From: Actinomycetospora sp. NBRC 106375
Lineage (GTDB): Bacteria > Actinomycetota > Actinomycetes > Mycobacteriales > Pseudonocardiaceae
DNA: 64,000 nt
Assembly: GCF_030269665.1 (NCBI RefSeq)
Contig: NZ_BSTS01000006.1
Span: 62,001-126,000, forward strand
Direction of reading: 5' to 3'
Made by a program: the position numbers and the translations under genes. Positions 1 to 64,000 of the stretch are shown piece after piece (the first letter of the stretch is position 1; each line of letters starts with the position of its first letter). The notes below the pieces were generated by a model. It did no database searches, was not told the DNA's origin, and saw only the letters and a list, made by a program, of their open reading frames with translations.

Positions 1-178
1 CCCGGCGCGGACGCGAGCTCCCGACGAGGCCCGCGAGCTCGTTGACGAGGTCGTCGGCGAGCTCCTCGGAGAGGACACCCCCACCGGAGTAGTCGTCGAG
101 CACGTCGAGCCCGCGGCGCCACGGGGCACCGCCCGCCGCCGCGGCGTCGTCGTGCGCGCCGACCTCGTCGCTGATCAT
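1..178 (-). CDS. N-terminal fragment of an unidentified protein
   Basis: An open frame runs leftward from an ATG at 178 to the window edge, giving 59 residues and no stop. The visible part is acidic and Ala/Gly-rich (it begins MISDEVGAHDDAAAAGG and later has LSEELADDLVNELAGLV). It has no signal peptide, membrane segment or motif that I recognise. It is divergent from the ferredoxin reductase at 368, with about 190 bp between them. Coding is supported by uninterrupted reading and G/C-rich third positions. I cannot assign a function; the rest of the gene lies outside the window. Confidence 0.5.
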   Translation of the reverse strand, partial: MISDEVGAHDDAAAAGGAPWRRGLDVLDDYSGGGVLSEELADDLVNELAGLVGSSRPRR

Positions 179-367
179 TGCGACGGACGTTAGCCCTGGT
201 GAGGCGTCGTTCTCGCGCTCGATGATCCCATGGAGTGACCACTCGACCGGAGCGCTTCGGGGCCACGCCCCGGCTCGGGATCACTCGTCCGACGGCGTGT
301 CGGACTCGGGCGTGCCGTGTGGCGGCCCTGGGCCGGACGGGTGCGCCCGGCGGCCGGGTGGGCCACG

Positions 368-1765
368 ATGATCCGCGTGGAGAATCACACGACGCGACCC
401 CACCACGTCGCGATCGTCGGTTCCGGGCCGTCGGGCTTCTACGCCGCGGCCGCGCTGCTGGACGCTGCGGCGAGCGAGGGACCCGACGTGCGGGTGGACA
501 TGTTCGACCGGTTGGCCACCCCGTGGGGTCTGGTGCGCGCCGGCGTCGCCCCGGACCACCCGAAGATCAAGTCGGTGAGCGCCCAGTACGACAAGACCGC
601 CCGGCGCGAGGGGTTCCGGTTCTTCGGCCACGTCCACCTGGGCGACGACCCCGCCGAGCCCGGCGTGGTCACCCGCGACGAGCTGCTGGAGCGCTACGAC
701 GCGATCGTCTACGCGGTCGGCTCGCAGACCGAGCGGCGTCTCGGCATCCCCGGCGAGGACCTGCCCGGCAGCATCGCCTCGGTCGACTTCGTCGGTTGGT
801 ACAACGGCCACCCCGACTACGTCGACCTCGCGCCGCCGCTGGACACCGAGCGGGTCGTGGTGATCGGCGCCGGGAACGTCGCCCTCGACGTCGCGCGGAT
901 GGTCCTGCTCACCGAGGCCGACCTGCGCGCCACCGACACCGCCGACCACGCCCTCGACGCCCTGGTCGGCTCCGGGGTGCGCGAGGCGCTGATCTGCGGG
1001 CGCCGCGGCCCGGTCCAGGCGTCGTTCACCACCACCGAGCTGCGCGAGCTCGCCGACATCGACGACCTCGGCGTCGTCGTCGACCCCGAGCAGGTGCCCG
1101 CGGGCATCGCCGACGACGACACGCTCGCCAAGGGCACCCGCCGCAACCTGGAGATCCTGCGCGGCTTCGCCGAGTCCGGCCCCGACCCCGACGCCCGCCA
1201 GCGCATGGAGTTCCGCTTCTACCGCTCGCCGGTGGAGATCCGCGGCGACGGGAAGGTCGAGGAGATCGTGCTCGGGGTCAACCGCCTCGAGACCGACGAC
1301 AGCGGACGCACCCGCGCGGTCGACACCGGCGAGCGCGAGACCATCCCGACCGGGCTCGTGCTGCGCGCGGTGGGCTACCGCGGCCTCGCCCTGCCCGGCG
1401 TCCCGTTCGACGAGGACACCGGCACCGTGCCCCACACCGAGGGCCGCATCGGCGAGCACAGCGACGACCACCGCCGCGAGTACGTCGTCGGCTGGATCAA
1501 ACGCGGACCCACCGGGATCATCGGCACCAACAAGAAGGACGCGAACGAGACCGTCCGCCACCTGCTCGCCGACCTCGCCGAGCAGACCCCGGTCGAGCAC
1601 CCCGACGACGTCGAGGACTGGCTGCGCGACCGCTGCCCCGACCTGGTCGACCAGACCGGGTGGGAGGCCATCGACGCCCACGAACGCGGCCGCGGCGAGC
1701 CCGGCGGCCGCCCGCGCGTCAAGGTCGTCGACCGCGACGAGCTGATCAAGGTCTCCCGCCCCTGA
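368..1765 (+). CDS. fprA: Ferredoxin/adrenodoxin-NADP reductase, FprA type
   Basis: This cytoplasmic flavoenzyme passes electrons from NADPH to ferredoxins, and so to cytochromes P450 and other oxygenases. The 465-residue product matches mycobacterial FprA in length. The N-terminal FAD-binding Rossmann motif GSGPSGFYAA is at about residues 18-27, followed by the family block ATPWGLVRAGVAPDHPKIK. The NADPH-binding motif GAGNVALD is near residue 165. The C-terminal block VGWIKRGPTGIIGTNKKDA is typical of adrenodoxin-reductase-like enzymes. The ATG at 368 places the FAD motif at the usual distance from the N-terminus; longer upstream frames lack similarity. It is monocistronic and ends at a strong hairpin. 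No dedicated ferredoxin or P450 is next to it. Oxygenases at 3.6-7.1 kb are plausible but unproven electron acceptors. Confidence 0.93.
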   Translation: MIRVENHTTRPHHVAIVGSGPSGFYAAAALLDAAASEGPDVRVDMFDRLATPWGLVRAGVAPDHPKIKSVSAQYDKTARREGFRFFGHVHLGDDPAEPGVVTRDELLERYDAIVYAVGSQTERRLGIPGEDLPGSIASVDFVGWYNGHPDYVDLAPPLDTERVVVIGAGNVALDVARMVLLTEADLRATDTADHALDALVGSGVREALICGRRGPVQASFTTTELRELADIDDLGVVVDPEQVPAGIADDDTLAKGTRRNLEILRGFAESGPDPDARQRMEFRFYRSPVEIRGDGKVEEIVLGVNRLETDDSGRTRAVDTGERETIPTGLVLRAVGYRGLALPGVPFDEDTGTVPHTEGRIGEHSDDHRREYVVGWIKRGPTGIIGTNKKDANETVRHLLADLAEQTPVEHPDDVEDWLRDRCPDLVDQTGWEAIDAHERGRGEPGGRPRVKVVDRDELIKVSRP

Positions 1766-1773
1766 CCCCCAAT

Positions 1774-1813
1774 GTGAGCAGTTGGCGCCCCTATCGGGGC
1801 GCCAACTGCTCAC
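1774..1813. terminator. Perfect 18-bp hairpin between convergent genes
   Basis: Arms at 1774-1791 (GTGAGCAGTTGGCGCCCC) and 1796-1813 pair perfectly around a TATC loop. It lies 8 bp after the fprA stop and 4 bp before the stop of the leftward gene at 1817, so it can serve both. There is no U-tract, as usual in high-GC actinobacteria. The GTGAGC/GCTCAC ends recur in the hairpin at 56610-56657. Confidence 0.8.
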
Positions 1814-1816
1814 GTG

Positions 1817-2365
1817 TCAGACCGCGATCCGGCACTCCGCCATGGCTTCGGGGGTCGCGAGGAGGGTGGAGACGTAGACGCCGACGTGGTGGCGGATCTC
1901 CGCGTCGAGGTCGCCGAGGCGGCGCAGGAACACCCCGCCCACGCCGCGCGTGCGGATGTCGGCGTCGATGTCCTCGTTCGCGATCGCCTCGACGTCGATC
2001 TCCACCGCGCCCGGCGCCGCGCGGCCGACGAGACCGACGCGCACCACGAGGTCGACCTCGGCCGGGACGCGGCGCGACCCGATGTCCACGGCGAGGTCGA
2101 GCGCCACCGGCACGCAGACGATCACGCGGGTGACGCCGTCGCGCCACGCGGTCAGCCGCCCGACCGTGCCGGTGGCCGACGCGGTCGCCATGTCGTGGGG
2201 TCCGGCCGGGACCGGCCCGAACGCCACGGTGTCGCCGATCAGCCCGCCGATCACCCGGACCGCGCGCTGCGGCGTGGCCAGCGACAGGACGGTGTCGAGG
2301 TCCAGCCCGTGCGCGGCGGCCTCGCGCTCGGCGACCGCGCGGCTCTGCGCGTCGCGGGCGGCCAT
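1817..2365 (-). CDS. Conserved-looking hypothetical protein in the TetR/DUF4873 operon
   Basis: An 182-residue soluble protein without signal peptide or membrane helix. It begins with an amphipathic helix (MAARDAQSRAVAEREAAAHG) and continues as alternating hydrophobic strands, including VTRVIVCVPVALDLAVDI and AEVDLVVRVGLVGRAAPG. I do not recognise the family. Its ATG overlaps the TGA of the upstream DUF4873 gene by one base, so the two are probably translationally coupled and belong with the TetR gene in one leftward operon. That operon faces an AurF-type oxygenase operon, so an accessory or lipid-related role is possible; that is context only. Confidence 0.7.
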   Translation of the reverse strand: MAARDAQSRAVAEREAAAHGLDLDTVLSLATPQRAVRVIGGLIGDTVAFGPVPAGPHDMATASATGTVGRLTAWRDGVTRVIVCVPVALDLAVDIGSRRVPAEVDLVVRVGLVGRAAPGAVEIDVEAIANEDIDADIRTRGVGGVFLRRLGDLDAEIRHHVGVYVSTLLATPEAMAECRIAV

Positions 2366-2742
2366 CAGGCGGAGGCCCCGGCGGCCTCGGCAACCTCGGA
2401 GGCCGTCTCGAGGCTGCCGGCCGACTCGACCGCGAACGGCGGCGTCGACGTGCCCGCGAGGCGGTAGCGGCCCCAGGGGTCGACGTCGGACAGCTCGCCG
2501 TCGGCGTCGCCGGCCGGGGTGGTGACCCGGGCGGGGCGCTTCTTCCCGCCGAGGGCGGCGTCCAGCTCGGCGTGGACGGCGACGCGGCCGTACCAGTGGT
2601 AGCGGCCGTCGAGGGGCTCGAAGTGCCCGACGAGGGTCACGTCGACGGCGTACTCGACGTCGTCGACCACCAGGGTCGCCGGGCCGGTGTAGCCGTCCTC
2701 GTCGTGCTCGTGACCGTGCTCGGGTGCTGCCGCCGGCGTCAT
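2365..2742 (-). CDS. DUF4873 domain protein
   Basis: A 125-residue protein. The region YTGPATLVVDDVEYAVDV followed by LVGHFEPLDGRYHWYGRV (about residues 17-55) is the DUF4873 signature, which in other actinobacteria occurs alone or fused to flavin monooxygenases. The biochemical function is unknown. The N-terminus is His/Glu-rich (PEHGHEHDEDG). The ATG at 2742 overlaps the stop of the TetR gene in an ATGA arrangement, and its own stop overlaps the next start. Longer upstream readings in this frame are only the shadow of the TetR gene. A monooxygenase on the facing strand (5531) fits the known DUF4873 association. Confidence 0.82.
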   Translation of the reverse strand: MTPAAAPEHGHEHDEDGYTGPATLVVDDVEYAVDVTLVGHFEPLDGRYHWYGRVAVHAELDAALGGKKRPARVTTPAGDADGELSDVDPWGRYRLAGTSTPPFAVESAGSLETASEVAEAAGASA

Positions 2743-3500
2743 CGCTCCGGGCTCCTCACTGCTCGATCGGTGTTCGTGTTCTTCTCGCCGGCCCTGAGCT
2801 GGACCACCTTGTTGATCTCGAGGGGGACGTTGGGGTCGATGGAGACGCCACGCTGGCGGGCGAAGCCGTCGATGGCCGCCCACACCAGCGTCGTGAGGTA
2901 CTCGACGACCGACTCGCGGCTCATGGACTGGCGGTCGAGCCACCACTCCGCGGTGTTCTGGACGAAGCCGACGACGCCGTAGGCCCACGGCTCGGCGGGA
3001 CCGGAGTCGAGCCCGAAGGCGCGCAGGTAGTCGCCGAGCATCGCCGACAGCGCGGTCGCGATGATCTCCTTGTCCTCGCGGACGACGTCGGAGCCGCGGC
3101 CGTCGATCGGCGTGTGCCGGGCCAGCACCCAGTAGAGGTTGGGGTAGTCGTCCAGCGTCCCGAAGAAGGCGTCGATCGACTTGCGGATGCGCGGGAGCGG
3201 CGCCTCCTCGCTGTTCAGCGCCGGGATCAGGCGGTCGAGGAGGATCTCCGTCGCCCGCTCACCCATGGCCTCGACGAGGTCGGCCTTGTCGGAGAAGTGC
3301 CGGTAGAGCACGGGCTTGGTGACCCCGGCCTCGACCGCGACCTGCTCGATGCCGAAGTCCGGACCGACGTCGGCGAGCACGCGCATCGCGGCCTCGACGA
3401 ACTCGGCGCGCCGCTGCGTGCGGTGCTTCTCCCAGCGGGTGCGACGCCCGTCACGCGAGGGGGCGTTCCCGGGGCGGTTCGGCTTGACATCGTCCGGCAC
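2739..3500 (-). CDS. TetR/AcrR-family transcriptional regulator
   Basis: A DNA-binding repressor-type protein of about 253 residues. The N-terminal helix-turn-helix reads FVEAAMRVLADVGPDFGIEQ then VAVEAGVTKPVLYRHFSDKA, typical TetR recognition-helix spacing. The C-terminal ligand-binding half is helical (VVGFVQNTAEWWLDRQSMSR). A GTG at 3500 was chosen because a GTG at 3518 would lie inside the palindromic operator candidate; neither start has a clear ribosome-binding site. It heads a leftward operon with DUF4873 and the hypothetical gene, and lies about 110 bp from the divergent oxygenase operon, so it probably controls both by binding between them. The ligand is unknown; a fatty or aromatic acid is a guess from the neighbours. 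Confidence 0.88.
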   Translation of the reverse strand: MPDDVKPNRPGNAPSRDGRRTRWEKHRTQRRAEFVEAAMRVLADVGPDFGIEQVAVEAGVTKPVLYRHFSDKADLVEAMGERATEILLDRLIPALNSEEAPLPRIRKSIDAFFGTLDDYPNLYWVLARHTPIDGRGSDVVREDKEIIATALSAMLGDYLRAFGLDSGPAEPWAYGVVGFVQNTAEWWLDRQSMSRESVVEYLTTLVWAAIDGFARQRGVSIDPNVPLEINKVVQLRAGEKNTNTDRAVRSPER

Positions 3501-3517
3501 GGGTCCGCACGCTACCA

Positions 3518-3540
3518 CTGGTTACAGTTACCAGCGGTAA
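3518..3540. promoter_or_regulatory. Overlapping palindromes, candidate TetR operator
   Basis: In the divergent intergenic region, TTACC-AGC-GGTAA (3528-3540) is a perfect 5-bp inverted repeat. It overlaps CTGGT-N7-ACCAG at 3518-3534. The position between the TetR and AurF starts suits an operator shared by both operons. This is inferred from symmetry and location only. Confidence 0.5.
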
Positions 3541-3609
3541 GACGTACACCGGGTGCGGGTTACCGGATGTACGGGACACAGTCGCGGCGAGCAGGAGGAC
3601 CACCCAGCC

Positions 3610-4521
3610 ATGAGCGCCCCCACGACCGATCGCCACGCAGCCGATCGTCATGTGACGGCCGAGCGCCTCCTGAAGTCGTCGGCGAAGAAGTCGTACGACC
3701 CCGCCGTCGACATCGACTGGGACGCCCCGCTGCCCGCGGACAAGATCTGGGTGCCCGAGCACCGCGTCTCGCTCTACGGCACCGAGCTCTGGGACCGGAT
3801 GACCCCCGAGCAGCGCGTCGAGCTCGGCAAGCACGAGGCGTGCAGCGTCGCCTCGGTCGGCCTGTGGTTCGAGGTCCTGCTCATGCAGCGCCTGCTCAAG
3901 GACTTCTACGCCGAGGACCCGACCACGCCGCGGGCGCAGTTCGCGCTCACCGAGGTCGCCGACGAGTGCCGGCACTCGCAGATGTTCGCCCGCATGGTGC
4001 ACACCGCGGGCGTCGAGCCCTACGGCCCGCAGGAGCGGATCCGCCAGCTCGGCAAGCTCTTCTCGGTGATCAGCTGGGGCCCCGCGGCCTACGGCTCCAT
4101 CCTCGTCGCCGAGGAGGTGCTCGACCGGCTGCAGCGCGAGCAGGCGAACGACGAGAACATCCAGCCGTTGATGCGCCAGGTCAACAAGATCCACATCATG
4201 GAGGAGGCACGCCACGTCTCCTTCGCCCGCGACGAGGTCACCCGCGGGATGGCGCAGCTCGGACCGGCCGAGAAGGCCTACCAGCGCTTCGTCATCGCCT
4301 ACGTCTCGATGATGGTCGTGCGCAGCCTGATCAACCCGAAGGTCTACGCGGCCGTCGGCATCGACCCCGCGGTGGGTCGCCGCGCCGCCCTGGGCAACCC
4401 GCACCACCACGAGATGATCCGCTGGGCGGGCGAGAAGATCATGCCGTTCCTCGACGAGGCGGGTCTCGTCGGTCACCCGGGCATGACGTGGTGGCGCCGG
4501 TCGTTTCTCCTGGGGGACTAG
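3610..4521 (+). CDS. AurF-type diiron N-oxygenase family protein
   Basis: A 303-residue soluble protein of the p-aminobenzoate N-oxygenase (AurF) family, diiron enzymes that use O2 to oxidise amines or related substrates. Carboxylate/histidine ligand patterns are intact: E119-C-R-H122 in VADECRHSQMF, E168/E169 in LVAEEVLDRL, and H195-x3-E199-x2-H202 in NKIHIMEEARHVSFARDE. The ATG at 3610 follows an AGGAGG ribosome-binding site about 10 bp upstream. It is the first gene of an operon with an alpha/beta hydrolase (30 bp gap) and a flavin monooxygenase, divergent from a TetR gene. Actinobacterial homologues are often near lipid or mycolate genes, and the substrate is not deducible here. Confidence 0.88.
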   Translation: MSAPTTDRHAADRHVTAERLLKSSAKKSYDPAVDIDWDAPLPADKIWVPEHRVSLYGTELWDRMTPEQRVELGKHEACSVASVGLWFEVLLMQRLLKDFYAEDPTTPRAQFALTEVADECRHSQMFARMVHTAGVEPYGPQERIRQLGKLFSVISWGPAAYGSILVAEEVLDRLQREQANDENIQPLMRQVNKIHIMEEARHVSFARDEVTRGMAQLGPAEKAYQRFVIAYVSMMVVRSLINPKVYAAVGIDPAVGRRAALGNPHHHEMIRWAGEKIMPFLDEAGLVGHPGMTWWRRSFLLGD

Positions 4522-4551
4522 GGACCGCTGCGACGACAGGAGGAGCCCGCC

Positions 4552-5544
4552 GTGGAGGAGCGCGTCGATCGCTTCACGACGCCGGACGGCACCCGGCTGC
4601 GCGTCGCGGACACCGGGCGGACGGGGGACGGCGACGGCCCGACCCTCGTGCTCGTCCACGGGTGGTCGCAGGACCTGCGCACCTGGGACCGGGTCGTCGA
4701 CGACCTGCGCCGCACCGGCGTGTCCGCGCGCGTCCTGCGCTACGACCACCGCGGCCACGGCGGGTCGGACGCCGCGGCCCGGGGCACGGCGACCATCGAT
4801 ACGGCCGCCGACGACCTCGCCGCGCTGCTGGCCGAGCGCGTCCCGGACGGCCCGCTCGTGCTCGCCGGCCACTCCATGGGGGGCATGACGCTCATGGCGC
4901 TCGCCGAGCGCCACCCGGGGCTGGTGGCCGAGCGGGTCGTCGGGATCGCGTTCGTCGCGACGGCGAGCGACGACATGGCGCGCCTCGACCTCGCCCTGCC
5001 CGGCCGGCGCGGCGAGGCCGTGGGCCGCATCGAGCACGCGCTGGGACCGCTGACCGCGCGCCTGGGCCACCGCGCGCCGGCGGGCGAGATCGGTGACGTC
5101 GGCCGGGCCGGCGGGGCCCGCCCCCGCTCCCGGGCGACGCTGCTCGCCCCCGCGGTGCGCGCGCTCGTCTTCGGGCACCGGCCCCGGCGGGCCGACGTCC
5201 TGTCGGTCGCCGAGCAGGCGCTCGCCGCCCACCCGCCGAGCGTGGCGGCGTTCCGCGCCTCGATCGCCGAGCACCGCCGCCGCACCGCGCTCGCCGCCCT
5301 GTCCGGCACCCCGACCGTCGTGCTCGTCGGCGACCGCGACCGGCTCTGCCCGCAGCGCCACGCGCGGGCGATCGCGGCGGCGCTGCCCGACGCCCGGCTG
5401 GTGCTGCTCCCGGGCGCCGGACACATGATCAATCTCGAGCGCGCCGACGAGGTCGCCGCCCACGTCGCGGGGCTGCTCGCCGCGCCCCCGATCACCACCA
5501 CCGAGGTCATCGCCCAGGAGGACGTCACCCGTGTCAGCGCCTGA
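4552..5544 (+). CDS. Alpha/beta-fold hydrolase
   Basis: A 330-residue hydrolase. The oxyanion region LVLVHGWSQ is at residues 32-40. The nucleophile elbow GHSMGG has Ser108. The acid is in VGDRDRLCP and the base His in PGAGHMINLERAD near the C-terminus, so the triad looks complete. The GTG at 4552 follows a good AGGAGG site. Its last 14 bp overlap the start of the monooxygenase gene, indicating coupled translation. In this operon it could hydrolyse the ester or lactone made by the Baeyer-Villiger-type enzyme downstream; that is inference from gene order. The lid region between about residues 150 and 220 is Arg/Ala-rich. Confidence 0.87.
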   Translation: MEERVDRFTTPDGTRLRVADTGRTGDGDGPTLVLVHGWSQDLRTWDRVVDDLRRTGVSARVLRYDHRGHGGSDAAARGTATIDTAADDLAALLAERVPDGPLVLAGHSMGGMTLMALAERHPGLVAERVVGIAFVATASDDMARLDLALPGRRGEAVGRIEHALGPLTARLGHRAPAGEIGDVGRAGGARPRSRATLLAPAVRALVFGHRPRRADVLSVAEQALAAHPPSVAAFRASIAEHRRRTALAALSGTPTVVLVGDRDRLCPQRHARAIAAALPDARLVLLPGAGHMINLERADEVAAHVAGLLAAPPITTTEVIAQEDVTRVSA

Positions 5545-7111
5545 CCAGGAGCCCACGCACGAGGTCCTCGTCGTCGGCTCCGGGTTCTCGGGGCTCGGCC
5601 AGCTCCTCGCGCTGCGCCGCGCGGGCATCGACGACGTCGTGCTGCTCGAGAAGGCCGACACCCTCGGCGGCACGTGGCGCGACAACACCTATCCCGGCTG
5701 CGCGTGCGACATCCCGTCGCACATGTACTCGCTCTCGACCGTGCCGAACCCCGACTGGTCGCGCTCCTACTCCCCGCAGTCCGAGATCCGCGCCTACCTC
5801 GAGCGCGTCGCCGACGAGAACGATCTGCGCGGTCACGTCCGCTTCGGCCAGGAGATGACCGGGGCGAGCTGGGACGAGCAGCGCCGCACCTGGACGGTGC
5901 ACACCCGCGGCGGCCGGAGGTGGACCGCGCGCTTCCTCGTGTCCGGCGTCGGCGCCCTGCACCTGCCGAAGACGCCGGACCTCCCCGGCGCGGGCTCCTT
6001 CGCCGGCCCCTCCTTCCACTCCGCGCAGTGGGACCACGACGTCGACCTGCGCGGCAAGAAGGTCGCCGTGATCGGCACCGGGGCGAGCGCGATCCAGTTC
6101 GTCCCGCAGATCGCCGGGGTCGCGGCCCAGGTGCAGCTCTACCAGCGCACCCCGGCCTGGGTGCTGCCCAAAGGCGACCGGCCGCTCTCGGAGCGCCGGC
6201 GCGCCTTCTTCGCCCGCCACCCGCGCCTCCACCGCACCTACCGGGCTGCGATGTACACCGCGCTCGAGTCGCGCGCGGTGGGCTTCAACGCCCACCCGGC
6301 GCTGCTCAGGCCCGTCGAGTGGCTGGCGACCAAGCACATCGAGCACCAGATCGACGACCCCGACCTGGCCGCGAAGCTGACGCCCGACTACTCGATCGGG
6401 TGCAAGCGGGTGCTGGTCTCGAACGACTACTACCCCGCGCTCGCCCGCCTCGACGTCGAGGTGATCACGGGCGGGGTGCACGAGGTGCGGGGCTCGTCGA
6501 TCGTCGACGGTGACGGCACCGAGCGCGACGTCGACGTGATCATCTACGGCACCGGCTTCCACGTCACCGACGCGTTCGACGGTCTCGAGATCCGCGGGCG
6601 CGGCGGCCGGACGCTGCGGGACGTCTGGGCCGCCGGGGGCATGGCGACCCACCTCGGCATCACCGTCTCGGACTTCCCGAACCTGTTCTTCCTGCTCGGG
6701 CCGAACACCGGCCTGGGCCACAACTCGGTCGTGTTCATGATCGAGTGCCAGACCCGCTACGTCGCGCAGGCCGTCCGGGCGGTGCACGAGGCCGGCATGG
6801 GCGGGCTCGACGTGCGCGCCGAGGTGCAGCAACGGTCCAACGCCGGCGTGCAGCGGCGGCTCGCGAAGGGCATCTGGACCCGCGGCGGGTGCACGAGCTG
6901 GTACCTCGACGCGCAGGGCGTGAACCGCACCATCTGGCCGGGCTACACCGTGCGGTACTGGCTCGAGACCCGGCGCTTCGACCCCGAGGACTTCGAGTTC
7001 TTCGGACGGGCGGCCGACGCCGGACCCGCGCGTCCCGCCCCTCAGGTACGGCGGCGGCGGATGAGGCCCTCCTGGACGACGGAGGCGACGAGGACGCCGT
7101 CGCGCGTGTAG
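5531..7111 (+). CDS. Baeyer-Villiger-type flavin monooxygenase
   Basis: A 526-residue FAD/NADPH-dependent monooxygenase. The FAD Rossmann motif GSGFSGLG is at residues 16-23, the Baeyer-Villiger fingerprint FAGPSFHSAQWD at 157-168, and the NADPH motif GTGASA at 182-187. Later family blocks include ATHLGITVSDFPNLFFLLGP. The family inserts one oxygen into ketones to give esters or lactones, or oxidises heteroatoms. The start is the GTG at 5531 inside the end of the hydrolase gene. The last 35 or so residues after EDFEFFGRAA are Arg-rich, unlike the family end, and run 70 bp into the oppositely oriented thioesterase gene. It acts in the cytoplasm; substrate unknown. Confidence 0.92.
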   Translation: MSAPDQEPTHEVLVVGSGFSGLGQLLALRRAGIDDVVLLEKADTLGGTWRDNTYPGCACDIPSHMYSLSTVPNPDWSRSYSPQSEIRAYLERVADENDLRGHVRFGQEMTGASWDEQRRTWTVHTRGGRRWTARFLVSGVGALHLPKTPDLPGAGSFAGPSFHSAQWDHDVDLRGKKVAVIGTGASAIQFVPQIAGVAAQVQLYQRTPAWVLPKGDRPLSERRRAFFARHPRLHRTYRAAMYTALESRAVGFNAHPALLRPVEWLATKHIEHQIDDPDLAAKLTPDYSIGCKRVLVSNDYYPALARLDVEVITGGVHEVRGSSIVDGDGTERDVDVIIYGTGFHVTDAFDGLEIRGRGGRTLRDVWAAGGMATHLGITVSDFPNLFFLLGPNTGLGHNSVVFMIECQTRYVAQAVRAVHEAGMGGLDVRAEVQQRSNAGVQRRLAKGIWTRGGCTSWYLDAQGVNRTIWPGYTVRYWLETRRFDPEDFEFFGRAADAGPARPAPQVRRRRMRPSWTTEATRTPSRV

Positions 7112-7920
7112 AACCGGCCGCTCGCCAGCCCGCGGCCGCCGCCGGCGCTGGGCGACTCCTGGACGTAGAGCAGCCACTCGTCAGCCCGGAACGGTCGGTG
7201 GAACCAGACGGCGTGGTCAAGGCTCGCGAGGCTCACCTCCCCCGAGGCCGCGCCGCCGACGACGTGCGGGAAGACCGCCGCCTCGAGCAGGGTGAGATCG
7301 CTGGCGTAGGTGAGCACGCAGGCGTGCAGCAGGCGCCCACCGGCCGACTCGGGGTCGGGGAGCTCGCCGTCCGCGCGGACCCAGACGCGGTTGCACGGGT
7401 CGCGCTCGGCGCTCTCGTCCCACGGCGAGTGATCGACGTAGCGGACGTCGAGCGGCCAGGTCAGCCGCCGCCCGGTCGTCGTGTACGCGGGGCGGTCGCC
7501 CGGGACCGGGGCCATGTCGCGGCGCTGGAGCCCGTCGGGGGACGGCGTGTCCGGCATCGGCGCCTGGTGGTCGACGCCGGCCTCCGGGCGCTGGAACGAC
7601 GCCGACATCGTGAAGATCGTCTCGCCGTGCTGGACGGCCGTGACCCGCCGGGTGGTGAACGAGCGGCCGTCGCGGGTGCGGTCGACCTCGTACACGATCG
7701 GCGCGAACGGATCCCCGGGGCGCAGGAAGTAGCCGTGCAGGGAGTGGACGCCGCGGTCCCCGTCGACGGTGCGGCCCGCCGCCACCATCGCCTGCCCGGC
7801 GACCTGGCCACCGAACACCCGCAGCAGCGACTCCCGGGGACTGCGGCCCCGGAAGATGTCGCGCTCGATGCGCTCGAGATCGAGGACGTCGTCGACGAGC
7901 TCGCGCAGCGCCTGACCCAC
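7042..7920 (-). CDS. Acyl-CoA thioesterase II (TesB family)
   Basis: A 292-residue double-hotdog thioesterase that hydrolyses acyl-CoA to free fatty acid and CoA. Family blocks are present in order: RDIFRGRSPRESLLRVFGGQ, SLHGYFLRPGDPFAPIVYEV, RSFTTRRVTAVQHGETIF, LASLDHAVWFHRPFRADEW and the end ASGRFYTRDGVLVASVVQEG. The GTG at 7920 was chosen because GGAAGG lies 8 bp before it; the frame stays open upstream but the added residues are not TesB-like. The 3' end overlaps the monooxygenase gene by 70 bp in convergent orientation. It may serve general beta-oxidation or envelope lipid turnover. Confidence 0.9.
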   Translation of the reverse strand: MGQALRELVDDVLDLERIERDIFRGRSPRESLLRVFGGQVAGQAMVAAGRTVDGDRGVHSLHGYFLRPGDPFAPIVYEVDRTRDGRSFTTRRVTAVQHGETIFTMSASFQRPEAGVDHQAPMPDTPSPDGLQRRDMAPVPGDRPAYTTTGRRLTWPLDVRYVDHSPWDESAERDPCNRVWVRADGELPDPESAGGRLLHACVLTYASDLTLLEAAVFPHVVGGAASGEVSLASLDHAVWFHRPFRADEWLLYVQESPSAGGGRGLASGRFYTRDGVLVASVVQEGLIRRRRT

Positions 7921-8393
7921 ACCCACCGCCTTCCGGTCGCCGGACGTGCCCGCCAGAACCCCCGCCGAGCCCCGGCATCGTCCCCCACGTCCGGCGCAGC
8001 GTGCGGCCGACCGCGCCGTCACGGTCGGCGAGGACCGCACCGGAGCGGCGTGGACCACATCGTGACGCCCGATCGGGGGGCGTGGCAGGCCCGTCGCTCG
8101 ACGCGCTGGTCATCCGCTGGGCCGTCCGGGAGCCCGCGCCACTCGGCGGTGTGGCGATTCGTGCGCCCTCGATCCTGCTCAGCGTGTACATTGAGTCACG
8201 AAAATCCGGCCCGCGATTTCGCTGCGTAACCGCGCCGTGACCACCTCGTTGGACCCCGTGACGTCACCCCCGGGGCCGATCAAGCCCGGGCGGTGGCTCC
8301 TCGGGGACACATCGCCAGCGTCCTTGCCCGCCGCGACGGGCGGACCCCGCGAGTGAGTCCCGACTCCCCCGACAAGCTCTACGAGGAGTTCAT
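7921..8393. other. 473-bp intergenic region, promoters of the thioesterase and surface-protein genes
   Basis: No convincing gene is present; an open frame at 8001-8240 has no ribosome-binding site and atypical composition. The segment near 8185-8230 (TGTACATTGAGTCACG and following) is distinctly AT-richer than its surroundings. It probably contains the promoter of the secreted protein at 8394. A CCTCGTTG octamer at 8244-8251 recurs upstream of the genes at 9401 and 9996. Confidence 0.4.
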
Positions 8394-8729
8394 GTGATCA
8401 AGAAGCTGGGTGTTGTGGGTGTCGGTGTGGCCGCGGGCCTCGTCGTCGCCGCCCCGTTCGCGTCCGCCACCGAGTCGCACGGTGGCCACGGCCACGGCGG
8501 CCACGGCGGCCACGAGAGCTCGGGCTCGTGCAACGTCAACGGCGGCGAGGCCGAGGCCAACGGCGGCATCGACGGTGACTCGTTCGCCGGCAACGTGCTC
8601 GCGCAGGCCCCGATCGGTGGCAACAACATCCTCAACATCACCTGCAACGACATCCTGAACGACAACCTCAGCGGCAACGACGTGGCCGTCAGCGTCCTCG
8701 GCGACGCGCTGCCGGGCCTGCCCGTCTGA
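8394..8729 (+). CDS. Small secreted His-rich, Asn/Gly-rich protein, paralogue 1
   Basis: An 111-residue precursor. Residues 1-25 form a clear Sec signal peptide (MIKKLGVVGV start, PFASA cleavage site). A His/Gly segment follows (HGGHGHGGHGGHE), then an Asn/Gly-rich core between Cys46 and Cys84. Core blocks are ANGGIDGDSFAGN, QAPIGGNN and CNDILNDNLSGNDVAVSVLG. Length, exported state, paired cysteines and GN-type strands recall chaplins and rodlins, the amyloid-like coat proteins of actinomycetes. I see no clear chaplin-domain match, so this is analogy. The GTG at 8394 follows GAGGAG at 8382-8387. It is the first of four tandem paralogues and has its own terminator. Confidence 0.85.
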   Translation: MIKKLGVVGVGVAAGLVVAAPFASATESHGGHGHGGHGGHESSGSCNVNGGEAEANGGIDGDSFAGNVLAQAPIGGNNILNITCNDILNDNLSGNDVAVSVLGDALPGLPV

Positions 8730-8741
8730 GGTCCCTTCGCC

Positions 8742-8770
8742 GGTGGGCCGCCCTGACCGGGCGGCCCACC
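8742..8770 (+). terminator. 12-bp perfect hairpin after paralogue 1
   Basis: GGTGGGCCGCCC at 8742-8753 pairs with 8759-8770 around a TGACC loop, 12 bp after the stop codon. It suggests that paralogue 1 is transcribed as a separate unit. Confidence 0.8.
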
Positions 8771-8845
8771 TTCGGCGTCCCGGCCCCGCCGGCCGCCACT
8801 CCGCAACACCCATCGCGCAGTACCAGCGAATCCCCTGGGGGAACA

Positions 8846-9178
8846 TTGTTCAAGAAAGCCGGCACCGTCACGATCGCGGTCGCCGCGGGCCTGCTCGCGG
8901 CCGCGCCCTTCGCCTCGGCCGGTGAGGACCCCGGCCACGGGCACGACGGTGACCACCACAAGCGCGGGCACGACAGCTCGGACTGCAACGTCAACGGCGG
9001 CAGCGCCGAGGCCAACGGCGGCATCGACGGTGACTCGGTGCTCGGCAACGCCGTGGCGCAGGTTCCGGTGGGCGGCAACAACGTCGGCAACATCGTCTGC
9101 AACGACATCCTGAACGACAACGTCAGCGGCAACCACGTCGCGATCAGCGTCCTGGGCTCCGCGGTCACCCCGGACTAG
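8846..9178 (+). CDS. Small secreted His-rich, Asn/Gly-rich protein, paralogue 2
   Basis: A 110-residue precursor closely similar to its neighbours. It has a 25-residue signal peptide (MFKKAGTVTI start, PFASA end) and a charged His segment (GHGHDGDHHKRGHD). The two-cysteine core has Cys47 and Cys85, 38 residues apart as in paralogues 1 and 3. Core blocks include NVNGGSAEANGGIDGDS, QVPVGGNN and CNDILNDNVSGNHVAISVLG. The only sensible start is a TTG at 8846, giving the conserved xxKKxG N-terminus; the upstream TGGGGGA is a fair ribosome-binding site. It is probably exported and may fold into a disulfide-closed beta structure. Confidence 0.82.
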   Translation: MFKKAGTVTIAVAAGLLAAAPFASAGEDPGHGHDGDHHKRGHDSSDCNVNGGSAEANGGIDGDSVLGNAVAQVPVGGNNVGNIVCNDILNDNVSGNHVAISVLGSAVTPD

Positions 9179-9202
9179 CACGGCGTCACCGCGACACGCG
9201 CG

Positions 9203-9239
9203 CGAAGGCCCGGCCATCCGATCGGTGGCCGGGCCTTCG
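9203..9239 (+). terminator. 14-bp perfect hairpin after paralogue 2
   Basis: CGAAGGCCCGGCCA at 9203-9216 pairs with TGGCCGGGCCTTCG at 9226-9239. The loop contains a further short CCGATCGG palindrome. It lies 24 bp after the stop. Confidence 0.8.
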
Positions 9240-9400
9240 TGTGTCGGGGACCGCCCCGCGGGCGCGTCCCACGATCGGGGGCTTCCGGTCCCACAGAGGT
9301 AACACGCCCGCCAAGCCCTCGTTGGGCCCTTCGAGTGTGGGCACTGTGCGAGACACCTGTTCGGCCCACGCCGCTCCCCGACACAACATCAGGAGATCCC

Positions 9401-9775
9401 GTGCTGAAGAAGCTGGGCGTCGTCACCCTCGGCGTCACCGCCGGCCTCGTGGCCGTCGCCCCGATCGCCTCCGCCCACGAGTCGGACCACTCGAACCGCC
9501 ACCACGGCGACCACGGCTCGTCGTCCGACTGCAACGTCAACGGCGGCAGCGCCGAGGCCAACGGTGGCATCGACGGCGACGCGTTCCTGGGCAACGCGGT
9601 CGCGCAGGTTCCGGTCGGCGGCAACAACGTCGGCAACATCGTCTGCAACGACATCCTCAACGGCAACCTCAGTGGCAACGACGTCGCCGTGGCCATCGGC
9701 GGCGACGCCGGGTCCGAGGTGCCGATCGAGCTCCCCGAGGCGCCCGCGACTCCCGAGGAGTCCGCGGTCTCCTAG
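9401..9775 (+). CDS. Small secreted His-rich, Asn/Gly-rich protein, paralogue 3
   Basis: A 124-residue precursor. The 25-residue signal peptide ends PIASA; the His segment is HESDHSNRHHGDHG. The core lies between Cys44 and Cys82 (NVNGGSAEANGGIDGDAF, QVPVGGNNVGNIVCNDIL, NLSGNDVAVAIGG). It is nearly identical to paralogue 2 across the core, also at DNA level, which suggests recent duplication or gene conversion. Unlike the others it ends in an acidic Pro-rich tail (EVPIELPEAPATPEE). The GTG at 9401 has AGGAGA at 9391-9396. CCTCGTTG lies 77 bp before the start. Confidence 0.84.
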   Translation: MLKKLGVVTLGVTAGLVAVAPIASAHESDHSNRHHGDHGSSSDCNVNGGSAEANGGIDGDAFLGNAVAQVPVGGNNVGNIVCNDILNGNLSGNDVAVAIGGDAGSEVPIELPEAPATPEESAVS

Positions 9776-9795
9776 TCCTCACCAGATCGCCACGA

Positions 9796-9823
9796 GGCCC
9801 GGCCACCGGACGGTGGCCGGGCC
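9796..9823 (+). terminator. 12-bp perfect hairpin after paralogue 3
   Basis: GGCCCGGCCACC at 9796-9807 pairs with GGTGGCCGGGCC at 9812-9823 around GGAC, 20 bp downstream of the stop codon. Confidence 0.8.
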
Positions 9824-9995
9824 GTCGTCGTCCTCGGGAGAGAGTTCCGCGGAGTTGATCCCTCGATCGGGTGGCACTCCTCAGCGGAAGTCACGAGGAC
9901 GTCACAGCCTCGTTGCTCCTCCGAGGCGTTCGGTGCCGCACTGCTCCCCGGTCGGCCCCGCGCTCCTGCTCCCCCGACACACCACTGGAGTTTCC

Positions 9996-10295
9996 GTGCT
10001 GAAGAAGCTGGGCCTCGTCTCCGTCGGCGTCACCGCCGGCCTCATGGCCGCCGCGCCGCTCGCCTCGGCCCACGAGGCGCACCACGGCGACGACTGCAAC
10101 GTCACGTCCGACGCCGAGGGCGGCAACAACTACGGCGTGACGAAGTGCAACATCGCCGGCCAGGGCAACGGGCAAGGCAACACGTTCAACGGCGTCGAGG
10201 TCCCCGGTTTCCCGGACGCCCCGGAGGTGCCGGACTTCCCCGGGGTGAGCGACGTCTTCGCGGGCGTGCCCGGCCAGGTCGCGATCCCCGGCTGA
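9996..10295 (+). CDS. Small secreted His-rich protein, divergent paralogue 4
   Basis: A 99-residue precursor with the same 25-residue signal peptide type (MLKKLGLVSV start, PLASA end) and a short His stretch (HEAHHGDD). The core is reduced: Cys34 and Cys51 are only 17 residues apart, and the GGIDGD, QVPVGGNN and CNDIL blocks are replaced by SDAEGGNNYGVTKCN and GQGNGQGNTFN. The C-terminus is a Pro/Phe-spaced tail (VPGFPDAPEVPDFPGV). It looks like a family member that has changed role, or a simpler relative. The GTG at 9996 has CTGGAG just upstream, and CCTCGTTG lies about 81 bp before the start. Confidence 0.8.
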   Translation: MLKKLGLVSVGVTAGLMAAAPLASAHEAHHGDDCNVTSDAEGGNNYGVTKCNIAGQGNGQGNTFNGVEVPGFPDAPEVPDFPGVSDVFAGVPGQVAIPG

Positions 10296-10313
10296 CGCCG
10301 CCGCACACACTCC

Positions 10314-10352
10314 AACGGGCCCGGTCCACCGTCACGGTGGGCCGGGCCCGTT
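10314..10352. terminator. 18-bp hairpin between convergent genes
   Basis: AACGGGCCCGGTCCACCG at 10314-10331 pairs with 10335-10352 with one mismatch around a TCA loop. It lies between the stops of paralogue 4 and the leftward transporter, so it can end both transcripts. Confidence 0.8.
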
Positions 10353-10363
10353 CCTGTGCGGGG

Positions 10364-12403
10364 TCAGCGACCGGCCGGCACGGCCGCCCCCGTGAGCACG
10401 ACGTCGTGCACGACCTCGCCGTCCAGGGCCACCGGGACGACGGTCGGCTCGGCGTGCCCGTGCGTGTCGTCCCGCCCGCGGGCCAGCAGCAGCGCCGTGC
10501 CCGTGCGCCGCCCGGTGACCTCGAGCCGGTAGGCGCCGTCGGGACCCGCCTCGGTGCGGCCGAGCTGCTGGCCGTCGGGGTCGATGAGCGTGACGACGGC
10601 CCGCCGCGGGTGCCCGTCCCTGTCGCGGACCCGCCCGCGCACCGACGACCCGGGGTGGTCAGCGACGTGCCCTCGCGGACGCTGAGCGTCCGTATCGGGA
10701 CGTCGATCATCGGCGCCGTCGGGGACGACGACGATCGGGCACGGGCCGTGGGTCCAGAGCGCGCGGTCGGCGCTCGGCGAGGCCAGGCCCGCGAGGGCGC
10801 CACCCTGCGGCCGCCCCACCACGACCGCGCGGGCGTCGCGGCGACGGGCCACCGCGACGAGCTCGCCACCGACGTCGCCGTGGGTGCCGACCGCCGCGAG
10901 CGTCTCGGTCGTCACCGACGCCGACGGGTCCAGCGCCGCGCGGGCGGCGGCGACGGAACGGTCCAGGCCCAGGTCGGTGTCGTCGGCCGCCGCCGCGTCG
11001 ACGACGGCGCTCTCGGGCACGTGGACGACGACGAGCGGGGCACCGAGCAGCGCCGCCAGCCGCCCGCCCGCCGCGGCGACGGCCGGGGCGTGCGGCGCCC
11101 CGTCGACGGCCACGAGGACGGGACGCGCCGCGTCGGACACGGCCACCTCGTCGGCGGGTTCCGCGACCTCCTCGGCCTGGGCGGTCTCGACGGAGCGCAG
11201 CAGCCGGTGCGCGGTGGCCAGGATCAGGATGCCGACGGCGACGACGACGGCGCCGACCCAGAAGGGCGTGTTCGGCAGGAACGCCTCGGCGATGAGACCG
11301 GCGACCCACGGGGCCAGGCCGCCGCCGAGGAAGCGCACGAAGCTGTACGACGCCGACGCGACGGGGCGCTCGACCGGTGCGACCGACATGACGGCCTGGG
11401 TGACCAGCGTGTTGTTGAGCCCGATCATCGCGCCGGCGACGATCACGGCGCCGATGACCACGCTCGGGGTGTCGTTCCAGTACGCGATGACGGCGAGGTC
11501 GACCGCCAGCAGGCCGAGGACCCAGTAGAGCACCCGGACCGTGCCGAAGCGTCGCTCGAGCCACGGCGCGACGAACACCGCGAAGATCGCGACGAGCACG
11601 CCCCAGGCCGTGAAGACCCCACCGAGCTGGAGCTCGTCGAGCCCGCCCATCGAGTACGGCGAGTACGCGAGCAGGGTGAAGAAGCCCCAGTTGTAGGCGA
11701 AGGCGGTCAGCGCGATCGTCGCGAGGCTGCGGTGGCGCAGGGCCTTGATCGGGTCGAGCAGACTGATCTTCTTCGCCGGTTTCGGTGTCTTGTCCAGCAG
11801 CACGAGCGTCGCGATCAGCGCGATCGCCATGAGCACGGCGACCCCGAAGAACGGGGCCCGCCAGCTCACCGAGCCGAGCAGCCCGCCGACCAGCGGCCCG
11901 AGCGCGATCCCGACGCCCAGCGCGGTCTCGTAGAGGATGATCGCGCCGGCGAAGCCGCCGCTGGCCGACGCGACGATCACCGCCAGCGAGGTCGCGATGA
12001 AGAGCGCGTTGCCGAGACCCCAGCCCGCGCGGAACCCGACGATCTCCCCGATCGAGCCCGAGGCACCGGCGAGCGCGGAGAACACCACGATGATCGTCAG
12101 GCCCGTGATCAGGGTGGCCTTGGCGCCGATGCGACTGGAGACCCAGCCGGTCACGAGCATCATCACCGCGGTGATGAGCAGGTAGCTGGTGAACAGCAGC
12201 GACACCTGCGCGGGCGTCGCCTGCAGCTGGCTGGCCAGCGCCGGCAGGATCGGGTCGACCAGACCGATGCCCATGAAGCTGATGACGCAGGCGAACGCCA
12301 CCGCCCAGACGGCCTTCGGCTGGCGGAACGGGCTGCCGGTCTGCGATCCGGCGTGTGCCGAACCCGACGGTCCAGCTCCGCTTCGCTTCGTGTCCGTGCT
12401 CAC
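10364..12403 (-). CDS. MFS transporter fused to UspA and a beta-sandwich domain
   Basis: A 679-residue inner-membrane protein. Residues about 28-400 form an MFS drug/H+ antiporter-like transporter (FMGIGLVDPILPALASQLQA, TGWVSSRIGAKATL, and 12 or more hydrophobic helices). Residues about 430-560 form a universal stress protein domain (ARPVLVAVDGAPHAPAVAAA, VVHVPES, CPIVVVPDG), probably cytoplasmic and nucleotide-sensing. The last 90 residues (GRVRDRDGHPRRAVVTLIDP, TEAGPDGAYRLEVTG) resemble a carboxypeptidase-regulatory-like fold. The MFS-Usp joint is an occasional fusion. The third module is joined by an Arg/Asp-rich linker encoded by a palindromic repeat at 10654-10710. It overlaps the MarR gene by 4 bp, so it is probably MarR-controlled efflux. 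Substrate unknown. Confidence 0.88.
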   Translation of the reverse strand: MSTDTKRSGAGPSGSAHAGSQTGSPFRQPKAVWAVAFACVISFMGIGLVDPILPALASQLQATPAQVSLLFTSYLLITAVMMLVTGWVSSRIGAKATLITGLTIIVVFSALAGASGSIGEIVGFRAGWGLGNALFIATSLAVIVASASGGFAGAIILYETALGVGIALGPLVGGLLGSVSWRAPFFGVAVLMAIALIATLVLLDKTPKPAKKISLLDPIKALRHRSLATIALTAFAYNWGFFTLLAYSPYSMGGLDELQLGGVFTAWGVLVAIFAVFVAPWLERRFGTVRVLYWVLGLLAVDLAVIAYWNDTPSVVIGAVIVAGAMIGLNNTLVTQAVMSVAPVERPVASASYSFVRFLGGGLAPWVAGLIAEAFLPNTPFWVGAVVVAVGILILATAHRLLRSVETAQAEEVAEPADEVAVSDAARPVLVAVDGAPHAPAVAAAGGRLAALLGAPLVVVHVPESAVVDAAAADDTDLGLDRSVAAARAALDPSASVTTETLAAVGTHGDVGGELVAVARRRDARAVVVGRPQGGALAGLASPSADRALWTHGPCPIVVVPDGADDRRPDTDAQRPRGHVADHPGSSVRGRVRDRDGHPRRAVVTLIDPDGQQLGRTEAGPDGAYRLEVTGRRTGTALLLARGRDDTHGHAEPTVVPVALDGEVVHDVVLTGAAVPAGR
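10654..10710 (-). repeat. 57-bp palindromic dispersed repeat, copy 1 (inside a gene)
   Basis: Read on the minus strand this 57-bp segment aligns without gaps to 23257-23313, with 47 of 57 bases identical by eye. Its centre is the near-perfect palindrome CGGACGCT-G-AGCGTCCG. Here it encodes the linker between the UspA and C-terminal domains of the transporter and keeps the frame open. Confidence 0.75.
12369..12395 (-). repeat. 27-bp dispersed repeat, degenerate copy
   Basis: On the minus strand this matches 23 of 27 bases of the element at 60299-60325 and 63443-63469. It encodes residues near TKRSGAGP at the extreme N-terminus of the MFS protein. Confidence 0.55.
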
Positions 12404-12849
12404 GACTCTCCTCGGGCGGGGTCGGTGCGATTGAGGGTCAGGCGGGCGAGGGCACCGGCGGCCGCGGCGATCGCGGCGCGCTCCTCCGGATCGAGCTCGT
12501 CGAGCAGCGCGGCCAGGCGGGACGCCCGCCGCGTGCGCCGGGTGACGAGGACCTCGCGACCGGCGTCGGTCAGCGACACGACCACGGCGCGCCGGTCGCT
12601 CGGGTCGTCGCCGCGGACGGCGAACCCGTCGCGCTCGAGCCGCGTGACCAGCGCCGTCATGCTCGGCTGCGTCACGCCCTCCCGGAGCGCGAGATCGGAG
12701 AGCCGCTGCGGGCCGTCGCGGTCGAGCGTGGCCAGCGTCGCGGCCGTCGTCAGGCTGAGGTCACGGCTCGCGGTGGACCGGATCGCCCACGCCGCGAAGG
12801 CGTCGAGCGCGGCCGCGGTCGCCAGGCGCTCGTCGGTCGATGTCGTCAC
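12400..12849 (-). CDS. MarR-family transcriptional regulator
   Basis: A 149-residue winged-helix regulator. The family core is clear: TTAATLATLDRDGPQRLSDL, then ALREGVTQPSMTALVTRLER (recognition helix) and the wing DGFAVRGDDPSDRRAVVVSL. The C-terminal helix gives dimerisation. A GTG at 12849 is the start; no strong ribosome-binding site is visible, so the message may be nearly leaderless. The stop overlaps the MFS start (ATGA), making a two-gene operon typical of ligand-responsive efflux. An inverted repeat just upstream at 12851-12884 is the likely autoregulatory site. The inducing ligand is unknown. Confidence 0.92.
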   Translation of the reverse strand: MTTSTDERLATAAALDAFAAWAIRSTASRDLSLTTAATLATLDRDGPQRLSDLALREGVTQPSMTALVTRLERDGFAVRGDDPSDRRAVVVSLTDAGREVLVTRRTRRASRLAALLDELDPEERAAIAAAAGALARLTLNRTDPARGES

Positions 12850-12850
12850 C

Positions 12851-12884
12851 CGACCGTTGTATCACCTAACTATATAAACGGTCG
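12851..12884 (-). promoter_or_regulatory. Promoter and MarR operator candidate
   Basis: CGACCGTT at 12851-12858 and AACGGTCG at 12877-12884 are perfect 8-bp inverted arms. They enclose an AT-rich centre (TATCACCTAACTATATAA) that contains -10-like TATA sequences for leftward transcription. The site lies directly before the MarR start, so bound regulator would block its own operon. Confidence 0.65.
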
Positions 12885-12930
12885 ATGTGAACATCGCCGC
12901 AGGTGATCCGGGGGAATCGCGGAGCGGACC

Positions 12931-13647
12931 TCAGGAACCGAAGGACAGCAGCGAGGAGTCCGACGACGACGAGTCGCCGAACGACAGCAGCGACGTCGCG
13001 CCGGAGACCGTCGAGCCCAGGCCGCCGACGACCCCGCCGATCAGGCCACCGCCCGAGCCGCCCGAGCCGCCCGAGATCCCGGACTCCCCGGAGCTCCCCG
13101 ACCCGCCGGAGCCGGCCGAGCCGCCCGTGCTGCCGGCACCGCCGCCCGAACCGCCCGCACCGTGGTCGGAGCCGCCGCCGGAGCCACCCGACCCGCCGCC
13201 CGCGGTGCCGCCTCCGGAGGTGCCTCCCGCGGCGCCGGGGCCACGGCCCGCGGCGGTGCGCGCCGAGGTCGCGTCCGCGCCGCCGGCGCCTGCCGTGGCC
13301 CGGCGCACGGCGGTGGTGCGGTCGCCGCTCCCGGCGGATCGCGCGCCTGCGGTCGTGCCGCCGGGACCGCCGCGGTCGGCCGTCACCGCGCCGTCGGTCG
13401 CGGCCAGGTCGAGCACCTGGACCGGCGCGGGCGCGAGGCCCGGGCCGATCGGCACGGAGGGCGCCGGGAGACCGGCACCCGTGCCGCCCGCTCCCCCGGC
13501 CGGCGGCTCGAGGGCGGCGTCGGAGCTGACGGGGCTCATGACCACGGAGCCGATCCCGATCGCACCGACGGTGGCGACCAGGGGGAGCGCGCCGAGCGCC
13601 ACCCGGGCGCGCGCCGAGGACGACGCCGCCATCTGGTGCCTGCCCAT
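12931..13647 (-). CDS. Exported Gly/Ser-rich surface protein
   Basis: A 238-residue low-complexity protein. An N-terminal basic stretch and hydrophobic segment (ARVALGALPLVATVGAIGIG) look like a signal peptide or anchor. The rest is Ala/Gly-rich, then Gly/Ser repeats (GSGGSGGGSDHGAGGSGGG), ending in two LLSFG blocks (SLLSFGDSSSSDSSLLSFGS). No catalytic motif is present. The ATG at 13647 has GGAGAG about 7 bp upstream. It resembles cell-wall-associated glycine-rich proteins of actinobacteria. It is divergent from the acyltransferase at 13877 across a 230-bp gap. Function not assigned. Confidence 0.72.
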   Translation of the reverse strand: MGRHQMAASSSARARVALGALPLVATVGAIGIGSVVMSPVSSDAALEPPAGGAGGTGAGLPAPSVPIGPGLAPAPVQVLDLAATDGAVTADRGGPGGTTAGARSAGSGDRTTAVRRATAGAGGADATSARTAAGRGPGAAGGTSGGGTAGGGSGGSGGGSDHGAGGSGGGAGSTGGSAGSGGSGSSGESGISGGSGGSGGGLIGGVVGGLGSTVSGATSLLSFGDSSSSDSSLLSFGS

Positions 13648-13876
13648 GCCTGGCTCTCCGTCCGCTCGCCTGTCAGGGATGAACAACCGATCGGGTGAAC
13701 GTCCCTCCGGAACGCTCAACGGGCGCGGGCGCTCGCAGGTTACGCATCACGGTCATCCCGGCTTGAGTCCATCGATGAGGTGAACCCAGCGGGCCCGTTC
13801 GCACGAACCGGACTCGGCTGGCCCCCGCACCCGTCCGGCCACAGACTGGGCGCGCGCCGACGAGGAGGTCACCGCC

Positions 13877-15361
13877 GTGAAGCAGCTGTCGGGTCTGGAC
13901 TCCGTGTTCCTGGACGCGGAGGACGACCACCAGTACACCCACATCAGCCAGCTGCTGATCCTCGAGCGGCCGTCGGCGGACTTCGAGCCCCACACGACGT
14001 GGCGACGCCAGCTGGCCGACCGCCTCCACCAGCTCGAGCCGCTGCGTCGCCGGCTGGTCGAGGTGCCGTTCGGCCTGGACCACCCCTACTGGATCGCCGA
14101 CCCCGACTTCGACCTCGACTTCCACGTGCGGCGCAGCGCGGTGCCGCCGCCGGGCTCCGACGCCGACCTCGACGAGCTGGTCGGCCGCCTGGTCGCGGCG
14201 CCGATGGACCGCGACCACCCGCTGTGGGTCTCCCACGTGATCGAGGGGCTCGCGGACGACCGGTTCGCGATCCTCACGATGATCCACCACAGCGCCGTCG
14301 ACGGGGCCGCGGGCGCCGAGCTGCTCGAGCTCATGCTCGAGGACGCGCCCGACGCGGAGCGACCCGACGGCGCCGGGCGCTGGCGCTCCGAGACCGCGCC
14401 GTCGACCACCGAGGTGCTGGCCCGGGCCGCGGCGAACGGGGTGCGCCGGCCCGCCCGCGGGCTGCTGCTTGCCGCCCGCGCCGGCCAGAGCCTGGCGCGG
14501 GCCACGCGCAACCCGTCGGTGATCGACCTGGCCGACCGGGTGCGGGGCACGCTGCGGGGTCCGCTGGGCTCGCTGCTCAACGCCGGCCGCTCCCGCGACG
14601 AGGACGGACGGCTGCCGCGGCTGCCGCCCCTGACGTCGCCGCCGACGCCGTTCAACCACCCGATCAGCCGGTACCGGCGGTTCGCGCACCGCTCGCTGCC
14701 GTTGGCCGAGGTCAAGGCGGTCGGCAAGGAGGCCGGCGCGACGATCAACGACGTGGTCGTCGCGCTGTGCGGCGGCGGGCTGCGGCGGTGGCTGCTCGAC
14801 CGCGGCGAGCTGCCCGACGACCCGCTGACCGCGATGGTCCCGGTGTCGCTGCGCAGCGGCGACGAGGAGGACCGGTGGACCAACCGCGTCTCGGGCACCG
14901 TCGCCGCCCTGCCCACCGACGTCGACGGCCCGCTCGAGCGGCTGCGCGCGGCGCACGAGGCGCTCGCGCTGGCCAAGCAGGTGTTCGCCGCCCTGCCCGG
15001 CGAGCTCACCCCGGACGTCGTCGGGCTCGGCGCCCCGCTCATGACCACGGCGATCAGCCGCGCGGTGACACGGTGGTCGACCATCGGGCCGGCGCCGTTC
15101 AACCTCATCGTCTCCAACGTCCCGGGGCCGCGGGAGCCGCTCTACCTCGGCAGCGCGGCCATGACCCACTACGTCCCGGTGTCCGCGGTGGCCGACGGTG
15201 TCGGGCTCAACGTGACGGTGCAGAGCTACGTCGACCAGCTCGACTTCGGCCTGCTCGGGTGCGCGGAGCTCCTGCCGGACCTGCACGACCTCGCCGACGC
15301 GATCATCGCCGAGTTCGACGCGTTGCGGGACGCCGTGCGTGCCGAGGGGACCGGGGCGTGA
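13877..15361 (+). CDS. Wax ester synthase/diacylglycerol acyltransferase (WS/DGAT)
   Basis: A 494-residue acyl-CoA-dependent O-acyltransferase that makes triacylglycerol or wax esters for storage. The active-site motif HHSAVDG is at residues 137-143 (HHxxxDG). Other family blocks are LSGLDSVFLDAED at the N-terminus, ATINDVVVALCGGGLRRWL, and NLIVSNVPGPREPLYLGSA. The length is normal. The GTG at 13877 lies in a good context and gives the canonical MKQLSGLD start. Its stop overlaps the start of a methyltransferase (GTGA), so the two are cotranscribed. It is membrane-associated without predicted helices. Confidence 0.94.
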   Translation: MKQLSGLDSVFLDAEDDHQYTHISQLLILERPSADFEPHTTWRRQLADRLHQLEPLRRRLVEVPFGLDHPYWIADPDFDLDFHVRRSAVPPPGSDADLDELVGRLVAAPMDRDHPLWVSHVIEGLADDRFAILTMIHHSAVDGAAGAELLELMLEDAPDAERPDGAGRWRSETAPSTTEVLARAAANGVRRPARGLLLAARAGQSLARATRNPSVIDLADRVRGTLRGPLGSLLNAGRSRDEDGRLPRLPPLTSPPTPFNHPISRYRRFAHRSLPLAEVKAVGKEAGATINDVVVALCGGGLRRWLLDRGELPDDPLTAMVPVSLRSGDEEDRWTNRVSGTVAALPTDVDGPLERLRAAHEALALAKQVFAALPGELTPDVVGLGAPLMTTAISRAVTRWSTIGPAPFNLIVSNVPGPREPLYLGSAAMTHYVPVSAVADGVGLNVTVQSYVDQLDFGLLGCAELLPDLHDLADAIIAEFDALRDAVRAEGTGA

Positions 15362-16119
15362 CCGCTCGCGACCGCCTCGCGCCCCTGCTCACCGTCCCGC
15401 TGCCCGACGGGGACGCGCCGTACGTCGACCTCGTGGAGGGCCGCCCCGGCTCCCGCGGACGCATCCAGGACCTGTGGGAGTCCGGGGGCGGGGCCGGGGT
15501 CTACGACTGGGTGGTCGGCGCCGGGGACCGGTACGGCTCGCACATGCCGGACCTCGTCGGGGGCGGGGTGTTCCGCGACTTCTACGGCGTCGCCCGGCGC
15601 CTGGACCTCGTCGGCGGGGAGACGGTGCTCGACCTCGCCTGCGGTCCGGGGACGTTGACCGGACACCTCGCCGAGGGCGTCGGCGCCGACGGGCTGGTGA
15701 TCGGCGCGGACCTCTCCCCCGCGATGCTCACCCGCGCCGCCCGGGCGGTCACGGCGGCGAACACCGTGTTCGCGCGCGCCGACGCGATGGCGCTGCCGCT
15801 GCGGGACGCGTCCCTCGACGCCGTGTGCTGCTCGCTGTGCCTGCAGCTCGTGCCGGACCTCGAGACCGCCCTGACCCAGCTCCGGCGGGTGCTCCGCCCG
15901 GGCGGGCGCCTCGCCGTCACCGTGCCCGCCCACGGGCGCGGCCCGTTCCGCGCGTTCACCGAGGTCCTCGCCCGCGGGGGTCAGGCGCGGCTGTTCCGGC
16001 GCGGCGAGATGGCCGACGCCCTCGTGCGCCACGGGTTCGTGCGTGTCACGACGCGATCGGACTCGGTGCTGCAGATCGTCGACGCGGTCGCCCCCGGAGC
16101 AGCGCCCCCGCGAGGCTGA
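15358..16119 (+). CDS. Class I SAM-dependent methyltransferase
   Basis: A 253-residue protein of the UbiE/Methyltransf_11 type. The SAM-binding motif I VLDLACGPGTLTGHL is near residue 95, with acidic GADLSPAMLTRA after it. Later motifs are FARADAMALPLRDASLDAVC and QLRRVLRPGGRLAVTVPAHG. The GTG start overlaps the stop of the WS/DGAT gene, so it should act on a lipid or related metabolite, but the substrate cannot be told. The 3' end overlaps the opposing PAP2 gene by 74 bp. Confidence 0.87.
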   Translation: MTARDRLAPLLTVPLPDGDAPYVDLVEGRPGSRGRIQDLWESGGGAGVYDWVVGAGDRYGSHMPDLVGGGVFRDFYGVARRLDLVGGETVLDLACGPGTLTGHLAEGVGADGLVIGADLSPAMLTRAARAVTAANTVFARADAMALPLRDASLDAVCCSLCLQLVPDLETALTQLRRVLRPGGRLAVTVPAHGRGPFRAFTEVLARGGQARLFRRGEMADALVRHGFVRVTTRSDSVLQIVDAVAPGAAPPRG

Positions 16120-16726
16120 TCGCCCCGGTGGTCGCCAGGACCACGCCGAGCGCGGCGACGACGTCGCTCGGACGGTGCCACCCGGCGACCATCGTGGCCA
16201 CGCCCGCGATCCCCGTGACCGCGAGCCCGGCGAGGACCGCCGGCGGCCGCAGCACGCGCGGGACGACGAGCACGAGGGCGACGCCGAGCGACGCGACGAG
16301 GGTGACGTGGCCGCTGGGCAGCGAGTTGGCGTCCGTGGAGTCGGGCCGCACGAGGCCCGCCTTGAGCACCTGGGTGATCAGCTGGGCGCCGAGCACCAGC
16401 GCGACGACGGACACCGCCCGGGCGCCCCGTCCCCGGGCGAGGGCCAGGCCGGCCAGGGCGACGACGGCGAGCGCGACCGTGGGGATGCCGACGATCTCCA
16501 GGAGATCGAGGGCCTCGCGACGCAGTCCGAGCCCGAGCGCGGCGCGCAGGACCGCGTCGTCGACGGCCCGGCCTGAGGCGTCCAGCACGCCCACCACGTA
16601 GGAGACGATCACGGTGCCGGCGCCGAGGAGGATCGCGACCAGCCCGGCGACCGCCCCGCCCCGCCCGTCCCGCCGCGGCGGCGCGTCGAGCAGGGGCACG
16701 GTCCGGGCGTGCGCGATCGACGTCAT
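16046..16726 (-). CDS. PAP2-family membrane phosphatase
   Basis: A 226-residue membrane protein with about six hydrophobic helices. The type 2 phosphatidic acid phosphatase signature is complete: K-x6-RP (KAGLVRP), PSGH (LPSGHVTLVASLG) and the last motif with H and D (GWHRPSDVVAALG). It dephosphorylates a lipid phosphate or polyprenyl pyrophosphate on the outer side of the membrane. ATG at 16726 was preferred over GTG at 16735; neither has a strong ribosome-binding site. A phosphatidate phosphatase beside a WS/DGAT would suit triacylglycerol synthesis, although the genes are convergent, not one operon. Confidence 0.9.
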   Translation of the reverse strand: MTSIAHARTVPLLDAPPRRDGRGGAVAGLVAILLGAGTVIVSYVVGVLDASGRAVDDAVLRAALGLGLRREALDLLEIVGIPTVALAVVALAGLALARGRGARAVSVVALVLGAQLITQVLKAGLVRPDSTDANSLPSGHVTLVASLGVALVLVVPRVLRPPAVLAGLAVTGIAGVATMVAGWHRPSDVVAALGVVLATTGAISLAGALLRGRPRRRSAAPSPIAS

Positions 16727-16869
16727 GCCCACCACGCTGCGCGCGCACGGTGTGGCCCGCCTGACCGCTTGCTGTACGGCACCTGAGAACCATCAGCGGT
16801 GGCCCACCGCGGACACCTGGCGTCCGTATCGCCACACGGTCGCGACGACACGCTCACCCGACACGCCGG

Positions 16870-16902
16870 CGGCCGGGCCCCTCCTCGAGAGGGACCCGGC
16901 CG
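16870..16902 (-). terminator. 14-bp hairpin after the sortase-Excalibur operon
   Basis: CGGCCGGGCCCCTC at 16870-16883 pairs with GAGGGACCCGGCCG at 16889-16902 with one mismatch, loop CTCGA. It lies 23 bp beyond the stop of the leftward sortase gene. Confidence 0.7.
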
Positions 16903-16924
16903 TCGCTCGCGTGCCGTGCTCCAC

Positions 16925-17593
16925 CTACGCGCGGTAGGCCTCCACGGCGTGGCCGAACACCACGATGTTGTCCTCGTAGCTGCGCACGTCGGCGTCGAAG
17001 TCGCCGCCGCAGGTGATCATCCGCAGCGCGGGGTCGCCGGTCGGCCCGTAGACCTCCGCGGTCGGGAAGGCGTTCTTCGACACCTCCGCGACCCGGTCTA
17101 CCGCGTAGACCACCGTGACGCCGTCGGTGCGCTCGACGAGCACCTGGTCGCCGGCCGCGACGTCGGCGAGACGGGCGAACCCGCCCTGCGCGCCGTGGTA
17201 GTTCACGTGGGAGGCGTAGATCGCCGGGCCGGTCTGGCCGGGCGCCGCGCCGCCGCGGTAGTGGCCGACGGTCGTGGCGTCGCCCGGGACCTCGAGGCGG
17301 CGGTCCTCGGTCTGGCCCAGCTCGGTGAGCTGCCGGGTGTCGACCCCGATCGACGGGATGCGCAGCGCCGCCGTCTCCGCGGGCTCGAGCGGCAGCGCCA
17401 CCGCGGTCCGCTGGGCGGGGAGCTCGACGGTCGCGGGGCCGGTGCGCTGGGACGAGCCGCCCTGCACGTAGGCCACCACCGCGAGCAGCGCGAGGACGAC
17501 GAGGATGCCGATCGTCGCCCGGGTCCCGACGCCGGAGCCCTTCGCGGTCCTGTCGGCCCGCGGTTCCGGGGTGCGGTCGGTCGTCGTGGTCAC
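16925..17593 (-). CDS. Class F-like sortase
   Basis: A 222-residue membrane-anchored transpeptidase. One N-terminal helix is at about residues 24-43, and the sortase fold follows from about 75. Catalytic residues are visible: His129 in ASHVNYHG, Cys195 in LRMITCGGDF, and Arg204 in VRSYEDNIVVF as the likely third residue. The sequence RIPSIGVD before the core is typical of class E/F enzymes. It would cut a sorting signal on the outer face and join the protein to the cell wall. It is the second gene after an Excalibur surface protein (5-bp gap), so that protein is its probable substrate. Confidence 0.92.
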   Translation of the reverse strand: MTTTTDRTPEPRADRTAKGSGVGTRATIGILVVLALLAVVAYVQGGSSQRTGPATVELPAQRTAVALPLEPAETAALRIPSIGVDTRQLTELGQTEDRRLEVPGDATTVGHYRGGAAPGQTGPAIYASHVNYHGAQGGFARLADVAAGDQVLVERTDGVTVVYAVDRVAEVSKNAFPTAEVYGPTGDPALRMITCGGDFDADVRSYEDNIVVFGHAVEAYRA

Positions 17594-17598
17594 GGCGC

Positions 17599-18747
17599 TC
17601 AGCCCTGCCGCGCGAAGCGACGGACCACGACCATGCCGGTGACACCGAGGCCCGCGAGGGCGCCGGCCGCCAGCGCGACCTCGACGTCCGACGCGCCGGT
17701 CCCCGTGCTGCCGTCACCGGTCGAGACGCCACCCTCGGGGTAGCCGTCGTAGTGGACGTAGGCGACCTCGTCGTCGTCGTGCGCGTTCCACTCGCACGCC
17801 ACACCGTCGTCGTCCCCGTCGAGGCGGAACGGGTCGGAGCGGTCCCAGTCGAGGATCGCGTTGGCCTCGTCGTAGGTCAGCTCGTCGCAGTCGACGTCGT
17901 AGCGGTGGTTCCAGTACGTGAAGTACACGGACCGGACGTCGAAGGAGACGCACTCGTGGTAGCAGCGGACGACCTCCTGCTGCACCTGCTCCGGGTCGGC
18001 GGTGCCGTTGACCGCGAGACGGTCGCACAGGCCGGTCAGCGCCTGGCTCACCTGCGTGACCTGCGCGTCGGGCACGGACAGCCCGCTCGCGAAGAACCGG
18101 CACACCTGCTGGGCGGTCGGGTTCGACGGCAGCTCGGTGAGGCGGTTCCCGCCGAGGGGCAGGTTGCCCTTCCCGGGCTCGAAGGTGACCGGGAGCGTGG
18201 TGCCGTCCGGCAGCTGGATGGTCGTGAGCTGCTGGGCGAGCTGCTGGCCGCTGTCGGCGACCGCCGCGCGGGTCACCGGGGCGCCGGCGCCGGTGGCGTC
18301 GTCACCGCCCGTGGTCGTGGGCGCGGTCGCGGTGGTGGTCTCGGTCGTGGTCTCGGCGGTCCCCGTCGTCGAGCCCGGGGCGGTCGCCGCACTGCGGGCG
18401 GCGCTCGACTGCCCGCTCCCGGAGCCGGGGGTGGCCGACCCGCCGCCGTCGACCGCGTCGGTGGTGCCGTCCGCCGGGGTGACCCCTGCGACGCTGCCCG
18501 AGGGGACGGAGCTCGAGGTGTCGGTCTCGGGCGCGGTCGAGGTGGTCGTCGTGGTCGTCGTGGTCGTCGAGGAGCTCGTGGTCTCGCACGCCCCGCCGAC
18601 CCACGACCCTCCGGCGTCGTTGCACTCGGCCTCGGTCGTCGCGCTGGTGATCGGCGCCGCGAGCGCCAGACCCGGAGCCATCACCGCCAGTCCCACGCAG
18701 CCGGCCAGCACGACCGCGGCGCTGCGGCTGCTCCGTCGACCCCTCAT
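17599..18747 (-). CDS. Excalibur-domain surface protein, probable sortase substrate A
   Basis: A 382-residue exported protein. Residues 1-31 form a signal peptide ending LALAAP. A small two-cysteine motif (ECNDAGGSWVGGACE) is at 41-55. A Ser/Thr-rich stalk with a run of Thr covers about 56-160. A Cys-containing helical region leads to the Excalibur calcium-binding motif at 287-320 (DGDDDGVACEW). The tail is GYPEGGVSTGDG (335-346), a hydrophobic helix (about 354-375) and RRFARQG. Signal, helix and basic tail have the layout of a cell-wall sorting signal, but without LPxTG. The same tail occurs in the protein at 19001. It is followed by a sortase gene after 5 bp. Confidence 0.86.
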   Translation of the reverse strand: MRGRRSSRSAAVVLAGCVGLAVMAPGLALAAPITSATTEAECNDAGGSWVGGACETTSSSTTTTTTTTTSTAPETDTSSSVPSGSVAGVTPADGTTDAVDGGGSATPGSGSGQSSAARSAATAPGSTTGTAETTTETTTATAPTTTGGDDATGAGAPVTRAAVADSGQQLAQQLTTIQLPDGTTLPVTFEPGKGNLPLGGNRLTELPSNPTAQQVCRFFASGLSVPDAQVTQVSQALTGLCDRLAVNGTADPEQVQQEVVRCYHECVSFDVRSVYFTYWNHRYDVDCDELTYDEANAILDWDRSDPFRLDGDDDGVACEWNAHDDDEVAYVHYDGYPEGGVSTGDGSTGTGASDVEVALAAGALAGLGVTGMVVVRRFARQG

Positions 18748-19000
18748 CCGTACTCCTCGTCAGGTGCCTGCGGCCGAGTGCTCTCAGCCGTATGACCCAC
18801 GCTTCGCACGGAGAGTCACCGTCGTTACCGGATCTTTGGCCTGCCTTGGGAGACCACCCGTTCAGGTGACGGCGCGACGTCGTCGCCGGTGATCACAGCG
18901 CGGCGCCCCGACGAAGACGGCAAGGCCGACATCCGTACCCATCCGAGGCCCACGCCGTTAGGGCGATCGGAGGACACGGGCGAACAGATCGGGTCGGGAC

Positions 19001-19684
19001 ATGGGGAACGGGCGTCGGCGCGTGGCGAGCGCGCTGGTCGGGCTGGTCGCGGCGGGGATGATCTCCACCGCCGGGATCGCGGTCGCGGAGGACGGGGACG
19101 GCGGCGGAAGCGGCTCGGGCTCGGGCTCGGGCGACAACAGCCTCGGGTCGGTGATCGGCGGCCTGATCGACGGCCTCACCGGGCTCCTCGACGGCGACGG
19201 CTCGTCGCCGGTCCCGGACATCCCGTCGCTGCCGCTCCCGGACACGGGCAGCTCGTCGAGCACGTCGTCGCCGACCACCTCGCCGTCCACCGGCGTCACC
19301 ACGGAGACCGAGACCGTGACCGTGCCGCCGGTGGTCTACGGCCCGGGGAGCCCGTACTACCACTACGTGGTCCCGGTCCGACCCGTGTACCTGCTGAACT
19401 GTTGGGACTTCGCGGACCGCGCGGACGCCCAGGCGGTGCTCATCGCCGACCCGTCGGACCCGAACAACCTCGACGGCGACAACGACGGCCGGGCGTGCGA
19501 GTGGGGCGTCGGCGGTCCCCGCTACCACCACGGCTACCCCGTCGGCGGCGTCGCCACGGGTGACGGCTCCGGGTCGGGTGCGACGTTCGGTCAGGTCGCC
19601 TTCCTGGTGATCGCCGGCATCGGGGCGGGCGCCGGGGTCGTGCGCGGCGGCCAGGTCGTCGCGGCCCGGCGGCGGACGGTCTGA
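19001..19684 (+). CDS. Excalibur-domain surface protein, probable sortase substrate B
   Basis: A 227-residue exported protein. The signal peptide ([20 protein letters not shown]) ends near AVAED. A Gly/Ser/Asp-rich linker and a Ser/Thr stalk follow. The Excalibur domain covers about 134-171 ([13 protein letters not shown], then [12 protein letters not shown]). The C-terminus is [12 protein letters not shown] (178-189), a hydrophobic helix (about 199-215) and AARRRTV. An LPDTG string at 79-83 is internal and not followed by a helix, so it is unlikely to be the sorting signal. Two sortase genes follow, the first only 1 bp after the stop. It is divergent from substrate A; the 253 bp between them must hold both promoters. 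Confidence 0.86.
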
Positions 19685-19685
19685 G

Positions 19686-20354
19686 GTGGCCGCACCCGAG
19701 GCACCGCCGGAGACCCCGTCCCGGCGCGAGGGCGTCCTCGACAAGGCGACCGGCCGCATCACCGCTCTCGTGCTCGCGGTGCTCGCCGTCGGCGTCCTGG
19801 TCGCGTTCCTCAACAGCGGCGACGAACCGGAGGGGCCGCGGAGCACGTCGCTGCCGCCGGCCGAGCGCGTGAGCGTGCCGACGCCGCTGCCGGCGGCGCC
19901 GATCACCGGTGTCGACGCCCCGACGATCGGGCTGAGCACCGGCGACACCACCAGCCTGGGCCTGCGCGACGACAACTCCCTCGACGTGCCCAGCAACGCG
20001 GCCACGGTCGGCTGGTACGAGCGCAGCGCGAGCCCGGGCGAGGTCGGGCCGGCCGTGCTCGCCGCGCACGTGGACTTCCGCGGCGAGCAGGGCGCCTTCG
20101 CCCGCCTCGGTCAGCTGCGGCCCGGCGACACCGTCGAGGTCCACCGGGCCGACGACACCACCGCCGTGTTCGCCGTCGAGAGCGTCGACCGGTTCGCCAA
20201 GGACGCCTTCCCGACCGACGCGGTCTACGGCCCGACGCCCGACAGTCAGCTCCGCATGATCACCTGCGGGGGCGTGTTCGACGAGCGGACCCACAGCTAC
20301 CAGGACAACGTCGTCGTCCGGGCGCACCTCACCGGGGCGTACCGGCCGATCTGA
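19686..20354 (+). CDS. Class F-like sortase, second paralogue
   Basis: A 222-residue sortase with an N-terminal membrane helix (about 25-42). The active-site His128 is in LAAHVDFRG and Cys194 in LRMITCGGVF. At the position of Arg204 in the leftward sortase it has His203 (THSYQDNVVV); Arg201 is close and may substitute. The GTG at 19686 is one base after the Excalibur gene stop, so translation is coupled. The product should sit at the membrane and process that protein. It is more similar to the third sortase than to the first (GVDAPTIGLST and VGPAVLAAHV shared), implying a local duplication. Confidence 0.9.
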   Translation: MAAPEAPPETPSRREGVLDKATGRITALVLAVLAVGVLVAFLNSGDEPEGPRSTSLPPAERVSVPTPLPAAPITGVDAPTIGLSTGDTTSLGLRDDNSLDVPSNAATVGWYERSASPGEVGPAVLAAHVDFRGEQGAFARLGQLRPGDTVEVHRADDTTAVFAVESVDRFAKDAFPTDAVYGPTPDSQLRMITCGGVFDERTHSYQDNVVVRAHLTGAYRPI

Positions 20355-20410
20355 GCCGCCCGACCGACACGCCGGTCGTCCGACCCACGCCGACACCGCT
20401 CCGTGGGGGC

Positions 20411-21040
20411 ATGCTCGACCGGGTGAACGGCCGGATCGCCGCCCTCGTGCTCGCCGTGCTCGCGGTCGGCGTGCTCGTGGCGTTCGTCGGGCAGGGCAGC
20501 GGCCCGTCCGATCCCCCCGCGGCGGCCGGTCCGCCGGTCCCGCCCGGCACGCGGGTGCCCGTCCCCGTGCCGCTGCCCGCCGCGGACATCACCGGCGTCG
20601 ACGCCCCGACGATCGGGCTCTCCACCCGCGAGACCACCGACCTGGGTCTGGGGCCCGACGACGCCCTCGAGGTGCCGCGGGACGCCGAGACGGTCGGGTG
20701 GTACGACGGCGGAGTCAGCCCCGGCGAGGTGGGCCCCGCCGTGCTCGCGGCCCACGTCAACTACCGCGGTGAGCAGGGCGCCTTCATCCACATCGGGCGG
20801 ATGAAGGCGGGCGACGCCGTCGAGGTCCACCGCGACGACGACACCACCGCGGTCTTCACCGTCGACCGCGTCGAGCAGGTCGCGAAGGCCGCGTTCCCCA
20901 CCGAGGCCGTGTACGCGCCGACGCCCGACGGGGAGCTCCGCATGATCACCTGCGGTGGGGAGTTCGACGGCGGCGCCGGCAGCTACGTGGACAACGTCGT
21001 CGTCTTCGCCCACCTCACCTCGGCCTACCGCACCGCCTGA
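20411..21040 (+). CDS. Class F-like sortase, third paralogue with an altered active-site region
   Basis: A 209-residue sortase. The membrane helix is at residues 8-26, His115 is in LAAHVNYRG and Cys181 in LRMITCGGEF. The Arg that follows the Cys in the first sortase is replaced by Gly (GAGSYVDNVVVF), and the only Arg after the Cys is in the terminal AYRTA. Activity may therefore be reduced or use a different residue. The ATG at 20411 gives a short cytoplasmic tail; an upstream non-ATG start in the same open frame is possible. It is probably cotranscribed with the two genes before it. Confidence 0.88.
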   Translation: MLDRVNGRIAALVLAVLAVGVLVAFVGQGSGPSDPPAAAGPPVPPGTRVPVPVPLPAADITGVDAPTIGLSTRETTDLGLGPDDALEVPRDAETVGWYDGGVSPGEVGPAVLAAHVNYRGEQGAFIHIGRMKAGDAVEVHRDDDTTAVFTVDRVEQVAKAAFPTEAVYAPTPDGELRMITCGGEFDGGAGSYVDNVVVFAHLTSAYRTA

Positions 21041-21049
21041 CGGCCGGGG

Positions 21050-21092
21050 CGAGGGCCGCGCGAACTCGGGGGGAGAGTCCGCACGGCCCTCG
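21050..21092. terminator. 18-bp imperfect hairpin between convergent operons
   Basis: CGAGGGCCGCGCGAACTC at 21050-21067 pairs with 21075-21092 with two mismatches. It lies between the third sortase stop and the leftward GT39 stop at 21121, so it can serve both strands. Confidence 0.7.
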
Positions 21093-21120
21093 CGGGCACC
21101 GGCCGTGCCGGTGGTCCGGG

Positions 21121-23241
21121 TCAGGACCTCGGGGCGCTCAGGTCGTAGACGGTGCGCCCTCCGACGTCGATCGGCGTGAAGTGCTGGGTCACCCAGGTGC
21201 GGATCTCCGCCGTGGTGCCCCGCGCGCCGGGCCCGCCGCGGCCGACTCGGGCATCGTCCCCGGGAGACCGGCCGGGAGCCCCACCGCCCGGGCCCCCGCC
21301 CTCGACGTAGTAGCGCACCTGTCCCGACGCGACATCGGCCTGGAACTCGGCCAGGGTCGGGGCGGGGTCGCTGCCCATGAAGCCGCCCATCGCCATCACC
21401 GGGACGCCGCTGGCGAGCTGCAGCGGTGCCTGGCTCATGGCGCCGTCGGTCGCCGCCGCCCACCGCGTGCCCGCGCCCCGCAGGAGGGCGACGAGCTGTG
21501 GTGACGGGGTCTCGCCCTCGGGGCCGCCCCTCGTCGCACCGCCGCGGGCACCGTCGCGCGCCCCGCCGTCGCGGCGGCCGCCCGGCCCCCCGCCGGGGCC
21601 ACCTGTTCCGCCGAGCGGGCCCGCGCTGACGATCGAGCCCTGGTGCGGGGTCACGGCCGTCTCGGCCGCGAACGCCGTCGACCCGCCCAGCACGGCGACG
21701 AGCGCGGCGAGCACCCCCACCGTCGCGACCCGACTCCACCGGGCCGGCGGGACGAGCACGGCGAGCGCGCCGAGGACCCCGACGACGAGCAGCACCCAGC
21801 GCGCCCACGGGAGCCACGCGTGCTGGGTGAGGATCACCGCGCTCCACGCCGCGGTGCCCGCGACGACGACCGCGAGGACCACCCGCGACCAGAGCTCCGT
21901 CCGGCGACGCCACACGACGGATGCCCCGACGGCCGTCGTCAGCGCGATCCCGGGCGCCAGGGCCACGGTGTAGTAGGGGTGGATGATCCCGCTCATGTAG
22001 CTGAAGACCAGCGCGTGCACGAGCATCCACGCGCCGGCGAGGACCAGCAGGCCGCGGGTGCGGTCGGTGCGCGGGGCCCGCCGCAGGGCCCAGAGCGCGG
22101 CGGCGAGGAGCACGATCGCCGCGGGCAGCAACCAGGATGCCTGGCCGGAGAACTCGGAGGTGAACAGCCGCTCGATCCCGGCCTGCCCGCCGAAGCCCCC
22201 GCCGGGGCCGCCGGGACCGCCGCCGGGGCCTCCCATCGCGCCGGGTCCACCCATGCCGCCGGGACCACCCATCGCGCGGGGTGCGCCCGCGGGGGGTGCA
22301 CCGCCGCCGGGTCCGCCGCCCGGGCCGCCCCCGCCGCGCTCGTTGCCGAAGATGCGGCCGAGGCCGTTGTAGCCCAGCGCGAGCTCGAGCAGCGAGTTGG
22401 TCGTCGACCCGCCGATGTACGGCCGCGACGAGGCCGGCCAGATCTCGACGAGCGCGACGAACCAGCCGGCCGACACGACGATCGCGGCGGCACCCGCGAG
22501 CAGGTCGCCGATCCGGCGGCGCAGGCGGGACGGGGCGACGACGAGCACTCCGAGCGCGAGGGCGGGGACGACGAGCATCACCTGGAGCTGCTTGGTGAGG
22601 AAGCCGAGGCCGACGAGCGCACCGGTGGCGACGATCCACCACGTCCCGGCCCGCCGACCGGCGGCGTCGATCGCCCGGGTCGTCGTGTACAGCGCCGCGA
22701 CCATGGTCAGGACGAGCATCGCGTCGGGGTTGTTGAACCGGAACATCAGCACCGCGACCGGTGTCGCGGCGAGCAGCGCCCCGGCGGCTAGCGCGGTGCG
22801 CGGACCGGCCCAGCGCCGCGCGGTGAGGTAGAGCAGCCCGACCGACGCGACGCCCATGAGGGCCTGTGGCGCGAGCATCGACCACGGGCCGAACCCGAAG
22901 ATCCGCCCGGACAGCGCCATCACCCACAACGAGGCCGGCGGTTTGTCGACGGTGATCAGTCCCGGTGCGTCGAGGGCACCGAACAGCCAGGCTTTCCACG
23001 ACTGGGTCCCGGCCTGCACCGCGGCGGCGTAGAACGTGTTCGCGTCGCCCGTCGCGCCGAGGTTCCACAGGTAGGTCAGCGCGGTGACGGCGAGCAGGCC
23101 GAGCAGCGCCGGGCGCACCCAGCGGGGGTCGTCGGCGCGCCCGCGCCACGCCCGCCGGACCCACGGGGGGCGCGGGGGCGAGCTCGGGTCGGCGGGCGGC
23201 GCTGACGTGGCGACCATGTCGGGGTCGGTCGCGGTGCTCAT
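21121..23241 (-). CDS. GT39-family membrane glycosyltransferase, paralogue 1
   Basis: A 706-residue polytopic protein of the ArnT/PMT-like GT39 superfamily (YkcA/YkcB type), which moves a sugar from a polyprenyl phosphate to an acceptor outside the membrane. Family blocks include YLWNLGATGDANTFYAAAVQ, FITVDKPPASLWVMALSGRI-like LITVDKPPASLWV, and RFNNPDAMLVL. A long Gly/Pro/Met-rich loop (GGPGGMGGPGAMGGPGGG) is inserted after the ninth or so helix. The C-terminal outer domain has LASGVPVMAMGGFMGSDPAP and TVYDLSAP. It is the last gene of a leftward operon with a GT2-GtrA gene and another GT39. Sugar and acceptor are unknown. Confidence 0.9.
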   Translation of the reverse strand: MSTATDPDMVATSAPPADPSSPPRPPWVRRAWRGRADDPRWVRPALLGLLAVTALTYLWNLGATGDANTFYAAAVQAGTQSWKAWLFGALDAPGLITVDKPPASLWVMALSGRIFGFGPWSMLAPQALMGVASVGLLYLTARRWAGPRTALAAGALLAATPVAVLMFRFNNPDAMLVLTMVAALYTTTRAIDAAGRRAGTWWIVATGALVGLGFLTKQLQVMLVVPALALGVLVVAPSRLRRRIGDLLAGAAAIVVSAGWFVALVEIWPASSRPYIGGSTTNSLLELALGYNGLGRIFGNERGGGGPGGGPGGGAPPAGAPRAMGGPGGMGGPGAMGGPGGGPGGPGGGFGGQAGIERLFTSEFSGQASWLLPAAIVLLAAALWALRRAPRTDRTRGLLVLAGAWMLVHALVFSYMSGIIHPYYTVALAPGIALTTAVGASVVWRRRTELWSRVVLAVVVAGTAAWSAVILTQHAWLPWARWVLLVVGVLGALAVLVPPARWSRVATVGVLAALVAVLGGSTAFAAETAVTPHQGSIVSAGPLGGTGGPGGGPGGRRDGGARDGARGGATRGGPEGETPSPQLVALLRGAGTRWAAATDGAMSQAPLQLASGVPVMAMGGFMGSDPAPTLAEFQADVASGQVRYYVEGGGPGGGAPGRSPGDDARVGRGGPGARGTTAEIRTWVTQHFTPIDVGGRTVYDLSAPRS

Positions 23242-23256
23242 CGGTTCTCCGGGTTC

Positions 23257-23313
23257 ATGATCGAAGTACGGATACGGACGCTGAGTGTCTGTGACGGCAC
23301 TTCGCTGACAACC
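23257..23313 (+). repeat. 57-bp palindromic dispersed repeat, copy 2 (intergenic)
   Basis: It occupies almost the whole 73-bp gap between the GT2-GtrA and GT39 genes. It begins ATGATCGAAGTACGG, ends TTCGCTGACAACC, and has the inner palindrome GGACGCTGAGTGTCT. It aligns without gaps to the complement of 10654-10710 (47/57 identical). Confidence 0.75.
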
Positions 23314-23314
23314 C

Positions 23315-24658
23315 TCACGCGCGCTGGCGGCGGGGGTGGAAGACCCAGGCGCGGTAGGCGACGAAGCGCAGGAGGGTCGCGACGAGGTTCGCCACGACGA
23401 GGACCGCGAGCTCGACGGCGTGCGACGCCGCCGGGGCGACGACGCCGAGCACGGCCAGCGAGCCCGACGTCAGCACCAGACCCAGGCCGAACACCACCAG
23501 GCCCTCGACCTGCGAGCGTCCGGCGTGACGGCGCCCGCGGATGCCGAAGGTCAGGCGCCGGTTGGCCGCGGTGTTGGCGACCGCCGTGATCACCAGCGCG
23601 AGCAGGTTCGACGGCTGCGGGCCCAGCACGCCGCGGAACAGCGTGTAGAGCAGCAGGAACGCGAGCGTGGACACGATCCCGATCGCGGCGAAGCGCACCA
23701 TCTGCCCGGTCAGGCCCGGCGTCACGCCGGCCATCTCGTCCGGGGACGGTTCCGCCGAGAGCGGCTCGCGGCCGAACTCCTCGCGCAGCCGGGCGACCGG
23801 CAGCGCCCCGGTGGCGAGCGCGCGCCCGACGCGGGCGACGCCCTTGAGGTCGGCGATCGCGGTCGACACGACGTCGACGCGCGAGTCCGGGTCGTCGACC
23901 CAGTCGACGGGCACCTCGTGGATGCGCAGCCCGGAGCGCTCGGCGAGCACCAGCAGCTCGGTGTCGAAGAACCAGCCCGTGTCCTCGACCAGCGGCAGCA
24001 GCCGGCGGGCCACGTCGCCGCGGATGGCCTTGAACCCGCACTGGGCGTCGGAGAAGCGCGCCCGCAGCGTGCCGCGCAGCAGCACGTTGTAGCAGCGGGA
24101 GATCACCTCGCGCTTGACCCCGCGGACCACCCGCGACGCCGGGGCGAGCCGGGACCCGATCGCCAGGTCGGAGTGCCCGGAGATCAGCGGCGCCACCAGC
24201 GGCAGCAGGGCGTTGAGGTCGGTCGAGAGGTCGACGTCCATGTAGGCGAGCACCGGGGCGTCCGACGCCGACCACACCGCGCGCAGCGCCCGCCCGCGGC
24301 CCTTCTCGTCGAGGTGGGACACCTCGACCTCGTCGTACACGCCGGCGAGCTCCTCGGCGACCGCCAGGGTCGCGTCCGTGCTGGCGTTGTCGGCGACGGT
24401 GATCCGGAAGGGGTAGGGGAACTCGTCGGTCAGGTGGCAGTGCAGCCGGCGCACGCACGGACCGAGGTCGCGCTCCTCGTTGAAGACGGGGACGACCACG
24501 TCGAGCACGGCGCCTCCGGTCGCCTCGATGGGCTCCCGGACGGCGGAGTGGCCTGCGGACGGGGCGCGGAGCGGGGTCGCTGCGGTCATGATCGCAGCGT
24601 CGGAGTCGTTCGTGGACCGGTCGTGTGCCGAACCTGTGGGCGGGCTGTGCCTGTCCAC
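23315..24658 (-). CDS. GT2 glycosyltransferase fused to a GtrA domain
   Basis: A 447-residue bifunctional protein. The N-terminal GT2 domain (about 50-290) has LDVVVPVFNEERDLG, the nucleotide-sugar DxD in YMDVDLSTD, and FSDAQCGFKAIRGD, typical of polyprenyl-phosphate sugar synthases (YkcC/DPM1-like). The C-terminal GtrA domain has four helices (VRFAAIGIVSTLAFLLLYTL and NRRLTFGIRGRRHAG). The enzyme probably loads a sugar on undecaprenyl phosphate, and the GtrA part may help flip it for the GT39 enzymes on both sides. The GTG at 24658 starts one base after the upstream GT39 stop, which supports coupling; an ATG at 24589 is an alternative. Confidence 0.9.
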   Translation of the reverse strand: MDRHSPPTGSAHDRSTNDSDAAIMTAATPLRAPSAGHSAVREPIEATGGAVLDVVVPVFNEERDLGPCVRRLHCHLTDEFPYPFRITVADNASTDATLAVAEELAGVYDEVEVSHLDEKGRGRALRAVWSASDAPVLAYMDVDLSTDLNALLPLVAPLISGHSDLAIGSRLAPASRVVRGVKREVISRCYNVLLRGTLRARFSDAQCGFKAIRGDVARRLLPLVEDTGWFFDTELLVLAERSGLRIHEVPVDWVDDPDSRVDVVSTAIADLKGVARVGRALATGALPVARLREEFGREPLSAEPSPDEMAGVTPGLTGQMVRFAAIGIVSTLAFLLLYTLFRGVLGPQPSNLLALVITAVANTAANRRLTFGIRGRRHAGRSQVEGLVVFGLGLVLTSGSLAVLGVVAPAASHAVELAVLVVANLVATLLRFVAYRAWVFHPRRQRA

Positions 24659-24659
24659 G

Positions 24660-26783
24660 TCACACCGCCGCCGGGGCGGTCAGGTCGTAGACGGTCGTGC
24701 CGCCGACCGACGTGGCGCGGTAGTGCGACGCCACCCAGGCCGCGATGCGGGCCGCGTCGTCGCTGCCGCCGCTGTCCGTGGTGGAGATCGACGCCGAGCT
24801 CTCGTCACCGACGAACCAGTGCACCGCCCCGGACGCGACGTACGCCTGGAACTGCGCGAGCGTCGGCGCCGGATCGGTGCCGTTGAAGCCGCCGAGCGCC
24901 ATCACCGGCGCCCCGGAGGCGAGCTGGTAGCCCGCCGCGGCGTTGGAGCCCACGGCCGCCGCGACCCAGGTGTGCCCGGCGGCGCCGTCGCGCAGCAGCG
25001 CCGTCAGCTCCGCCGAGGGCCGGCTCGCCCGGAGCAGCGTCATCATCCCGCCGCCACCACCGGGGCCGCCCCGACCGCCGCCGTCCCGCGCCGCCGCGCC
25101 GGGCGGAGCCCCACCGGGGACCCCGGGGCCGCCCGGGCCGCCCGCCCCGGGGACCCCGGGGCCGCCCGGTCCACCGCCCGGGGACCCGCCGCCCGGGAAC
25201 CCACCGCCCGGGAACCCACCGCCCGGACCGCGACCGCTCTCGGGTCCCGCCGAGGGCAGCGCACCCTCGTGCGCGGTGGCCGCGGTGACCACCGACGAGG
25301 CGGCCGGCCCCGCGATCCCGAGCACGACCGCGGCCGCCAACAGACCGGCCGCCGCGACCCGGCCCGCGCCCGCCCGGCCCCACGCCGGGCGCAGCGCCAG
25401 GACCACGAGCCCGGCGGCGACGGCCAGGCCCCCGGCGAGCACGACCGCGCGCAGCCACGGGACGAACGTCGGCGTCTCCCGCAGCAGCGACCACGACCAG
25501 ACCGCGGTCACCGCGACGACGACCGCCGTGACACCGTGGGCGAGCCGGTCGCGCCGGCGCGCGAGCGTGACCGTCCCGATCCCGACCAGCGCGGCGATCG
25601 CGGGGGCCAGCGCCACGGTGTAGTAGCTGTGGATGATCCCCTGCGAGAGCGTGAACACCGCCCCCGTGACGATCAGGACGCCGCCCCAGAGCAGCGCCGC
25701 GGCCCGGGTGCGGTCGGTGCGGGGAGCCCGCCACGTCAGGGCGAGCAGCGCGACGAGCAGCAGCAGGGCAGCGGGCAGCAGCCAGGAGATCTGGCCCGCC
25801 ATCTCCGAGGAGAACAGCTGGAGCAGCGAGCCGCTCGAGCGCCCGCCGCCACCGCCGCCACCGCCCCCGGGGCCGACGCTGCCGGTCTCGTCACCGGTGA
25901 GGCGCCCGAGGCCGTTGTAGCCGAGCAGGAGCTCGACCGCGGAGTTCGTCTGCGAGCCGCCGACGTACGGCCGCGACGAGGCGGGCCACAGCTCGACGAC
26001 GGCGACCCACCAACCGGCGGCCACCAGGAGCACGACGGCGGTCGGCAGGAGCGCGAGCAGCCGGGCGCGCACCCGTCCCGGCCCGGCGACGAGCCAGACC
26101 GCGGCGAACGCCGGCAGCACGAGGAACGCCTGCAGCGACTTGGTGAGGAAACCGGTGCCGACGAGCGCCGCGGCGAGCGCCAGCCACCGCCAGGCCCCGC
26201 GCGGGGTGTCGGCGTCGACGGCGCGGGCCAGCGCCCACGCCCCCGCGACCAGCAGGAGCACGAGCAGCGCGTCCGGGTTGTCGAACCGGAACATCAGCGT
26301 GGCCACCGGCGTCAGCGCCAGCACGAGGCCGGCGAGCAGCCCGGCGGCCGACCCGGCCCACCGGCGGACGGTGACGACCAGCAGCCCGACCGTCGCCACC
26401 CCCATGAGGGCCTGGGGGACGAGGATCGCCCAGCTGGTCACGCCGAACAGGCGCGCCGAGAGACCCATCACCCACAGCGAGGCGGGCGGCTTGTCGACCA
26501 TGATCAGACCGGGGGCGTCGGACGCACCGAAGAACCACGCCGACCAGCTCGTCGCCCCCGCCTGCGCGGCCGCCGAGTAGTAGGCGTTGGCCCAGCCCGA
26601 CGCCCCGAGACCCCACAGGTAGAGCACCGCGGTGCCGACGAGCAGCGCCGGCAGGCCCCACCGCGTCCGGCGCACGTCGCCCCCGCCCGCGCGACGGCGG
26701 GTCGGCGTGCCCGTCACGGCGGGGACGCGCGGGGCGGACGGCCGCAGCGGGGAGCGCAGGGCGGCGAGGAGCGGGGACGCCAT
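24660..26783 (-). CDS. GT39-family membrane glycosyltransferase, paralogue 2
   Basis: A 707-residue polytopic protein, first gene of the leftward glycosylation operon. Blocks match paralogue 1: YLWGLGASGWANAYYSAAAQ, LIMVDKPPASLWVMGLSARL, RFDNPDALLVLLLVAG. It has a run of Gly in one loop (VGPGGGGGGGGGRSS). Between the last helices and the C-terminal domain lies a Gly/Pro repeat (GGGFPGGGFPGGGSPGGGPG). The end is LASGAPVMALGGFNGTDPAP and TVYDLTAP. The ATG at 26783 gives a normal cytoplasmic N-terminus; the frame is open further upstream but this is shadow. The operon promoter lies in the 148 bp shared with the divergent hydrolase. Confidence 0.9.
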   Translation of the reverse strand: MASPLLAALRSPLRPSAPRVPAVTGTPTRRRAGGGDVRRTRWGLPALLVGTAVLYLWGLGASGWANAYYSAAAQAGATSWSAWFFGASDAPGLIMVDKPPASLWVMGLSARLFGVTSWAILVPQALMGVATVGLLVVTVRRWAGSAAGLLAGLVLALTPVATLMFRFDNPDALLVLLLVAGAWALARAVDADTPRGAWRWLALAAALVGTGFLTKSLQAFLVLPAFAAVWLVAGPGRVRARLLALLPTAVVLLVAAGWWVAVVELWPASSRPYVGGSQTNSAVELLLGYNGLGRLTGDETGSVGPGGGGGGGGGRSSGSLLQLFSSEMAGQISWLLPAALLLLVALLALTWRAPRTDRTRAAALLWGGVLIVTGAVFTLSQGIIHSYYTVALAPAIAALVGIGTVTLARRRDRLAHGVTAVVVAVTAVWSWSLLRETPTFVPWLRAVVLAGGLAVAAGLVVLALRPAWGRAGAGRVAAAGLLAAAVVLGIAGPAASSVVTAATAHEGALPSAGPESGRGPGGGFPGGGFPGGGSPGGGPGGPGVPGAGGPGGPGVPGGAPPGAAARDGGGRGGPGGGGGMMTLLRASRPSAELTALLRDGAAGHTWVAAAVGSNAAAGYQLASGAPVMALGGFNGTDPAPTLAQFQAYVASGAVHWFVGDESSASISTTDSGGSDDAARIAAWVASHYRATSVGGTTVYDLTAPAAV

Positions 26784-26853
26784 GATCGGGCACGGTCGTC
26801 CCCGGGGCTGTCCCGATGCTGGACGCGACCTGTGTGCCAGCTGTGCACGGACA

Positions 26854-26905
26854 ACCGGTTGCACTTGACAACCACTACCGGTGTCCGGTGCAGTACCGGT
26901 TGCAC
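26854..26905 (+). promoter_or_regulatory. Promoter with direct ACCGGTTGCAC repeats
   Basis: ACCGGTTGCAC occurs at 26854-26864 and 26895-26905, with a 41-bp period. The first copy is part of the palindrome CAACCGGTTG. A consensus -35 TTGACA is at 26865-26870 and a weak -10 (TGCAGT) at 26889-26894 for rightward transcription. A regulator binding the repeats would flank this promoter. No regulator gene is adjacent. Confidence 0.5.
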
Positions 26906-26931
26906 CGTGAAACCGGTCGGAGGGCGGCGAC

Positions 26932-27780
26932 ATGGACATCGAGGTCGAGGCGGGTGTGCACCTCTGCGTGGAGTCGCTCGGCGAGCCGGACGCCCCGGCG
27001 CTGCTGCTCCTCGCCGGCGGCGGCTGGTCGATGGACTGGTGGGACGACGAGCTCTGCGCCCTTCTCGTCGCTCGGGGGCTGCGCGTGATCCGGTACGACC
27101 AGCGCGACACCGGCGCGTCGACCACCTGGCCGCCGGGCGCTCCGGGCTACACCGGCGGCGACCTGCGGCGCGACGCGCTGGCCGTGCTCGACGCCCTCGA
27201 GGTGCCGCGGGCGCACGTGGCGGGTCTGTCGATGGGTGGCGGTGTCGCCCAGTGCCTCGCCCTGGAGCACCCCGAGCGGGTGGCCGCCCTGACCCTGATC
27301 GCGACCAGCCCGGTCGACCCCGCCGTCGGCGACCTGCCCGGCCCGGCCCCGGCGGTGACGGCCGCGTTCGCCGGCGAGGCCACGGTCCCCGACCCGGCCG
27401 ATCCGCAGGCCGCGGTCACCGCTCTCGTCGAGGCCGAGCGCCCCTTCGCGGGACCGGGCGCGTTCGACGAGGCGCGGATGCGGACGATCGCCGCGCGGGT
27501 CGTCGCGCGCAGCCGGGACCTCGCCGCCGCCGGGAACCTCTTCCTCGCCGCGTTCGAGCCACCGGCCAGCACCGACCTGCGGACCCTGGCCGGTCTCCCC
27601 GTGCTCGTCGTCCACGGCACGGCCGACCCGCTGTTCCCGGTCGAGCACGGCCGCGCGCTCGCCGCGGCCGTCCCCGGCGCCCGCCTGCTGGAGATCGAGG
27701 ACATGGGCCACCAGCTGCCGCCCGCCCCGACGTGGGAGCGCCTCGTCGGGGCGATGCTCGACCAGCACGTCCCCCACTGA
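26932..27780 (+). CDS. Alpha/beta hydrolase
   Basis: A 282-residue soluble hydrolase. It has ALLLLAGGGWSMDWWDDEL at the oxyanion region, the nucleophile elbow GLSMGGG (Ser near residue 101), acid in VHGTADPLFP and base His in IEDMGHQLPP. The pattern RYDQRDTGAST is typical of esterases near rifampin/aclacinomycin methylesterase-like proteins. The ATG at 26932 has GGAGGG about 6 bp upstream. A DHFR-like gene follows after 10 bp, so they form an operon. The physiological substrate is unknown. Confidence 0.86.
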   Translation: MDIEVEAGVHLCVESLGEPDAPALLLLAGGGWSMDWWDDELCALLVARGLRVIRYDQRDTGASTTWPPGAPGYTGGDLRRDALAVLDALEVPRAHVAGLSMGGGVAQCLALEHPERVAALTLIATSPVDPAVGDLPGPAPAVTAAFAGEATVPDPADPQAAVTALVEAERPFAGPGAFDEARMRTIAARVVARSRDLAAAGNLFLAAFEPPASTDLRTLAGLPVLVVHGTADPLFPVEHGRALAAAVPGARLLEIEDMGHQLPPAPTWERLVGAMLDQHVPH

Positions 27781-27790
27781 GGAGTCCCCG

Positions 27791-28318
27791 ATGGCGAAGC
27801 TCATCTTCTCGGCGGCCGTGTCGCTCGACGGCTTCATGGCCGGGCCCGGGGGCGACATGTCCTGGCTGACCGAGTTCGTCGGCGAGGAGAACCCCGAGGC
27901 CGAGCGCCTGCTCGCCCGCACCGGAGCCCTGCTCGTCGGGCGTGTCACCCACGACGGCGACGACCCGAACGCGGGCACGGACGCCGAGGGCGCGTTCGGC
28001 GGTCGCTACGACGGCCCGGCGGTCGTCCTCACCCACCGGCCACCGGCCGCCCCGGTGCCCGGCGTCGAGTTCGCCACCGACCTCGCGACGGCCGTCGACC
28101 GCGCGACGGCGCTGGCCGGCGACCGCGACGTCAACATCCTGGGTGCGGACGTGGCCACGCAGGTCCTCGACGCGGGGCTGCTCGACGAGATCGTCGTGTT
28201 CGTCGTGCCCGTGCTGCTGGGTGACGGGACGCGGATGTTCCCGCGGCGCACCCGCGACCGCGTCCGCCTCGAGCAGCTGCCCGGAGAGACCGGGCACTGG
28301 TACCGGATCGTGCGCTGA
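27791..28318 (+). CDS. Dihydrofolate reductase/RibD C-terminal-family protein
   Basis: A 175-residue NADPH-binding-type reductase. The N-terminus AKLIFSAAVSLDGFMAGPGG is the family hallmark. LLVGRVTHDG and DVNILGADVATQVLDAGLLD correspond to the nucleotide-binding strands, and LLDEIVVFVVPVLLGDGTRM closes the fold. These small proteins are related to the reductase half of RibD, but most members have no known substrate and are not folate enzymes. The ribosome-binding site is GGAG at 27781-27784. It is cotranscribed with the hydrolase upstream. Confidence 0.88.
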   Translation: MAKLIFSAAVSLDGFMAGPGGDMSWLTEFVGEENPEAERLLARTGALLVGRVTHDGDDPNAGTDAEGAFGGRYDGPAVVLTHRPPAAPVPGVEFATDLATAVDRATALAGDRDVNILGADVATQVLDAGLLDEIVVFVVPVLLGDGTRMFPRRTRDRVRLEQLPGETGHWYRIVR

Positions 28319-28416
28319 GCGGTTCGTCCGGTTCAGGCCCGGTTCGCAGCCGGCTCTCAGGAAGCCCGCAGGTGTGACGCAGTGTCGGCACAGTCGACGG
28401 GCCGACCCTGGAGCGC

Positions 28417-29928
28417 GTGAGCGACACCAGCCCCTCCTCCCCCTCCGACCCGTCGCGTGCGGCGACCGGGTCCGGCGCCGGGACGCTGCCCCACGGTCCC
28501 CGTGGGGAGTGGCCCGGCGGCTACCCGACGGCCCCCTACGGCTCGGGCCTCGGCCGCCACGGCGGCACGTCCGGCGCCACGCCCCCCGCGGGCACCCCGT
28601 GGGCCGGGCACGACATCCCCGGCGGCCAGCCGCCCGGACCCCCGACCTCGCCCGGACCGGGCTCCGCCCCGCCCCCGCCGTCCGGCCCGCGCCGGCGTCG
28701 GCCGGTCGCCCTCGTGGCCGGCGCGCTCGCGGCGGTGCTCGTCGCCGGTGGCGTCGGCGGCGCGGTGGGCTACGAGGCCGCGTCCTCCGGCGGCGGCGGC
28801 AACACCTCCGTGCTCTCCTCGGCGCCCTCGGGCTCGGGCGAGGCACCCGCGGCGGCGGCACCCGCCGGCTCCGTCGAGCAGGTCGCCAACACGGTCCTGC
28901 CCAGCGTCGTCCAGCTCGAGGGCCCGTCGGGCGAGGGCTCCGGCGTGATCATCTCCCCCGACGGTCTCATCCTCACCAACGCCCACGTGCTCGAAGCAGG
29001 CCAGGCCCAGCAGCAGCAGTCGCCGCTCGGCGGGCTCGGCGGGCTCGGCGGGCTCGGCGGTCTCGAGGGCGGTCAGGGCGGAGAGGGCGGCCAGGGCGGC
29101 CAGGGCGGCCAGGGCGGCCAGGGCGGCCAGGGCGGCGGCCAGGTGCCCGGCGCCCAGGCCCAGGGCCTCACCGCGGTGTTCCAGAACGGCAACCGCGCGC
29201 CGGTCCAGGTGGTCGGCACCGACACGAGCGCCGACCTCGCGGTCGTCCGCGCCCAGGGCGTCTCCGGGCTCACCCCGGCGACGATCGGGAACTCCTCGCA
29301 GCTCCAGGTGGGCCAGGACGTCGTGGCCGTCGGGTCGCCGCTCGGGCTCTCGGGCACGGTGACCACCGGCATCGTCAGCGCCCTGCAGCGTCCCGTCGCC
29401 AGCGGCGGCGCCCAGAGCGGTCAGGCGACGGTGCTCGACGCGATCCAGACCGACGCCGCGATCAACCCCGGCAACTCCGGCGGCGCCCTGGTCGACATGC
29501 AGGGCCGCGTGGTCGGGATCACCTCGGCGATCGCCTCGCTCGGCGGGCAGTCCTCCGGCGGCGAGCAGTCGCAGTCCGGCTCGATCGGGCTGGGCTTCGC
29601 GATCCCGATCGACCAGGCCGCCCGCATCGGCAACGAGCTGGTCACCCAGGGCTTCGCCACCCGCGCCGTCCTCGGCGTGAGCGTGGCCGACGGCCAGGGC
29701 GGCGCGACGCTCGGCCAGGTCACCCCGGGCGGGCCTGCCGCGGCCGCCGGGCTGAACCAGGGCGACGTCGTCACCAAGGTCGGCGACCGGACCATCCAGG
29801 ACGCCGACAGCCTCGTCGCCGCCATCCGCTCGCAGCAGCCGGGTGCCCCGGTGACCCTGACGGTCACCTCGCCCGGGGCCCAGCCCCGCCAGGTCCCGGT
29901 GACCCTGGGCTCGGAGCGCTCGAGCTGA
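28417..29928 (+). CDS. HtrA/DegP-type membrane serine protease with PDZ domain
   Basis: A 503-residue envelope protease. A Pro/Gly-rich cytoplasmic N-terminus (1-94) leads to one membrane helix (about 97-119). The trypsin-like domain has His190 (TNAHVL), Asp273 (SADLAVV) and Ser354 (NPGNSGGAL), so the triad is intact. A PDZ domain covers about 400-495 (TPGGPAAAAGLNQGDVVTKV). Between His and Asp is a roughly 40-residue Gly/Leu and Gly/Gln repeat insertion (203-242). It resembles mycobacterial PepD/HtrA, which degrade misfolded envelope proteins. The GTG at 28417 starts the frame; the ribosome-binding site is weak. It is monocistronic, with a hairpin after the stop. Confidence 0.92.
   Translation: MSDTSPSSPSDPSRAATGSGAGTLPHGPRGEWPGGYPTAPYGSGLGRHGGTSGATPPAGTPWAGHDIPGGQPPGPPTSPGPGSAPPPPSGPRRRRPVALVAGALAAVLVAGGVGGAVGYEAASSGGGGNTSVLSSAPSGSGEAPAAAAPAGSVEQVANTVLPSVVQLEGPSGEGSGVIISPDGLILTNAHVLEAGQAQQQQSPLGGLGGLGGLGGLEGGQGGEGGQGGQGGQGGQGGQGGGQVPGAQAQGLTAVFQNGNRAPVQVVGTDTSADLAVVRAQGVSGLTPATIGNSSQLQVGQDVVAVGSPLGLSGTVTTGIVSALQRPVASGGAQSGQATVLDAIQTDAAINPGNSGGALVDMQGRVVGITSAIASLGGQSSGGEQSQSGSIGLGFAIPIDQAARIGNELVTQGFATRAVLGVSVADGQGGATLGQVTPGGPAAAAGLNQGDVVTKVGDRTIQDADSLVAAIRSQQPGAPVTLTVTSPGAQPRQVPVTLGSERSS
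29031..29150 (+). repeat. Tandem 9-bp repeats inside the protease gene
   Basis: About four GGCGGGCTC units (GGL repeats) are followed after a short gap by about seven GGCCAGGGC units (GGQ repeats). All are in frame, so slippage changes the length of the loop between catalytic His and Asp without breaking the protein. Confidence 0.85.
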
Positions 29929-29936
29929 CACGAGGT

Positions 29937-29964
29937 CCCGCCCCGGCACGGCACCAGGGGCGGG
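29937..29964 (+). terminator. 8-bp hairpin after the protease gene
   Basis: CCCGCCCC at 29937-29944 pairs with GGGGCGGG at 29957-29964 around a 12-base loop, 9 bp after the stop. Further downstream, 30014-30060 has partly repeated GAGCGCAGCG motifs before the convergent gene. Confidence 0.5.
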
Positions 29965-30105
29965 CCATCCGGGCGAGCGTCTGCTCCGGACGCCGCGCCC
30001 AGGGAGGACACGGCGGAGCGCAGCGGACCGCATCGAGCGCAGCGAACGCCCTATCGGCGTGCTCAATCGGATGTTCGCTGCTTCTCTGCGCTCGCGAGCG
30101 TCGAG

Positions 30106-31500
30106 TCAGTTGACGCAGCCGGGCGCGGCGGCCGTGATCGGCGGTGTCGACGAGACGACCGCCTTGGTGCCGGCCGAGGAGGTCGAGGAGGTCGACGAGG
30201 TCGAGGAGCCGTCCTCGCTCGAGGAGCTCCCGTCGCCGGACCCGTCGTCGCCGGAGCTCCCCGACTCGTCATCCGAGCTCTCGGCGTCGTCGGAGGCCGC
30301 CGCGAGACGGTCCTGGCTCGCGCTGACCGAGGCGTCGGAGGACCCGACGGCCGGAGGCGGCATGAGCGCGGCCGCCGCCGCGGGGTTGCCGGCGTCCGCG
30401 GCGATCGCCGTCGCGACGAACGTGTGCACGCTGCGCGGATCGACCTCCACCGCGGTGCCGTCCGAGGAGGTGCTGAGCTCGGTGGTGCCGGTCGGGATGG
30501 TGCGGAAGGTGACCGCACCCGCGGACAGGCCCTGCATCTGCCGCGCGAACCCCAGGACGTCCCAGCCGGCGTCGAGGGTCACCGAGCGCGAGACGCTGTC
30601 GGTGATGCGCGCGACGGCGAAGGGGTCGGCGAGCGTGCCCGCCGAGAGCAGCCTCTCGGTCGCACCGGCGAGGAACACCTGCTGGCGGGCGATGCGGTCG
30701 AGGTCGCCGTTGGGCAGGCCGTGGCGCTGGCGGACGAACGCCAGGGCCTGCGCCCCGGAGACCTCCTGTGGACCGCCGGGCAGGGAGAGCCCGGTGTACG
30801 AGTCCTGGGTCGGCGCCCGCAGACAGACGGGCACGCCGCCGATCGCCGTGCTCAGGTCGGCGAAGCCCGCGAGGTTGACCGCGGCGAAGTGGGAGATCGG
30901 GAGCCCGGTGAGCTGCTGGACGGCGCCGATGGTGGCGCGGGCGCCGGCGGCGGCGGCCGCGCGCACCACCGCGGGGTCGTGCGGCGACGCCGGGCCGGCG
31001 GCCTCGGCGGCGAAGAGGCTCGTGGTGCCGGTGGGCCCGGAGCCGGTCATCGCGTCGGTCGCCTGCGCCGCGGCCCGGGACCACGCCGAATTGATCTTGT
31101 GTCGCCCGAGGCCCTGCCCGAGGTCGACATAGGAGTCGCGCGGGATCGAGATGGCCGTCGCCCGGCCGCCCCCGGCCGGGATGTGGACGACCGTCAGCGA
31201 GTCGGCGGTGCCGCCTCCGGAGTCGCTCGCGCCCGCGTTGAGCGCCGCGAGGACGTCGTCGGGCAGCGGGTTCCCCTGCGCGTCGGTGCGGTTGTCGAGA
31301 CCGACCAGCAGGATGTTCTGCTCGCCCGCCGGGGTGGGCGACGGCCCGTCGATGACGGCCGCCGCGGGCGTGGATCGATCCAGAGCCTGCAGCTGGAACC
31401 ACCCGAGCGCCGAGGCGGCGAGGACGGCCACCGACAACGCGCCGACGGCGGTGCGGACGACGAACCGCACACGCCAGGAGCGCGCGAAGGGACCGGACAC
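30106..31500 (-). CDS. LytR-CpsA-Psr (LCP) family protein
   Basis: A 464-residue membrane protein with one N-terminal helix (about 15-35) and an outer LCP domain. LCP enzymes move lipid-linked glycopolymers to peptidoglycan; in actinobacteria they attach arabinogalactan or teichoic-type polymers. Family blocks are NILLVGLDNRTDAQG, ADSLTVVHIPAGGGRATAIS, IPRDSYVDLG (substrate-binding Arg/Asp) and AFVRQRHGLPNGDLDRIARQ. The C-terminal 80 residues are Ser/Asp/Thr-rich and acidic (SSDDESGSSGDDGSGDGSSS), probably a wall-spanning tail. The GTG at 31500 is the start. It is divergent from a GT39 gene (240 bp), a plausible partner in envelope polymer assembly. Confidence 0.92.
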   Translation of the reverse strand: MSGPFARSWRVRFVVRTAVGALSVAVLAASALGWFQLQALDRSTPAAAVIDGPSPTPAGEQNILLVGLDNRTDAQGNPLPDDVLAALNAGASDSGGGTADSLTVVHIPAGGGRATAISIPRDSYVDLGQGLGRHKINSAWSRAAAQATDAMTGSGPTGTTSLFAAEAAGPASPHDPAVVRAAAAAGARATIGAVQQLTGLPISHFAAVNLAGFADLSTAIGGVPVCLRAPTQDSYTGLSLPGGPQEVSGAQALAFVRQRHGLPNGDLDRIARQQVFLAGATERLLSAGTLADPFAVARITDSVSRSVTLDAGWDVLGFARQMQGLSAGAVTFRTIPTGTTELSTSSDGTAVEVDPRSVHTFVATAIAADAGNPAAAAALMPPPAVGSSDASVSASQDRLAAASDDAESSDDESGSSGDDGSGDGSSSSEDGSSTSSTSSTSSAGTKAVVSSTPPITAAAPGCVN

Positions 31501-31739
31501 CCCGTCAGCGTTCCCGGTTCCCGCCGCCCCGTCACCTCCCAGTGCAGGGCATCTCAGTGTGGAACACCCATCCGTGACCTCATCGCCCCACAGTCGTCAC
31601 CCGGCGATCACCCAGAAGGTCTCGTCCACGGCCCGAGGACCCTGCGCGTCGGGTCGGCGTGAGGACGCCGCCGCCGTTCACAGCCCACGCACAACCTCGA
31701 CCCACGGCGCCGACATCCACCGATCCGATCCTCGTGACC

Positions 31740-33845
31740 ATGACAGTCCGAGACGCCCTCACCACCGAGCTGCGGGTGCCCCTCCGCGCGCCGGCGCCCC
31801 GCCCGGCCGCGGCCCCCGGCGCCGGTCGCCACGCCGCGCCGGGGCGCCTGGCGACGTTCTGGCGCGGTCGTGCCGCCGACCCGCGCTGGGTCCGCCCGGC
31901 CCTGATCGCCCTGCTCGTCGCGACCGCCGTGCTCTACCTGTGGAACCTCGGCGCCTCGGGCTACGCCAACACCTACTACGCCGCTGCGGTGCAGGCCGGG
32001 ACACAGTCGTGGAAGGCCTGGCTCTTCGGCTCGATGGACTCGTCGAACTTCATCACCGTCGACAAGCCGCCGGCCGCGCTGTGGGTGATGGCACTCTCCG
32101 GGCGGATCTTCGGGTTCAGCTCGTGGTCGCTCCTCGCGCCGCAGGCGCTCATGGGCGTCGGCGCGGTCGCCCTGCTCTACGCCACCGTCCGCCGCTGGGC
32201 GGGCCCGGGCGCCGGGCTCCTCGCCGGCGCGGCGCTCGCGCTGACGCCGGTCGCGGTGCTGATGTTCCGGTTCGACAACCCGGACGCGCTGCTCGTGCTG
32301 ACGCTGGTCGCCGCGGCGTACGCGATCGTGCGCGCCGTGGACGCGGGCGCCGCCCGCGCCGCTGCGTGGTGGTCCGCCGCGGCGGGCGCGCTGATCGGCC
32401 TCGGCTTCCTGACGAAGATGATGCAGGCGTTCCTCGTGCTGCCCGCCCTCGCCGCGGTGCTCCTGCTCGCCTCGGCCGCGCCGCTGCGCCGCCGCCTGGC
32501 CGCGCTCGCGGCCGGCGCGGGCGCGCTCGTCGCGTCGGTGGCCTGGTACGTCCTGCTCGTCGACCTCTGGCCGGCCGACTCCCGCCCCTACATCGGCGGC
32601 TCGACGGACAACACGCTGCTCGACCTCGTCCTCGGCTACAACGGTCTCGGCCGCATCCTCGGCGGCGAGGGCAACGGCGGCGGGGGCGGTCCGGGGGGTG
32701 GCGCCGGCGGTGGGGACACCGGCTTCGGCGGGAGCACCGGCATCACGCGGATGTTCAACGCCTCCTTCGGCGGCCAGATCAGCTGGCTGCTGCCCGCGGC
32801 GCTCGTCGCGCTCGTCGCCGGGCTGTGGCTGACGCGCCGCGCCCCGCGCACCGACCGGGCCCGCGCCGGGCTCGTGCTCTGGGGCGGCTGGCTGCTCGTC
32901 ACCGGGCTGGTGTTCAGCTTCATGAGCGGCACGATCCACGCCTACTACGCCGTCGCTCTCGCGCCCGGCCTGGTCGGCACGCTGGTGGTCGGCGGCCGCG
33001 AGGTGTGGCGCCGCCGCAGCGTCCTCGCCGCCGACGCGACCCTCGCCCTCATGGTGGCGGTGACCGCCGGCTGGAGCGTCGTGCTCCTGCGCCGGACCCC
33101 GGAGTTCCTGCCCTGGCTGCGCTGGGTCGTCGCGATCGCCGGCGTCGCCGTCGCGATCGCGCTGGTGGTGCCAGCGTCGTTGCGGCGGCAGGCTCTCCGC
33201 GGCACCGGGCGGTGGGCGCTGCCGGTGATGCTGCTCGGCGCGCTGCTCGCCGGCGCCGGCGGCTCGACCGCGTACGCACTGCAGACCGCGGCGACCGCGC
33301 ACCAGGGCTCGATCGTCAGTGCCGGTCCCTCGACGGGCCAGGAGACGGGCGGCGGTCCCGGCGGCGGCCAGGGCGGACCGGGTGGCGCTCCGGGCGGTCA
33401 GGGCGACGGGCAGCCCCCGGCCGGCCAGACCCCGCCCGACGGCGGGCAGGGCGGCGCGCGGGGAGCCGCCGGCGGCGGCCCCGGCGAGGCCGGCACGTCG
33501 ACCGAGCTCACGGCCCTGCTCACGGCGTCGACCACGCGCTGGTCGGCCGCCACGGTGTCCGCCCAGGGCGCGTCGAGCCTCGAGCTCGCGAGCGGCACCG
33601 CGGTGATGGCGATCGGTGGGTTCTCCGGCTACGACGCCGCACCGAGCCTCGCGCAGTTCCAGGCGTACGTCGCCGCCGGCGACATCCACTGGTTCGTCGC
33701 GAGCGGCCAGGGCGGCGGGCAGGGCGGTCCCGGAGGCGGCGGCGACAGCGTCGGGACCCAGATCACCGCGTGGGTCGCCGCGCACTACACGGCGACGACG
33801 GTCGGCGGGACCACGGTCTACGACCTGACCCAGCCCGCGACCTGA
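31740..33845 (+). CDS. GT39-family membrane glycosyltransferase, paralogue 3
   Basis: A 701-residue polytopic protein, clearly homologous over its length to the proteins at 21121 and 24660: YLWNLGASGYANTYYAAAVQ, FITVDKPPAALWVMALSGRI, RFDNPDALLVLTLVAAA, and the C-terminal LASGTAVMAIGGFSGYDAAP and TVYDLTQP. Gly-rich loops are again present (GGGGGPGGGAGGGDTGFGG, and GGGPGGGQGGPGGAPGGQG before the C-terminal domain). ATG at 31740 was chosen; GTG at 31734 is equally possible. It is monocistronic and lies beside the LCP gene. The last codons belong to a 17-bp tandem repeat. Confidence 0.9.
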   Translation: MTVRDALTTELRVPLRAPAPRPAAAPGAGRHAAPGRLATFWRGRAADPRWVRPALIALLVATAVLYLWNLGASGYANTYYAAAVQAGTQSWKAWLFGSMDSSNFITVDKPPAALWVMALSGRIFGFSSWSLLAPQALMGVGAVALLYATVRRWAGPGAGLLAGAALALTPVAVLMFRFDNPDALLVLTLVAAAYAIVRAVDAGAARAAAWWSAAAGALIGLGFLTKMMQAFLVLPALAAVLLLASAAPLRRRLAALAAGAGALVASVAWYVLLVDLWPADSRPYIGGSTDNTLLDLVLGYNGLGRILGGEGNGGGGGPGGGAGGGDTGFGGSTGITRMFNASFGGQISWLLPAALVALVAGLWLTRRAPRTDRARAGLVLWGGWLLVTGLVFSFMSGTIHAYYAVALAPGLVGTLVVGGREVWRRRSVLAADATLALMVAVTAGWSVVLLRRTPEFLPWLRWVVAIAGVAVAIALVVPASLRRQALRGTGRWALPVMLLGALLAGAGGSTAYALQTAATAHQGSIVSAGPSTGQETGGGPGGGQGGPGGAPGGQGDGQPPAGQTPPDGGQGGARGAAGGGPGEAGTSTELTALLTASTTRWSAATVSAQGASSLELASGTAVMAIGGFSGYDAAPSLAQFQAYVAAGDIHWFVASGQGGGQGGPGGGGDSVGTQITAWVAAHYTATTVGGTTVYDLTQPAT

Positions 33846-33872
33846 CCCAGCCCACGACCTGACCCAGCCCAC
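33822..33872 (+). repeat. Three tandem 17-bp units spanning a stop codon
   Basis: GACCTGACCCAGCCCGC at 33822-33838 is followed by two copies of GACCTGACCCAGCCCAC (33839-33872). The first unit encodes the last residues of the GT39 protein; the others repeat the stop-codon region without coding. Confidence 0.8.
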
Positions 33873-33884
33873 GACCGGAGTCAC

Positions 33885-33933
33885 GGTTACTGGCTGGTAT
33901 CCCTCGCCCTGCGAGGGATACCAGCCAGTAACC
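33885..33933. terminator. 22-bp perfect hairpin between convergent genes
   Basis: GGTTACTGGCTGGTATCCCTCG at 33885-33906 pairs perfectly with 33912-33933 around CCCTG. It lies between the GT39 stop at 33845 and the leftward MFS stop at 33955 and can serve both. It is less GC-rich than its surroundings. Confidence 0.82.
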
Positions 33934-33954
33934 CGTGCACGCCCCGCCGGACCC

Positions 33955-35250
33955 TCAGGCCGCCCGCGGCTCGTCGCTCGCGGCGTCGTCGTCCGGGACC
34001 CCGACGTCGAGCGGGTGCGCGATCTCGTCGGGACCCGGGCGCCCGAGGACCAGGGCGAGGGCACCGAAGACGATCGGCACCAGGCCGGCGGCGAGGAACA
34101 CCGGCGTCAGCCCGACCCCCTCGCTGACCGGCCCGGCCAGGGCCATCGACACGGGCATGAACGCCAGCGAGACGAAGAAGTCGAGGCTCGTGACCCTCCC
34201 GAGCAGCGCGGGCGGGACGCGGCGCTGCAGCAGCGTGCCCCAGATGACCTGCGGGGCGCTGAACAGCCCGCCGACCACGAACCCGGCAACGATCATCGGC
34301 CACAGGGACGTCGCGAGACCGAACACGACCATCGGCACGCACGCCGACGTCCAGAGCACGATCATGACCGTGAGGTAGCGCCGGGGCAGGCGCAGCGAGG
34401 ACACGACGACCGAGGCGATCGCCCCGCCGGCCCCGTAGGCCAGGAGCACCAGCGAGTGCCCTCCCGGTCCGCCCCCGGCACGCTCGATGATCGCGAACGG
34501 CACGAGCACCTCGAGCGGCCCGAGCACCAGCAGGATCATCAGCGACGCGAAGACCAGCGTCACGAGCAGCCAGCGCGTCGTGACCATGTAGCGGAAACCC
34601 TCGACGAGGTCGCGGAGCACCGCCGCGACGGGGTGCCCGCGGTCCTCCCCGGAGAGGTCACGGCGCAGCGGGTGCGCGGGCAGCGCGAGCACCGCGATCA
34701 GCGAGCCCACGCACGCCACCGCGGTCGCCGCGAGCGCCGCGGCCGGCGAGAAGGCGGCCACGAGGACGCCGGCGAGCGCGGGACCGGCGCCCTGCAGCAG
34801 CACCGGGCGCACGACGCCCTCGAGCCCGTTGGCGGCGAGCAGGTCGTCGGGGTCGACCAGGGCGGGCACGAGCGCCGAGTACGCGGGGAAGAACAGGCCC
34901 ATCGACAGGCCGATCACCGCGGCCACGACGACCAGCACGGCGACGGCCAGCGCCCCCGCCGCCGCGAGGGCCGCGACGACGCCGATGGACGACGCGAGGG
35001 CGATCTGGACGCCGGCGAGGATGCGCTTCTGTGGCACGCGGTCGGCGAGCACCCCGCCCAGCAGCGCGGTGACGATCAGGCCCAGGGCGAGCGCGCCGGA
35101 GACCAGCGAGAGCTCGGCGGGCCCGCCCCCGAGCTCGATCACCTGCCAGACGACCGCGAGCGTCCACAGGCCCTCCGCGAGCACCGACAGCGCGAGCGCG
35201 ACGGCCAGCCGCCGGTAGGCGGACCGGCGCAGCGGGCGCAGGGCGCGCAT
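33955..35250 (-). CDS. MFS exporter (EntS/macrolide-efflux-like)
   Basis: A 431-residue inner-membrane protein with about 12 helices, of the MFS_3 type used for siderophore or drug export. Typical blocks are LGLIVTALLGGVLADRVPQK (motif A-like between helices 2 and 3), GLSMGLFFPAYSALVPALVD and APQVIWGTLLQRRVPPALLG. The ATG at 35250 has AGGAGG 9 bp upstream; the frame is open further but lacks another good site. The substrate is unknown and no siderophore or antibiotic synthesis gene is nearby. Confidence 0.9.
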   Translation of the reverse strand: MRALRPLRRSAYRRLAVALALSVLAEGLWTLAVVWQVIELGGGPAELSLVSGALALGLIVTALLGGVLADRVPQKRILAGVQIALASSIGVVAALAAAGALAVAVLVVVAAVIGLSMGLFFPAYSALVPALVDPDDLLAANGLEGVVRPVLLQGAGPALAGVLVAAFSPAAALAATAVACVGSLIAVLALPAHPLRRDLSGEDRGHPVAAVLRDLVEGFRYMVTTRWLLVTLVFASLMILLVLGPLEVLVPFAIIERAGGGPGGHSLVLLAYGAGGAIASVVVSSLRLPRRYLTVMIVLWTSACVPMVVFGLATSLWPMIVAGFVVGGLFSAPQVIWGTLLQRRVPPALLGRVTSLDFFVSLAFMPVSMALAGPVSEGVGLTPVFLAAGLVPIVFGALALVLGRPGPDEIAHPLDVGVPDDDAASDEPRAA

Positions 35251-35363
35251 CGGGATCGACCTCCTGGCGGCTCGGGGCGCTGCGCGACGGTAGGACGTCC
35301 ACCTGGGTCGAGGTCCACCGGTTTCCGTTGTGCCACCGCGCCCGGTCGAGTACACCGTCACGG

Positions 35364-35633
35364 GTGCGCAAGCAGCGGTGGGTCGCCGAGGTCGGGGAAG
35401 ACAACGCGGCGTTCCTCGCCACGCGCAGCCGCACGGCCGTGCTGGCCTCGGAGTACCGCCCGCGCGATCTCGGCGACGGCCGCGTCGCCTACGACGAGCG
35501 CTCCCTCGGCGCGGCCCGCGAGCTCTCCGAGGAGGAGGAGGGCGCGATCACCGACGACGGCGACGGCCTGCGGGTGTGGGTCGGGGACGACGCCTTCGAC
35601 CTCGAGGAGCAGATCGTCAGCGCGGAGACCTAG
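35364..35633 (+). CDS. Small acidic hypothetical protein
   Basis: An 89-residue acidic protein beginning with GTG at 35364 (VRKQRWVAEVGEDNAAFLA) and ending FDLEEQIVSAET. The middle has a Glu-rich run (ELSEEEEGAITDDGDG). It has no signal peptide, helix or known motif. Codon use fits a coding frame, but there is no clear ribosome-binding site. It is divergent from the MFS gene (113 bp) and convergent with the next gene, with 5 bp between stops. Confidence 0.55.
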   Translation: MRKQRWVAEVGEDNAAFLATRSRTAVLASEYRPRDLGDGRVAYDERSLGAARELSEEEEGAITDDGDGLRVWVGDDAFDLEEQIVSAET

Positions 35634-35638
35634 CGACC

Positions 35639-36022
35639 TCAGGCGACGGGGGTGCGGGGCGCCGGACGCCGGGCGCCGGGGTGCGCGCGGGCGGTCCGGG
35701 GCGGGACCGGCGCACCGGGACCGCGCCGCGGCGCCACGCGGGCCGTGCGCGGCGGACCCGCCTGCCCGACCGAGGCGACCGGACGCCCGGACAGCACGGC
35801 GGCGAGGACGCCCACGACCTCGCCGAGCGACTGGTAGCGCCGCTCCGGCAGGCGTTCGAGCAGGCCACGGGTCACGGTGTCGGTCCCGTACATCTCACCC
35901 GCGGTGAGGACCTGCCAGCGCTGGGCGGGGAAGGCGAGGTCGCCGAGGACGGCGGCGAGTCGCCCGGGGAGGCCACGGGCCTCGACGGGAGCGGTCGTCA
36001 TCGGCCGGTCGTGTGCGGTCAT
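35639..36022 (-). CDS. DUF2795-like protein with a Pro/Arg tail
   Basis: A 127-residue protein. The first 75 residues (LPGRLAAVLGDLAFPAQRWQ, GTDTVTRGLLERLPERRYQS) match the pattern of the small DUF2795 domain, a helical module of unknown role common in actinobacteria. The remaining third is rich in Pro, Arg and Ala (RRGPGAPVPPRTARAHPG) and probably disordered. The ATG at 36022 follows GGAGGAA closely. It is monocistronic and divergent from the thioesterase-like gene at 36172. Confidence 0.72.
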   Translation of the reverse strand: MTAHDRPMTTAPVEARGLPGRLAAVLGDLAFPAQRWQVLTAGEMYGTDTVTRGLLERLPERRYQSLGEVVGVLAAVLSGRPVASVGQAGPPRTARVAPRRGPGAPVPPRTARAHPGARRPAPRTPVA

Positions 36023-36171
36023 CGGTTCCTCCGTGCAGGAGCGCCTGGTCGCGCAGACGGGACAGTTCCCCGAACGACCGTTCGTCAACCCTGTCGCGTC
36101 ACCGATGCGTCCATGATCGTTCGCGGCCGCACGATCCCGCCTCTTGCTACCGACGGGTAACCTCTCGGTCC

Positions 36172-36663
36172 GTGAGCACTCCGAGCGTGCTGGGCGCGTG
36201 GCACCGTTTCTCCGGCTCGTGGCCGGGCCGCCTGCTGGTCAGCGCGGCCGTCTGGCTGCGCGCGCCCTACTTCCTCACCGCGGCGCCGGTCATCCGCCGC
36301 CTCGAGCCGGGACGGGCCGAGGTCTCGCTGCGCAACTGGTGGCTGGTGCACAACCACCTCGGGACGGTGCACGCCATCGCGTCGTGCAACCTCGCCGAGT
36401 ACGCCATGGGCGTGCTCGCCGAGGCGACCGTGCCGGACACCCACCGGTGGATCCCCCGCGGCATGAGCGTGGCGTACCTGGCGAAGGCCGAGACCGACCT
36501 GGTGGCCGTGGCGACGTTCCCGGCCCCTCCGGCGTTCGGCGACGAGCGCGAGGACGTCGACGCCGACGTCGTGCTCACCGACGCGCACGGCCGCGAGGTC
36601 GTCCGCGCGACGATCAGCCTGCGGATCTCCCCGCGGCCCGCGCGGACCCCCGTCACCGCCTGA
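36172..36663 (+). CDS. DUF4442 hotdog-fold, thioesterase-like protein
   Basis: A 163-residue protein of the DUF4442/PaaI-like hotdog group, related to acyl-CoA thioesterases. The core runs RLEPGRAEVSLRNWWLVHNH, GTVHAIASCNLAEYAMGV (central helix) and IPRGMSVAYLAKAETDLVA. The GTG at 36172 gives a start that fits the family. No Asp nucleophile is obvious, so activity is uncertain. It is followed after 49 bp by eccB, with no evident functional link. Confidence 0.8.
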   Translation: MSTPSVLGAWHRFSGSWPGRLLVSAAVWLRAPYFLTAAPVIRRLEPGRAEVSLRNWWLVHNHLGTVHAIASCNLAEYAMGVLAEATVPDTHRWIPRGMSVAYLAKAETDLVAVATFPAPPAFGDEREDVDADVVLTDAHGREVVRATISLRISPRPARTPVTA

Positions 36664-36712
36664 TCCGAACGCGCCCCCGATCGCCCCGGGACGTGCCACG
36701 ATCCGCGGCGAG

Positions 36713-38176
36713 ATGCCCCCACCGACGCCCCCGACCCCGACCTCCGACCAGGTCCACGCCTACCGCTTCGGGCTGCGGCGCCTGCAGTCGGCACTGGTCG
36801 GGCGGCAGGCGGTGCCCGGCGCGGACCGGCTGCGCGCCCAGGGCCGGGCGACGGTCGCCGGGGTGCTGATCGCCGCGCTCGCGCTCGGCGTCGCCGCGGT
36901 GTGGGGACTGCTCGACCGCCCCGCCGACTGGCGCACGGCCGGGGTCGTCGTCGCCGCGGGCTCCGGCGCGCTCTACGTCGTGGTGCACGAGCCCGACCGC
37001 CTGGTCCCGGTGCCCAACCTCGCCTCGGCGCGCCTGGTGCTGGCCGGGCTCGCCGCGGCGGGCGGTCCGGCCGGTAACCCCGCCCCGGTCGAGGTCGGCG
37101 ACGCCGAGCTGGCGACGGCGCCCCGCGAGCGGGGGGTGGGCATCGTCGACGCGCCGCCGCTGCCGCCCGCCGGGGCGCCCGTGCCGCCGATCTGGTCGGT
37201 GTGCGACACCGGCAGCCCCCAGCCCGGCGCCGCCCGGCCCTGGGAGCAGCCGCGGGTGTGGACGACGGTGCTCGCCGGGGCGCAGGTGCCCGCGCGGCCC
37301 CTCGAGCCCGGTCGCGGGCTCCTGCTGCGCGACCGCTTCCTCGGCACCTGGCTGGTGCACGACGGCGTCCGGTCCCGCCTGGACCTGCGCGATCCCGCCG
37401 TGGTGGTCGCCTTCGGCCTCACCGGGCAGCTGCCCCGGCCGGTGAGCACGAGCCTGCTCAACACGCTGCCCGAGGGCGCCCCGGTCGTCGCGCCGGTGAT
37501 CGCGGGGCGGGGCGAGGTGCCGCCGACCGGCCCGCTCGTCGGCGAACCGGTCGGCGGGGTCGTGCGGCTGGTCGGGCCGGGCACGCCCGACCGCTGGTAC
37601 GTGGTGCAGCGCGAGGGGGTGCAGGAGGTGCCCGAGGTGGTCGCCCGGCTGGTGCGCCTCGCCGACCCGGATCCGGCCCGCGCCGGCGCGCCGGTGCCGG
37701 TCGTGTCGCCGGGCCAGCTGCGCCCGCTCGGGACCGCCCGCGGCATCGCCGTGAGCGCCTACCCCGACCCCGTGCCGCGCGCCGTGCCGATGGCGGACGC
37801 GCCGACCACGTGCGCGAGCGCCGACGGCGGGGGCCCCGTGGTGCTCACCGTCGGCGCCGAGGCCCCCGCCGCCGCCACGCCGCCGACGACGCTGGCCCAG
37901 GCCGACGGCTCGGGCGAGCGGGTGGACGCGGTCGCGGTGCCCGGCGGCGGCGTGACCGTGCGTGCGGTGCCGCCGGGTCGCCCGGACGCGCCGGGCAGCC
38001 CCACGGTCGTGTCCGGGTCCGGGACGGCCTGCGCGGTACCCGACCCCGCGACCGCCGAGGCGCTCGGCCTCGGGACGGCGTTCCCGCCCGCCCCGCAGGC
38101 CATCGTCGGCCTGCTGCCCGCCGGGCCGGCGCTCTCCGTCGCGGACGCCCTGACGCCCCTGCCCGCCGGGGGCTGA
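36713..38176 (+). CDS. eccB: Type VII secretion membrane protein EccB
   Basis: A 487-residue component of an ESX secretion complex. The N-terminus TSDQVHAYRFGLRRLQSALV is the EccB hallmark, followed by one membrane helix (about 46-66) and a large outer domain of about 410 residues. That domain includes VPVPNLASARLVLAG and VSPGQLRPLGTARGIAVSA. In ESX systems EccB joins EccC, EccD and EccE. No eccC, eccD, mycosin or WXG100 gene is in the window, so this is an isolated copy or the edge of a split locus. The C-terminal stretch is Pro/Ala/Thr-rich. It converges with a kinase gene, 12 bp between stops. Confidence 0.93.
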   Translation: MPPPTPPTPTSDQVHAYRFGLRRLQSALVGRQAVPGADRLRAQGRATVAGVLIAALALGVAAVWGLLDRPADWRTAGVVVAAGSGALYVVVHEPDRLVPVPNLASARLVLAGLAAAGGPAGNPAPVEVGDAELATAPRERGVGIVDAPPLPPAGAPVPPIWSVCDTGSPQPGAARPWEQPRVWTTVLAGAQVPARPLEPGRGLLLRDRFLGTWLVHDGVRSRLDLRDPAVVVAFGLTGQLPRPVSTSLLNTLPEGAPVVAPVIAGRGEVPPTGPLVGEPVGGVVRLVGPGTPDRWYVVQREGVQEVPEVVARLVRLADPDPARAGAPVPVVSPGQLRPLGTARGIAVSAYPDPVPRAVPMADAPTTCASADGGGPVVLTVGAEAPAAATPPTTLAQADGSGERVDAVAVPGGGVTVRAVPPGRPDAPGSPTVVSGSGTACAVPDPATAEALGLGTAFPPAPQAIVGLLPAGPALSVADALTPLPAGG

Positions 38177-38188
38177 GCTCCCGGCGCC

Positions 38189-39580
38189 CTACGGGACGGC
38201 GGCGGTGGTCGTCGTGGTCGTCGTCGGCGGCACCACCGGCGGCGGGACCGCGGCCGGCGGGGTCGTCGTCGTGGTCGTCGTGGTCCGCGTGGTCGTGGTC
38301 GTCCGCCGCTCCGTGGTGGTGCGCCGGGTGCGCGGGGCCGTGGCGACCTCGGTCTCGTCCCGGGTGGTCGTGGTGACCTGCGGGGCCACCGGCAGGGGCG
38401 GCGGGGGCGGCGCGAGGGTCGCCGAGGGCACCGGGGGCGGCAGTGGCTGGTCGTTCGAGAGCACGGCGTACGCGACCGCCGAGCCGGCGACGAGCAGCAC
38501 GGCCGCCGCCGCGGCGATCGCCGCGGCGATCCGGCGGCGCCGGCGTCCCGGCTGCGCCAGCGGGGACGCGCCGGTCGGGTCGGGCTCCGGGGCGGCGGCA
38601 GCCACGCCGACGGCGGCGGGCTGGGCCGCGAGCGGCCCGGACCCGTTGACCACGGCGGTCGGCGCGGTCATGAGGACCGGCGAGAGCACGGTCTCGGCCT
38701 CCATGCCCACCTCGCGCGACACCCCGCGCAGGGCCGCCACGACCTCCTCCGCCGTCGGCCGGTCGCCCGGGTCGTCGGCGGTCATGGCGGTGAGCAGCGC
38801 CTCGAGACCGGGCGGCAGCCCCGGGGGCACGACCGGGCGGCGGTGCAGGCGGGCGACCGCGGCCTCGAGGGCGTTGCCCGGGTACTCGCGGCGGCCCGTG
38901 AGGCACTCGATGAGCACGAGGCCCAGCGCGTAGATGTCGACGGCGCCGTCGATCGGCTCGCCGCGGACCTGCTCGGGGCTGAGGTACGACGCCGTCCCGA
39001 TGACCATGCCCGCCGCCGTGACGGGCGCGGCGTCGTGGACCGCGGCGATGCCGAAGTCCGAGAGGTGCGCGCGGCCCTCCGCGTCGAGCAGCACGTTGCC
39101 CGGCTTGACGTCGCGGTGGACGACGCCGCGGCGGTGCACGTAGGCGAGCGCGTCGGCGAGCGCCGCGCCGAGGGCGACGACGTCCACCACGGGCAGCGGG
39201 CCGGTGCGCACCCGCTGCGCGAGGGTGTCGCCCTCGATGAGCTGCATGACGAAGTACGCGCGGCCGTCCTCGTCGCCGACGTCGTAGACGGTGACGAGGC
39301 CAGGGTGCGACAGCCCGGCGAGGGTGAGCACCTCACGGCGGTGGCGGGCCTCCTGGCCCTCCTCGATGTCGCCGATCTTCTCGGCGGGGTCGGCCGGGTC
39401 CCCCGGCTGGGCGTCGGGCGCCGCGGCCGAGCCGGCGGCGTTGAACATCTTGATGGCGACGTCGCGGCCCAGGAGCTCGTCGCGGGCGCGGAACACGTCG
39501 GCCGCGCCACCTCGCCCGATGAGGTCGCCGACGGTGTAGCGGCCGCCCACCATCGCGGGCGGACCGGTGTCGGTGCTCAA
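38189..39580 (-). CDS. Transmembrane Ser/Thr protein kinase (PknB-like)
   Basis: A 463-residue Hanks-type kinase. The Gly loop is LIGRGGAADVF, catalytic Lys44 is in VAIKMF, the catalytic loop is HRDVKPGN (155-162), and DFG is at 175-177. SPE replaces APE. One membrane helix (about 351-374) leads to an outer Pro/Thr-rich tail with long Thr runs and no PASTA repeats. An unusual 30-residue Ala/Pro/Asp insert lies between the Lys strand and helix C (residues 47-80). The TTG at 39580 was chosen because GGAGG lies 8 bp before it; ATG at 39553 is the alternative. It may sense wall state; the window carries the PASTA module separately at 54419. Confidence 0.92.
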   Translation of the reverse strand: MSTDTGPPAMVGGRYTVGDLIGRGGAADVFRARDELLGRDVAIKMFNAAGSAAAPDAQPGDPADPAEKIGDIEEGQEARHRREVLTLAGLSHPGLVTVYDVGDEDGRAYFVMQLIEGDTLAQRVRTGPLPVVDVVALGAALADALAYVHRRGVVHRDVKPGNVLLDAEGRAHLSDFGIAAVHDAAPVTAAGMVIGTASYLSPEQVRGEPIDGAVDIYALGLVLIECLTGRREYPGNALEAAVARLHRRPVVPPGLPPGLEALLTAMTADDPGDRPTAEEVVAALRGVSREVGMEAETVLSPVLMTAPTAVVNGSGPLAAQPAAVGVAAAAPEPDPTGASPLAQPGRRRRRIAAAIAAAAAVLLVAGSAVAYAVLSNDQPLPPPVPSATLAPPPPPLPVAPQVTTTTRDETEVATAPRTRRTTTERRTTTTTRTTTTTTTTPPAAVPPPVVPPTTTTTTTAAVP

Positions 39581-39713
39581 CAGCCCGCCCTCCTCCCGGT
39601 GCGCGGTCCGCCCCGATCATCCCGTACGGCCGGTCCCTCGTCTGCGTGACGTCCCGGGCGGCGCGTCGCCCGAACGGGGGGTTGCCGGCGGCGGTGATCG
39701 CGGCCTCGGCCGA

Positions 39714-39739
39714 GCCGCACGTCACGGAACACGTGCGGC
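39714..39739 (-). terminator. 9-bp hairpin after the helR-type gene
   Basis: GCCGCACGT at 39714-39722 pairs with ACGTGCGGC at 39731-39739. It lies 36 bp past the stop of the leftward helicase-like gene and upstream of the kinase gene. Confidence 0.55.
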
Positions 39740-39774
39740 CCCTGCCCGGTGGTTCGACGGGACGGGTTGCGGCG

Positions 39775-42207
39775 TTACCCCCTCAGGCGACCCAGGACGT
39801 CCGGTAGAGCGTCCGGGTGCACGACCGCCAACGACCGGGTGGCCCGGGTGAGGGCCACGTAGAGGTCGTTGAGCCCGCGGGGCGAGTCGCCGACGATCCC
39901 GGCCGGGTCGACGAGCACGACCGCGTCGAACTCGAGGCCCTTCGCGTCGGCGACCTCGCACACGACGATCTCGGAGCCCAGGTCGACGCCGTCCGCCGTC
40001 CCCCCCGCCGTCTCCCCCGGCCCGGCGGTGACACCGAGGGCGTCCGCGAGGGCCCCCACGCGCCCGCCCGGGGCGAGCACGGCGACGCGGCCCGCGCCCT
40101 CGGCGTCGACCACCGCGTCGCGCGCCGCGCGGGCCCGCTCGGCCGCGGCGGCGACGAGGTCCGGCTCGTCGACGCCCACCGCGACCGGCGCCACACCGGA
40201 CTCGCGCACCGACTCCGGGGGCGACGCGGTCGGGTCGATGGCGGCCAGCACGTCCGCGGCGACGGCCATGATCTCGGCCGGGGTGCGGTAGTTGACCGTG
40301 AGCACCTCGCGGCGCCAGCGCTTCGCCACGTACGGCGAGAGCACCTCGCCCCACGAGGACGCCCCGCCCTGGGCGCCGGTCTGGGCGACGTCGCCGACCA
40401 GCGTCATCGACCGGCTGGGGCAGCGGCGCATGAGCACCCGCCAGGCCATCGGAGAGAGCTCCTGCGCCTCGTCGACGATCACGTGGCCGAACGTCCAGGT
40501 GCGGTCGTCGGCGGCGCGCTCGGCCGCGGAGGCGTAGGTGGCCTCGCGGGTGCGGTCGGCAAGCACGCTCGCGTCGACCACGTCGGTGGGACGCAGGAGC
40601 TCGGGGTCCCAGTCCTCCTCCATCGCCAGGATCTCCAGCACGCCGGCGGCGTAGGCCTCGTCGGCCTCGCGCTTGCGCTCCTCGGCCTCGCGGGCGGCGG
40701 TGTCGTCCTCGCCGAGCAGCTCCGCGACCTCGTCGAGCAGCACCGCGTCGGCGGGGCTCCACCACGTGCCGTCCAGGAGATCCCCGGGCGCCGCGTCGCG
40801 GGCGAGCCGATCGCGGTCGGCGTCGGACCAGCCCCGCGTGGCCGCCCGCAGGCGCCGCGGGGTGGTCCAGAGGTCGGCGAGCAGCTGCGGCGGCGTGATC
40901 GTGGGCCACAGGTCGTCGAGCACCGCCCGCAGGTCGGGGTCGGCGCGCAGCCCGGCGCGGACGTCGGCGAGGTCGCCGCGGTCGAGCAGGTTGCCCCGGC
41001 CGTCGAGGTCCTTGCCCACCCGGTCGACCTCGCGGCGCGCGAGCTGGTCGACCACCTCCCGGACGAAGGTGCGCTTGGCGTCGTTGTGCGGGCGGCGGGT
41101 GCGCCGGGCCCGGGTGCGGGCCTGGGCCACGACGTCGCGGTCGACCACGACGGGCTCGCCGTCGACGGTCAGCTCGATCGGCTGCCGGGGCAGCTCCTGG
41201 CGGTCGCGCACCGCGGTGGAGAGCACCTTGGTCATCTCGGCGTGGCCCTTGAGCGCCGCGGTCTCCGCGGGCTCGCCGCGGCGGGCGGCGAGGCCAGGGT
41301 AGAGCTCGCCGACGGTCGAGAGCAGGACGCTCGTCTCACCCAGCGAGGGCAGCACCTGCTCGATGTAGTGCAGGAACGTCGGGTTGGGCCCGACGACGAG
41401 CACGCCGCGGCGGGCCAGCTGGCGGCGGTGGGTGTAGAGCAGGTACGCCGCGCGGTGCAGCGCCACGGCGGTCTTGCCCGTGCCGGGCCCGCCCTCGACC
41501 ACGACGACGCCGTTGGCGCTGGAGCGGATGACCCGGTCCTGCTCGCCCTGGATGGTCGCGACGATGTCGCCCATGCGCCCGGTGCGCCCCGCCGAGAGCG
41601 CCGCGAGCAGCACCGCCTCGCCAGTGAGCCCGGTGCGCTGGGTGACGGTGGCGCCGAGGCGCGCCGCCTCCTCGAGGTCGAGGATCTCGTCGTCGACGGC
41701 GGTGACCCGGCGGCTGCGCGAGCGGATGTGCCGGCGGCGGCGCACGCCGTCCGGCGAGGCCGCCGTGGCCGTGTAGTACGGCCGCGCCGCCGGGGCGCGC
41801 CAGTCGACGAGCAGCGGCTCGTAGTCGTGCTGGTCGTCGAGCAGACCCAGGCGCCCGACGTAGAGCACGTCCTGGTCGAGCCCCTCGATCGTGTCGGGCC
41901 CGCCGTCGACCGGCGGGGGCGGCGGGCGGTCCGGGTCGAGGTCCAGGCGCCCGAAGCACAGCCCGTTCTCGACCGCGGAGAGCGTCGCGAGCTGCTCGGA
42001 GTACATCTGGGCGGCGGCGTCGCGCTCGGAGACGGCCTGGGGCGTCCCGGTGGTCTCCTCGCGCAGGACGCGCGCGAGCAGCGCCGCGGTCTCGGCCCGG
42101 CGTTCGTCGAGCTTGCCGTAGAGCATGGTCACGTAGGGCTGCTCGTCGGCGACCGGATCGGTGGCAGGGTCGACGTCGGGCTCGGCGGGCGGGGACGTAC
42201 GGGTCAC
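39775..42207 (-). CDS. helR: RNA polymerase-recycling ATPase, HelD/HelR family
   Basis: An 810-residue superfamily 1 ATPase. The N-terminal coiled-coil (YVTMLYGKLDERRAETAALL) fits the arm that enters the RNA polymerase secondary channel. Walker A is GGPGTGKTAVALH, Walker B VIVDEAQEL, then LVGDVAQTGAQ, NYRTPAEIM and GLEFDAVVLVDP. HelR proteins of actinomycetes free stalled RNA polymerase and can displace rifamycins, giving tolerance. A GTG at 42207 has GGAGAAGG just upstream; a GTG at 42285 lacks one. I saw no rifamycin-associated element upstream. Whether this is HelR or a general HelD cannot be settled from sequence alone. Confidence 0.88.
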   Translation of the reverse strand: MTRTSPPAEPDVDPATDPVADEQPYVTMLYGKLDERRAETAALLARVLREETTGTPQAVSERDAAAQMYSEQLATLSAVENGLCFGRLDLDPDRPPPPPVDGGPDTIEGLDQDVLYVGRLGLLDDQHDYEPLLVDWRAPAARPYYTATAASPDGVRRRRHIRSRSRRVTAVDDEILDLEEAARLGATVTQRTGLTGEAVLLAALSAGRTGRMGDIVATIQGEQDRVIRSSANGVVVVEGGPGTGKTAVALHRAAYLLYTHRRQLARRGVLVVGPNPTFLHYIEQVLPSLGETSVLLSTVGELYPGLAARRGEPAETAALKGHAEMTKVLSTAVRDRQELPRQPIELTVDGEPVVVDRDVVAQARTRARRTRRPHNDAKRTFVREVVDQLARREVDRVGKDLDGRGNLLDRGDLADVRAGLRADPDLRAVLDDLWPTITPPQLLADLWTTPRRLRAATRGWSDADRDRLARDAAPGDLLDGTWWSPADAVLLDEVAELLGEDDTAAREAEERKREADEAYAAGVLEILAMEEDWDPELLRPTDVVDASVLADRTREATYASAAERAADDRTWTFGHVIVDEAQELSPMAWRVLMRRCPSRSMTLVGDVAQTGAQGGASSWGEVLSPYVAKRWRREVLTVNYRTPAEIMAVAADVLAAIDPTASPPESVRESGVAPVAVGVDEPDLVAAAAERARAARDAVVDAEGAGRVAVLAPGGRVGALADALGVTAGPGETAGGTADGVDLGSEIVVCEVADAKGLEFDAVVLVDPAGIVGDSPRGLNDLYVALTRATRSLAVVHPDALPDVLGRLRG

Positions 42208-42366
42208 GCGGGCCTTCTCCAGCGTCTCGGGCTCCGGCGCCGGTGTGCCGGGAGGACCATCCACCGTAGCCCCGCACCCCGACACCGTGCCGCCGAGCAG
42301 CCGATCGACCGAGGGTGATCCGGTGCCGGTGTCCGGTCCGCGAGACGGCCGTCCTCCCGGCGAGTC

Positions 42367-43431
42367 TCAGCCGGGGGTGTTCCGGAAGACGTCGGGCCCG
42401 TCGGCGCCGTCGGGGTCGGGCTCGGCGGTCCGGCGCACCCGGTCCTGGGTGGCGAGCACCTCGAGGTGGGCGTCGGTCTCCAGCACCGCGAGCATCCGGT
42501 TGAAGACCTCCATGTCCTCGAGTCGCAGCTCCCGGCGCGTCCAGCGCAGCGCGGCGGCGATCTCGGCCGCGGTGGTCCTCCCCTCGTCGACCGCCGCGGC
42601 GATCTCGTCGAGGCGCTTGTCGTGGTGGGCGAGGAGCTCGTCGACGCGGGCGTGGACGCTCGGCGCGACCGGCCCGTGGGCGGGCAGCAGCAGCCGGTCG
42701 GGCTCGGCCCGCAGCGCGGCGAGCGAGGCGAGGTAGCGGATGAGGGCGCCGGGCCGGGCGGCCGGCTCGAAGCCGATCGACGGCGTGATGTGGGGCAGGA
42801 CGTGGTCGCCGGCGTAGAGCATCGTCGCGTCGGCGGCGGTCTCGTCCACGAAGACGAGGTGCCCGCGGGTGTGGCCCGGGGTCTCGCGGGCGATCAGCCG
42901 GCGCCCGCCCGCGTGGAGCGCCTGGCCGTCGGTGAGCCACTCGTCGGGGTCGGCGAAGTCCTCGCTCGGCGGCGGCTCGGCCTCGGCGAGCCAGGCGCGG
43001 ACCGCGGCGGCGAGCTCGGGCGCGCCGGCCCTGTCGAGTCCCACGACCTGCGCATTCAGGCCCTCGTCGCGGGTGCGGACGACCTCCAGGGACTCGGCCT
43101 CGCCCGCGCCGAGCGCGACCCGCCCGCCGTGCTCGCGGCGCAGCGCCACGGCCTGGCTGTAGTGGTCGCGGTGCACGTGCGTGACGAGGAAGCGGCGCAC
43201 GTCGCCCGGCTCGGCACCCAGCTCCCCGAGCAGCCGGCGCAGCACGTCCCGCGAGGCGTCGATCGCCCAGCCGCCGTCGACGAGGGTCAGGTCGGCGCCG
43301 TCGGCGGGGCTGAGCACGTAGACGTTGACGGCGCGCAGGGCGTCGCTCGGCAACGGCAGCGGGAGGCGGTGCACCCCGGGGGCGACCGTCTCCAGCTCGG
43401 GTCGGCTCCAGGCGTGCCGGTCGGAGATCAC
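42367..43431 (-). CDS. Metallo-beta-lactamase-fold hydrolase
   Basis: A 354-residue metal-dependent hydrolase of the glyoxalase II-like group. The metal motif is THVHRDH (84-90), with later ligands in ETPGHTRGH and YAGDHVLPH and the final His in LLPAHGPV. The C-terminal helical part (VFNRMLAVLETDAHLEVLAT) is the winged-helix-like extension seen in the LACTB2/RNase Z-like hydrolases. It overlaps the PNPOx-like gene by 4 bp (ATGA), so the two are one operon. The substrate is unknown; a thioester or lactone is possible. Confidence 0.88.
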   Translation of the reverse strand: MISDRHAWSRPELETVAPGVHRLPLPLPSDALRAVNVYVLSPADGADLTLVDGGWAIDASRDVLRRLLGELGAEPGDVRRFLVTHVHRDHYSQAVALRREHGGRVALGAGEAESLEVVRTRDEGLNAQVVGLDRAGAPELAAAVRAWLAEAEPPPSEDFADPDEWLTDGQALHAGGRRLIARETPGHTRGHLVFVDETAADATMLYAGDHVLPHITPSIGFEPAARPGALIRYLASLAALRAEPDRLLLPAHGPVAPSVHARVDELLAHHDKRLDEIAAAVDEGRTTAAEIAAALRWTRRELRLEDMEVFNRMLAVLETDAHLEVLATQDRVRRTAEPDPDGADGPDVFRNTPG

Positions 43432-44186
43432 TCCCCGGAGGATGCCCCTGCCCCGGCGGTCGCCGCCTCACGGGGGTCGTCGCCGGTGTCGACCGCCCCG
43501 TCCGGCCCGGTCGCGTCGCCCGCCACCGTCACGGCCCCGTCGGCGTCCCGCGCGGCCGCCCGGCGGGCGCCGGCGACGCCGAAGTGGTCCCCGCCCTTGC
43601 GCCGCACGTCGTCGGTGCCCCACGATCGCGCCCGCTCGACCGGGACCAGACGCGGGATGTGCTTGCGGCAGTGGATGTAGGCCTCCTCCACGGTGACCTC
43701 CACCCACAGCTCCGCGCGGCGGCCCGGGGCGCTCTCCACCGGCAGGTCGGGGTGCTCGCCGCGCAGCTCCTCGTCGGTGACCAGGCGGGCCGCCCCGTTG
43801 ACGTGCAGACCGATGAGCTCGTCGGTGAAGTCGACCATCATCAGCCCGACGTGCGGGTTCTCGTTGATGTTGCCCATGCTCGCCATGACGCCGTTGCCGC
43901 GGTACTCCGGCCAGGCCACGTGCCGGTCGTCGAGCACCCGCAGGAACCCGGGCGGGCCCGCGCGCAGCGTCGAGTCGCACTCGCCGTGGGCGTCCGCCGT
44001 CGCGACGAACGCCATCGTCATCCCCGCGATGAACTCCTGCATCGAAGGGACGAGCCGGTCGCACATCTGGTCGGAGTAGAAGCGGTCCGCCCGCGCGGTG
44101 GCCCCGAGGGACTCCTGCAGCGCGTGCTCACCGGCGGAACCGGGACGCTCGGGATGGGGATCGGGGTGGGACGCCCGGTCGCTCAT
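43428..44186 (-). CDS. Pyridoxamine 5'-phosphate oxidase-family flavoprotein
   Basis: A 252-residue protein with a split-barrel FMN-binding fold. The core blocks are FIAGMTMAFVATADAHGECD, FLRVLDDRHVAWPEYRGNG, GLMMVDFTDELIGLHVNGAA and EAYIHCRKHIPRLVP, typical of the MSMEG_1061-like group, some of which use F420 or FMN. The C-terminal 50 residues are Ala/Asp/Gly-rich and probably disordered. It is first in a two-gene operon with the metallo-hydrolase. The reaction is unknown; a pyridoxal role should not be assumed. Confidence 0.85.
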   Translation of the reverse strand: MSDRASHPDPHPERPGSAGEHALQESLGATARADRFYSDQMCDRLVPSMQEFIAGMTMAFVATADAHGECDSTLRAGPPGFLRVLDDRHVAWPEYRGNGVMASMGNINENPHVGLMMVDFTDELIGLHVNGAARLVTDEELRGEHPDLPVESAPGRRAELWVEVTVEEAYIHCRKHIPRLVPVERARSWGTDDVRRKGGDHFGVAGARRAAARDADGAVTVAGDATGPDGAVDTGDDPREAATAGAGASSGE

Positions 44187-44761
44187 CGACGCCTCTCTGC
44201 GGCCCGCTCGCGGGGACCACGGGGTTGTCGCCGCAGCCGCGGGGCGGGCTCACGCCCGTTGGTCCGGACTACGTCGGTCGGGGAACAGCCACCGATGGAA
44301 CCCTGCAAATCGGGCCCTGTCGAGCCCGCTGCGTGCCGCACCGCTCACCCGGAGCAACACCTCGGCAGGTCGACCAACGGGTTGTGCTCCGAACAGCCGC
44401 ACTTGACTGTGACGTACGTCACGCCGTGATGTGGCCGAGACCTGGCCGCGCCGGGCCCGTGACCCACGCCGAGGGCCTGAGCAGCCCGGACGCCGCGTCA
44501 CGGGCCGCGCGCCGACCGCGACGACGGGTGACCGATCGCGCCGCGGGGCTTCCCCCGGTGCCTAGTCTGGCTCCTGTCCGGCCACCCGTGGCAGCTGGTG
44601 CCGGACCCGCGCCCGTTCCGCCCGTGGCCTGTCCGGCGGGTGCGGCCCCCGACCCAGCGCGGACAGGCCGAACGCCGACGCACCGGACTCCCCACCGGCG
44701 ACGCGGCACCTGGCTCGCTCCCCCTCGGCCAGGTCGATCGGCGGCGCGACGGAGACCACGC
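44187..44761. promoter_or_regulatory. 575-bp divergent region with a CRP-like palindrome
   Basis: No gene is supported. GTGACGTACGTCAC at 44409-44422 is a perfect 14-bp palindrome close to the CRP/FNR-family consensus TGTGA-N6-TCACA. A TTGAC box lies just before it at 44404-44408, as in a -35 element. It could control the PNPOx operon to the left or the repeat protein to the right. The stretch at 44190-44400 has moderate GC and no other clear structure. Confidence 0.5.
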
Positions 44762-45691
44762 ATGGCCCGACACCGTGCGGCGCCCGCCCGAGCGGCGACG
44801 CCTCCCCCTGCTCCCGCCCACCCCGAACCCGGCCCCGCGACCCGCACCGCGGTCGCGGAGCGTCCCGGCGACACCAGCGACACCGGCGACACCGACCTCG
44901 GCGCCCTGCTGCCCCGCCAGGGCGGCCTGACCGAGGCGCACCCGTCGGGTCCGCTGCCGCGGTCGCGGCGGGCCGCGACCCGTCCGGCGCCCGGCGACGC
45001 GGGGGCGGGCCCCCGGGCGTCGGAGACGTCGCCCCTCGACCTCGCCGCCATCGCCCTGGCGGCCGCGAGCACCCGCCAGGCCGGCCTGCCCGCGCCGGGC
45101 ACGTCGCCCGCCGGCACGGCCGTGCCGCGCACCGCGGCCGACGAGCAGCCCGGCGGGCCCACCACCGGCGGGACGCCGCGCCCGGCCTACCCGGCCGCGG
45201 TCCCGAGCGCCCTGGCACCGCCGACGCCCGCGCACCCGGTCCCGGCGGCAAGCCGCGGGGGTCGTGTCGACCCGCGCCGCCGCGTCCCGCTGCCGACCCG
45301 CACGGCCGGCGCGCTCGCGCTCCTGGGTGCGCTCGCGGGCGGTGGGGTGGCGGTCATCGGCGGCGGCACGATGCTCGCGTCGGACCGCACGCCGGTGACC
45401 GGCGAGCTCCCGGCACCCGAGCTGGCCGCCGGCAGCGCCGCCGCGGCCGCGACCGTCGGCGGTCAGCACGACCAGCCCCAGGCCCGGCACGACCAGCAGC
45501 AGAGCGGTCGCCACCGCGCCGACGGCACCCGCGGCGACGCCGGGTCCGCCTCCTCGGCGGCCGGCTCGTCCGGCTCGTCGGGCTCGTCGGGCTCGTCGGG
45601 CTCGTCGGGCTCGTCGGGCTCGTCGGGCTCGGCGGGCTCGGCGGGCTCCTCCGGCTCGTCGGGAAGCACCGCCGACGCCGGCGGCTACTGA
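44762..45691 (+). CDS. Membrane-anchored protein with Ser-Gly repeat tail
   Basis: A 309-residue low-complexity protein. The first 175 residues are Pro/Ala/Thr-rich with no domain. A single hydrophobic helix is at about 187-205 (AGALALLGALAGGGVAVIGG). The outer part has a Gln/His/Arg stretch (GGQHDQPQARHDQQQ) and then a tail of SSG repeats ending ADAGGY. The long N-terminal part implies a type II orientation. The ATG at 44762 has GGAG about 9 bp upstream. No enzymatic motif is present. It may be a surface or wall-spanning protein. Confidence 0.65.
   Translation: MARHRAAPARAATPPPAPAHPEPGPATRTAVAERPGDTSDTGDTDLGALLPRQGGLTEAHPSGPLPRSRRAATRPAPGDAGAGPRASETSPLDLAAIALAAASTRQAGLPAPGTSPAGTAVPRTAADEQPGGPTTGGTPRPAYPAAVPSALAPPTPAHPVPAASRGGRVDPRRRVPLPTRTAGALALLGALAGGGVAVIGGGTMLASDRTPVTGELPAPELAAGSAAAAATVGGQHDQPQARHDQQQSGRHRADGTRGDAGSASSAAGSSGSSGSSGSSGSSGSSGSSGSAGSAGSSGSSGSTADAGGY
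45563..45663 (+). repeat. Tandem 9-bp GGCTCGTCG-type repeats
   Basis: About eleven 9-bp units encode SSG or SAG triplets at the C-terminus of the protein at 44762. Several consecutive units are identical, so the copy number is likely to vary between strains. Confidence 0.85.
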
Positions 45692-45755
45692 CCGGGACGA
45701 CCGCCCCGTTGTCGTCGCTGCCCCGGCAGGCGGGGCAGGCGGGTCGGCGCGCTGG

Positions 45756-46067
45756 TCAGCCCAGCGCGCTGACCAGCGCCTCGCGCTGGCGGGACCCCAG
45801 GCCGGCGACACGCCGGTCCTCGGGGATGCCGGCCTGCTCGAGGACCGCCGACGCCTTCGCCGGGCCGTAGCCGGGCAGCGCCCGGACGAGCTGGGAGACC
45901 TTCGTCTTCCCGGCGATCGGGTCGCTCTTGCCGCGGTCGAGCACGGCGGGGATCGACTCCTCGCCGCTCTTGATGCCGGCCAGGAGGGCCGAGCGGGCCT
46001 GGCGGGCCTCGCGCGACTTGGCCTGGGCGGCCTCGCGCTGCTCGGGGGTCAACGTCGGGAGGGCCAT
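45756..46067 (-). CDS. mihF: Integration host factor, actinobacterial type (mIHF)
   Basis: A 103-residue nucleoid-associated DNA-binding protein. The helical N-terminus (LTPEQREAAQAKSREARQAR) and the helix-two-turn-helix region with KVSQLVRALPGYGPAKASAV, then LEQAGIPEDRRVAGLGSRQR, match mIHF of mycobacteria and Streptomyces, which is essential in mycobacteria. Usually it is next to gmk; here it is not. The ATG at 46067 has GGGGAGA upstream. An inverted repeat (45749-45759 with 45769-45779) overlaps the stop and may act as terminator. Confidence 0.95.
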   Translation of the reverse strand: MALPTLTPEQREAAQAKSREARQARSALLAGIKSGEESIPAVLDRGKSDPIAGKTKVSQLVRALPGYGPAKASAVLEQAGIPEDRRVAGLGSRQREALVSALG

Positions 46068-46409
46068 CGCGGTGTCTCCCCTCTCTGTGGTGCGGGTCGT
46101 CGCGGTCGGCCCACGACGATCGGTCGGACCGGTCGCACAGACGGTCACACGGACGGTCGGTCGACACCGCACGCCACGCCGCGACTACGCCGCGATCCGG
46201 ACGCCCGGGCCGATGGTTGCGGGACGGTACACCAGCCGGGCGGGCGACCTGCCCCTGACCTGGGCGGATCGCGCGGAGGCGGCGCCGGGCACGCGCACGG
46301 CGACGTTCGGGTGACCATGACGGGCGACGTCATCACCCACGTGCACCTCCTCGTTCCCCGGACAGCGGCTGCGTGTGCGGGCGGTGATCACGCGGGCCGT
46401 CGCCGGCGG
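46068..46409. other. 342-bp intergenic region upstream of mIHF
   Basis: It must contain the mIHF promoter. An imperfect inverted repeat lies around 46313-46341 (GGGTGACCATGACG against CGTCATCACCC). Short open frames across 46145-46391 have no ribosome-binding site or conserved-looking product and were not called. Confidence 0.35.
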
Positions 46410-47048
46410 TCAGCGTCGCGGTGACGACGCCCGGTACACGACGGCCGGCGGGAGGTTGCGCCAGACGACGGGCGAGGTCACGACGTCGGCGAAGCAGTCC
46501 CCGAGCTCCTCGCGCAGCGCACGTGCCGGCGCGGCCCAGGAGGTCCAGCAGTAGGCGAACTGCACGAACACCCCGTCGTCGGCCAGGGCCCGCGCGACCG
46601 TCGGCAGCAGCGAGTCCTCCCGGCCCGGCCGGGTCGCCGACCAGCCCAGCCCGCTGACCACGACGTCCGCCCCGGCGATCCCCCGCAGCGCGAGCAGCGC
46701 GGGGAGCTCGGCGACGTCGGCCGGCACCACCTCGACGGCGGGCAGGCGCTCGGCGAGCCGGTGGGCGAGCACGGGGTTGAGCTCCACCGCGAGCTGGCGC
46801 CCACGGCCGGCGAGCCGGTCGGCGAGCAGGTCGGTGAACGCGCCGCTGCCGGCCCCGAGCTCGACCACCACCGGGTCCGCGCGGGTGGAGCGCAGGGCGG
46901 CGTCGGCCATGCCCCGGGCGAGCGCCGTGCTGCTCGGCCACACCGAGGCCGTCGCCACGGGCGCGCGGACGAACTGGGCGGCGAACACCGCACGGTCGGC
47001 CAGCGAGGCCTCGCGGGCCCCGTCGGCGTCGGGCGGCTCAGGCGGCAC
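46410..47048 (-). CDS. Phospholipid/ornithine-lipid N-methyltransferase-like protein
   Basis: A 212-residue SAM-dependent methyltransferase. Its N-terminus FAAQFVRAPVATASVWPSST is the hallmark of the PmtA/OlsG group, which methylates amino groups of phosphatidylethanolamine or ornithine lipid. Motif I is VVVELGAGSGAFTDLLADRL, followed by LAVELNPVLAHRLAE. It is the last gene of an operon: its start overlaps the acyltransferase stop by 11 bp. Given an OlsB-like and a PlsC-like enzyme upstream, N-methylation of ornithine lipid is the simplest idea. Phosphatidylethanolamine is the alternative substrate. Confidence 0.83.
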   Translation of the reverse strand: MPPEPPDADGAREASLADRAVFAAQFVRAPVATASVWPSSTALARGMADAALRSTRADPVVVELGAGSGAFTDLLADRLAGRGRQLAVELNPVLAHRLAERLPAVEVVPADVAELPALLALRGIAGADVVVSGLGWSATRPGREDSLLPTVARALADDGVFVQFAYCWTSWAAPARALREELGDCFADVVTSPVVWRNLPPAVVYRASSPRR

Positions 47049-47967
47049 GGTCGAGCTCCGGGGTCACGGTCGGCAGGACGGGGGCCACGACGGGGCGCGC
47101 GGCGGCGGGGTGGTCGACGGCCGGCGGGAGCGCGGCGGCCACGGCGGCCGCGCAGCGCCGGGCGAGGACCCGGCGGGCGGTGGCGCGGGCCGGGCCGGCC
47201 GGCACCGCCGAGGTGTCGAGCACGGCACAGGTCGTCACCTCGACGACGAGTCCGGGGGCGGTGAGCACGCGGAGCAGCGAGGAGGCGAGGGTGTCGTCGC
47301 CGACGAAGGCGGCGGTGGTGTCGGGGCCCCCGCCCGGCAGGACGCCGTCGCGGCCCCGGTAGCGCAGGGCGACGGGCACGATCGGCGCCCCGGCGTCGTA
47401 CGCCGCCTGGAAGGCGGCCGGGCGGAAGGGCCCGAGATCGCGCCCGCAGCGGGTCGTGCCCTCGGCGAACAGCCCGATCGGGACGCCGGCGCGCAGGGCG
47501 TCGGCGAGGCCGGCGACGGCGCCGGGCAGCGCCCGCAGCCGGTCGCGGTCGAGGAACACCGTGCCGGCCCGGGCGGCCATGACCCCGAGCACCGGCCACC
47601 GCCGGACCTCGGTCTTGGCGAGCATCCGCACCGGCGCGACGGCGTGCAGGGCGAGCACGTCGATCCACGACACGTGGTTGGCGACGACCAGTGCCCCGGG
47701 TGGTGCGGCCGGACCGCTCCGCCGCACCCGGACCCCCGCGGCGCGCAGGACGGCGGCCGTCCAGACCCCCTGGACGCGGCCGGTCGCGGCCGACCCGAGC
47801 ACCGGCACGACCACGGCGACGGCGAGGCCCGCGCCGAGCACGGCCACGAGGGCCGCGGCCCGGACGGTGAGCCGCACGGCCGCCACGGCGCGGGCGGCAC
47901 CCCGCCGCGACACCGGCAGCGGCAGGCAGCCCGGATCGCAGGGCGAGGTGGGGGACCAGGCGGTCAC
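47038..47967 (-). CDS. PlsC-family acyltransferase (OlsA-like)
   Basis: A 309-residue membrane-associated 1-acyl acyltransferase. Motif I NHVSWID (HX4D) is near residue 100, with a later FDRDRL-like VFLDRDRLRALPG and the GLFAEGTT motif III and VPVALRYRGRDG. An N-terminal hydrophobic helix (AALVAVLGAGLAVAVVVPVL) anchors it. The GTG at 47967 overlaps the stop of the GNAT-type gene (GTGA). Position between an OlsB-like and a methyltransferase gene suggests it adds the second acyl chain to lyso-ornithine lipid, as OlsA does. A lysophosphatidate substrate is also possible. Confidence 0.86.
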   Translation of the reverse strand: MTAWSPTSPCDPGCLPLPVSRRGAARAVAAVRLTVRAAALVAVLGAGLAVAVVVPVLGSAATGRVQGVWTAAVLRAAGVRVRRSGPAAPPGALVVANHVSWIDVLALHAVAPVRMLAKTEVRRWPVLGVMAARAGTVFLDRDRLRALPGAVAGLADALRAGVPIGLFAEGTTRCGRDLGPFRPAAFQAAYDAGAPIVPVALRYRGRDGVLPGGGPDTTAAFVGDDTLASSLLRVLTAPGLVVEVTTCAVLDTSAVPAGPARATARRVLARRCAAAVAAALPPAVDHPAAARPVVAPVLPTVTPELDRAA

Positions 47968-48848
47968 CCGGCGTCCCCGAGCAGGTAGCGCCGCCACCGG
48001 GGGTCGATGGCGGTGTGGTCGAGCAGGATGAACAGGTCGGCGACCCCGAAGTCGGGGTCGAAGGCAGGCGGCCCGCCGATCTCCGCGCCGAGACGCAGAT
48101 AGCCGCGCAGCAGGGGCGGCAGCGAGGCCTGCGCGGCGCGCCGGGCGCCGGGCGCCTCCCGGTCGTGCGGGGCGATCGGCGCTTCGCGCCACGGCCGGAC
48201 CCGGCGGACCGCGGGCGCGAGGTGGCGGGACGCGACCAACGACCACACGCCGCCGGGCATCGCGCCGCCGCCGGTGACCGGGACGCTCGCGCAGCCGACG
48301 ACCCAGCGGTGACCGATGAGCTCCATGTAGCGCCAGATCCCGGCCCAGACCAGCGAGAGCACCACGCCGTGGCGGTGGTCGCGGTGCACGCAGGACCGCC
48401 CGACCTCGACCATCTCGGCGCGGAGGGCGTCGAGCCCGGCGAGGTCGAACTCGGTGTCGGCGTAGAGGCCCCCCGCCGCGCGGGCGCCGTCGGGGGTGAG
48501 CATCCGGTAGGTGCCGACGATCTCGCCCGTGGCGTCCTCGCGGACCACGAGGTGGTCGCAGTGGACGTCGAAGGCGTCGGCGTCGCGGCCCTCGGCGGCG
48601 GCCGCAACGGCGATCACGTCGTCGGGGGCCGGGCGGGCCCCTTGCTCGACGGCGAACACCGCGTACCGCAGCCGCTGGGCCGCGGCGACGTGGGCCGGCT
48701 CGCGGGTGAGCAGGAGGCTGTAGCGGCCCGCGTCGGCGGGGGCATCACCGGCCACGGCCGGGGTGGGCCCCGCCGGCGGCGTCGGGTGCTCGTCGTGGCT
48801 CTCGGGGGTGGGGGCGCTCACCTGCGCCAGCACCTGGGATGTGGCCAT
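47964..48848 (-). CDS. GNAT acyltransferase, OlsB-like ornithine N-acyltransferase
   Basis: A 294-residue protein of the autoinducer-synthase/OlsB GNAT group. Blocks are RLRYAVFAVEQGARP, DAFDVHCDHLVVRED, GEIVGTYRMLTPDGARAAGG, YADTEFDLAGLDALRAEMVE and EVGRSCVHRDHRHGVVLSLV. OlsB transfers a 3-hydroxyacyl chain from ACP to ornithine. The C-terminal part (GYLRLGAEIGGPPAFDPDFG, then ADLFILLD) is the usual end of this family. The first 45 residues are Pro/Thr-rich and extra. It heads the three-gene operon; the ATG at 48848 fits the start. Confidence 0.87.
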   Translation of the reverse strand: MATSQVLAQVSAPTPESHDEHPTPPAGPTPAVAGDAPADAGRYSLLLTREPAHVAAAQRLRYAVFAVEQGARPAPDDVIAVAAAAEGRDADAFDVHCDHLVVREDATGEIVGTYRMLTPDGARAAGGLYADTEFDLAGLDALRAEMVEVGRSCVHRDHRHGVVLSLVWAGIWRYMELIGHRWVVGCASVPVTGGGAMPGGVWSLVASRHLAPAVRRVRPWREAPIAPHDREAPGARRAAQASLPPLLRGYLRLGAEIGGPPAFDPDFGVADLFILLDHTAIDPRWRRYLLGDAG

Positions 48849-48942
48849 GGGCCGGTGTCTACGGGCCCTGATCGCCCGGGGGCCCACCTCGCCGTGACGG
48901 TCGAGTGTGGTCCGGGTGAACTCGCTGCTGCGCTCCGCGCTC

Positions 48943-50109
48943 CTACGCCGCGGGGGTCGCGACGGGCGCGTCGAGGCCGGTCTCGTTCCCGCCGAGGACG
49001 GCCGCGTAGTGCCCGAGGAGGTCCTCGCACACCGAGGGCCAGGTCCGGTCGGCGACCGCGCGCCGCCCCGCGGCACCGGCGGCCCGCCGGCTCTCGGGGT
49101 CGTCGCGCCACGCGGCGACCCGCCCGACGATCTCCGCGCCCGCGGTCGGCGCTGCCGGGTCGTAGAGCCACCCCGTGCGGCCCGGGTCGACGAGGTCGGC
49201 GACGCCGCCCGCGTCCGGGGCCAGCACCGGGAGCCCGGAGGCCTGGGCCTCCTGGACGGCCTGGCAGAAGGTCTCGTGCGGCCCGGTGTGCACGAAGCCG
49301 TCGAACGACGCGTAGGCGCGGGCCAGCTCGTGGCCGCCGCGGAAACCGAGGAAGTGCGCCGAGGGCAGCAGCTCACCGAGGCGCGCCCGCGAGGGGCCGT
49401 CGCCGACCACGACGACGCGCACCCCCGGCAGCCCCTCCAGCGCGGCGAGGCGTTCGACCTGCTTCTCCGGGGCGAGGCGTCCGACGTAGCCCACGAGCAC
49501 CTCGCCGTGCGGGGCGAGCGTGGCGCGCAGGTCCTCGTCGCGGTGGCGCGGGTGGAACCGCGTGGTGTCGACGCCCCGTCCCCAGCGGTGCACCCGGGGC
49601 ACCCCGTGCGCGCGCAGCGCGTCGACCGCCCATCGCGACGGGGCCAGGGTGCGCGCCGCCCCGCCGTGCAGCCGGCGGATCCAGCGCCAGGCGGCCCGGG
49701 AGGTCAGCCCGATCCCGTACGACGCGGCGAAGCCGGCGACGTCGGTCTGGTAGACGGCCACCGCGGGGACGCCGAGGCGACGGGCGACGGTCAGCGCGCG
49801 GGCACCCAGCACGAAGGGCGAGGCCAGGTGCACGACGTCCGGCCGGAACTCCTCCAGCGCGGCGCGCACCGCCGGTGTGGGCACGCCGACCGGCAGCGAG
49901 TCGACCACGGGCAGGTCGACCGCGGGCACGCGGACGACGGGCACGTGGGGCGCGCCGGGCACCTCGTCCGGCCCGGCCCCCGGCGCGATGACCATCGCCG
50001 CGTGGCCCCGGCGCTGCAGGTGGGCGACGACCTGGAGCACGGAGTTGGTGACGCCGTTGACGGCGGGCAGGAAGGACTCGGTGACGACCGCGACGCGCAC
50101 GGTCCGCAC
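48943..50109 (-). CDS. GT4 mannosyltransferase (MgtA/PimB-like)
   Basis: A 388-residue GT-B glycosyltransferase. The N-terminus VRVAVVTESFLPAVNGVTNS is diagnostic for the GDP-mannose-dependent MgtA/PimB group, which adds mannose to glycolipids such as glucuronosyl-diacylglycerol or phosphatidylinositol mannosides. The donor domain has VGYVGRLAPEKQVERL and the E-x7-E motif in ETFCQAVQEAQASGLPV. GTG at 50109 or 50100 are both possible starts. It is cytoplasmic and membrane-peripheral. It lies 94 bp upstream of the lipid-synthesis operon on the same strand, which suits a membrane glycolipid role. Confidence 0.9.
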   Translation of the reverse strand: MRTVRVAVVTESFLPAVNGVTNSVLQVVAHLQRRGHAAMVIAPGAGPDEVPGAPHVPVVRVPAVDLPVVDSLPVGVPTPAVRAALEEFRPDVVHLASPFVLGARALTVARRLGVPAVAVYQTDVAGFAASYGIGLTSRAAWRWIRRLHGGAARTLAPSRWAVDALRAHGVPRVHRWGRGVDTTRFHPRHRDEDLRATLAPHGEVLVGYVGRLAPEKQVERLAALEGLPGVRVVVVGDGPSRARLGELLPSAHFLGFRGGHELARAYASFDGFVHTGPHETFCQAVQEAQASGLPVLAPDAGGVADLVDPGRTGWLYDPAAPTAGAEIVGRVAAWRDDPESRRAAGAAGRRAVADRTWPSVCEDLLGHYAAVLGGNETGLDAPVATPAA

Positions 50110-50428
50110 GGTTCCCGGCCCGGGGTCCCTCCCGGCCGACGACGACGTGTCGCGCGACCCAACACGGAACCAACACTGCAGACGCCGGGTCGTCGGCATC
50201 CGGACGGACTGTGATCGAAGGTCACTCGGGGTCACCAAGAATCAGGAATCCTGCGATCCGCCCGGAGAACCCGGCGTGTCTTTCCCGGGATTCGCCGCGT
50301 GTCGATCACGGACAGTGGGAATCCTGTTCCCGACTGCGAAGGTCGAGCGAACTGGCGTGGTGGCGCGGTCCTCGCGCCGTCGCTTTCCGGACATCCCGGA
50401 CACCGGGTGCCGAGACGGAGGGAGGACC
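50110..50428. other. 319-bp divergent intergenic region
   Basis: No gene is evident. The region 50210-50350 is AT-richer and has repeated GGAATCCTG motifs (one forms GGGAATCCTGTTCCC near 50318-50332). GGTCACTCGGGGTCAC occurs near 50219. It probably holds the promoters of the GT4 gene and of the methyltransferase at 50429. Confidence 0.35.
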
Positions 50429-51268
50429 GTGGTCGAGGACCTCTCCCCTGCCCGGCCGCGCCCCGCGCTCGCCGTGCCCGGCACCGAGGACTTCGACCGT
50501 CCGAGCTCCGCGCGCGTCTACGACTTCCTCCTGGGCGGCACCTCGCACGGCGCCGTCGACCGCGAGCTCGGCCGGGAGATGGTCAAGGCGGTCCCGCTCG
50601 TCGTCGAGATCGCCCGGGAGAACCGGTCGTTCCTGCGCCGTGTCGTCACCTTCCTCGCGCGGGCGGGCGTCGACCAGTTCCTCGACCTCGGCTCGGGCAT
50701 CCCGACCATGGGCAACACCCACGAGATCGCCCGCCGGGTGCTGCCGCACGCCCGCGTCGCGTACGTCGACGTCGACCCGGTCGCCGTGGCGCACGGGGAG
50801 CTCCTGCTGGGCGACTGCCCCGGGGTGTCGGTGAGCTGGGCCGACCTGCGCGATCCCGAGCAGGTCCTCGCGACGTCCGCGGTCACCGACGTGCTCGACC
50901 CGTCCCGCCCCGTCGCGGTGCTCCTGTGCTCGGTCCTCCAGCACGTGGCCGACGCCGACGACCCGGCGTCGGTGGTCGCCGGCTACCTCGAGCGGGCCGT
51001 GCCCGGCAGCGCCCTCGCCGTGTCCCACCTCTCCGGCGACGACGCCCGGGTGGACGTCGGGTCGCTGCGCGCGCTGAGCCTGGCCTACCCCGGCGGCGGG
51101 GTCACCCCGCGCTCGGCCTCGGAGCTCGCCACGATCGTCGACGGCGTCCGGCTCGTCGACCCCGGCCTGGTCTACGCCGCGCAGTGGCGCCCCGAGCCGC
51201 CCCGCCCCGGGCGATCGGTCGGCGAGCCGTGCTGCGGGCACCGCGCGGCGGTGGGGTTCGTCGGGTGA
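50429..51268 (+). CDS. SAM-dependent methyltransferase, Methyltransf_19 (DUF574) family
   Basis: A 279-residue protein of a family expanded in actinomycetes. The signature FDRPSSARVYDFLLGGTSHG starts near residue 19, then FLDLGSGIPTMGNTHEIARR (SAM motif I), RVAYVDVDPVAVAHGELLL and a central VLLCSVLQHVADADDPASVV. The substrate of this family is not known. The GTG at 50429 has GGAGGGAGGA directly upstream. It is monocistronic. The end contains a Cys pair (GEPCCGH). Confidence 0.9.
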   Translation: MVEDLSPARPRPALAVPGTEDFDRPSSARVYDFLLGGTSHGAVDRELGREMVKAVPLVVEIARENRSFLRRVVTFLARAGVDQFLDLGSGIPTMGNTHEIARRVLPHARVAYVDVDPVAVAHGELLLGDCPGVSVSWADLRDPEQVLATSAVTDVLDPSRPVAVLLCSVLQHVADADDPASVVAGYLERAVPGSALAVSHLSGDDARVDVGSLRALSLAYPGGGVTPRSASELATIVDGVRLVDPGLVYAAQWRPEPPRPGRSVGEPCCGHRAAVGFVG

Positions 51269-51579
51269 CGGGGATCGCCGTCACTGCTCCGCTCGTCTCG
51301 ACAGCCGCCCGGATGATCGCGGCGTTCGACGCAACGACGACCGCGAGTCGTTAGGCCGTTCGCCGCCCGACGCGAGGTGCCGACCACTCATCGCGACATC
51401 CCGGCGCCGACACGGTCACCGGTTGTCACGGAAGGTCTCGGTTCGGTTACGGTGCCGGTCGCGTCGTTCCGCTCCCCAGCTCGACTCCCCCGGACGACGT
51501 ACGGACAGCCCCGCGGGGCGCCGTCCACTCACCCGGGTCAACCTCCCGGCCTGACTCCCGAGACGAACCGGAGCCCCCG
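51269..51579. other. 311-bp region upstream of the rpf-like gene
   Basis: It must contain the promoter and leader of the Rpf-type gene. I looked for the ydaO/c-di-AMP riboswitch that often precedes such genes and did not see its conserved GGGGAACC and GGGGTGAA-type segments. A TCACCGGTTGTCACGG stretch lies near 51417. Nothing else was identified. Confidence 0.35.
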
Positions 51580-51972
51580 ATGTCTGGTCGCCACGCCGCG
51601 CCGTCCTCCCCGTCCCGTCCCGCGCTGAAGGCCGGGATCGTCGCCGCCGCCGCCATCACCGGCCCGCTCGCGATCACCGGGACCGCCATGGCCGCCCCGG
51701 CCTCCACCTCGCCCGACTCCAACGCCACCTGGGACCGCCTGGCCAAGTGCGAGAGCACCAGCACCTGGGACACGAACTCCGGCAACGGCTACTACGGCGG
51801 CGTCCAGTTCGACAAGAAGACCTGGAACCGCTACGGCGGCCAGGAGTACGCGCCCCGGGCCGACATGGCGTCGCGCGAGGAGCAGATCGCGGTCGCGAAG
51901 AAGGTGCAGAAGGAGCAGGGCTGGGACGCCTGGCCGACCTGCTCGGAGAAGATCGGCCTCGAGGACAGCTGA
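51580..51972 (+). CDS. Rpf-type peptidoglycan hydrolase (resuscitation-promoting factor-like)
   Basis: A 130-residue secreted muralytic enzyme. The signal peptide (about 1-39) ends TAMAAP. The catalytic Rpf/transglycosylase-like domain covers about 48-125: WDRLAKCESTSTWDTNSGNG (catalytic Glu in KCES), YYGGVQFDKKTWNRYGG, and REEQIAVAKKVQKEQGWDAW, then PTCSEKIGL. The two Cys should form a disulfide. There are no LysM, G5 or other binding domains, so this is the minimal form. Rpf proteins cleave wall glycan and aid regrowth from dormancy. The ATG at 51580 is supported by GGAG 9 bp upstream. Confidence 0.93.
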   Translation: MSGRHAAPSSPSRPALKAGIVAAAAITGPLAITGTAMAAPASTSPDSNATWDRLAKCESTSTWDTNSGNGYYGGVQFDKKTWNRYGGQEYAPRADMASREEQIAVAKKVQKEQGWDAWPTCSEKIGLEDS

Positions 51973-51997
51973 CCCGAGCCTCCGCGGCGCTGCCAGA

Positions 51998-53650
51998 ATG
52001 AGCGCCGTGCCCGACGCCGACGTCATCGTGGTCGGGGCCGGCCTCGCCGGCCTCGTCGCCACGGCCGAGCTCGCCGACGCCGGGCGCCGGGTGCTCCTGC
52101 TCGACCAGGAGCCCGAGGCGTCCCTCGGCGGGCAGGCCTGGTGGTCGTTCGGCGGCCTCTTCCTCGTCGGCAGTCCCGAGCAGCGCCGTCTGCGCGTTCG
52201 TGACTCGTTCGACCTCGCCTGGTCCGACTGGACCTCCACCGCCGCGTTCGACCGCCCCGACGAGGACCGCTGGGCGCGTGAGTGGGCCCGCGCCTACGTC
52301 GAGTTCGCCGCCGGCGAGAAGCGCCCCTGGCTGCACGCGATGGGCGTGCGCTTCTTCCCCGTCGTCGGCTGGGCCGAGCGTGGCGGCGCCTCCGCCACCG
52401 GCCACGGCAACTCCGTACCCCGCTTCCACATCGTCTGGGGCACCGGTCCGGGCATCCTCGAACCGTTCCTCCGCCGTGTCCATGCCGGCGTCGAGGCCGG
52501 CCGCGTGGAGATCCGGCACCGCCACCGCGTCGACGCCCTCGACGTCACCGCCGGCGCCGTCACCGGGGTGTCGGGCACGGTGCTCGAGCCCTCCGACGTC
52601 GCCCGCGGCGAATCGAGCTCGCGCATCGCCGTCGGGCAGTTCGCGGCGAGCGCCCCGAACGTCGTCGTCACCTCCGGCGGCATCGGCGGCGACCACGACG
52701 CCGTGCGCCGGTACTGGCCGGAACGGCTGGGCCCTCCGCCGCAGGAGATGATCTCCGGCGTCCCCGCGCACGTCGACGGCCGCATGATCGGCATCAGCGA
52801 GGAGGCGGGCGCGCGCGTCGTCAACCGCGACCGGATGTGGCACTACACCGAGGGGATCGTCAACCACTCCCCGGTCTGGCCCCTGCACGGCATCCGGATC
52901 CTGCCCGGCCCGTCGTCGCTCTGGTTCGACGCCGAGGGCCGGCGGCTGCCGCCACCGCTGTGGCCGGGGTACGACACCCTCGCGACGCTCGCGCACATCC
53001 GCCGGACCGGCCACGACCACACCTGGTTCGTGCTCACCCAACGGATCCTCGAGAAGGAGTTCGCGCTCTCGGGCTCCGAGCAGAACCCCGACTTCACCGG
53101 CCGCGACGTCCGCCTGACGCTCCAGCGCGCCCGGCCGGGGCCGACCGGGCCGGTGGCCGCGTTCCAGCGCGCCGGCGAGGACTTCGTGGCGGCCGACTCG
53201 CTCGGCGAGCTGGTCGACGGGATGAACGCGCTGACGCCGACGCCGCTGCTGGACAAGGACGCGGTCGAGCGCGAGGTCCTGGCCCGCGACGCCGAGCTCG
53301 CCAACGCCTACGGCAAGGACGGTCAGCTCGCCGCCGTCCGCGCGGCGCGCGCCTACCTCGGCGACCGCCTGGTCCGCGTCGCCCCGCCGCACCGGATCCT
53401 CGACCCCGCCGCCGGCCCGCTCGTCGCCGTCAAGCTGCACATCCTGACCCGCAAGTCCCTCGGCGGGCTCTGGACCGACCTCGACGGCCGGGTCCTGCGC
53501 CCCGACGGCACCCCCTTCCCCGGGCTCCACGCCGCCGGGGAGGCCGCGGGGTTCGGGGGCGGCGGGGTGCACGGCTACCGCTCGCTGGAGGGCACCTTCC
53601 TCGGCGGCTGCCTGTTCTCGGGCCGCCAGGTCGGCCGCGCCCTCGCCTGA
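51998..53650 (+). CDS. FAD-binding dehydrogenase (KstD/flavocytochrome-like)
   Basis: A 550-residue flavoprotein of the FAD_binding_2 family, annotated in actinobacteria as FAD-binding dehydrogenase. The FAD motif VIVVGAGLAGLVATAELADA is at about 9-28. SLGGQAWWSFGGLFLVGSPE is a strongly conserved block. The C-terminal FAD-contacting end is GLHAAGEAAGFGGGGVHGYR followed by LEGTFLGGCLFSGR. The family resembles 3-ketosteroid-1-dehydrogenases and fumarate reductases, but steroid specificity is not proven. The ATG at 51998 is 25 bp after the Rpf stop, a chance neighbour. It is cytoplasmic. Confidence 0.9.
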   Translation: MSAVPDADVIVVGAGLAGLVATAELADAGRRVLLLDQEPEASLGGQAWWSFGGLFLVGSPEQRRLRVRDSFDLAWSDWTSTAAFDRPDEDRWAREWARAYVEFAAGEKRPWLHAMGVRFFPVVGWAERGGASATGHGNSVPRFHIVWGTGPGILEPFLRRVHAGVEAGRVEIRHRHRVDALDVTAGAVTGVSGTVLEPSDVARGESSSRIAVGQFAASAPNVVVTSGGIGGDHDAVRRYWPERLGPPPQEMISGVPAHVDGRMIGISEEAGARVVNRDRMWHYTEGIVNHSPVWPLHGIRILPGPSSLWFDAEGRRLPPPLWPGYDTLATLAHIRRTGHDHTWFVLTQRILEKEFALSGSEQNPDFTGRDVRLTLQRARPGPTGPVAAFQRAGEDFVAADSLGELVDGMNALTPTPLLDKDAVEREVLARDAELANAYGKDGQLAAVRAARAYLGDRLVRVAPPHRILDPAAGPLVAVKLHILTRKSLGGLWTDLDGRVLRPDGTPFPGLHAAGEAAGFGGGGVHGYRSLEGTFLGGCLFSGRQVGRALA

Positions 53651-53673
53651 TCCCTGAACGAGCAATGCGGCTT

Positions 53674-53694
53674 TCCTGGCGTCTCACGCCAGGA
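53674..53694. terminator. 9-bp hairpin after the FAD dehydrogenase gene
   Basis: TCCTGGCGT at 53674-53682 pairs with ACGCCAGGA at 53686-53694 around CTC, 23 bp after the stop. The flanking 53658-53672 (GAGCAATGCGGCTT) echoes the CATTGCTCAC near 57760. Confidence 0.6.
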
Positions 53695-53935
53695 TCGCCA
53701 CATCCTCGCCGACGCGACACGCCGGCGACCCTCGCTGGTGACCGAGGCCCCGAGGTGCCTCAGCCCGGCGTCCACGCTGGCAGATCCAATACTGCACGCC
53801 GATAGGGTCAGGAGGTCACCCACGACCACCGCGCGACGTCGCCGTGCGTTCGCCCTGCGCGGACGGGCACGGCGACGACCGCCCGCCCGTCTACGGTCCT
53901 GCCGGAGGACCCAACCATGCGGGGGAGGCGGTCTC

Positions 53936-54400
53936 GTGACCTCGTTGTACGAGTACGCGGGCGGCGAGGAGGCCATCCACCGTCTCGAACAGATCTTTTA
54001 CGACAGCGTCCTGCGCGACCCGCTGCTCCAGCCGCTCTTCGGTGCCGGACGGCCCGAGCACGTGCCGCACCTGACCGCGTTCACCGCGGAGTCCTTCGGC
54101 GGGCCCGACCGCTTCTCCCGCGAGCTGGGGTTCGCCCACCTCATCGCGGTCCACCGGGGGCTACGGATCTCCGAGGAGCAACGCCAACGGTTCGTGGCCC
54201 TCTACCTCGCCGCCCTCGACACGGCGGGCATGCCCGGGGACCCGGACTTCCGCGCGGCGGTGATCGAGCACGTCGAGTTCGGGACCCGGGTCGCGATGCA
54301 GAACTCCCACGCCGTCACCGACGACGAGCTCCACCCGGTGCGCGAGGTGCCGCGGTGGACGTGGGCCGGAGACGACGACGGGCGGCCGCCGCCGGCCTGA
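53936..54400 (+). CDS. glbO: Group II truncated haemoglobin (GlbO-like)
   Basis: A 154-residue haem protein. It has SLYEYAGGEEAIHRLEQIFY, the group-typical LFGAGRPEHVPHLTAFTAES, and FGGPDRFSRELGFAHLIAVH with the proximal His in AHLIAVHRG. The helical end is VEFGTRVAMQNSHAVTDDEL. Such globins bind O2 and may handle NO, peroxide or redox chemistry. The GTG at 53936 follows GGGGGAGG; an ATG at 53917 is in another frame. It is convergent with the PASTA protein gene. The C-terminal tail PRWTWAGDDDGRPPPA is Pro/Asp-rich. Confidence 0.92.
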   Translation: MTSLYEYAGGEEAIHRLEQIFYDSVLRDPLLQPLFGAGRPEHVPHLTAFTAESFGGPDRFSRELGFAHLIAVHRGLRISEEQRQRFVALYLAALDTAGMPGDPDFRAAVIEHVEFGTRVAMQNSHAVTDDELHPVREVPRWTWAGDDDGRPPPA

Positions 54401-54418
54401 CCGAGCGGGACCGGACCG

Positions 54419-54658
54419 TCAGCCCGGCGCCCCGGAGTCGGTGCCGATCCAGATGCGGACGATCGACCCGGGCGCGACGGACGTCCCGGGCTCCGGGTCC
54501 TGGCGGGAGATGTGGGCACGCCCGGCGCCGGTGTGGAAGGCGTTCTCCGGCACGGCGAGCAGTCCGGCGTCGAGCGCGCGGTCGTGGGCCTCGGCGGCGG
54601 GCACGCCCACCAGCTCCGGGACGCGTGCGGGGGACGGGGTCGTGACGTCCTCGGACAC
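54419..54658 (-). CDS. Single-PASTA-domain small protein
   Basis: A 79-residue protein made of one PASTA domain: VPELVGVPAAEAHDRALDAG, LLAVPENAFHT and ISRQDPEPGTSVAPGSIVRI. PASTA domains bind muropeptides in kinases and penicillin-binding proteins. This copy has no signal peptide or helix, so it is either cytoplasmic or a detached module of other function. The GTG at 54658 has GGAGG 6 bp upstream. A WhiB gene lies 26 bp upstream on the same strand, so the two are probably cotranscribed. Confidence 0.83.
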   Translation of the reverse strand: MSEDVTTPSPARVPELVGVPAAEAHDRALDAGLLAVPENAFHTGAGRAHISRQDPEPGTSVAPGSIVRIWIGTDSGAPG

Positions 54659-54684
54659 GGGGGACCTCCTCGGGGTGGCTCGAC

Positions 54685-54987
54685 TCAGGCGGCGGACGTG
54701 CGGCGGTCGCGGCGGCGGCGGGCGAGCAGCGCCCGGCGCTCGTCCTCGCTCTCGCCGCCCCACACGCCGTAGGGCTCCTCCACGGCCCGGGCCCACTCAC
54801 GACACGGTTCCACGACCGGGCAGGACGCGCAGACCTCCTTGGCCCCCTCGACCCGCCGGCTCCGGGACGGGTCGCGCTCGCCCTCGGGGTGGAAGAACAC
54901 CGCGAGGTCCATGTCGCGGCAGGCCGCGCGGCGCTGCCAGTCCCAGTGCTCCACGATCGCGGCCGGTAGACGGGACACGTCCGCCAC
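54685..54987 (-). CDS. WhiB-family iron-sulfur transcriptional regulator
   Basis: A 100-residue regulator that binds a [4Fe-4S] cluster and acts with a sigma factor on development or stress genes. The four cysteines are Cys23, Cys53, Cys56 and Cys62 (C-x29-C-x2-C-x5-C). The turn motif GVWGG is at 74-78, followed by the basic DNA-contacting tail RRALLARRRRDRR. AACRDMDLAVFFHPEGERDP is typical of the family. The GTG at 54987 lies 8 bp after AGGAGG; a GTG at 54996 is too close to it. I cannot assign it firmly to a numbered WhiB subclass. Confidence 0.93.
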   Translation of the reverse strand: MADVSRLPAAIVEHWDWQRRAACRDMDLAVFFHPEGERDPSRSRRVEGAKEVCASCPVVEPCREWARAVEEPYGVWGGESEDERRALLARRRRDRRTSAA

Positions 54988-55055
54988 GGCGACCACCTCC
55001 TACGACTCGTCGTAGAACCGGCATACCCGGCGAGGGTGGGGCCGTCACATGATGA

Positions 55056-55511
55056 TCAGCCGGCGTCGGCCCGCCGGCGCCGGCGCTGCAGCAGCACCAT
55101 CGCGGCGACGATCACCAGCAGCACCGCGGCCCCGCCGACGAACCGCCAGGTCGAGGCGCCCGAGCCCGTGTCCGCGACGGTCAGGGTCGCCGTCAGGGGG
55201 CGACCGCCGCAGGTCGCGGTGACCGTGACCGGACCGCCCGCGGCGTCCGGCGCGACGGTCAGGGTCGACGACACCGACCACGGCTGGTGGCCCTCGGGGT
55301 CGCGCTCCCAGGGGGTGCCGGTGACGCCGGGACCGCTCGCCGGCGTCGTCTCGGGCTCCTCGCACCCCATCTGCGCGGGCACGGTCGCGCCCGGCACGAC
55401 CGGGCCGCCATCGCCGCCGATCACGAGCCCGGGGTCGGCGAGCGCCGTCCCCGCCCCGAGCGAGAGCAGGGCCACCACCAGCGTCGTCAGCAGCAGGCGC
55501 ACACCGGTCAC
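55056..55511 (-). CDS. Exported tail-anchored protein with sorting-signal-like end
   Basis: A 151-residue protein. The signal peptide ([20 protein letters not shown]) is cut near ALADPG. The outer part holds two Cys ([10 protein letters not shown] and [10 protein letters not shown]) in an Ig-like arrangement of strands ([18 protein letters not shown]). The C-terminus reads VADTG (112-116), SGASTW, a hydrophobic helix (123-141) and [15 protein letters not shown] is close to the LAxTG signals of class E sortases, so it may be wall-attached; otherwise it stays membrane-anchored. No sortase is adjacent; the nearest is at 16.9-21 kb. Function unknown. Confidence 0.72.
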
Positions 55512-55598
55512 CGTGCCACTCCGGACGTGCCTCGCGGGTCACGTCGAGACGACACGTTCCGGTGCATGGGCGCACCCGGGCGGGGGCAGCCAGGCATC

Positions 55599-56606
55599 AT
55601 GGAACAACGCACTCTCGGCGGCCAGGGCCTGCGCGTCTCCGCGCTCGGCCTGGGCTGCATGGGCATGACCTTCGCGTACGGGGGTCAGGACGACACCGAG
55701 TCGCGCGCGACGATCGAGCGCGCCCTCGAGCTCGGGGTCACGTTTCTCGACACCGCCGACATGTACGGCCCGCACACCAACGAGGAGCTCCTCGGGTCCG
55801 TGCTCGCCGGCCGGCGCGACGAGGTCGTGCTCGCGACCAAGTTCGGCAACGAGATCGGCCCCGACGGCAAGGGCACCGGTCGCGTCAACGGACGTCCGGA
55901 CTACCTGCGCGGCCAGATCGACGGCTCGCTGGCGCGCCTCGGCACCGACCACGTCGACCTCTACTACCAGCACCGCGTCGACCCGGACGTCCCGATCGAG
56001 GAGACCTGGGGCGCGCTCGGCGAGCTCGTCGCGGCGGGCAAGGTCCGCTACCTCGGCATCTCCGAGGCCGCGCCGGAGACGATCCGCCGCGCCCACGCCA
56101 CGGCGCCGATGAGCGCGGTGCAGACCGAGTACTCGCTGTTCACCCGCGACGTCGAGACCGGCGCCGATGGTGATGGCGGGGTGCTGGCGACGTGCCGGGA
56201 GCTCGGCATCGGCTTCGTGCCGTACAGCCCGATCGGCCGCGGCTTCCTGTCCGGCACGATCCGGCGCACCGAGGACCTGCCCGAGGGCGACTGGCGGCGC
56301 AACTCGCCGCGGTTCCAGGGCGAGGCGCTCGAGGCGAACCTGCGGGTGCTCGACGAGGTGAACTCGCTGGCCGAGCGCAAGGGCGTCACGCCGACCCAGC
56401 TGGCGCTGGCGTGGGTGCTCGCGCAGGGCGCGGACATCGCGCCGATCCCGGGCACCAAGCGCCGCCGCTACCTCGAGGAGAACGTCGGCGCCGTGGACGT
56501 GACGCTGACCGCCGAGGAGCTCGAGGCGATCGAGAAGGTCGCCCCGGTCGGCGTCGCCTCCGGCGAGCGCTACCCCGCCGCGGCGATGCGGATGCTGCAC
56601 CAGTGA
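55599..56606 (+). CDS. Aldo-keto reductase
   Basis: A 335-residue NADPH-dependent reductase of the AKR13/YakC-like group. The barrel begins [20 protein letters not shown]. The catalytic tetrad is visible: Asp and Tyr in [16 protein letters not shown], Lys in VVLATKFG and His in [18 protein letters not shown]. The C-terminal NADPH site is [20 protein letters not shown]. The ATG at 55599 fits the family start; ATG at 55566 would add 11 residues. It reduces aldehydes or ketones; the substrate is unknown. It ends 4 bp before a strong hairpin. Confidence 0.92.
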
Positions 56607-56609
56607 CGG

Positions 56610-56657
56610 GTACGTGAGCGAACTTCGGTGCTATGGCACCAGAGTTCGCTCACGTAC
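56610..56657. terminator. Two-tier hairpin between convergent genes
   Basis: GTACGTGAGCGAACT at 56610-56624 pairs perfectly with 56643-56657. Inside it GGTGC and GCACC form a second short stem with a TATG loop. The right arm contains the stop codon of the leftward hydrolase. Like the hairpin at 1774 it has a GTGAGC/GCTCAC end. Confidence 0.78.
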
Positions 56658-57720
56658 GGGCGCGCTCACGGTCGGTCGTCAGGGCCAGGCCGGTGCGCAG
56701 GGCCGAGGCGGCGTCGAGGACGGCGTCGCGGGCGGCCGGCACGACGCCCGCCATCCCCGTGTAGCCGTGGACCAGGCCGGGGAAGCGCCGGGCCGCGACC
56801 GGGACGCCGGCGTCGCGCAGGGCCACGGCCAGCTCCTCGCCCTCGTCGCGCAGCGGATCGAAGCCCGCCGTCGCGACGTAGCAGGGCGGCATGATCGCGA
56901 GGTCGTCGACCTCGAGCAGCCCGGTGGGGCGGATCGGTTCGAGGCCGTCGGGCAGGTAATAGCGCTCGAACACCTCGATGTCGACGGTGCGCAGGCCGAA
57001 CCCGTCGGCGAACAGTTCCCGCGAGCCGCCGCCGCGCCCCGCGTCGGTGACGGGGTAGAGCGCGAGCACGAACGCCGCAGTCGCGTCGCGGAGGCGGGCG
57101 AGCTGGTGCGCGGCGGTCAGCGCGAGGTTCGCGCCCGCCGAGTCGCCGCCGACCGCGACCGTCGCCGCGTTGAAGTCCGCGCGGTGGGCCAGGACGTGGT
57201 CCAGCGCCGCGGCGGCGTCGGCGAGGCCCGCCGGGAACGGGTTCTCGGGGGCCAGGCGGTACTCGACCGACAGCACCCGCACGCCGGCCTGGTGGGCCAG
57301 CACCCGGCAGAGCGGCTCACTCGAGGCGATGCTGCCGAGCGCGAAGCCGCCGCCGTGGAAGTGCACGAGCAGGGGCGCGGGACGGTCACCGACCTCCGCC
57401 GGCGTGTAGAGCCGCGCCGGCAGCCTGCCCGGCGCATCACGCCCGGGCCCGGCGGGCACGGGGACGGACAGCGGCAGCGCCGTGACGCCGGGGGTCGCCG
57501 ACCAGGCGAGGCCCGCGGCCTTGTCGGTCGCGCGCCGCTGCTCGACCAGGGACGGCTCCTCGCCGCCGGCCAGCATGCCGAGCAGACGCAGCACGAGCTG
57601 GACGTCGAGATCGAGGGTCTGGCCGTCGACGGACGCCCGCGGCCCGGCCAGCAGGCGGCGGAGGGGACGGGGGAGCGCGATGAGGGCGCGCAGGATGCGC
57701 CGGAGGACACCGAACATCAC
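56650..57720 (-). CDS. HSL-family alpha/beta hydrolase (esterase)
   Basis: A 356-residue esterase of the hormone-sensitive lipase family. The oxyanion motif HGGG is in LLVHFHGGGFALGSI. The nucleophile is in GGDSAGANLALTAA, the acid in TAGFDPLRDEGEEL, and the His in PGLVHGYTGM. The length is slightly over the usual 310 because of an N-terminal helical extension (VLRRILRALIALPRPLRRLL). GTG at 57720 or ATG at 57717 are both possible starts. It hydrolyses short to medium esters; the natural substrate is unknown. Confidence 0.92.
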   Translation of the reverse strand: MMFGVLRRILRALIALPRPLRRLLAGPRASVDGQTLDLDVQLVLRLLGMLAGGEEPSLVEQRRATDKAAGLAWSATPGVTALPLSVPVPAGPGRDAPGRLPARLYTPAEVGDRPAPLLVHFHGGGFALGSIASSEPLCRVLAHQAGVRVLSVEYRLAPENPFPAGLADAAAALDHVLAHRADFNAATVAVGGDSAGANLALTAAHQLARLRDATAAFVLALYPVTDAGRGGGSRELFADGFGLRTVDIEVFERYYLPDGLEPIRPTGLLEVDDLAIMPPCYVATAGFDPLRDEGEELAVALRDAGVPVAARRFPGLVHGYTGMAGVVPAARDAVLDAASALRTGLALTTDRERART

Positions 57721-57794
57721 CCGCGGAGCCTAGGCGCGGCCCGACCCGGCGTCGTGCTGCATTGCTCACGTGGGGGATTTCCTGACGTCGAGTG

Positions 57795-58067
57795 TCAGCC
57801 GCCCGATTCGTGCCGGTCACGGGGGTACCGCAGGCGGACGGGGCCGCGGGCCGTCGCCGGGTCGACGGTCTCGCCGCGTTGGGTCATCTCGATCCGCCCG
57901 TCGGCGACGAGGTCGCCCGCGACGCGCCGGGCCTCGGGCATGAGGTCGCGCCACGCATCAGGGTCCACGCGGCGGGCCGCCTCGGAGGGGCAGATCGTCG
58001 CCCCGGGGGCGCGCTGGGCGAGCAGGGTGACGATCGCGTCGGCGAGCGTGCGGTCCGTCGCGTTCAC
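57795..58067 (-). CDS. DUF3253 protein
   Basis: A 90-residue protein that is almost entirely a DUF3253 domain: LADAIVTLLAQRAPGATICP, EAARRVDPDAWRDLMPEARR, VAGDLVADGRIEMTQRGETV. It looks like a small winged-helix fold, and the biological role is not known. The GTG at 58067 was chosen because residues upstream are the shadow of the divergent gene. There is no clear ribosome-binding site. Only 37 bp separates it from the divergent SRPBCC gene. Confidence 0.78.
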   Translation of the reverse strand: MNATDRTLADAIVTLLAQRAPGATICPSEAARRVDPDAWRDLMPEARRVAGDLVADGRIEMTQRGETVDPATARGPVRLRYPRDRHESGG

Positions 58068-58104
58068 GCGTGCCGGGTACCCACGCGCGGGTAAGGATGG
58101 ACCC

Positions 58105-58539
58105 GTGAGCACACCGGTTGTCCGCGAGGTGACCATCGACACGCCCGTGTCGCGGGTGATCGAGGTGATCTCGGACCTCGAGAACACCGACCGGTGGGCC
58201 AACGAGGCGAAGTCGGCGGTCGTGAAGGCCAAGGACGACCAGGGCCGCCCGACGCGGATCGTCGTGACCCTCGGGGCGCTGACCTTCACCACCGACGCGA
58301 CCTACGAGGTCGCCTACACCGACACCTCGGTGACGCTGACCTGCGTCGACGCCCGCCTCATCCGCGAGTCGACGATCACCTACACCGCCCGCGACGAGGG
58401 CGACGACCGCACGCGCCTCGAGATGGCGTCGGTCATGGAGGTCACGGTGCCCGGCATCCCCCGCTGGGGCCTGGACCGCGCGATGGGCTCGAGCGCCGAG
58501 AAGAACCTGCAGTCGATCCGCAAGGACGCCGAGCGCTAG
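58105..58539 (+). CDS. SRPBCC-superfamily (cyclase/dehydrase-like) protein
   Basis: A 144-residue START/polyketide-cyclase-like protein. The pattern EVTIDTPVSRVIEVISDLEN, TDRWANEAKSAVVKAKDDQG is typical of the helix-grip fold with a hydrophobic ligand cavity. It has no signal peptide. The GTG at 58105 begins the protein with no strong ribosome-binding site. Its TAG stop shares the CTAG tetramer with the TAG of the opposing CoA-transferase gene. The ligand is unknown. Confidence 0.86.
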   Translation: MSTPVVREVTIDTPVSRVIEVISDLENTDRWANEAKSAVVKAKDDQGRPTRIVVTLGALTFTTDATYEVAYTDTSVTLTCVDARLIRESTITYTARDEGDDRTRLEMASVMEVTVPGIPRWGLDRAMGSSAEKNLQSIRKDAER

Positions 58540-59732
58540 ATGACCTTCTCGTCGGTCAGCGCCGTGACCTCGTCCGCCGACAGGCCCAGCTCGGCGTAGA
58601 CCTCGGCGTTGTGGTGCCCGGGCACCGGCGGGCCGGCCCACCGGACCTCGCCCGGGGTGTCGGAGAACAGCGGGACGACGCCGGGACCGAGGACGTCCTC
58701 GCCGAAGCGCTCGTCGTGGTGGGGCGCGAGCATCCCGCGAGCACGGAACTGGGGGTCGGCGACGACCTCCGCCGCGGTGTTGATCGGCCCGCAGATGACG
58801 CCGGCCTCGTCGAGCACCTGCCGCACCTCGTCGGCCGGCAGCGAGCCGACCCAGGCGGCGACGATCTCGTCGAGCTCGTCCTGGTGCTCGCCACGGGCGC
58901 GGTGGTCGACGAAGCGCGGGTCGTCGGCGAGCTCCGGGCGGCCCATCGCCCCGCAGAGCCGGCGGTACACCGTGTCCTGGTTCGCCGCCACGACCAGCCA
59001 GAGCTCGTCGGCCGTGCGGTAGACGTTCGACGGGGCGATGCCCTCGAGGCGCGTGCCGCCGGGCTGGCGCACGCGGCCGAGCTTGTCGTACTCCGGGATG
59101 ATCGACTCGAGCACCGACAGGCACGCCTCGGTGAGCGCGACGTCGACGACCTGCCCCACCCCGGTCACCGAGCGGTGGTGCAGCGCCGCGAGCACGCCCT
59201 GCACCGCGACCATGCCGGCCAGCGAGTCGCCCAGCGAGATCGCCTGCCGCGGCGGCGCCTGGCCCGGGTAGCCGTTGATGTAGCGCAGTCCGGACAGCGC
59301 CTCGGCCACCGACGCGTAGCCCGCCTTGTCGCTGTACGGGCCGGTCTGGCCGTAGCCGGACACCCGCGCGAGCACGAGCCCGGGGTTCACCGCCTTCAGC
59401 CGGTCCCAGCCGAGGTTCCAGCGCTCGAGCGTGCCCGGGCGGAAGTTCTCGACGATGACGTCGGCGCCCTCGACGAGCTGGAGGAACACCTCCTGGCCGC
59501 GCTCGGAGCGCAGGTCGAGCGTGATGCAGCGCTTGTTGCGGGCGTGGACGGTCCACCACAGCCGGTGGCCCCGGTAGGACTCCTGACCCCAGTCGCGCAT
59601 GGGGTCCTGCCCGCCCGGCGGCTCGATCTTGACGACGTCCGCGCCGTAGTCGGCGAGCAGCCGCCCGGCGAACGGGCCGGCGACGATCGTGCCGAGCTCG
59701 AGGACCCGGACGTCGGCCAGCGGACCGCTCAT
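58536..59732 (-). CDS. CaiB/BaiF family (class III) CoA transferase
   Basis: A 398-residue enzyme that moves CoA between acids. Family blocks are VRVLELGTIVAGPFAGRLLA, YGADVVKIEPPGGQDPMRDW, NKRCITLDLRSERGQEVFLQ and IVENFRPGTLERWNLGWDRL. The catalytic Asp is expected in the SLGDSLAGMVAVQGVLAALH region. It overlaps the flavin reductase stop by 4 bp (ATGA), so the two form an operon. In this catabolic neighbourhood it may activate a carboxylic acid as its CoA ester; the acid is not identifiable. Confidence 0.93.
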   Translation of the reverse strand: MSGPLADVRVLELGTIVAGPFAGRLLADYGADVVKIEPPGGQDPMRDWGQESYRGHRLWWTVHARNKRCITLDLRSERGQEVFLQLVEGADVIVENFRPGTLERWNLGWDRLKAVNPGLVLARVSGYGQTGPYSDKAGYASVAEALSGLRYINGYPGQAPPRQAISLGDSLAGMVAVQGVLAALHHRSVTGVGQVVDVALTEACLSVLESIIPEYDKLGRVRQPGGTRLEGIAPSNVYRTADELWLVVAANQDTVYRRLCGAMGRPELADDPRFVDHRARGEHQDELDEIVAAWVGSLPADEVRQVLDEAGVICGPINTAAEVVADPQFRARGMLAPHHDERFGEDVLGPGVVPLFSDTPGEVRWAGPPVPGHHNAEVYAELGLSADEVTALTDEKVI

Positions 59733-60214
59733 TCCGCCACCGACGTCCGCACGTACCCGCCCCGGTGGAACACGAGCGGCGGGTCGCCGGGCGCGCCGAG
59801 GTCGTGCACCGCTCCGACGACGATGAGGTGGTCGCCGCCGTCGTGCACGGCGTGCAGCGTGCAGTCGATCCAGGCCGTCGCCCCGCCGAGGATCGGCGAG
59901 CCCAGACCCGAGGACGTCCAGGACACGCCCGCGAACTTGTCGCCGCCCGACACCGCGAACCGCCCGGACAGCTCCTCCTGCTCCGCGGACAGCACGTTGA
60001 CCACGAAGCGGCCGGTGGCCTCGATCTTCGGCCAGCTCGACGACGAGCGTCCGGGCAGGACGAGCACCAGCGGCGGATCGAGGGAGAGCGAGGAGAAGGA
60101 CTGACAGGTGAAGCCGGCCGGCCCTTCCGGCGTCGTCCCGGTGACGATGGTGACGCCGCTGGGGAAGTGCCCCAGCACCTGGCGCATCGTCGAGGCGTCC
60201 GTGCCGTCGGTCAT
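59729..60214 (-). CDS. Flavin reductase-family protein (HpaC-like)
   Basis: A 161-residue FMN-binding split-barrel protein. Blocks are LGHFPSGVTIVTGTTPEGPA, GFTCQSFSSLSLDPPLVLVL, RFVVNVLSAEQEELSGRFAV and the end PPLVFHRGGYVRT. The family supplies reduced flavin to two-component monooxygenases. No partner monooxygenase of the two-component type is beside it, and the FAD hydroxylase at 62261 is self-sufficient. The ATG at 60214 has GGGAGG 8 bp upstream. It is the first gene of the CoA-transferase operon and divergent from a TetR gene (79 bp). Confidence 0.92.
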   Translation of the reverse strand: MTDGTDASTMRQVLGHFPSGVTIVTGTTPEGPAGFTCQSFSSLSLDPPLVLVLPGRSSSSWPKIEATGRFVVNVLSAEQEELSGRFAVSGGDKFAGVSWTSSGLGSPILGGATAWIDCTLHAVHDGGDHLIVVGAVHDLGAPGDPPLVFHRGGYVRTSVAE

Positions 60215-60293
60215 GTTCGCTGCCTCCCTGCGGCTCGTCCTCGAACCGTATTGCCCGCGATCTCCCCGGGCACGCCCGCCGTAGTCTCGCCCT

Positions 60294-60917
60294 GTGCAGG
60301 AGACGGAGCGGAGCGGAGCTCGACCGTCCTCTTCGTCCTCGTCACGTCCTGGGCGGGGGCGGCCCCGCGACCGGTCCAAGGACGCCGCCGTGCTCGAGGC
60401 CACGGTCCGGCTGCTCGCCACCGAGGGCGTGGCGGGGACGTCGATGGACCGGGTCGCCGCCGAGGCCGGCGTCTCGAAGGTCACGGTCTACACGCGCTGG
60501 GCGACGAAGAACGCGCTGATCGGCGCGGCGCTCGCCCACCTGCGCCTGGGGCGGGTGCCCGAGCCGACCGGGGCGGTCCGCGACGACCTGGTCGCCCTGC
60601 TCGAGGCGATGCGCGAGCAGTACGTCGAGGTCGGCGCCATGAGCATCATCGGCACGTGCCTGGCCGACGAGCCGGGCTCGGGCGAGCTGCTCGGGATCAT
60701 CCGGGAGGCGACGCTCCTACCGCGCCGGACGTTGTTCGCCGCCGTGCTGCGCGCCGGGACCGCACGCGGCGAGCTGCGCGCCGACCTCGACGTCGAGGCC
60801 GCCACCAGCCTCGTCGTCGGCACCCTCTACGCCGACCACCTCGCCGGGCGGGACACGGCGGCCCCGGACTGGCCGGGCACCGTCGTCGACCTCGCGCTCA
60901 GCGGGCTGGCACGCTGA
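60294..60917 (+). CDS. TetR/AcrR-family regulator
   Basis: A 207-residue regulator. The helix-turn-helix is ATVRLLATEGVAGTSMDRVA followed by EAGVSKVTVYTRWATKNALI. The C-terminal half is helical. The first 18 residues (ETERSGARPSSSSSSRPGRG) are an unusual low-complexity leader encoded by a 27-bp dispersed repeat, so the functional protein may begin near GRPRDRSKDAAV. The GTG at 60294 is the start consistent with the frame. It is divergent from the flavin reductase/CoA-transferase operon and probably controls it. The last 20 bp overlap the opposing MetE-like gene. Confidence 0.9.
   Translation: MQETERSGARPSSSSSSRPGRGRPRDRSKDAAVLEATVRLLATEGVAGTSMDRVAAEAGVSKVTVYTRWATKNALIGAALAHLRLGRVPEPTGAVRDDLVALLEAMREQYVEVGAMSIIGTCLADEPGSGELLGIIREATLLPRRTLFAAVLRAGTARGELRADLDVEAATSLVVGTLYADHLAGRDTAAPDWPGTVVDLALSGLAR
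60299..60325 (+). repeat. 27-bp dispersed repeat, copy 1
   Basis: This segment begins GGAGACGGAGCGG and ends GGAGCTCGACC. It is identical to the complement of 63443-63469 and matches 23 of 27 bases of the complement of 12369-12395. It lies within the first codons of the TetR gene. Confidence 0.8.
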
Positions 60918-62049
60918 GCCGCTCGCCCGCCAGCCGCGCCCCCGCGGCCATCGCGTCGAACTTCGCCCACATCACGCGCTCGTCGACCTCGGTGCGGAAC
61001 GTGGCCTGCGAGGAGAACCCGCAGTCGGCGCCGGCCATGACCCGCTCCGGCCCGACGAGCCGCGCGAACCGCTCCAGGCGCTCGGCGATCAGCTCCGGGT
61101 GCTCGACGATGTTGCTCGCGTGCGTGATGACGCCCGGGATCAGCACCTTGTCGTCGGGCAGCGCGACGGTCTCCCAGAGGTGGTACTCGTGCTCGTGGCG
61201 CGGGTTGCCGGCCTCGAACGAGTAGTACCGGGCGTCGACGGCGAGCACGAGGTCGACGACGTCGGCGAGCGGGACGTCGAAGACGCGCGGGCCCTCGTTG
61301 ATCGAGTAGCAGGTGTGGAAGCGGACGCGCTCGGCCGGGATGCCGCGCAACGCGTGGTTGATCGCCTCGACGTACATCCGCCCGCGACGCTCCCGGGTCG
61401 GCCGGTCGTACTGGTGGAAGCTGTAGATCTCGGTGAGGAACGGGTCGTCGACCTGCAGCAGGAACCCGGCGTCGACGATCGCCCGGTACTCGACGTTCAT
61501 CGCGTCGGCGACCGCGAAGAAGTACTCCTCCTCCGAGCCGTAGTACTCGTTGACGCCGACGCCGCTGGGGGCGATCGACGGCACGAACGCGTTCCCCCGG
61601 TCGTCACCGACGGCGGCCGCCAGGTCGTCGAGGTCCCGCTGGAGCGCCTGCTGCCCCTGGTAGACCAGCGGCCCGGTGCACACGACGGGCTCGATCGTGC
61701 CGACGGTGCCGCCCATCATCGCCTCGGCGAAGTAGCGCTCGTAGTACTCCGGGAAGGCCTGCTGCTCGGCGGCGAAGCTGTAGACGGTCTCCGCGCCGGG
61801 CCGGCGCTCCAGCCCGCCGAGGCGCTCGGTGACGTAGCTGAAGAAGCCGAGCTTGCCCATCTCCCCGTCGGCGACGACGTCGATCCCGTGCTCGCGCTGC
61901 GCAGCGACGATGTCGGCGACGGCGGTCCGGGTGGCCGCGGCGAGCACGTCGTCGGCCACCTCCTCGCCCCGCTGGCGGGCGGCGAGCAGGTCGAGCAGGG
62001 ACCGCGGGCGGGGCAGGCTCCCGACGTGGGTGGTGCGGATGCGCGGCAC
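60898..62049 (-). CDS. Cobalamin-independent methionine synthase-like (MetE C-domain) protein
   Basis: A 383-residue zinc-type methyltransferase homologue equal to the C-terminal catalytic half of MetE. Blocks are RTTHVGSLPRPRSLLDLLAA, QREHGIDVVADGEMGKLGFF, GFLLQVDDPFLTEIYSFHQY, RVRFHTCYSINEGPR (His and Cys zinc ligands) and VMAGADCGFSS (last Cys). Stand-alone half-length proteins often act in demethylation or other methyl transfers rather than methionine synthesis. Its location next to aromatic degradation genes suggests use of a methylated aromatic or other donor. The ATG at 62049 has a weak ribosome-binding site. It converges with the TetR gene by 20 bp. Confidence 0.87.
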   Translation of the reverse strand: MPRIRTTHVGSLPRPRSLLDLLAARQRGEEVADDVLAAATRTAVADIVAAQREHGIDVVADGEMGKLGFFSYVTERLGGLERRPGAETVYSFAAEQQAFPEYYERYFAEAMMGGTVGTIEPVVCTGPLVYQGQQALQRDLDDLAAAVGDDRGNAFVPSIAPSGVGVNEYYGSEEEYFFAVADAMNVEYRAIVDAGFLLQVDDPFLTEIYSFHQYDRPTRERRGRMYVEAINHALRGIPAERVRFHTCYSINEGPRVFDVPLADVVDLVLAVDARYYSFEAGNPRHEHEYHLWETVALPDDKVLIPGVITHASNIVEHPELIAERLERFARLVGPERVMAGADCGFSSQATFRTEVDERVMWAKFDAMAAGARLAGERLSVPAR

Positions 62050-62139
62050 GGGCGTCTCCTCGTCGTCGAGTTATTTCCTGTACCGATGGGTTCAGGTGGA
62101 GGGTGGACCTGGAGGCGCCGCGGGTCAACCACGCGAGAG

Positions 62140-62160
62140 TTGAGATGCTGCTCATCTCAA
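62140..62160. promoter_or_regulatory. Operator-like inverted repeat in a divergent promoter
   Basis: TTGAGATG at 62140-62147 and CATCTCAA at 62153-62160 are perfect 8-bp arms around CTGCT. The region is AT-rich and lies between the MetE-like and hydroxylase genes. It is a likely binding site for a dimeric repressor or activator of the catabolic genes; the regulator is not identified. Confidence 0.6.
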
Positions 62161-62260
62161 TGATTCTGCATTCACCTCTTTTTCGTCCGGGATGGCTCGT
62201 GTCACGCTCGGCGGCAGACGTTCGAGGAGGAGCGTCCGGGAACGAGCGGAGGTGCGCGGC

Positions 62261-63493
62261 ATGACCCGTGTCGTGGTCGCCGGGGCCGGCATCGGGGGCC
62301 TCACGCTGGGCATCGCCCTGGCCCGCGCCGGCATCGCGGTCGACCTCTACGAGCGCGCCGACGAGCTGCGCGAGGTCGGCGCGGCCGTGGCGCTCTCGGC
62401 CAACGGGTCCCGGCACCTCCACCGGCTCGGGGTCGGCGACGCCCTCGACGCGGTGTCCACCCAGCCCACCGAGCTGATCTACCGCGACGGCCGCACCGGC
62501 GCGCGGATCGCCGCCCACCCCGGCGGCGACGCCTACCGCGCACGCTTCGGCGCGCCCTACTGGGGCGTGCACCGCGTCGACCTCCAGCAGACCCTCGCCG
62601 CCGCGTTCACCGCCGCCGCGGGCGCCGAGCACCTGCACCTCGGACACGCGATCACCGCGGTGGACGCCGAGGCGGGCGCCCTGACCCTCGACGACGGCCG
62701 CACGGTCGCCGGCGACGTCGTCGTCGGCGCCGACGGGGTGCGCTCGATCGTGCGCGAGGCCGTCGCCGGCCCGGGCACCGGACCCACCTACTCCGGCACG
62801 AGCGGCTTCCGGGGGCTCGTGCCGATCGCGGCGCTGCCGAGCCTGCCGGACCCGCACGCCATCCAGTTCTGGGCCGGCCCCGGAGCGCACCTGCTGCACT
62901 ACGCGCTGGGCCGCGACGACGACACCGTCAACTTCCTCGCCGTGCTCTGCGGACCCGGGACGTGGGACGGCGCCCAGCGCGAGGCCCCCGCGGGCGAGCT
63001 GCTCGAGGCCTTCGCGAGCTGGCACCCGGCGGTGCGCGAGATGCTCGCCGCGGTGCCGCAGAGCCCGCGCTGGCCGCTGCTCGCGCAGGCGCCGCTGCGC
63101 CGGTGGACCCGGGGCCGCGCCGTGCTGCTGGGCGACGCCTGCCACGCGATGCTGCCCCACCACGGGCAGGGCGCGAACCAGGCGATCGAGGACGCCGCGA
63201 CGCTCGCCCGCCTGCTCGTCGAGCACGACCCCGCCACCGCGCTCGCGGCCTACCCCGGCGGCCGGCGTGCCCGCACCCGCGCCGTCGCCGCCAGCGCCTG
63301 GGACACCGGGACGCTGCTGCACCTCGACGACGACCACCCGCGCCTCGCGGAACGCGACAAGCGCTTCGCGGGCTACCTGCCCGACAACGCCTGGGTCCAC
63401 GACCACGACGCCGCCCTGGACCTCGACCACCACCGGCCGACGGGTCGAGCTCCGCTCCGCTCCGTCTCCCACCACAGGAGGACGACCGCATGA
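62261..63493 (+). CDS. FAD-dependent aromatic hydroxylase (salicylate hydroxylase-like)
   Basis: A 410-residue single-component monooxygenase. The FAD-binding motif VVVAGAGIGGLTLGIALARA is at the N-terminus. The DG motif is in DVVVGADGVRSIVREA, and the GD motif in GRAVLLGDACHAMLPHHGQG followed by ANQAIEDAATLARLL. It resembles salicylate 1-monooxygenase and 3-hydroxybenzoate 6-hydroxylase. Catechol dioxygenase follows with an ATGA overlap, so conversion of salicylate (or a relative) to catechol is likely, although unproven. The ATG at 62261 has GGAGG about 7 bp upstream. The 3' end contains a 27-bp dispersed repeat encoding TGRAPLRSVSHH. Confidence 0.91.
   Translation: MTRVVVAGAGIGGLTLGIALARAGIAVDLYERADELREVGAAVALSANGSRHLHRLGVGDALDAVSTQPTELIYRDGRTGARIAAHPGGDAYRARFGAPYWGVHRVDLQQTLAAAFTAAAGAEHLHLGHAITAVDAEAGALTLDDGRTVAGDVVVGADGVRSIVREAVAGPGTGPTYSGTSGFRGLVPIAALPSLPDPHAIQFWAGPGAHLLHYALGRDDDTVNFLAVLCGPGTWDGAQREAPAGELLEAFASWHPAVREMLAAVPQSPRWPLLAQAPLRRWTRGRAVLLGDACHAMLPHHGQGANQAIEDAATLARLLVEHDPATALAAYPGGRRARTRAVAASAWDTGTLLHLDDDHPRLAERDKRFAGYLPDNAWVHDHDAALDLDHHRPTGRAPLRSVSHHRRTTA
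63443..63469 (-). repeat. 27-bp dispersed repeat, copy 2 (inverted)
   Basis: It begins GGTCGAGCTCC and ends CCGTCTCC, the exact reverse complement of 60299-60325. It is inside the last codons of the hydroxylase gene, which therefore may have gained its C-terminus from the repeat. Confidence 0.8.
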
Positions 63494-64000
63494 CCACCAC
63501 GGAAGACCAGTCCGTCTCCGGCGCCGCGCTCGCCGGCTCGCACGCCACCGACTCCGCCCGCGCGGGCGCGTCGAACCTGCGCGGCCCGGCCGCCGGCGGG
63601 GTCGACCAGCAGCGCGTCGCGACCGTCGTCGGCGCCGCGCTGGAGGGCATCCGCTCGGCGATCCGCGAGAACGAGGTCACCTACGAGGAGTTCGACGCGT
63701 TCAAGCAGTGGCTGATCGCGGTCTCGGACACCGGTGAGTGGCCGCTGTTCCTCGACGTCTACCTCGAGTTCGAGGTCGAGAAGGTCGCCGCGGCGACCCA
63801 GCAGGGCTCGGTCGGCACGATCCTCGGCCCGTTCTGGCTCGACGGGCAGGTGCAGCTCGACTCGCCGGCGACGCTGCCGATGCGCGACGACGAGCCGGGC
63901 ACCCCGATGATCCTGGCCGGGCAGGTCACCGCGACCGACGGCACGCCGCTGGCCGGCGCGACCGTCGACATCTGGCACACCGACGACGAGGGCTGGTACT
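63490..64000 (+). CDS. catA: Catechol 1,2-dioxygenase, 5' part
   Basis: The first 170 residues of an intradiol ring-cleavage dioxygenase; the gene runs off the window. The N-terminal helical dimerisation domain has AALEGIRSAIRENEVTYEEF, DAFKQWLIAVSDTGEWPLFL, DVYLEFEVEKVAA. Then come TLPMRDDEPGTP and the barrel start GTPLAGATVDIWHTDDEGWY. The last visible residue, Tyr170, should be the first Fe(III)-binding tyrosine. The enzyme opens catechol to cis,cis-muconate in the beta-ketoadipate pathway. The ATG overlaps the hydroxylase stop, so the genes form an operon. Hydroxyquinol dioxygenase is a less likely alternative. Confidence 0.9.
   Translation, partial: MTTTEDQSVSGAALAGSHATDSARAGASNLRGPAAGGVDQQRVATVVGAALEGIRSAIRENEVTYEEFDAFKQWLIAVSDTGEWPLFLDVYLEFEVEKVAAATQQGSVGTILGPFWLDGQVQLDSPATLPMRDDEPGTPMILAGQVTATDGTPLAGATVDIWHTDDEGWY

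Follow-up and report, generated by a model that had tools for sequence, protein, structure and literature searches.

Within the window (the whole 64,000-nucleotide stretch analyzed, from the soil actinobacterium Actinomycetospora sp. NBRC 106375), two putative substrate genes and the class F sortase genes beside them form a divergent locus that we read as real, probably dedicated substrate-sortase pairs placed back to back. We put at about 0.8 the probability that the C-terminal signal of each protein is recognized and cut by the class F sortase of the next gene and its cargo delivered to the wall. Gene order, the motif, the layout around it, its conservation and its association with class F sortases could all be read directly from the sequences.

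Organization of the locus

Both pairs of open reading frames were found in the positions and order given in a preliminary description of this DNA, with 5 bp between the end of P1 and S1 and 1 bp between the end of P2 and S2 (Table 1). P1 consists of an N-terminal hydrophobic signal, an S/T-rich stretch, an Excalibur-like domain and a sorting signal, secretion being judged by eye from the N-terminus in both proteins. Its translated C-terminus reads PEGGVSTG (PEGGVSTGDGS in the extended form), followed by the helix VEVALAAGALAGLGVTGMVVV and the tail RRFARQG. The motif-helix-tail order that had been reported as shared was seen in both translations, and gives each protein the layout of a sorting signal in the wide sense. 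Also as first described, the motif is neither LPxTG nor LAxTG, and neither pentapeptide precedes the helix and tail of P1 or P2. An LPDTG does occur inside P2 (19235-19249), far from the C-terminus. The tandem sortase S3 is 67% identical to S2 and is not immediately preceded by a substrate gene of its own; it lies within the coordinates covered by the preliminary description, whose text leaves it out.

Table 1. Genes and C-terminal elements of the divergent locus (window positions).
Feature	Position	Strand	Basis
S1, class F sortase, 222 aa	16925..17593	-	NF033748, 158.7 bits (cut-off 166)
P1, putative substrate, 382 aa	17599..18747	-	NF058571, 28.3 bits (cut-off 29)
P1 basic tail RRFARQG	17602..17622	-	translation
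P1 hydrophobic helix	17623..17685	-	translation
P1 motif core PEGGVSTG	17716..17739	-	translation
P1 Excalibur-like stretch, weak	17788..17901	-	sequence; Pfam, 11.0 bits (cut-off 22)
P2, putative substrate, 227 aa, layout as P1	19001..19684	+	NF058571, 14.5 bits (cut-off 29)
P2 Excalibur-like domain	19397..19501	+	Pfam, 17.6 bits (cut-off 22)
P2 motif core PVGGVATG	19538..19561	+	translation
P2 hydrophobic helix	19589..19645	+	translation
P2 basic tail	19646..19681	+	translation
S2, class F sortase, 222 aa	19686..20354	+	NF033748, 173.5 bits
S3, class F sortase, 209 aa, tandem	20411..21040	+	NF033748, 168.6 bits

The sortases align over nearly the full length of the NCBIfam class F model NF033748, but only S2 and S3 exceed its curated cut-off (2 of 3); S1 falls 7 bits short. 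The Excalibur assignment of P1 and P2 was borne out in part. The signature of this domain is DxDxDGxxCE, and it is legible in both proteins (e.g. DGDDDGVACE), but both score below the gathering cut-off of PF05901. Motifs of this type already have a database family, NF058571 (GVDTG_CTERM, 'GVDTG sorting domain'), and reading them as sorting signals is well supported but not new in kind. P1 and P2 resemble this family in motif type, helix and basic tail and match it weakly: both are below its cut-off as proteins, which we count against the dedicated-pair reading, and in a six-frame search the longer open frame of P1 passes (33.2 bits) and that of P2 does not (18.3 bits).

Along the route that we infer for recognition, cut site, wall attachment and the function of P1 and P2, both proteins would be exported through the N-terminal signal peptide and stalled in the membrane by the C-terminal helix and basic tail, with P-x-G-G-V-x-T-G-D-G-S presented to the class F sortase encoded by the next gene. 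The sortase Cys would most likely cut between T and G of GVxTG, and transfer of the substrate to a cell wall precursor would leave the Excalibur-like protein on the wall.

The motif beside class F sortases

A search across actinobacteria for the motif next to class F sortases, which the preliminary description had suggested, was positive. The strict core, PxG-[small]-[V/P/A/M/I/S]-x-[T/A/S]-G, defined after the loci had been seen, was carried by the 5' neighboring gene in 120 of the 213 sortase matches read (7/12 in the own genome, 62/80 in the named sample, 23/69 in the phylum sample and 28/52 in the class sample). It was found in 22 of 1056 control ORFs, or 4 once 18 were set aside that we read as motif proteins of the same loci (opposite-strand or more distant partners), in 1 of 120 reversed C-termini and in 142 of 12,000 shuffles. 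Chance and low complexity were ruled out as sources of the motif by these controls. The remaining 93 of 213 matches had no strict core in the tested place, and we count this, together with the post hoc definition, against the dedicated-pair reading. Many of them show looser forms by eye, which add further loci; GGVAAGGGG is one form read beside other sortases. At some loci no form was visible by eye (L081, L096, L162, L164, L264 and others). A fuller version of the core is P-x-G-[G/A/S/H/P]-[V/P/A/I/M]-x-[T/A/S]-G, mostly followed by x-G. The original proposal of GGVxTG as recognition site stands in that the motif is very probably, judging by these patterns, the sorting motif of the adjoining class F sortases, but the core is longer and looser.

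The database family gave a similar distribution. At E <= 1e-5, NF058571 matched in 7 of 119 sampled phylum genomes, the own genome included, all 7 being among the 26 of 119 with class F sortases. Eight of its nine matches lie 208-655 bp 5' of a class F sortase on the same strand, and the ninth is near a contig end; of the seven best matches in the own genome, six adjoin sortases. A first position matrix built on strict columns, which underestimates distant members, gave scores of at least 12 to 20 of 59 held-out upstream ORFs and also to 20 of 589 control ORFs, 18 of which we assigned by reading to the same loci as additional motif proteins.

Sixty-six substrates chosen for carrying the motif (62 by the regular expression, 4 from the own genome), in which its P and G are present by selection, were aligned. 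Their mean column identity is 13%, so the C-terminal signal is their common part. NF058571 matches 40 of the 66 at E <= 0.01 and misses 26; its 44-position model spans a stretch absent from proteins without helix and tail. Excalibur (21 proteins) is one of several cargo domains of the motif proteins, with DUF4397 (6) and CHRD (3). The divergent locus itself is found again within the genus, where the motifs read GGV[SA]TGDGS and GG[VI]AAGDGS. Motifs of the GVxTG kind appear to serve class F sortases widely across Actinomycetota, on proteins whose cargo varies.

Sorting of these proteins by a housekeeping class E sortase, and not by the adjoining enzymes, would draw on the tolerance of class E enzymes for an unusual P3 residue, as in LAxTG (excerpt of PMC5148588). 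We consider this extremely improbable: among 136 upstream ORFs sampled irrespective of the motif, only 1 had L[PA]xTG in its final 80 residues, and the motif genes repeatedly stand directly beside class F genes. Among the 12 sortase-family matches of the own genome, compared there with sortase-family and class F models, only C16 is not also a class F match, and it has no Cys.

Tail-less proteins and the sortase active site

At 19 of the 120 strict-core loci the protein ends 1-13 residues after TG, with neither helix nor tail; the C4 protein is the example in the own genome, and 18 other loci are alike. These proteins, together with the sortase active site described below, go beyond the preliminary description. 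All 15 full-length orthologous loci in the genus encode a tail-less protein, and in these 15 proteins the core has 89% pairwise identity, compared with 26% for the stretch 52-112 residues upstream; on these grounds sequencing errors and decay were excluded. A frameshift fusion of the tail-less protein to the sortase transmembrane segment was dropped by reasoning, as this topology would place the sortase in the cytoplasm.

If P1 and P2 were ordinary tail anchors, PxGGVxTGxG would be a mere flexible linker and the sortase neighborhood a matter of shared regulation. The segment is indeed Gly-rich, and helix and basic tail alone would keep a protein in the membrane, but this explanation is very unlikely given the frequency of the core 5' of sortases and its rarity in the control ORFs, shuffles and reversed C-termini. 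It also fits poorly with retention of the motif in tail-less proteins, where no helix needs linking, and with the identity of their core relative to the upstream stretch.

Sortases have a catalytic triad of His, Cys and Arg (excerpt of PMC13257024). His and Cys are present in S1-S3 (His129 and Cys195 in S1, His128 and Cys194 in S2), and Asn209 of S1 (Asn208 in S2) probably occupies, by sequence register, the place of the Arg. Of 145 sortases aligned in the same register, 138 have Asn in this column and 7 have Arg. The replacement could mean weak or altered activity, a point that we count against the dedicated-pair reading. The AlphaFold model of S2, the only one whose fold was examined, comprises a helix (21-42) and a sortase fold (mean pLDDT 85.9) and matched solved sortases by Foldseek with a probability of 1.00. 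S1 alone gave no match to solved structures and profiles gave weak ones, with 5uus, termed class F in a figure legend of PMC8361268, reached by profile at E 0.019 only. Seven Arg-bearing rows (L199, L202-L207; L205 at a contig end) show no partner; L315, another relative with Arg, has a distant one, and we do not claim a rule linking Arg or Asn to the absence or presence of a partner. Among sortase columns compared with motif positions P4, P3 or P1 or with the missing tail, the top columns were non-significant in independent-pair tests (3-7 pairs on supported branches).

The Asn column would also suit a motif that serves as a docking or regulatory sequence and not as a cleavage site, transpeptidation having ended with the change from Arg; tail-less proteins would fit a binding partner, and A replaces T at the presumed cut position in 20% of 96 distinct tailed windows. 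We regard this as unlikely, since all 145 aligned sortases retain His (Cys was an entry requirement, hence uninformative), Cys is missing only from C1 and C16 among the 12 matches of the own genome, and T precedes G in all 17 distinct windows from tail-less proteins and in 79% of the 96 tailed ones, although the expression also admitted A and S.

We tentatively suggest, as a possible reading with somewhat less than even odds, that class F is a distinct branch with Asn for Arg and an extended motif, P-x-G-[small]-[V/P/A]-x-T-G (often with QV before it). Because recognition would be extended, this branch could anchor secreted proteins without helix or tail, whether these are free in the envelope or tethered solely through an N-terminal lipid.

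With the motif beside more than half of the matches, the question of class F substrates becomes one for a peptide assay, and candidate substrates are at hand in many actinobacteria, perhaps including genes set aside for want of an LPxTG-like pentapeptide. Protein ligation is a possible application of motifs made of small residues and of an Asn enzyme.

Comparison with known sorting systems

Literature searches for GVDTG returned only unrelated papers, and those for sortase, sorting signal and Excalibur together, or for the catalytic arginine/asparagine of sortases, found none. What class F sortases do is still described as unknown or not very conclusive in two papers of 2026 (excerpts of PMC13251363 and PMC13257024). 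We found mention of biochemical work on a single class F enzyme, Propionibacterium acnes sortase F (Di Girolamo 2019, via a passage of PMC7451113), which bears the same class name but is termed a housekeeping enzyme and uses LPQTG in vitro, whereas dedicated pairs with GGVxTG are proposed here. Its use of LPQTG counts against the GGVxTG reading.

In Actinoplanes missouriensis, according to the passages of PMC13251363 seen, AMIS_11010 and AMIS_36440 adjoin srtF1 and srtF4 and were suggested by the authors as possible SrtF substrates. As described there, both share with P1 and P2 a signal peptide, a transmembrane region and a basic tail beside class F sortases; they differ in that the authors found no pentapeptide and set both aside. 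A quadruple srtF deletion caused no phenotypic change (same passages), which we count against the dedicated-pair reading. Class E sortases with LAxTG substrates are also actinobacterial and use a non-LPxTG motif, but Leu is kept at P4 and the active-site Arg (R329) is retained (from the part of PMC5148588 consulted).

For the tail-less group, a published precedent is AbpA of oral streptococci with its sortase SrtB. The signal of AbpA, KAGKALPKTSAVK, stops three residues past LPKTS and lacks both helix and charged tail; wall anchoring depends on it, and the gene shares one locus with that of its sortase (excerpt of PMC4974636). P1 and P2 are both tailed and fall outside this pattern, the tail-less proteins being encoded at other loci of this genome and in relatives. 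With AbpA as precedent, the requirement for a membrane anchor in a sorting signal would be loosened by the tail-less group; this group differs from AbpA in motif, enzyme and host, with LPKTS, SrtB and streptococci on one side and P-x-G-G-V-x-T-G, class F and actinobacteria on the other.

Probable substrate–sortase pairs in the window and a database model of their motif

The candidate substrates P1 and P2, read as secreted proteins, are encoded divergently, each with a sortase gene directly 3′ (S1 and S2), which confirms the gene order and the ORF gaps of 5 bp (P1) and 1 bp (P2) reported in the preliminary description. A third class F sortase, S3, lies in tandem behind the second pair and has no dedicated substrate gene immediately 5′. 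The NCBIfam class F model scored S1, S2 and S3 at 158.7, 173.5 and 168.6 bits (cut-off 166). An AlphaFold model of S2, built from a 54-sequence sortase alignment, had a mean pLDDT of 85.9 (at least 90 at 147 of 222 residues) and matched solved sortases in Foldseek with probability 1.00. The proposed Excalibur identity of P1 and P2 stood in part: the signature is still legible, but both matches fall below the Pfam cut-off. We judge the genus to be Actinomycetospora from the named best relatives (e.g., A. lemnae, 75% sortase identity).

Candidate substrates and sortases in the window, and the C4 locus elsewhere in the same genome
Feature	Position	Strand	Description
S1	16925-17593	-	sortase
P1	17599-18747	-	C-terminus: PEGGVSTGDGSTGTGASD, helix, RRFARQG
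P2	19001-19684	+	C-terminus: motif stretch, helix, ...ARRRTV
S2	19686-20354	+	sortase
S3	20411-21040	+	sortase
C4 locus (L029)	4158-4790 (in L029)		sortase; genus relatives L318-L332

This kind of motif is already known to database curators: NCBIfam holds a ‘GVDTG sorting domain’ (NF058571, cut-off 29), which gave 28.3 bits for P1 and 14.5 for P2, and 33.2 and 18.3 bits for their open frames in a six-frame genome search. Given this model, the finding is ordinary in kind. A full-text literature query for GVDTG returned two unrelated papers and none on the motif. In the literature searched, which included few subscription papers, we found no description for class F of a class-wide pairing, an extended core, tail-less substrates or the Asn (all below).

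Association of the motif with class F sortases

Class F was found in 26 of 119 phylum genomes and (E ≤ 1e-10) in 90 of 148 class-level genomes. NF058571 (E ≤ 1e-5) occurred in 7 of the 119, all within those 26, and eight of its nine matches precede a class F gene by 208-655 bp, the ninth being close to a contig end. We defined a strict core as P.G[AGSHPV][VPAMIS].[TAS]G located in the last 80 residues encoded by an ORF on the sortase’s strand whose end is no more than 900 bp ahead of the sortase match. It was found 5′ of 62/80 sortases in the named set (the best 80 of 588 related stretches, picked by sortase similarity), 23/69 in the phylum set (all class F matches outside our own genome), 28/52 in the class set (one match per class-level genome, four genomes already sampled omitted; in 50 of 52 the lowest-scoring among the matches listed, about 176 bits and more) and 7/12 in the own genome. 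Because Amycolatopsis dominates the named set and the expression was fixed after the loci had been viewed, these counts are descriptive and no blind test. The total of 120/213 bears out the suggested co-occurrence of GGVxTG with class F across actinobacteria. Control ORFs from the same loci carried the core in 22/1056 cases, of which 18 are, as we read them, other motif proteins (divergent or farther away) and four appear unrelated. When a position matrix was built from the named set alone, 20/59 held-out phylum ORFs and 20/589 controls reached its threshold of 12, with 18 of these controls again being further motif proteins. Among 136 upstream ORFs collected with no requirement for a motif, one had L[PA]xTG in its last 80 residues.

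In the own genome, the seven partnered sortases comprise the window’s two and C8 and C18 (GGVETG), C36 and C49 (GGVAAG) and C4 (GGVDTG); two of the genome’s 12 sortase-family matches, C1 (L034) and C16 (L033), lack the catalytic Cys. Many of the 93 matches without a strict core show looser forms by eye (PPKLGVETGGGG, PKAGADTGAGG, PTRAPHAGGGG, PxGVPAG, PTRVDAG) or have GGVAAGGGG in a divergent gene. Others show none by eye, including seven sortases with Arg at the last strand and the proteins C15 (L028), L064, L067 and L083, in which Pfam places DUF4397 in one chain with a class F sortase domain; L083 retains a motif-like PNGGVPAGYGG before its sortase part, as would be expected from fusion of a substrate gene to a sortase gene. 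At eight loci (L268, L270, L271, L272, L278, L279, L282, L285) the sortase has a Pro/Ala-rich C-terminal extension, and a nearby opposite-strand gene ends in GGVAAGGGGM.., helix and basic tail.

Catalytic residues and proposed mechanism

His-Cys-Arg is said in PMC13257024 to be common to all sortases. We aligned 145 class F-like sequences (149 loci, minus seven without TC[GAS][GE], plus three from the own genome; Cys was required for entry). His was present in all 145, and the start of the last strand held Asn in 138 and Arg in seven, the latter all from one family of genomes; Asn was invariant (54/54) in the smaller alignment used for the S2 model. From the alignment register, we infer that Asn substitutes for the catalytic Arg. 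An Arg four residues ahead of the Cys occurs in 78% of the alignment. Structure searches with S1 alone and with profiles found no close class F structure.

Most likely, the substrate would be exported and held in the membrane by its C-terminal helix and tail, and the sortase would recognize P-x-G-G-V-x-T-G, cut after T and transfer the protein to a wall precursor; the layout is read from sequence, while recognition, cut and transfer are argued by analogy with the sortase family. Against this, two reports describe P. acnes SrtF taking LPQTG in vitro (PMC7451113) and an A. missouriensis quadruple srtF mutant with no phenotypic change (PMC13251363), so the role may be conditional.

Signal shape and tail-less forms

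The 120 loci gave 113 distinct motif windows. Counted from the presumed cut, positions P4-P3 were GV in 46, AP in 24, GA in 15, GI and GM in six each, with few others, and position P1 (the T of TG) was T in 93, A in 19 and S in one. Since the expression itself required P, G and the last G and excluded Leu from P4, these columns carry no independent weight; residue shares within columns, the G two places past TG and the QV before P do count as independent findings. That G occurs in 83% of 96 tailed windows (motif, helix and basic tail); Q and V precede P in 41% and 33% of tailed and 71% and 71% of tail-less windows (n = 17). Mean column identity across 66 aligned substrates was 13%, and their cargo domains include Excalibur (21), DUF4397 (6) and CHRD (3). 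In L362, L363 and L364, motif and hydrophobic stretch are followed by a long acidic, not basic, tail.

Among the 120 loci, 19 encode a protein that stops 1-13 residues past TG, without a helix (e.g., ...HVPSGGVDTGN*, ...VVPAGAPQTGDGSLA..*, ...YAPKGGIETGFGATAA*, ...PRGGAQTGGGGMAGR*). All 19 begin with a hydrophobic stretch. For 16 it was scored by a script that picked the start with the most hydrophobic N-terminus and is biased toward finding one, and for three it was read by eye (own C4, L253, L291); in L171 and L175 it resembles a lipobox. Full-length genus orthologues of the C4 sortase had a tail-less partner in 15/15 cases, ending in GGVDTGN (8) or, after GGV[DN]TG, in DGSFQ (6) or DGSYGP (1); a sixteenth match (L333) was partial and unreadable. 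At the nine loci compared, between a few and some tens of bases separate the partner’s stop from the sortase match that follows. The own C4-type protein has extra LPSTG repeats absent from eight other copies compared. Pairwise identity among these orthologues was 72% over the C-terminal 20 residues surrounding the core, 89% in the core and 26% in an upstream stretch. On a FastTree phylogeny of 119 sortases, the trait required seven changes (gains or losses), at least three on supported branches, and 0/500 shuffles were as low. The trait is thus clustered on the tree, and with the orthologue conservation and core identity this makes the tail-less end inherited and no error, with more than one change in its history. 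Seven Amycolatopsis operons (L055, L059, L062, L063, L066, L074, L099) encode, ahead of the sortase, a tail-less protein ending P-x-G-[AG]-A-[KRH]-A-G-D-G-S-[LM]-A-x followed by a motif protein with a tail; L062 and L074 additionally encode a protein ending GAPQTGGGALG.

Compared with LPxTG, the motif keeps the same register, with a small residue for Leu, V/P/A for Pro and an extra P-x-G in front. As counterpoints to signals lacking helix and tail, sorting of one C. difficile substrate was reported to need both (PMC5569036) and AbpA of oral streptococci partly escapes to the medium (PMC4974636). S. aureus SrtA incorporates soluble LPETG peptides into the wall (PMC3929722), and AbpA/SrtB offers a precedent for such a signal, PMC4974636 describing a terminal LPKTS-AVK that is needed for anchoring and also anchors GFP.
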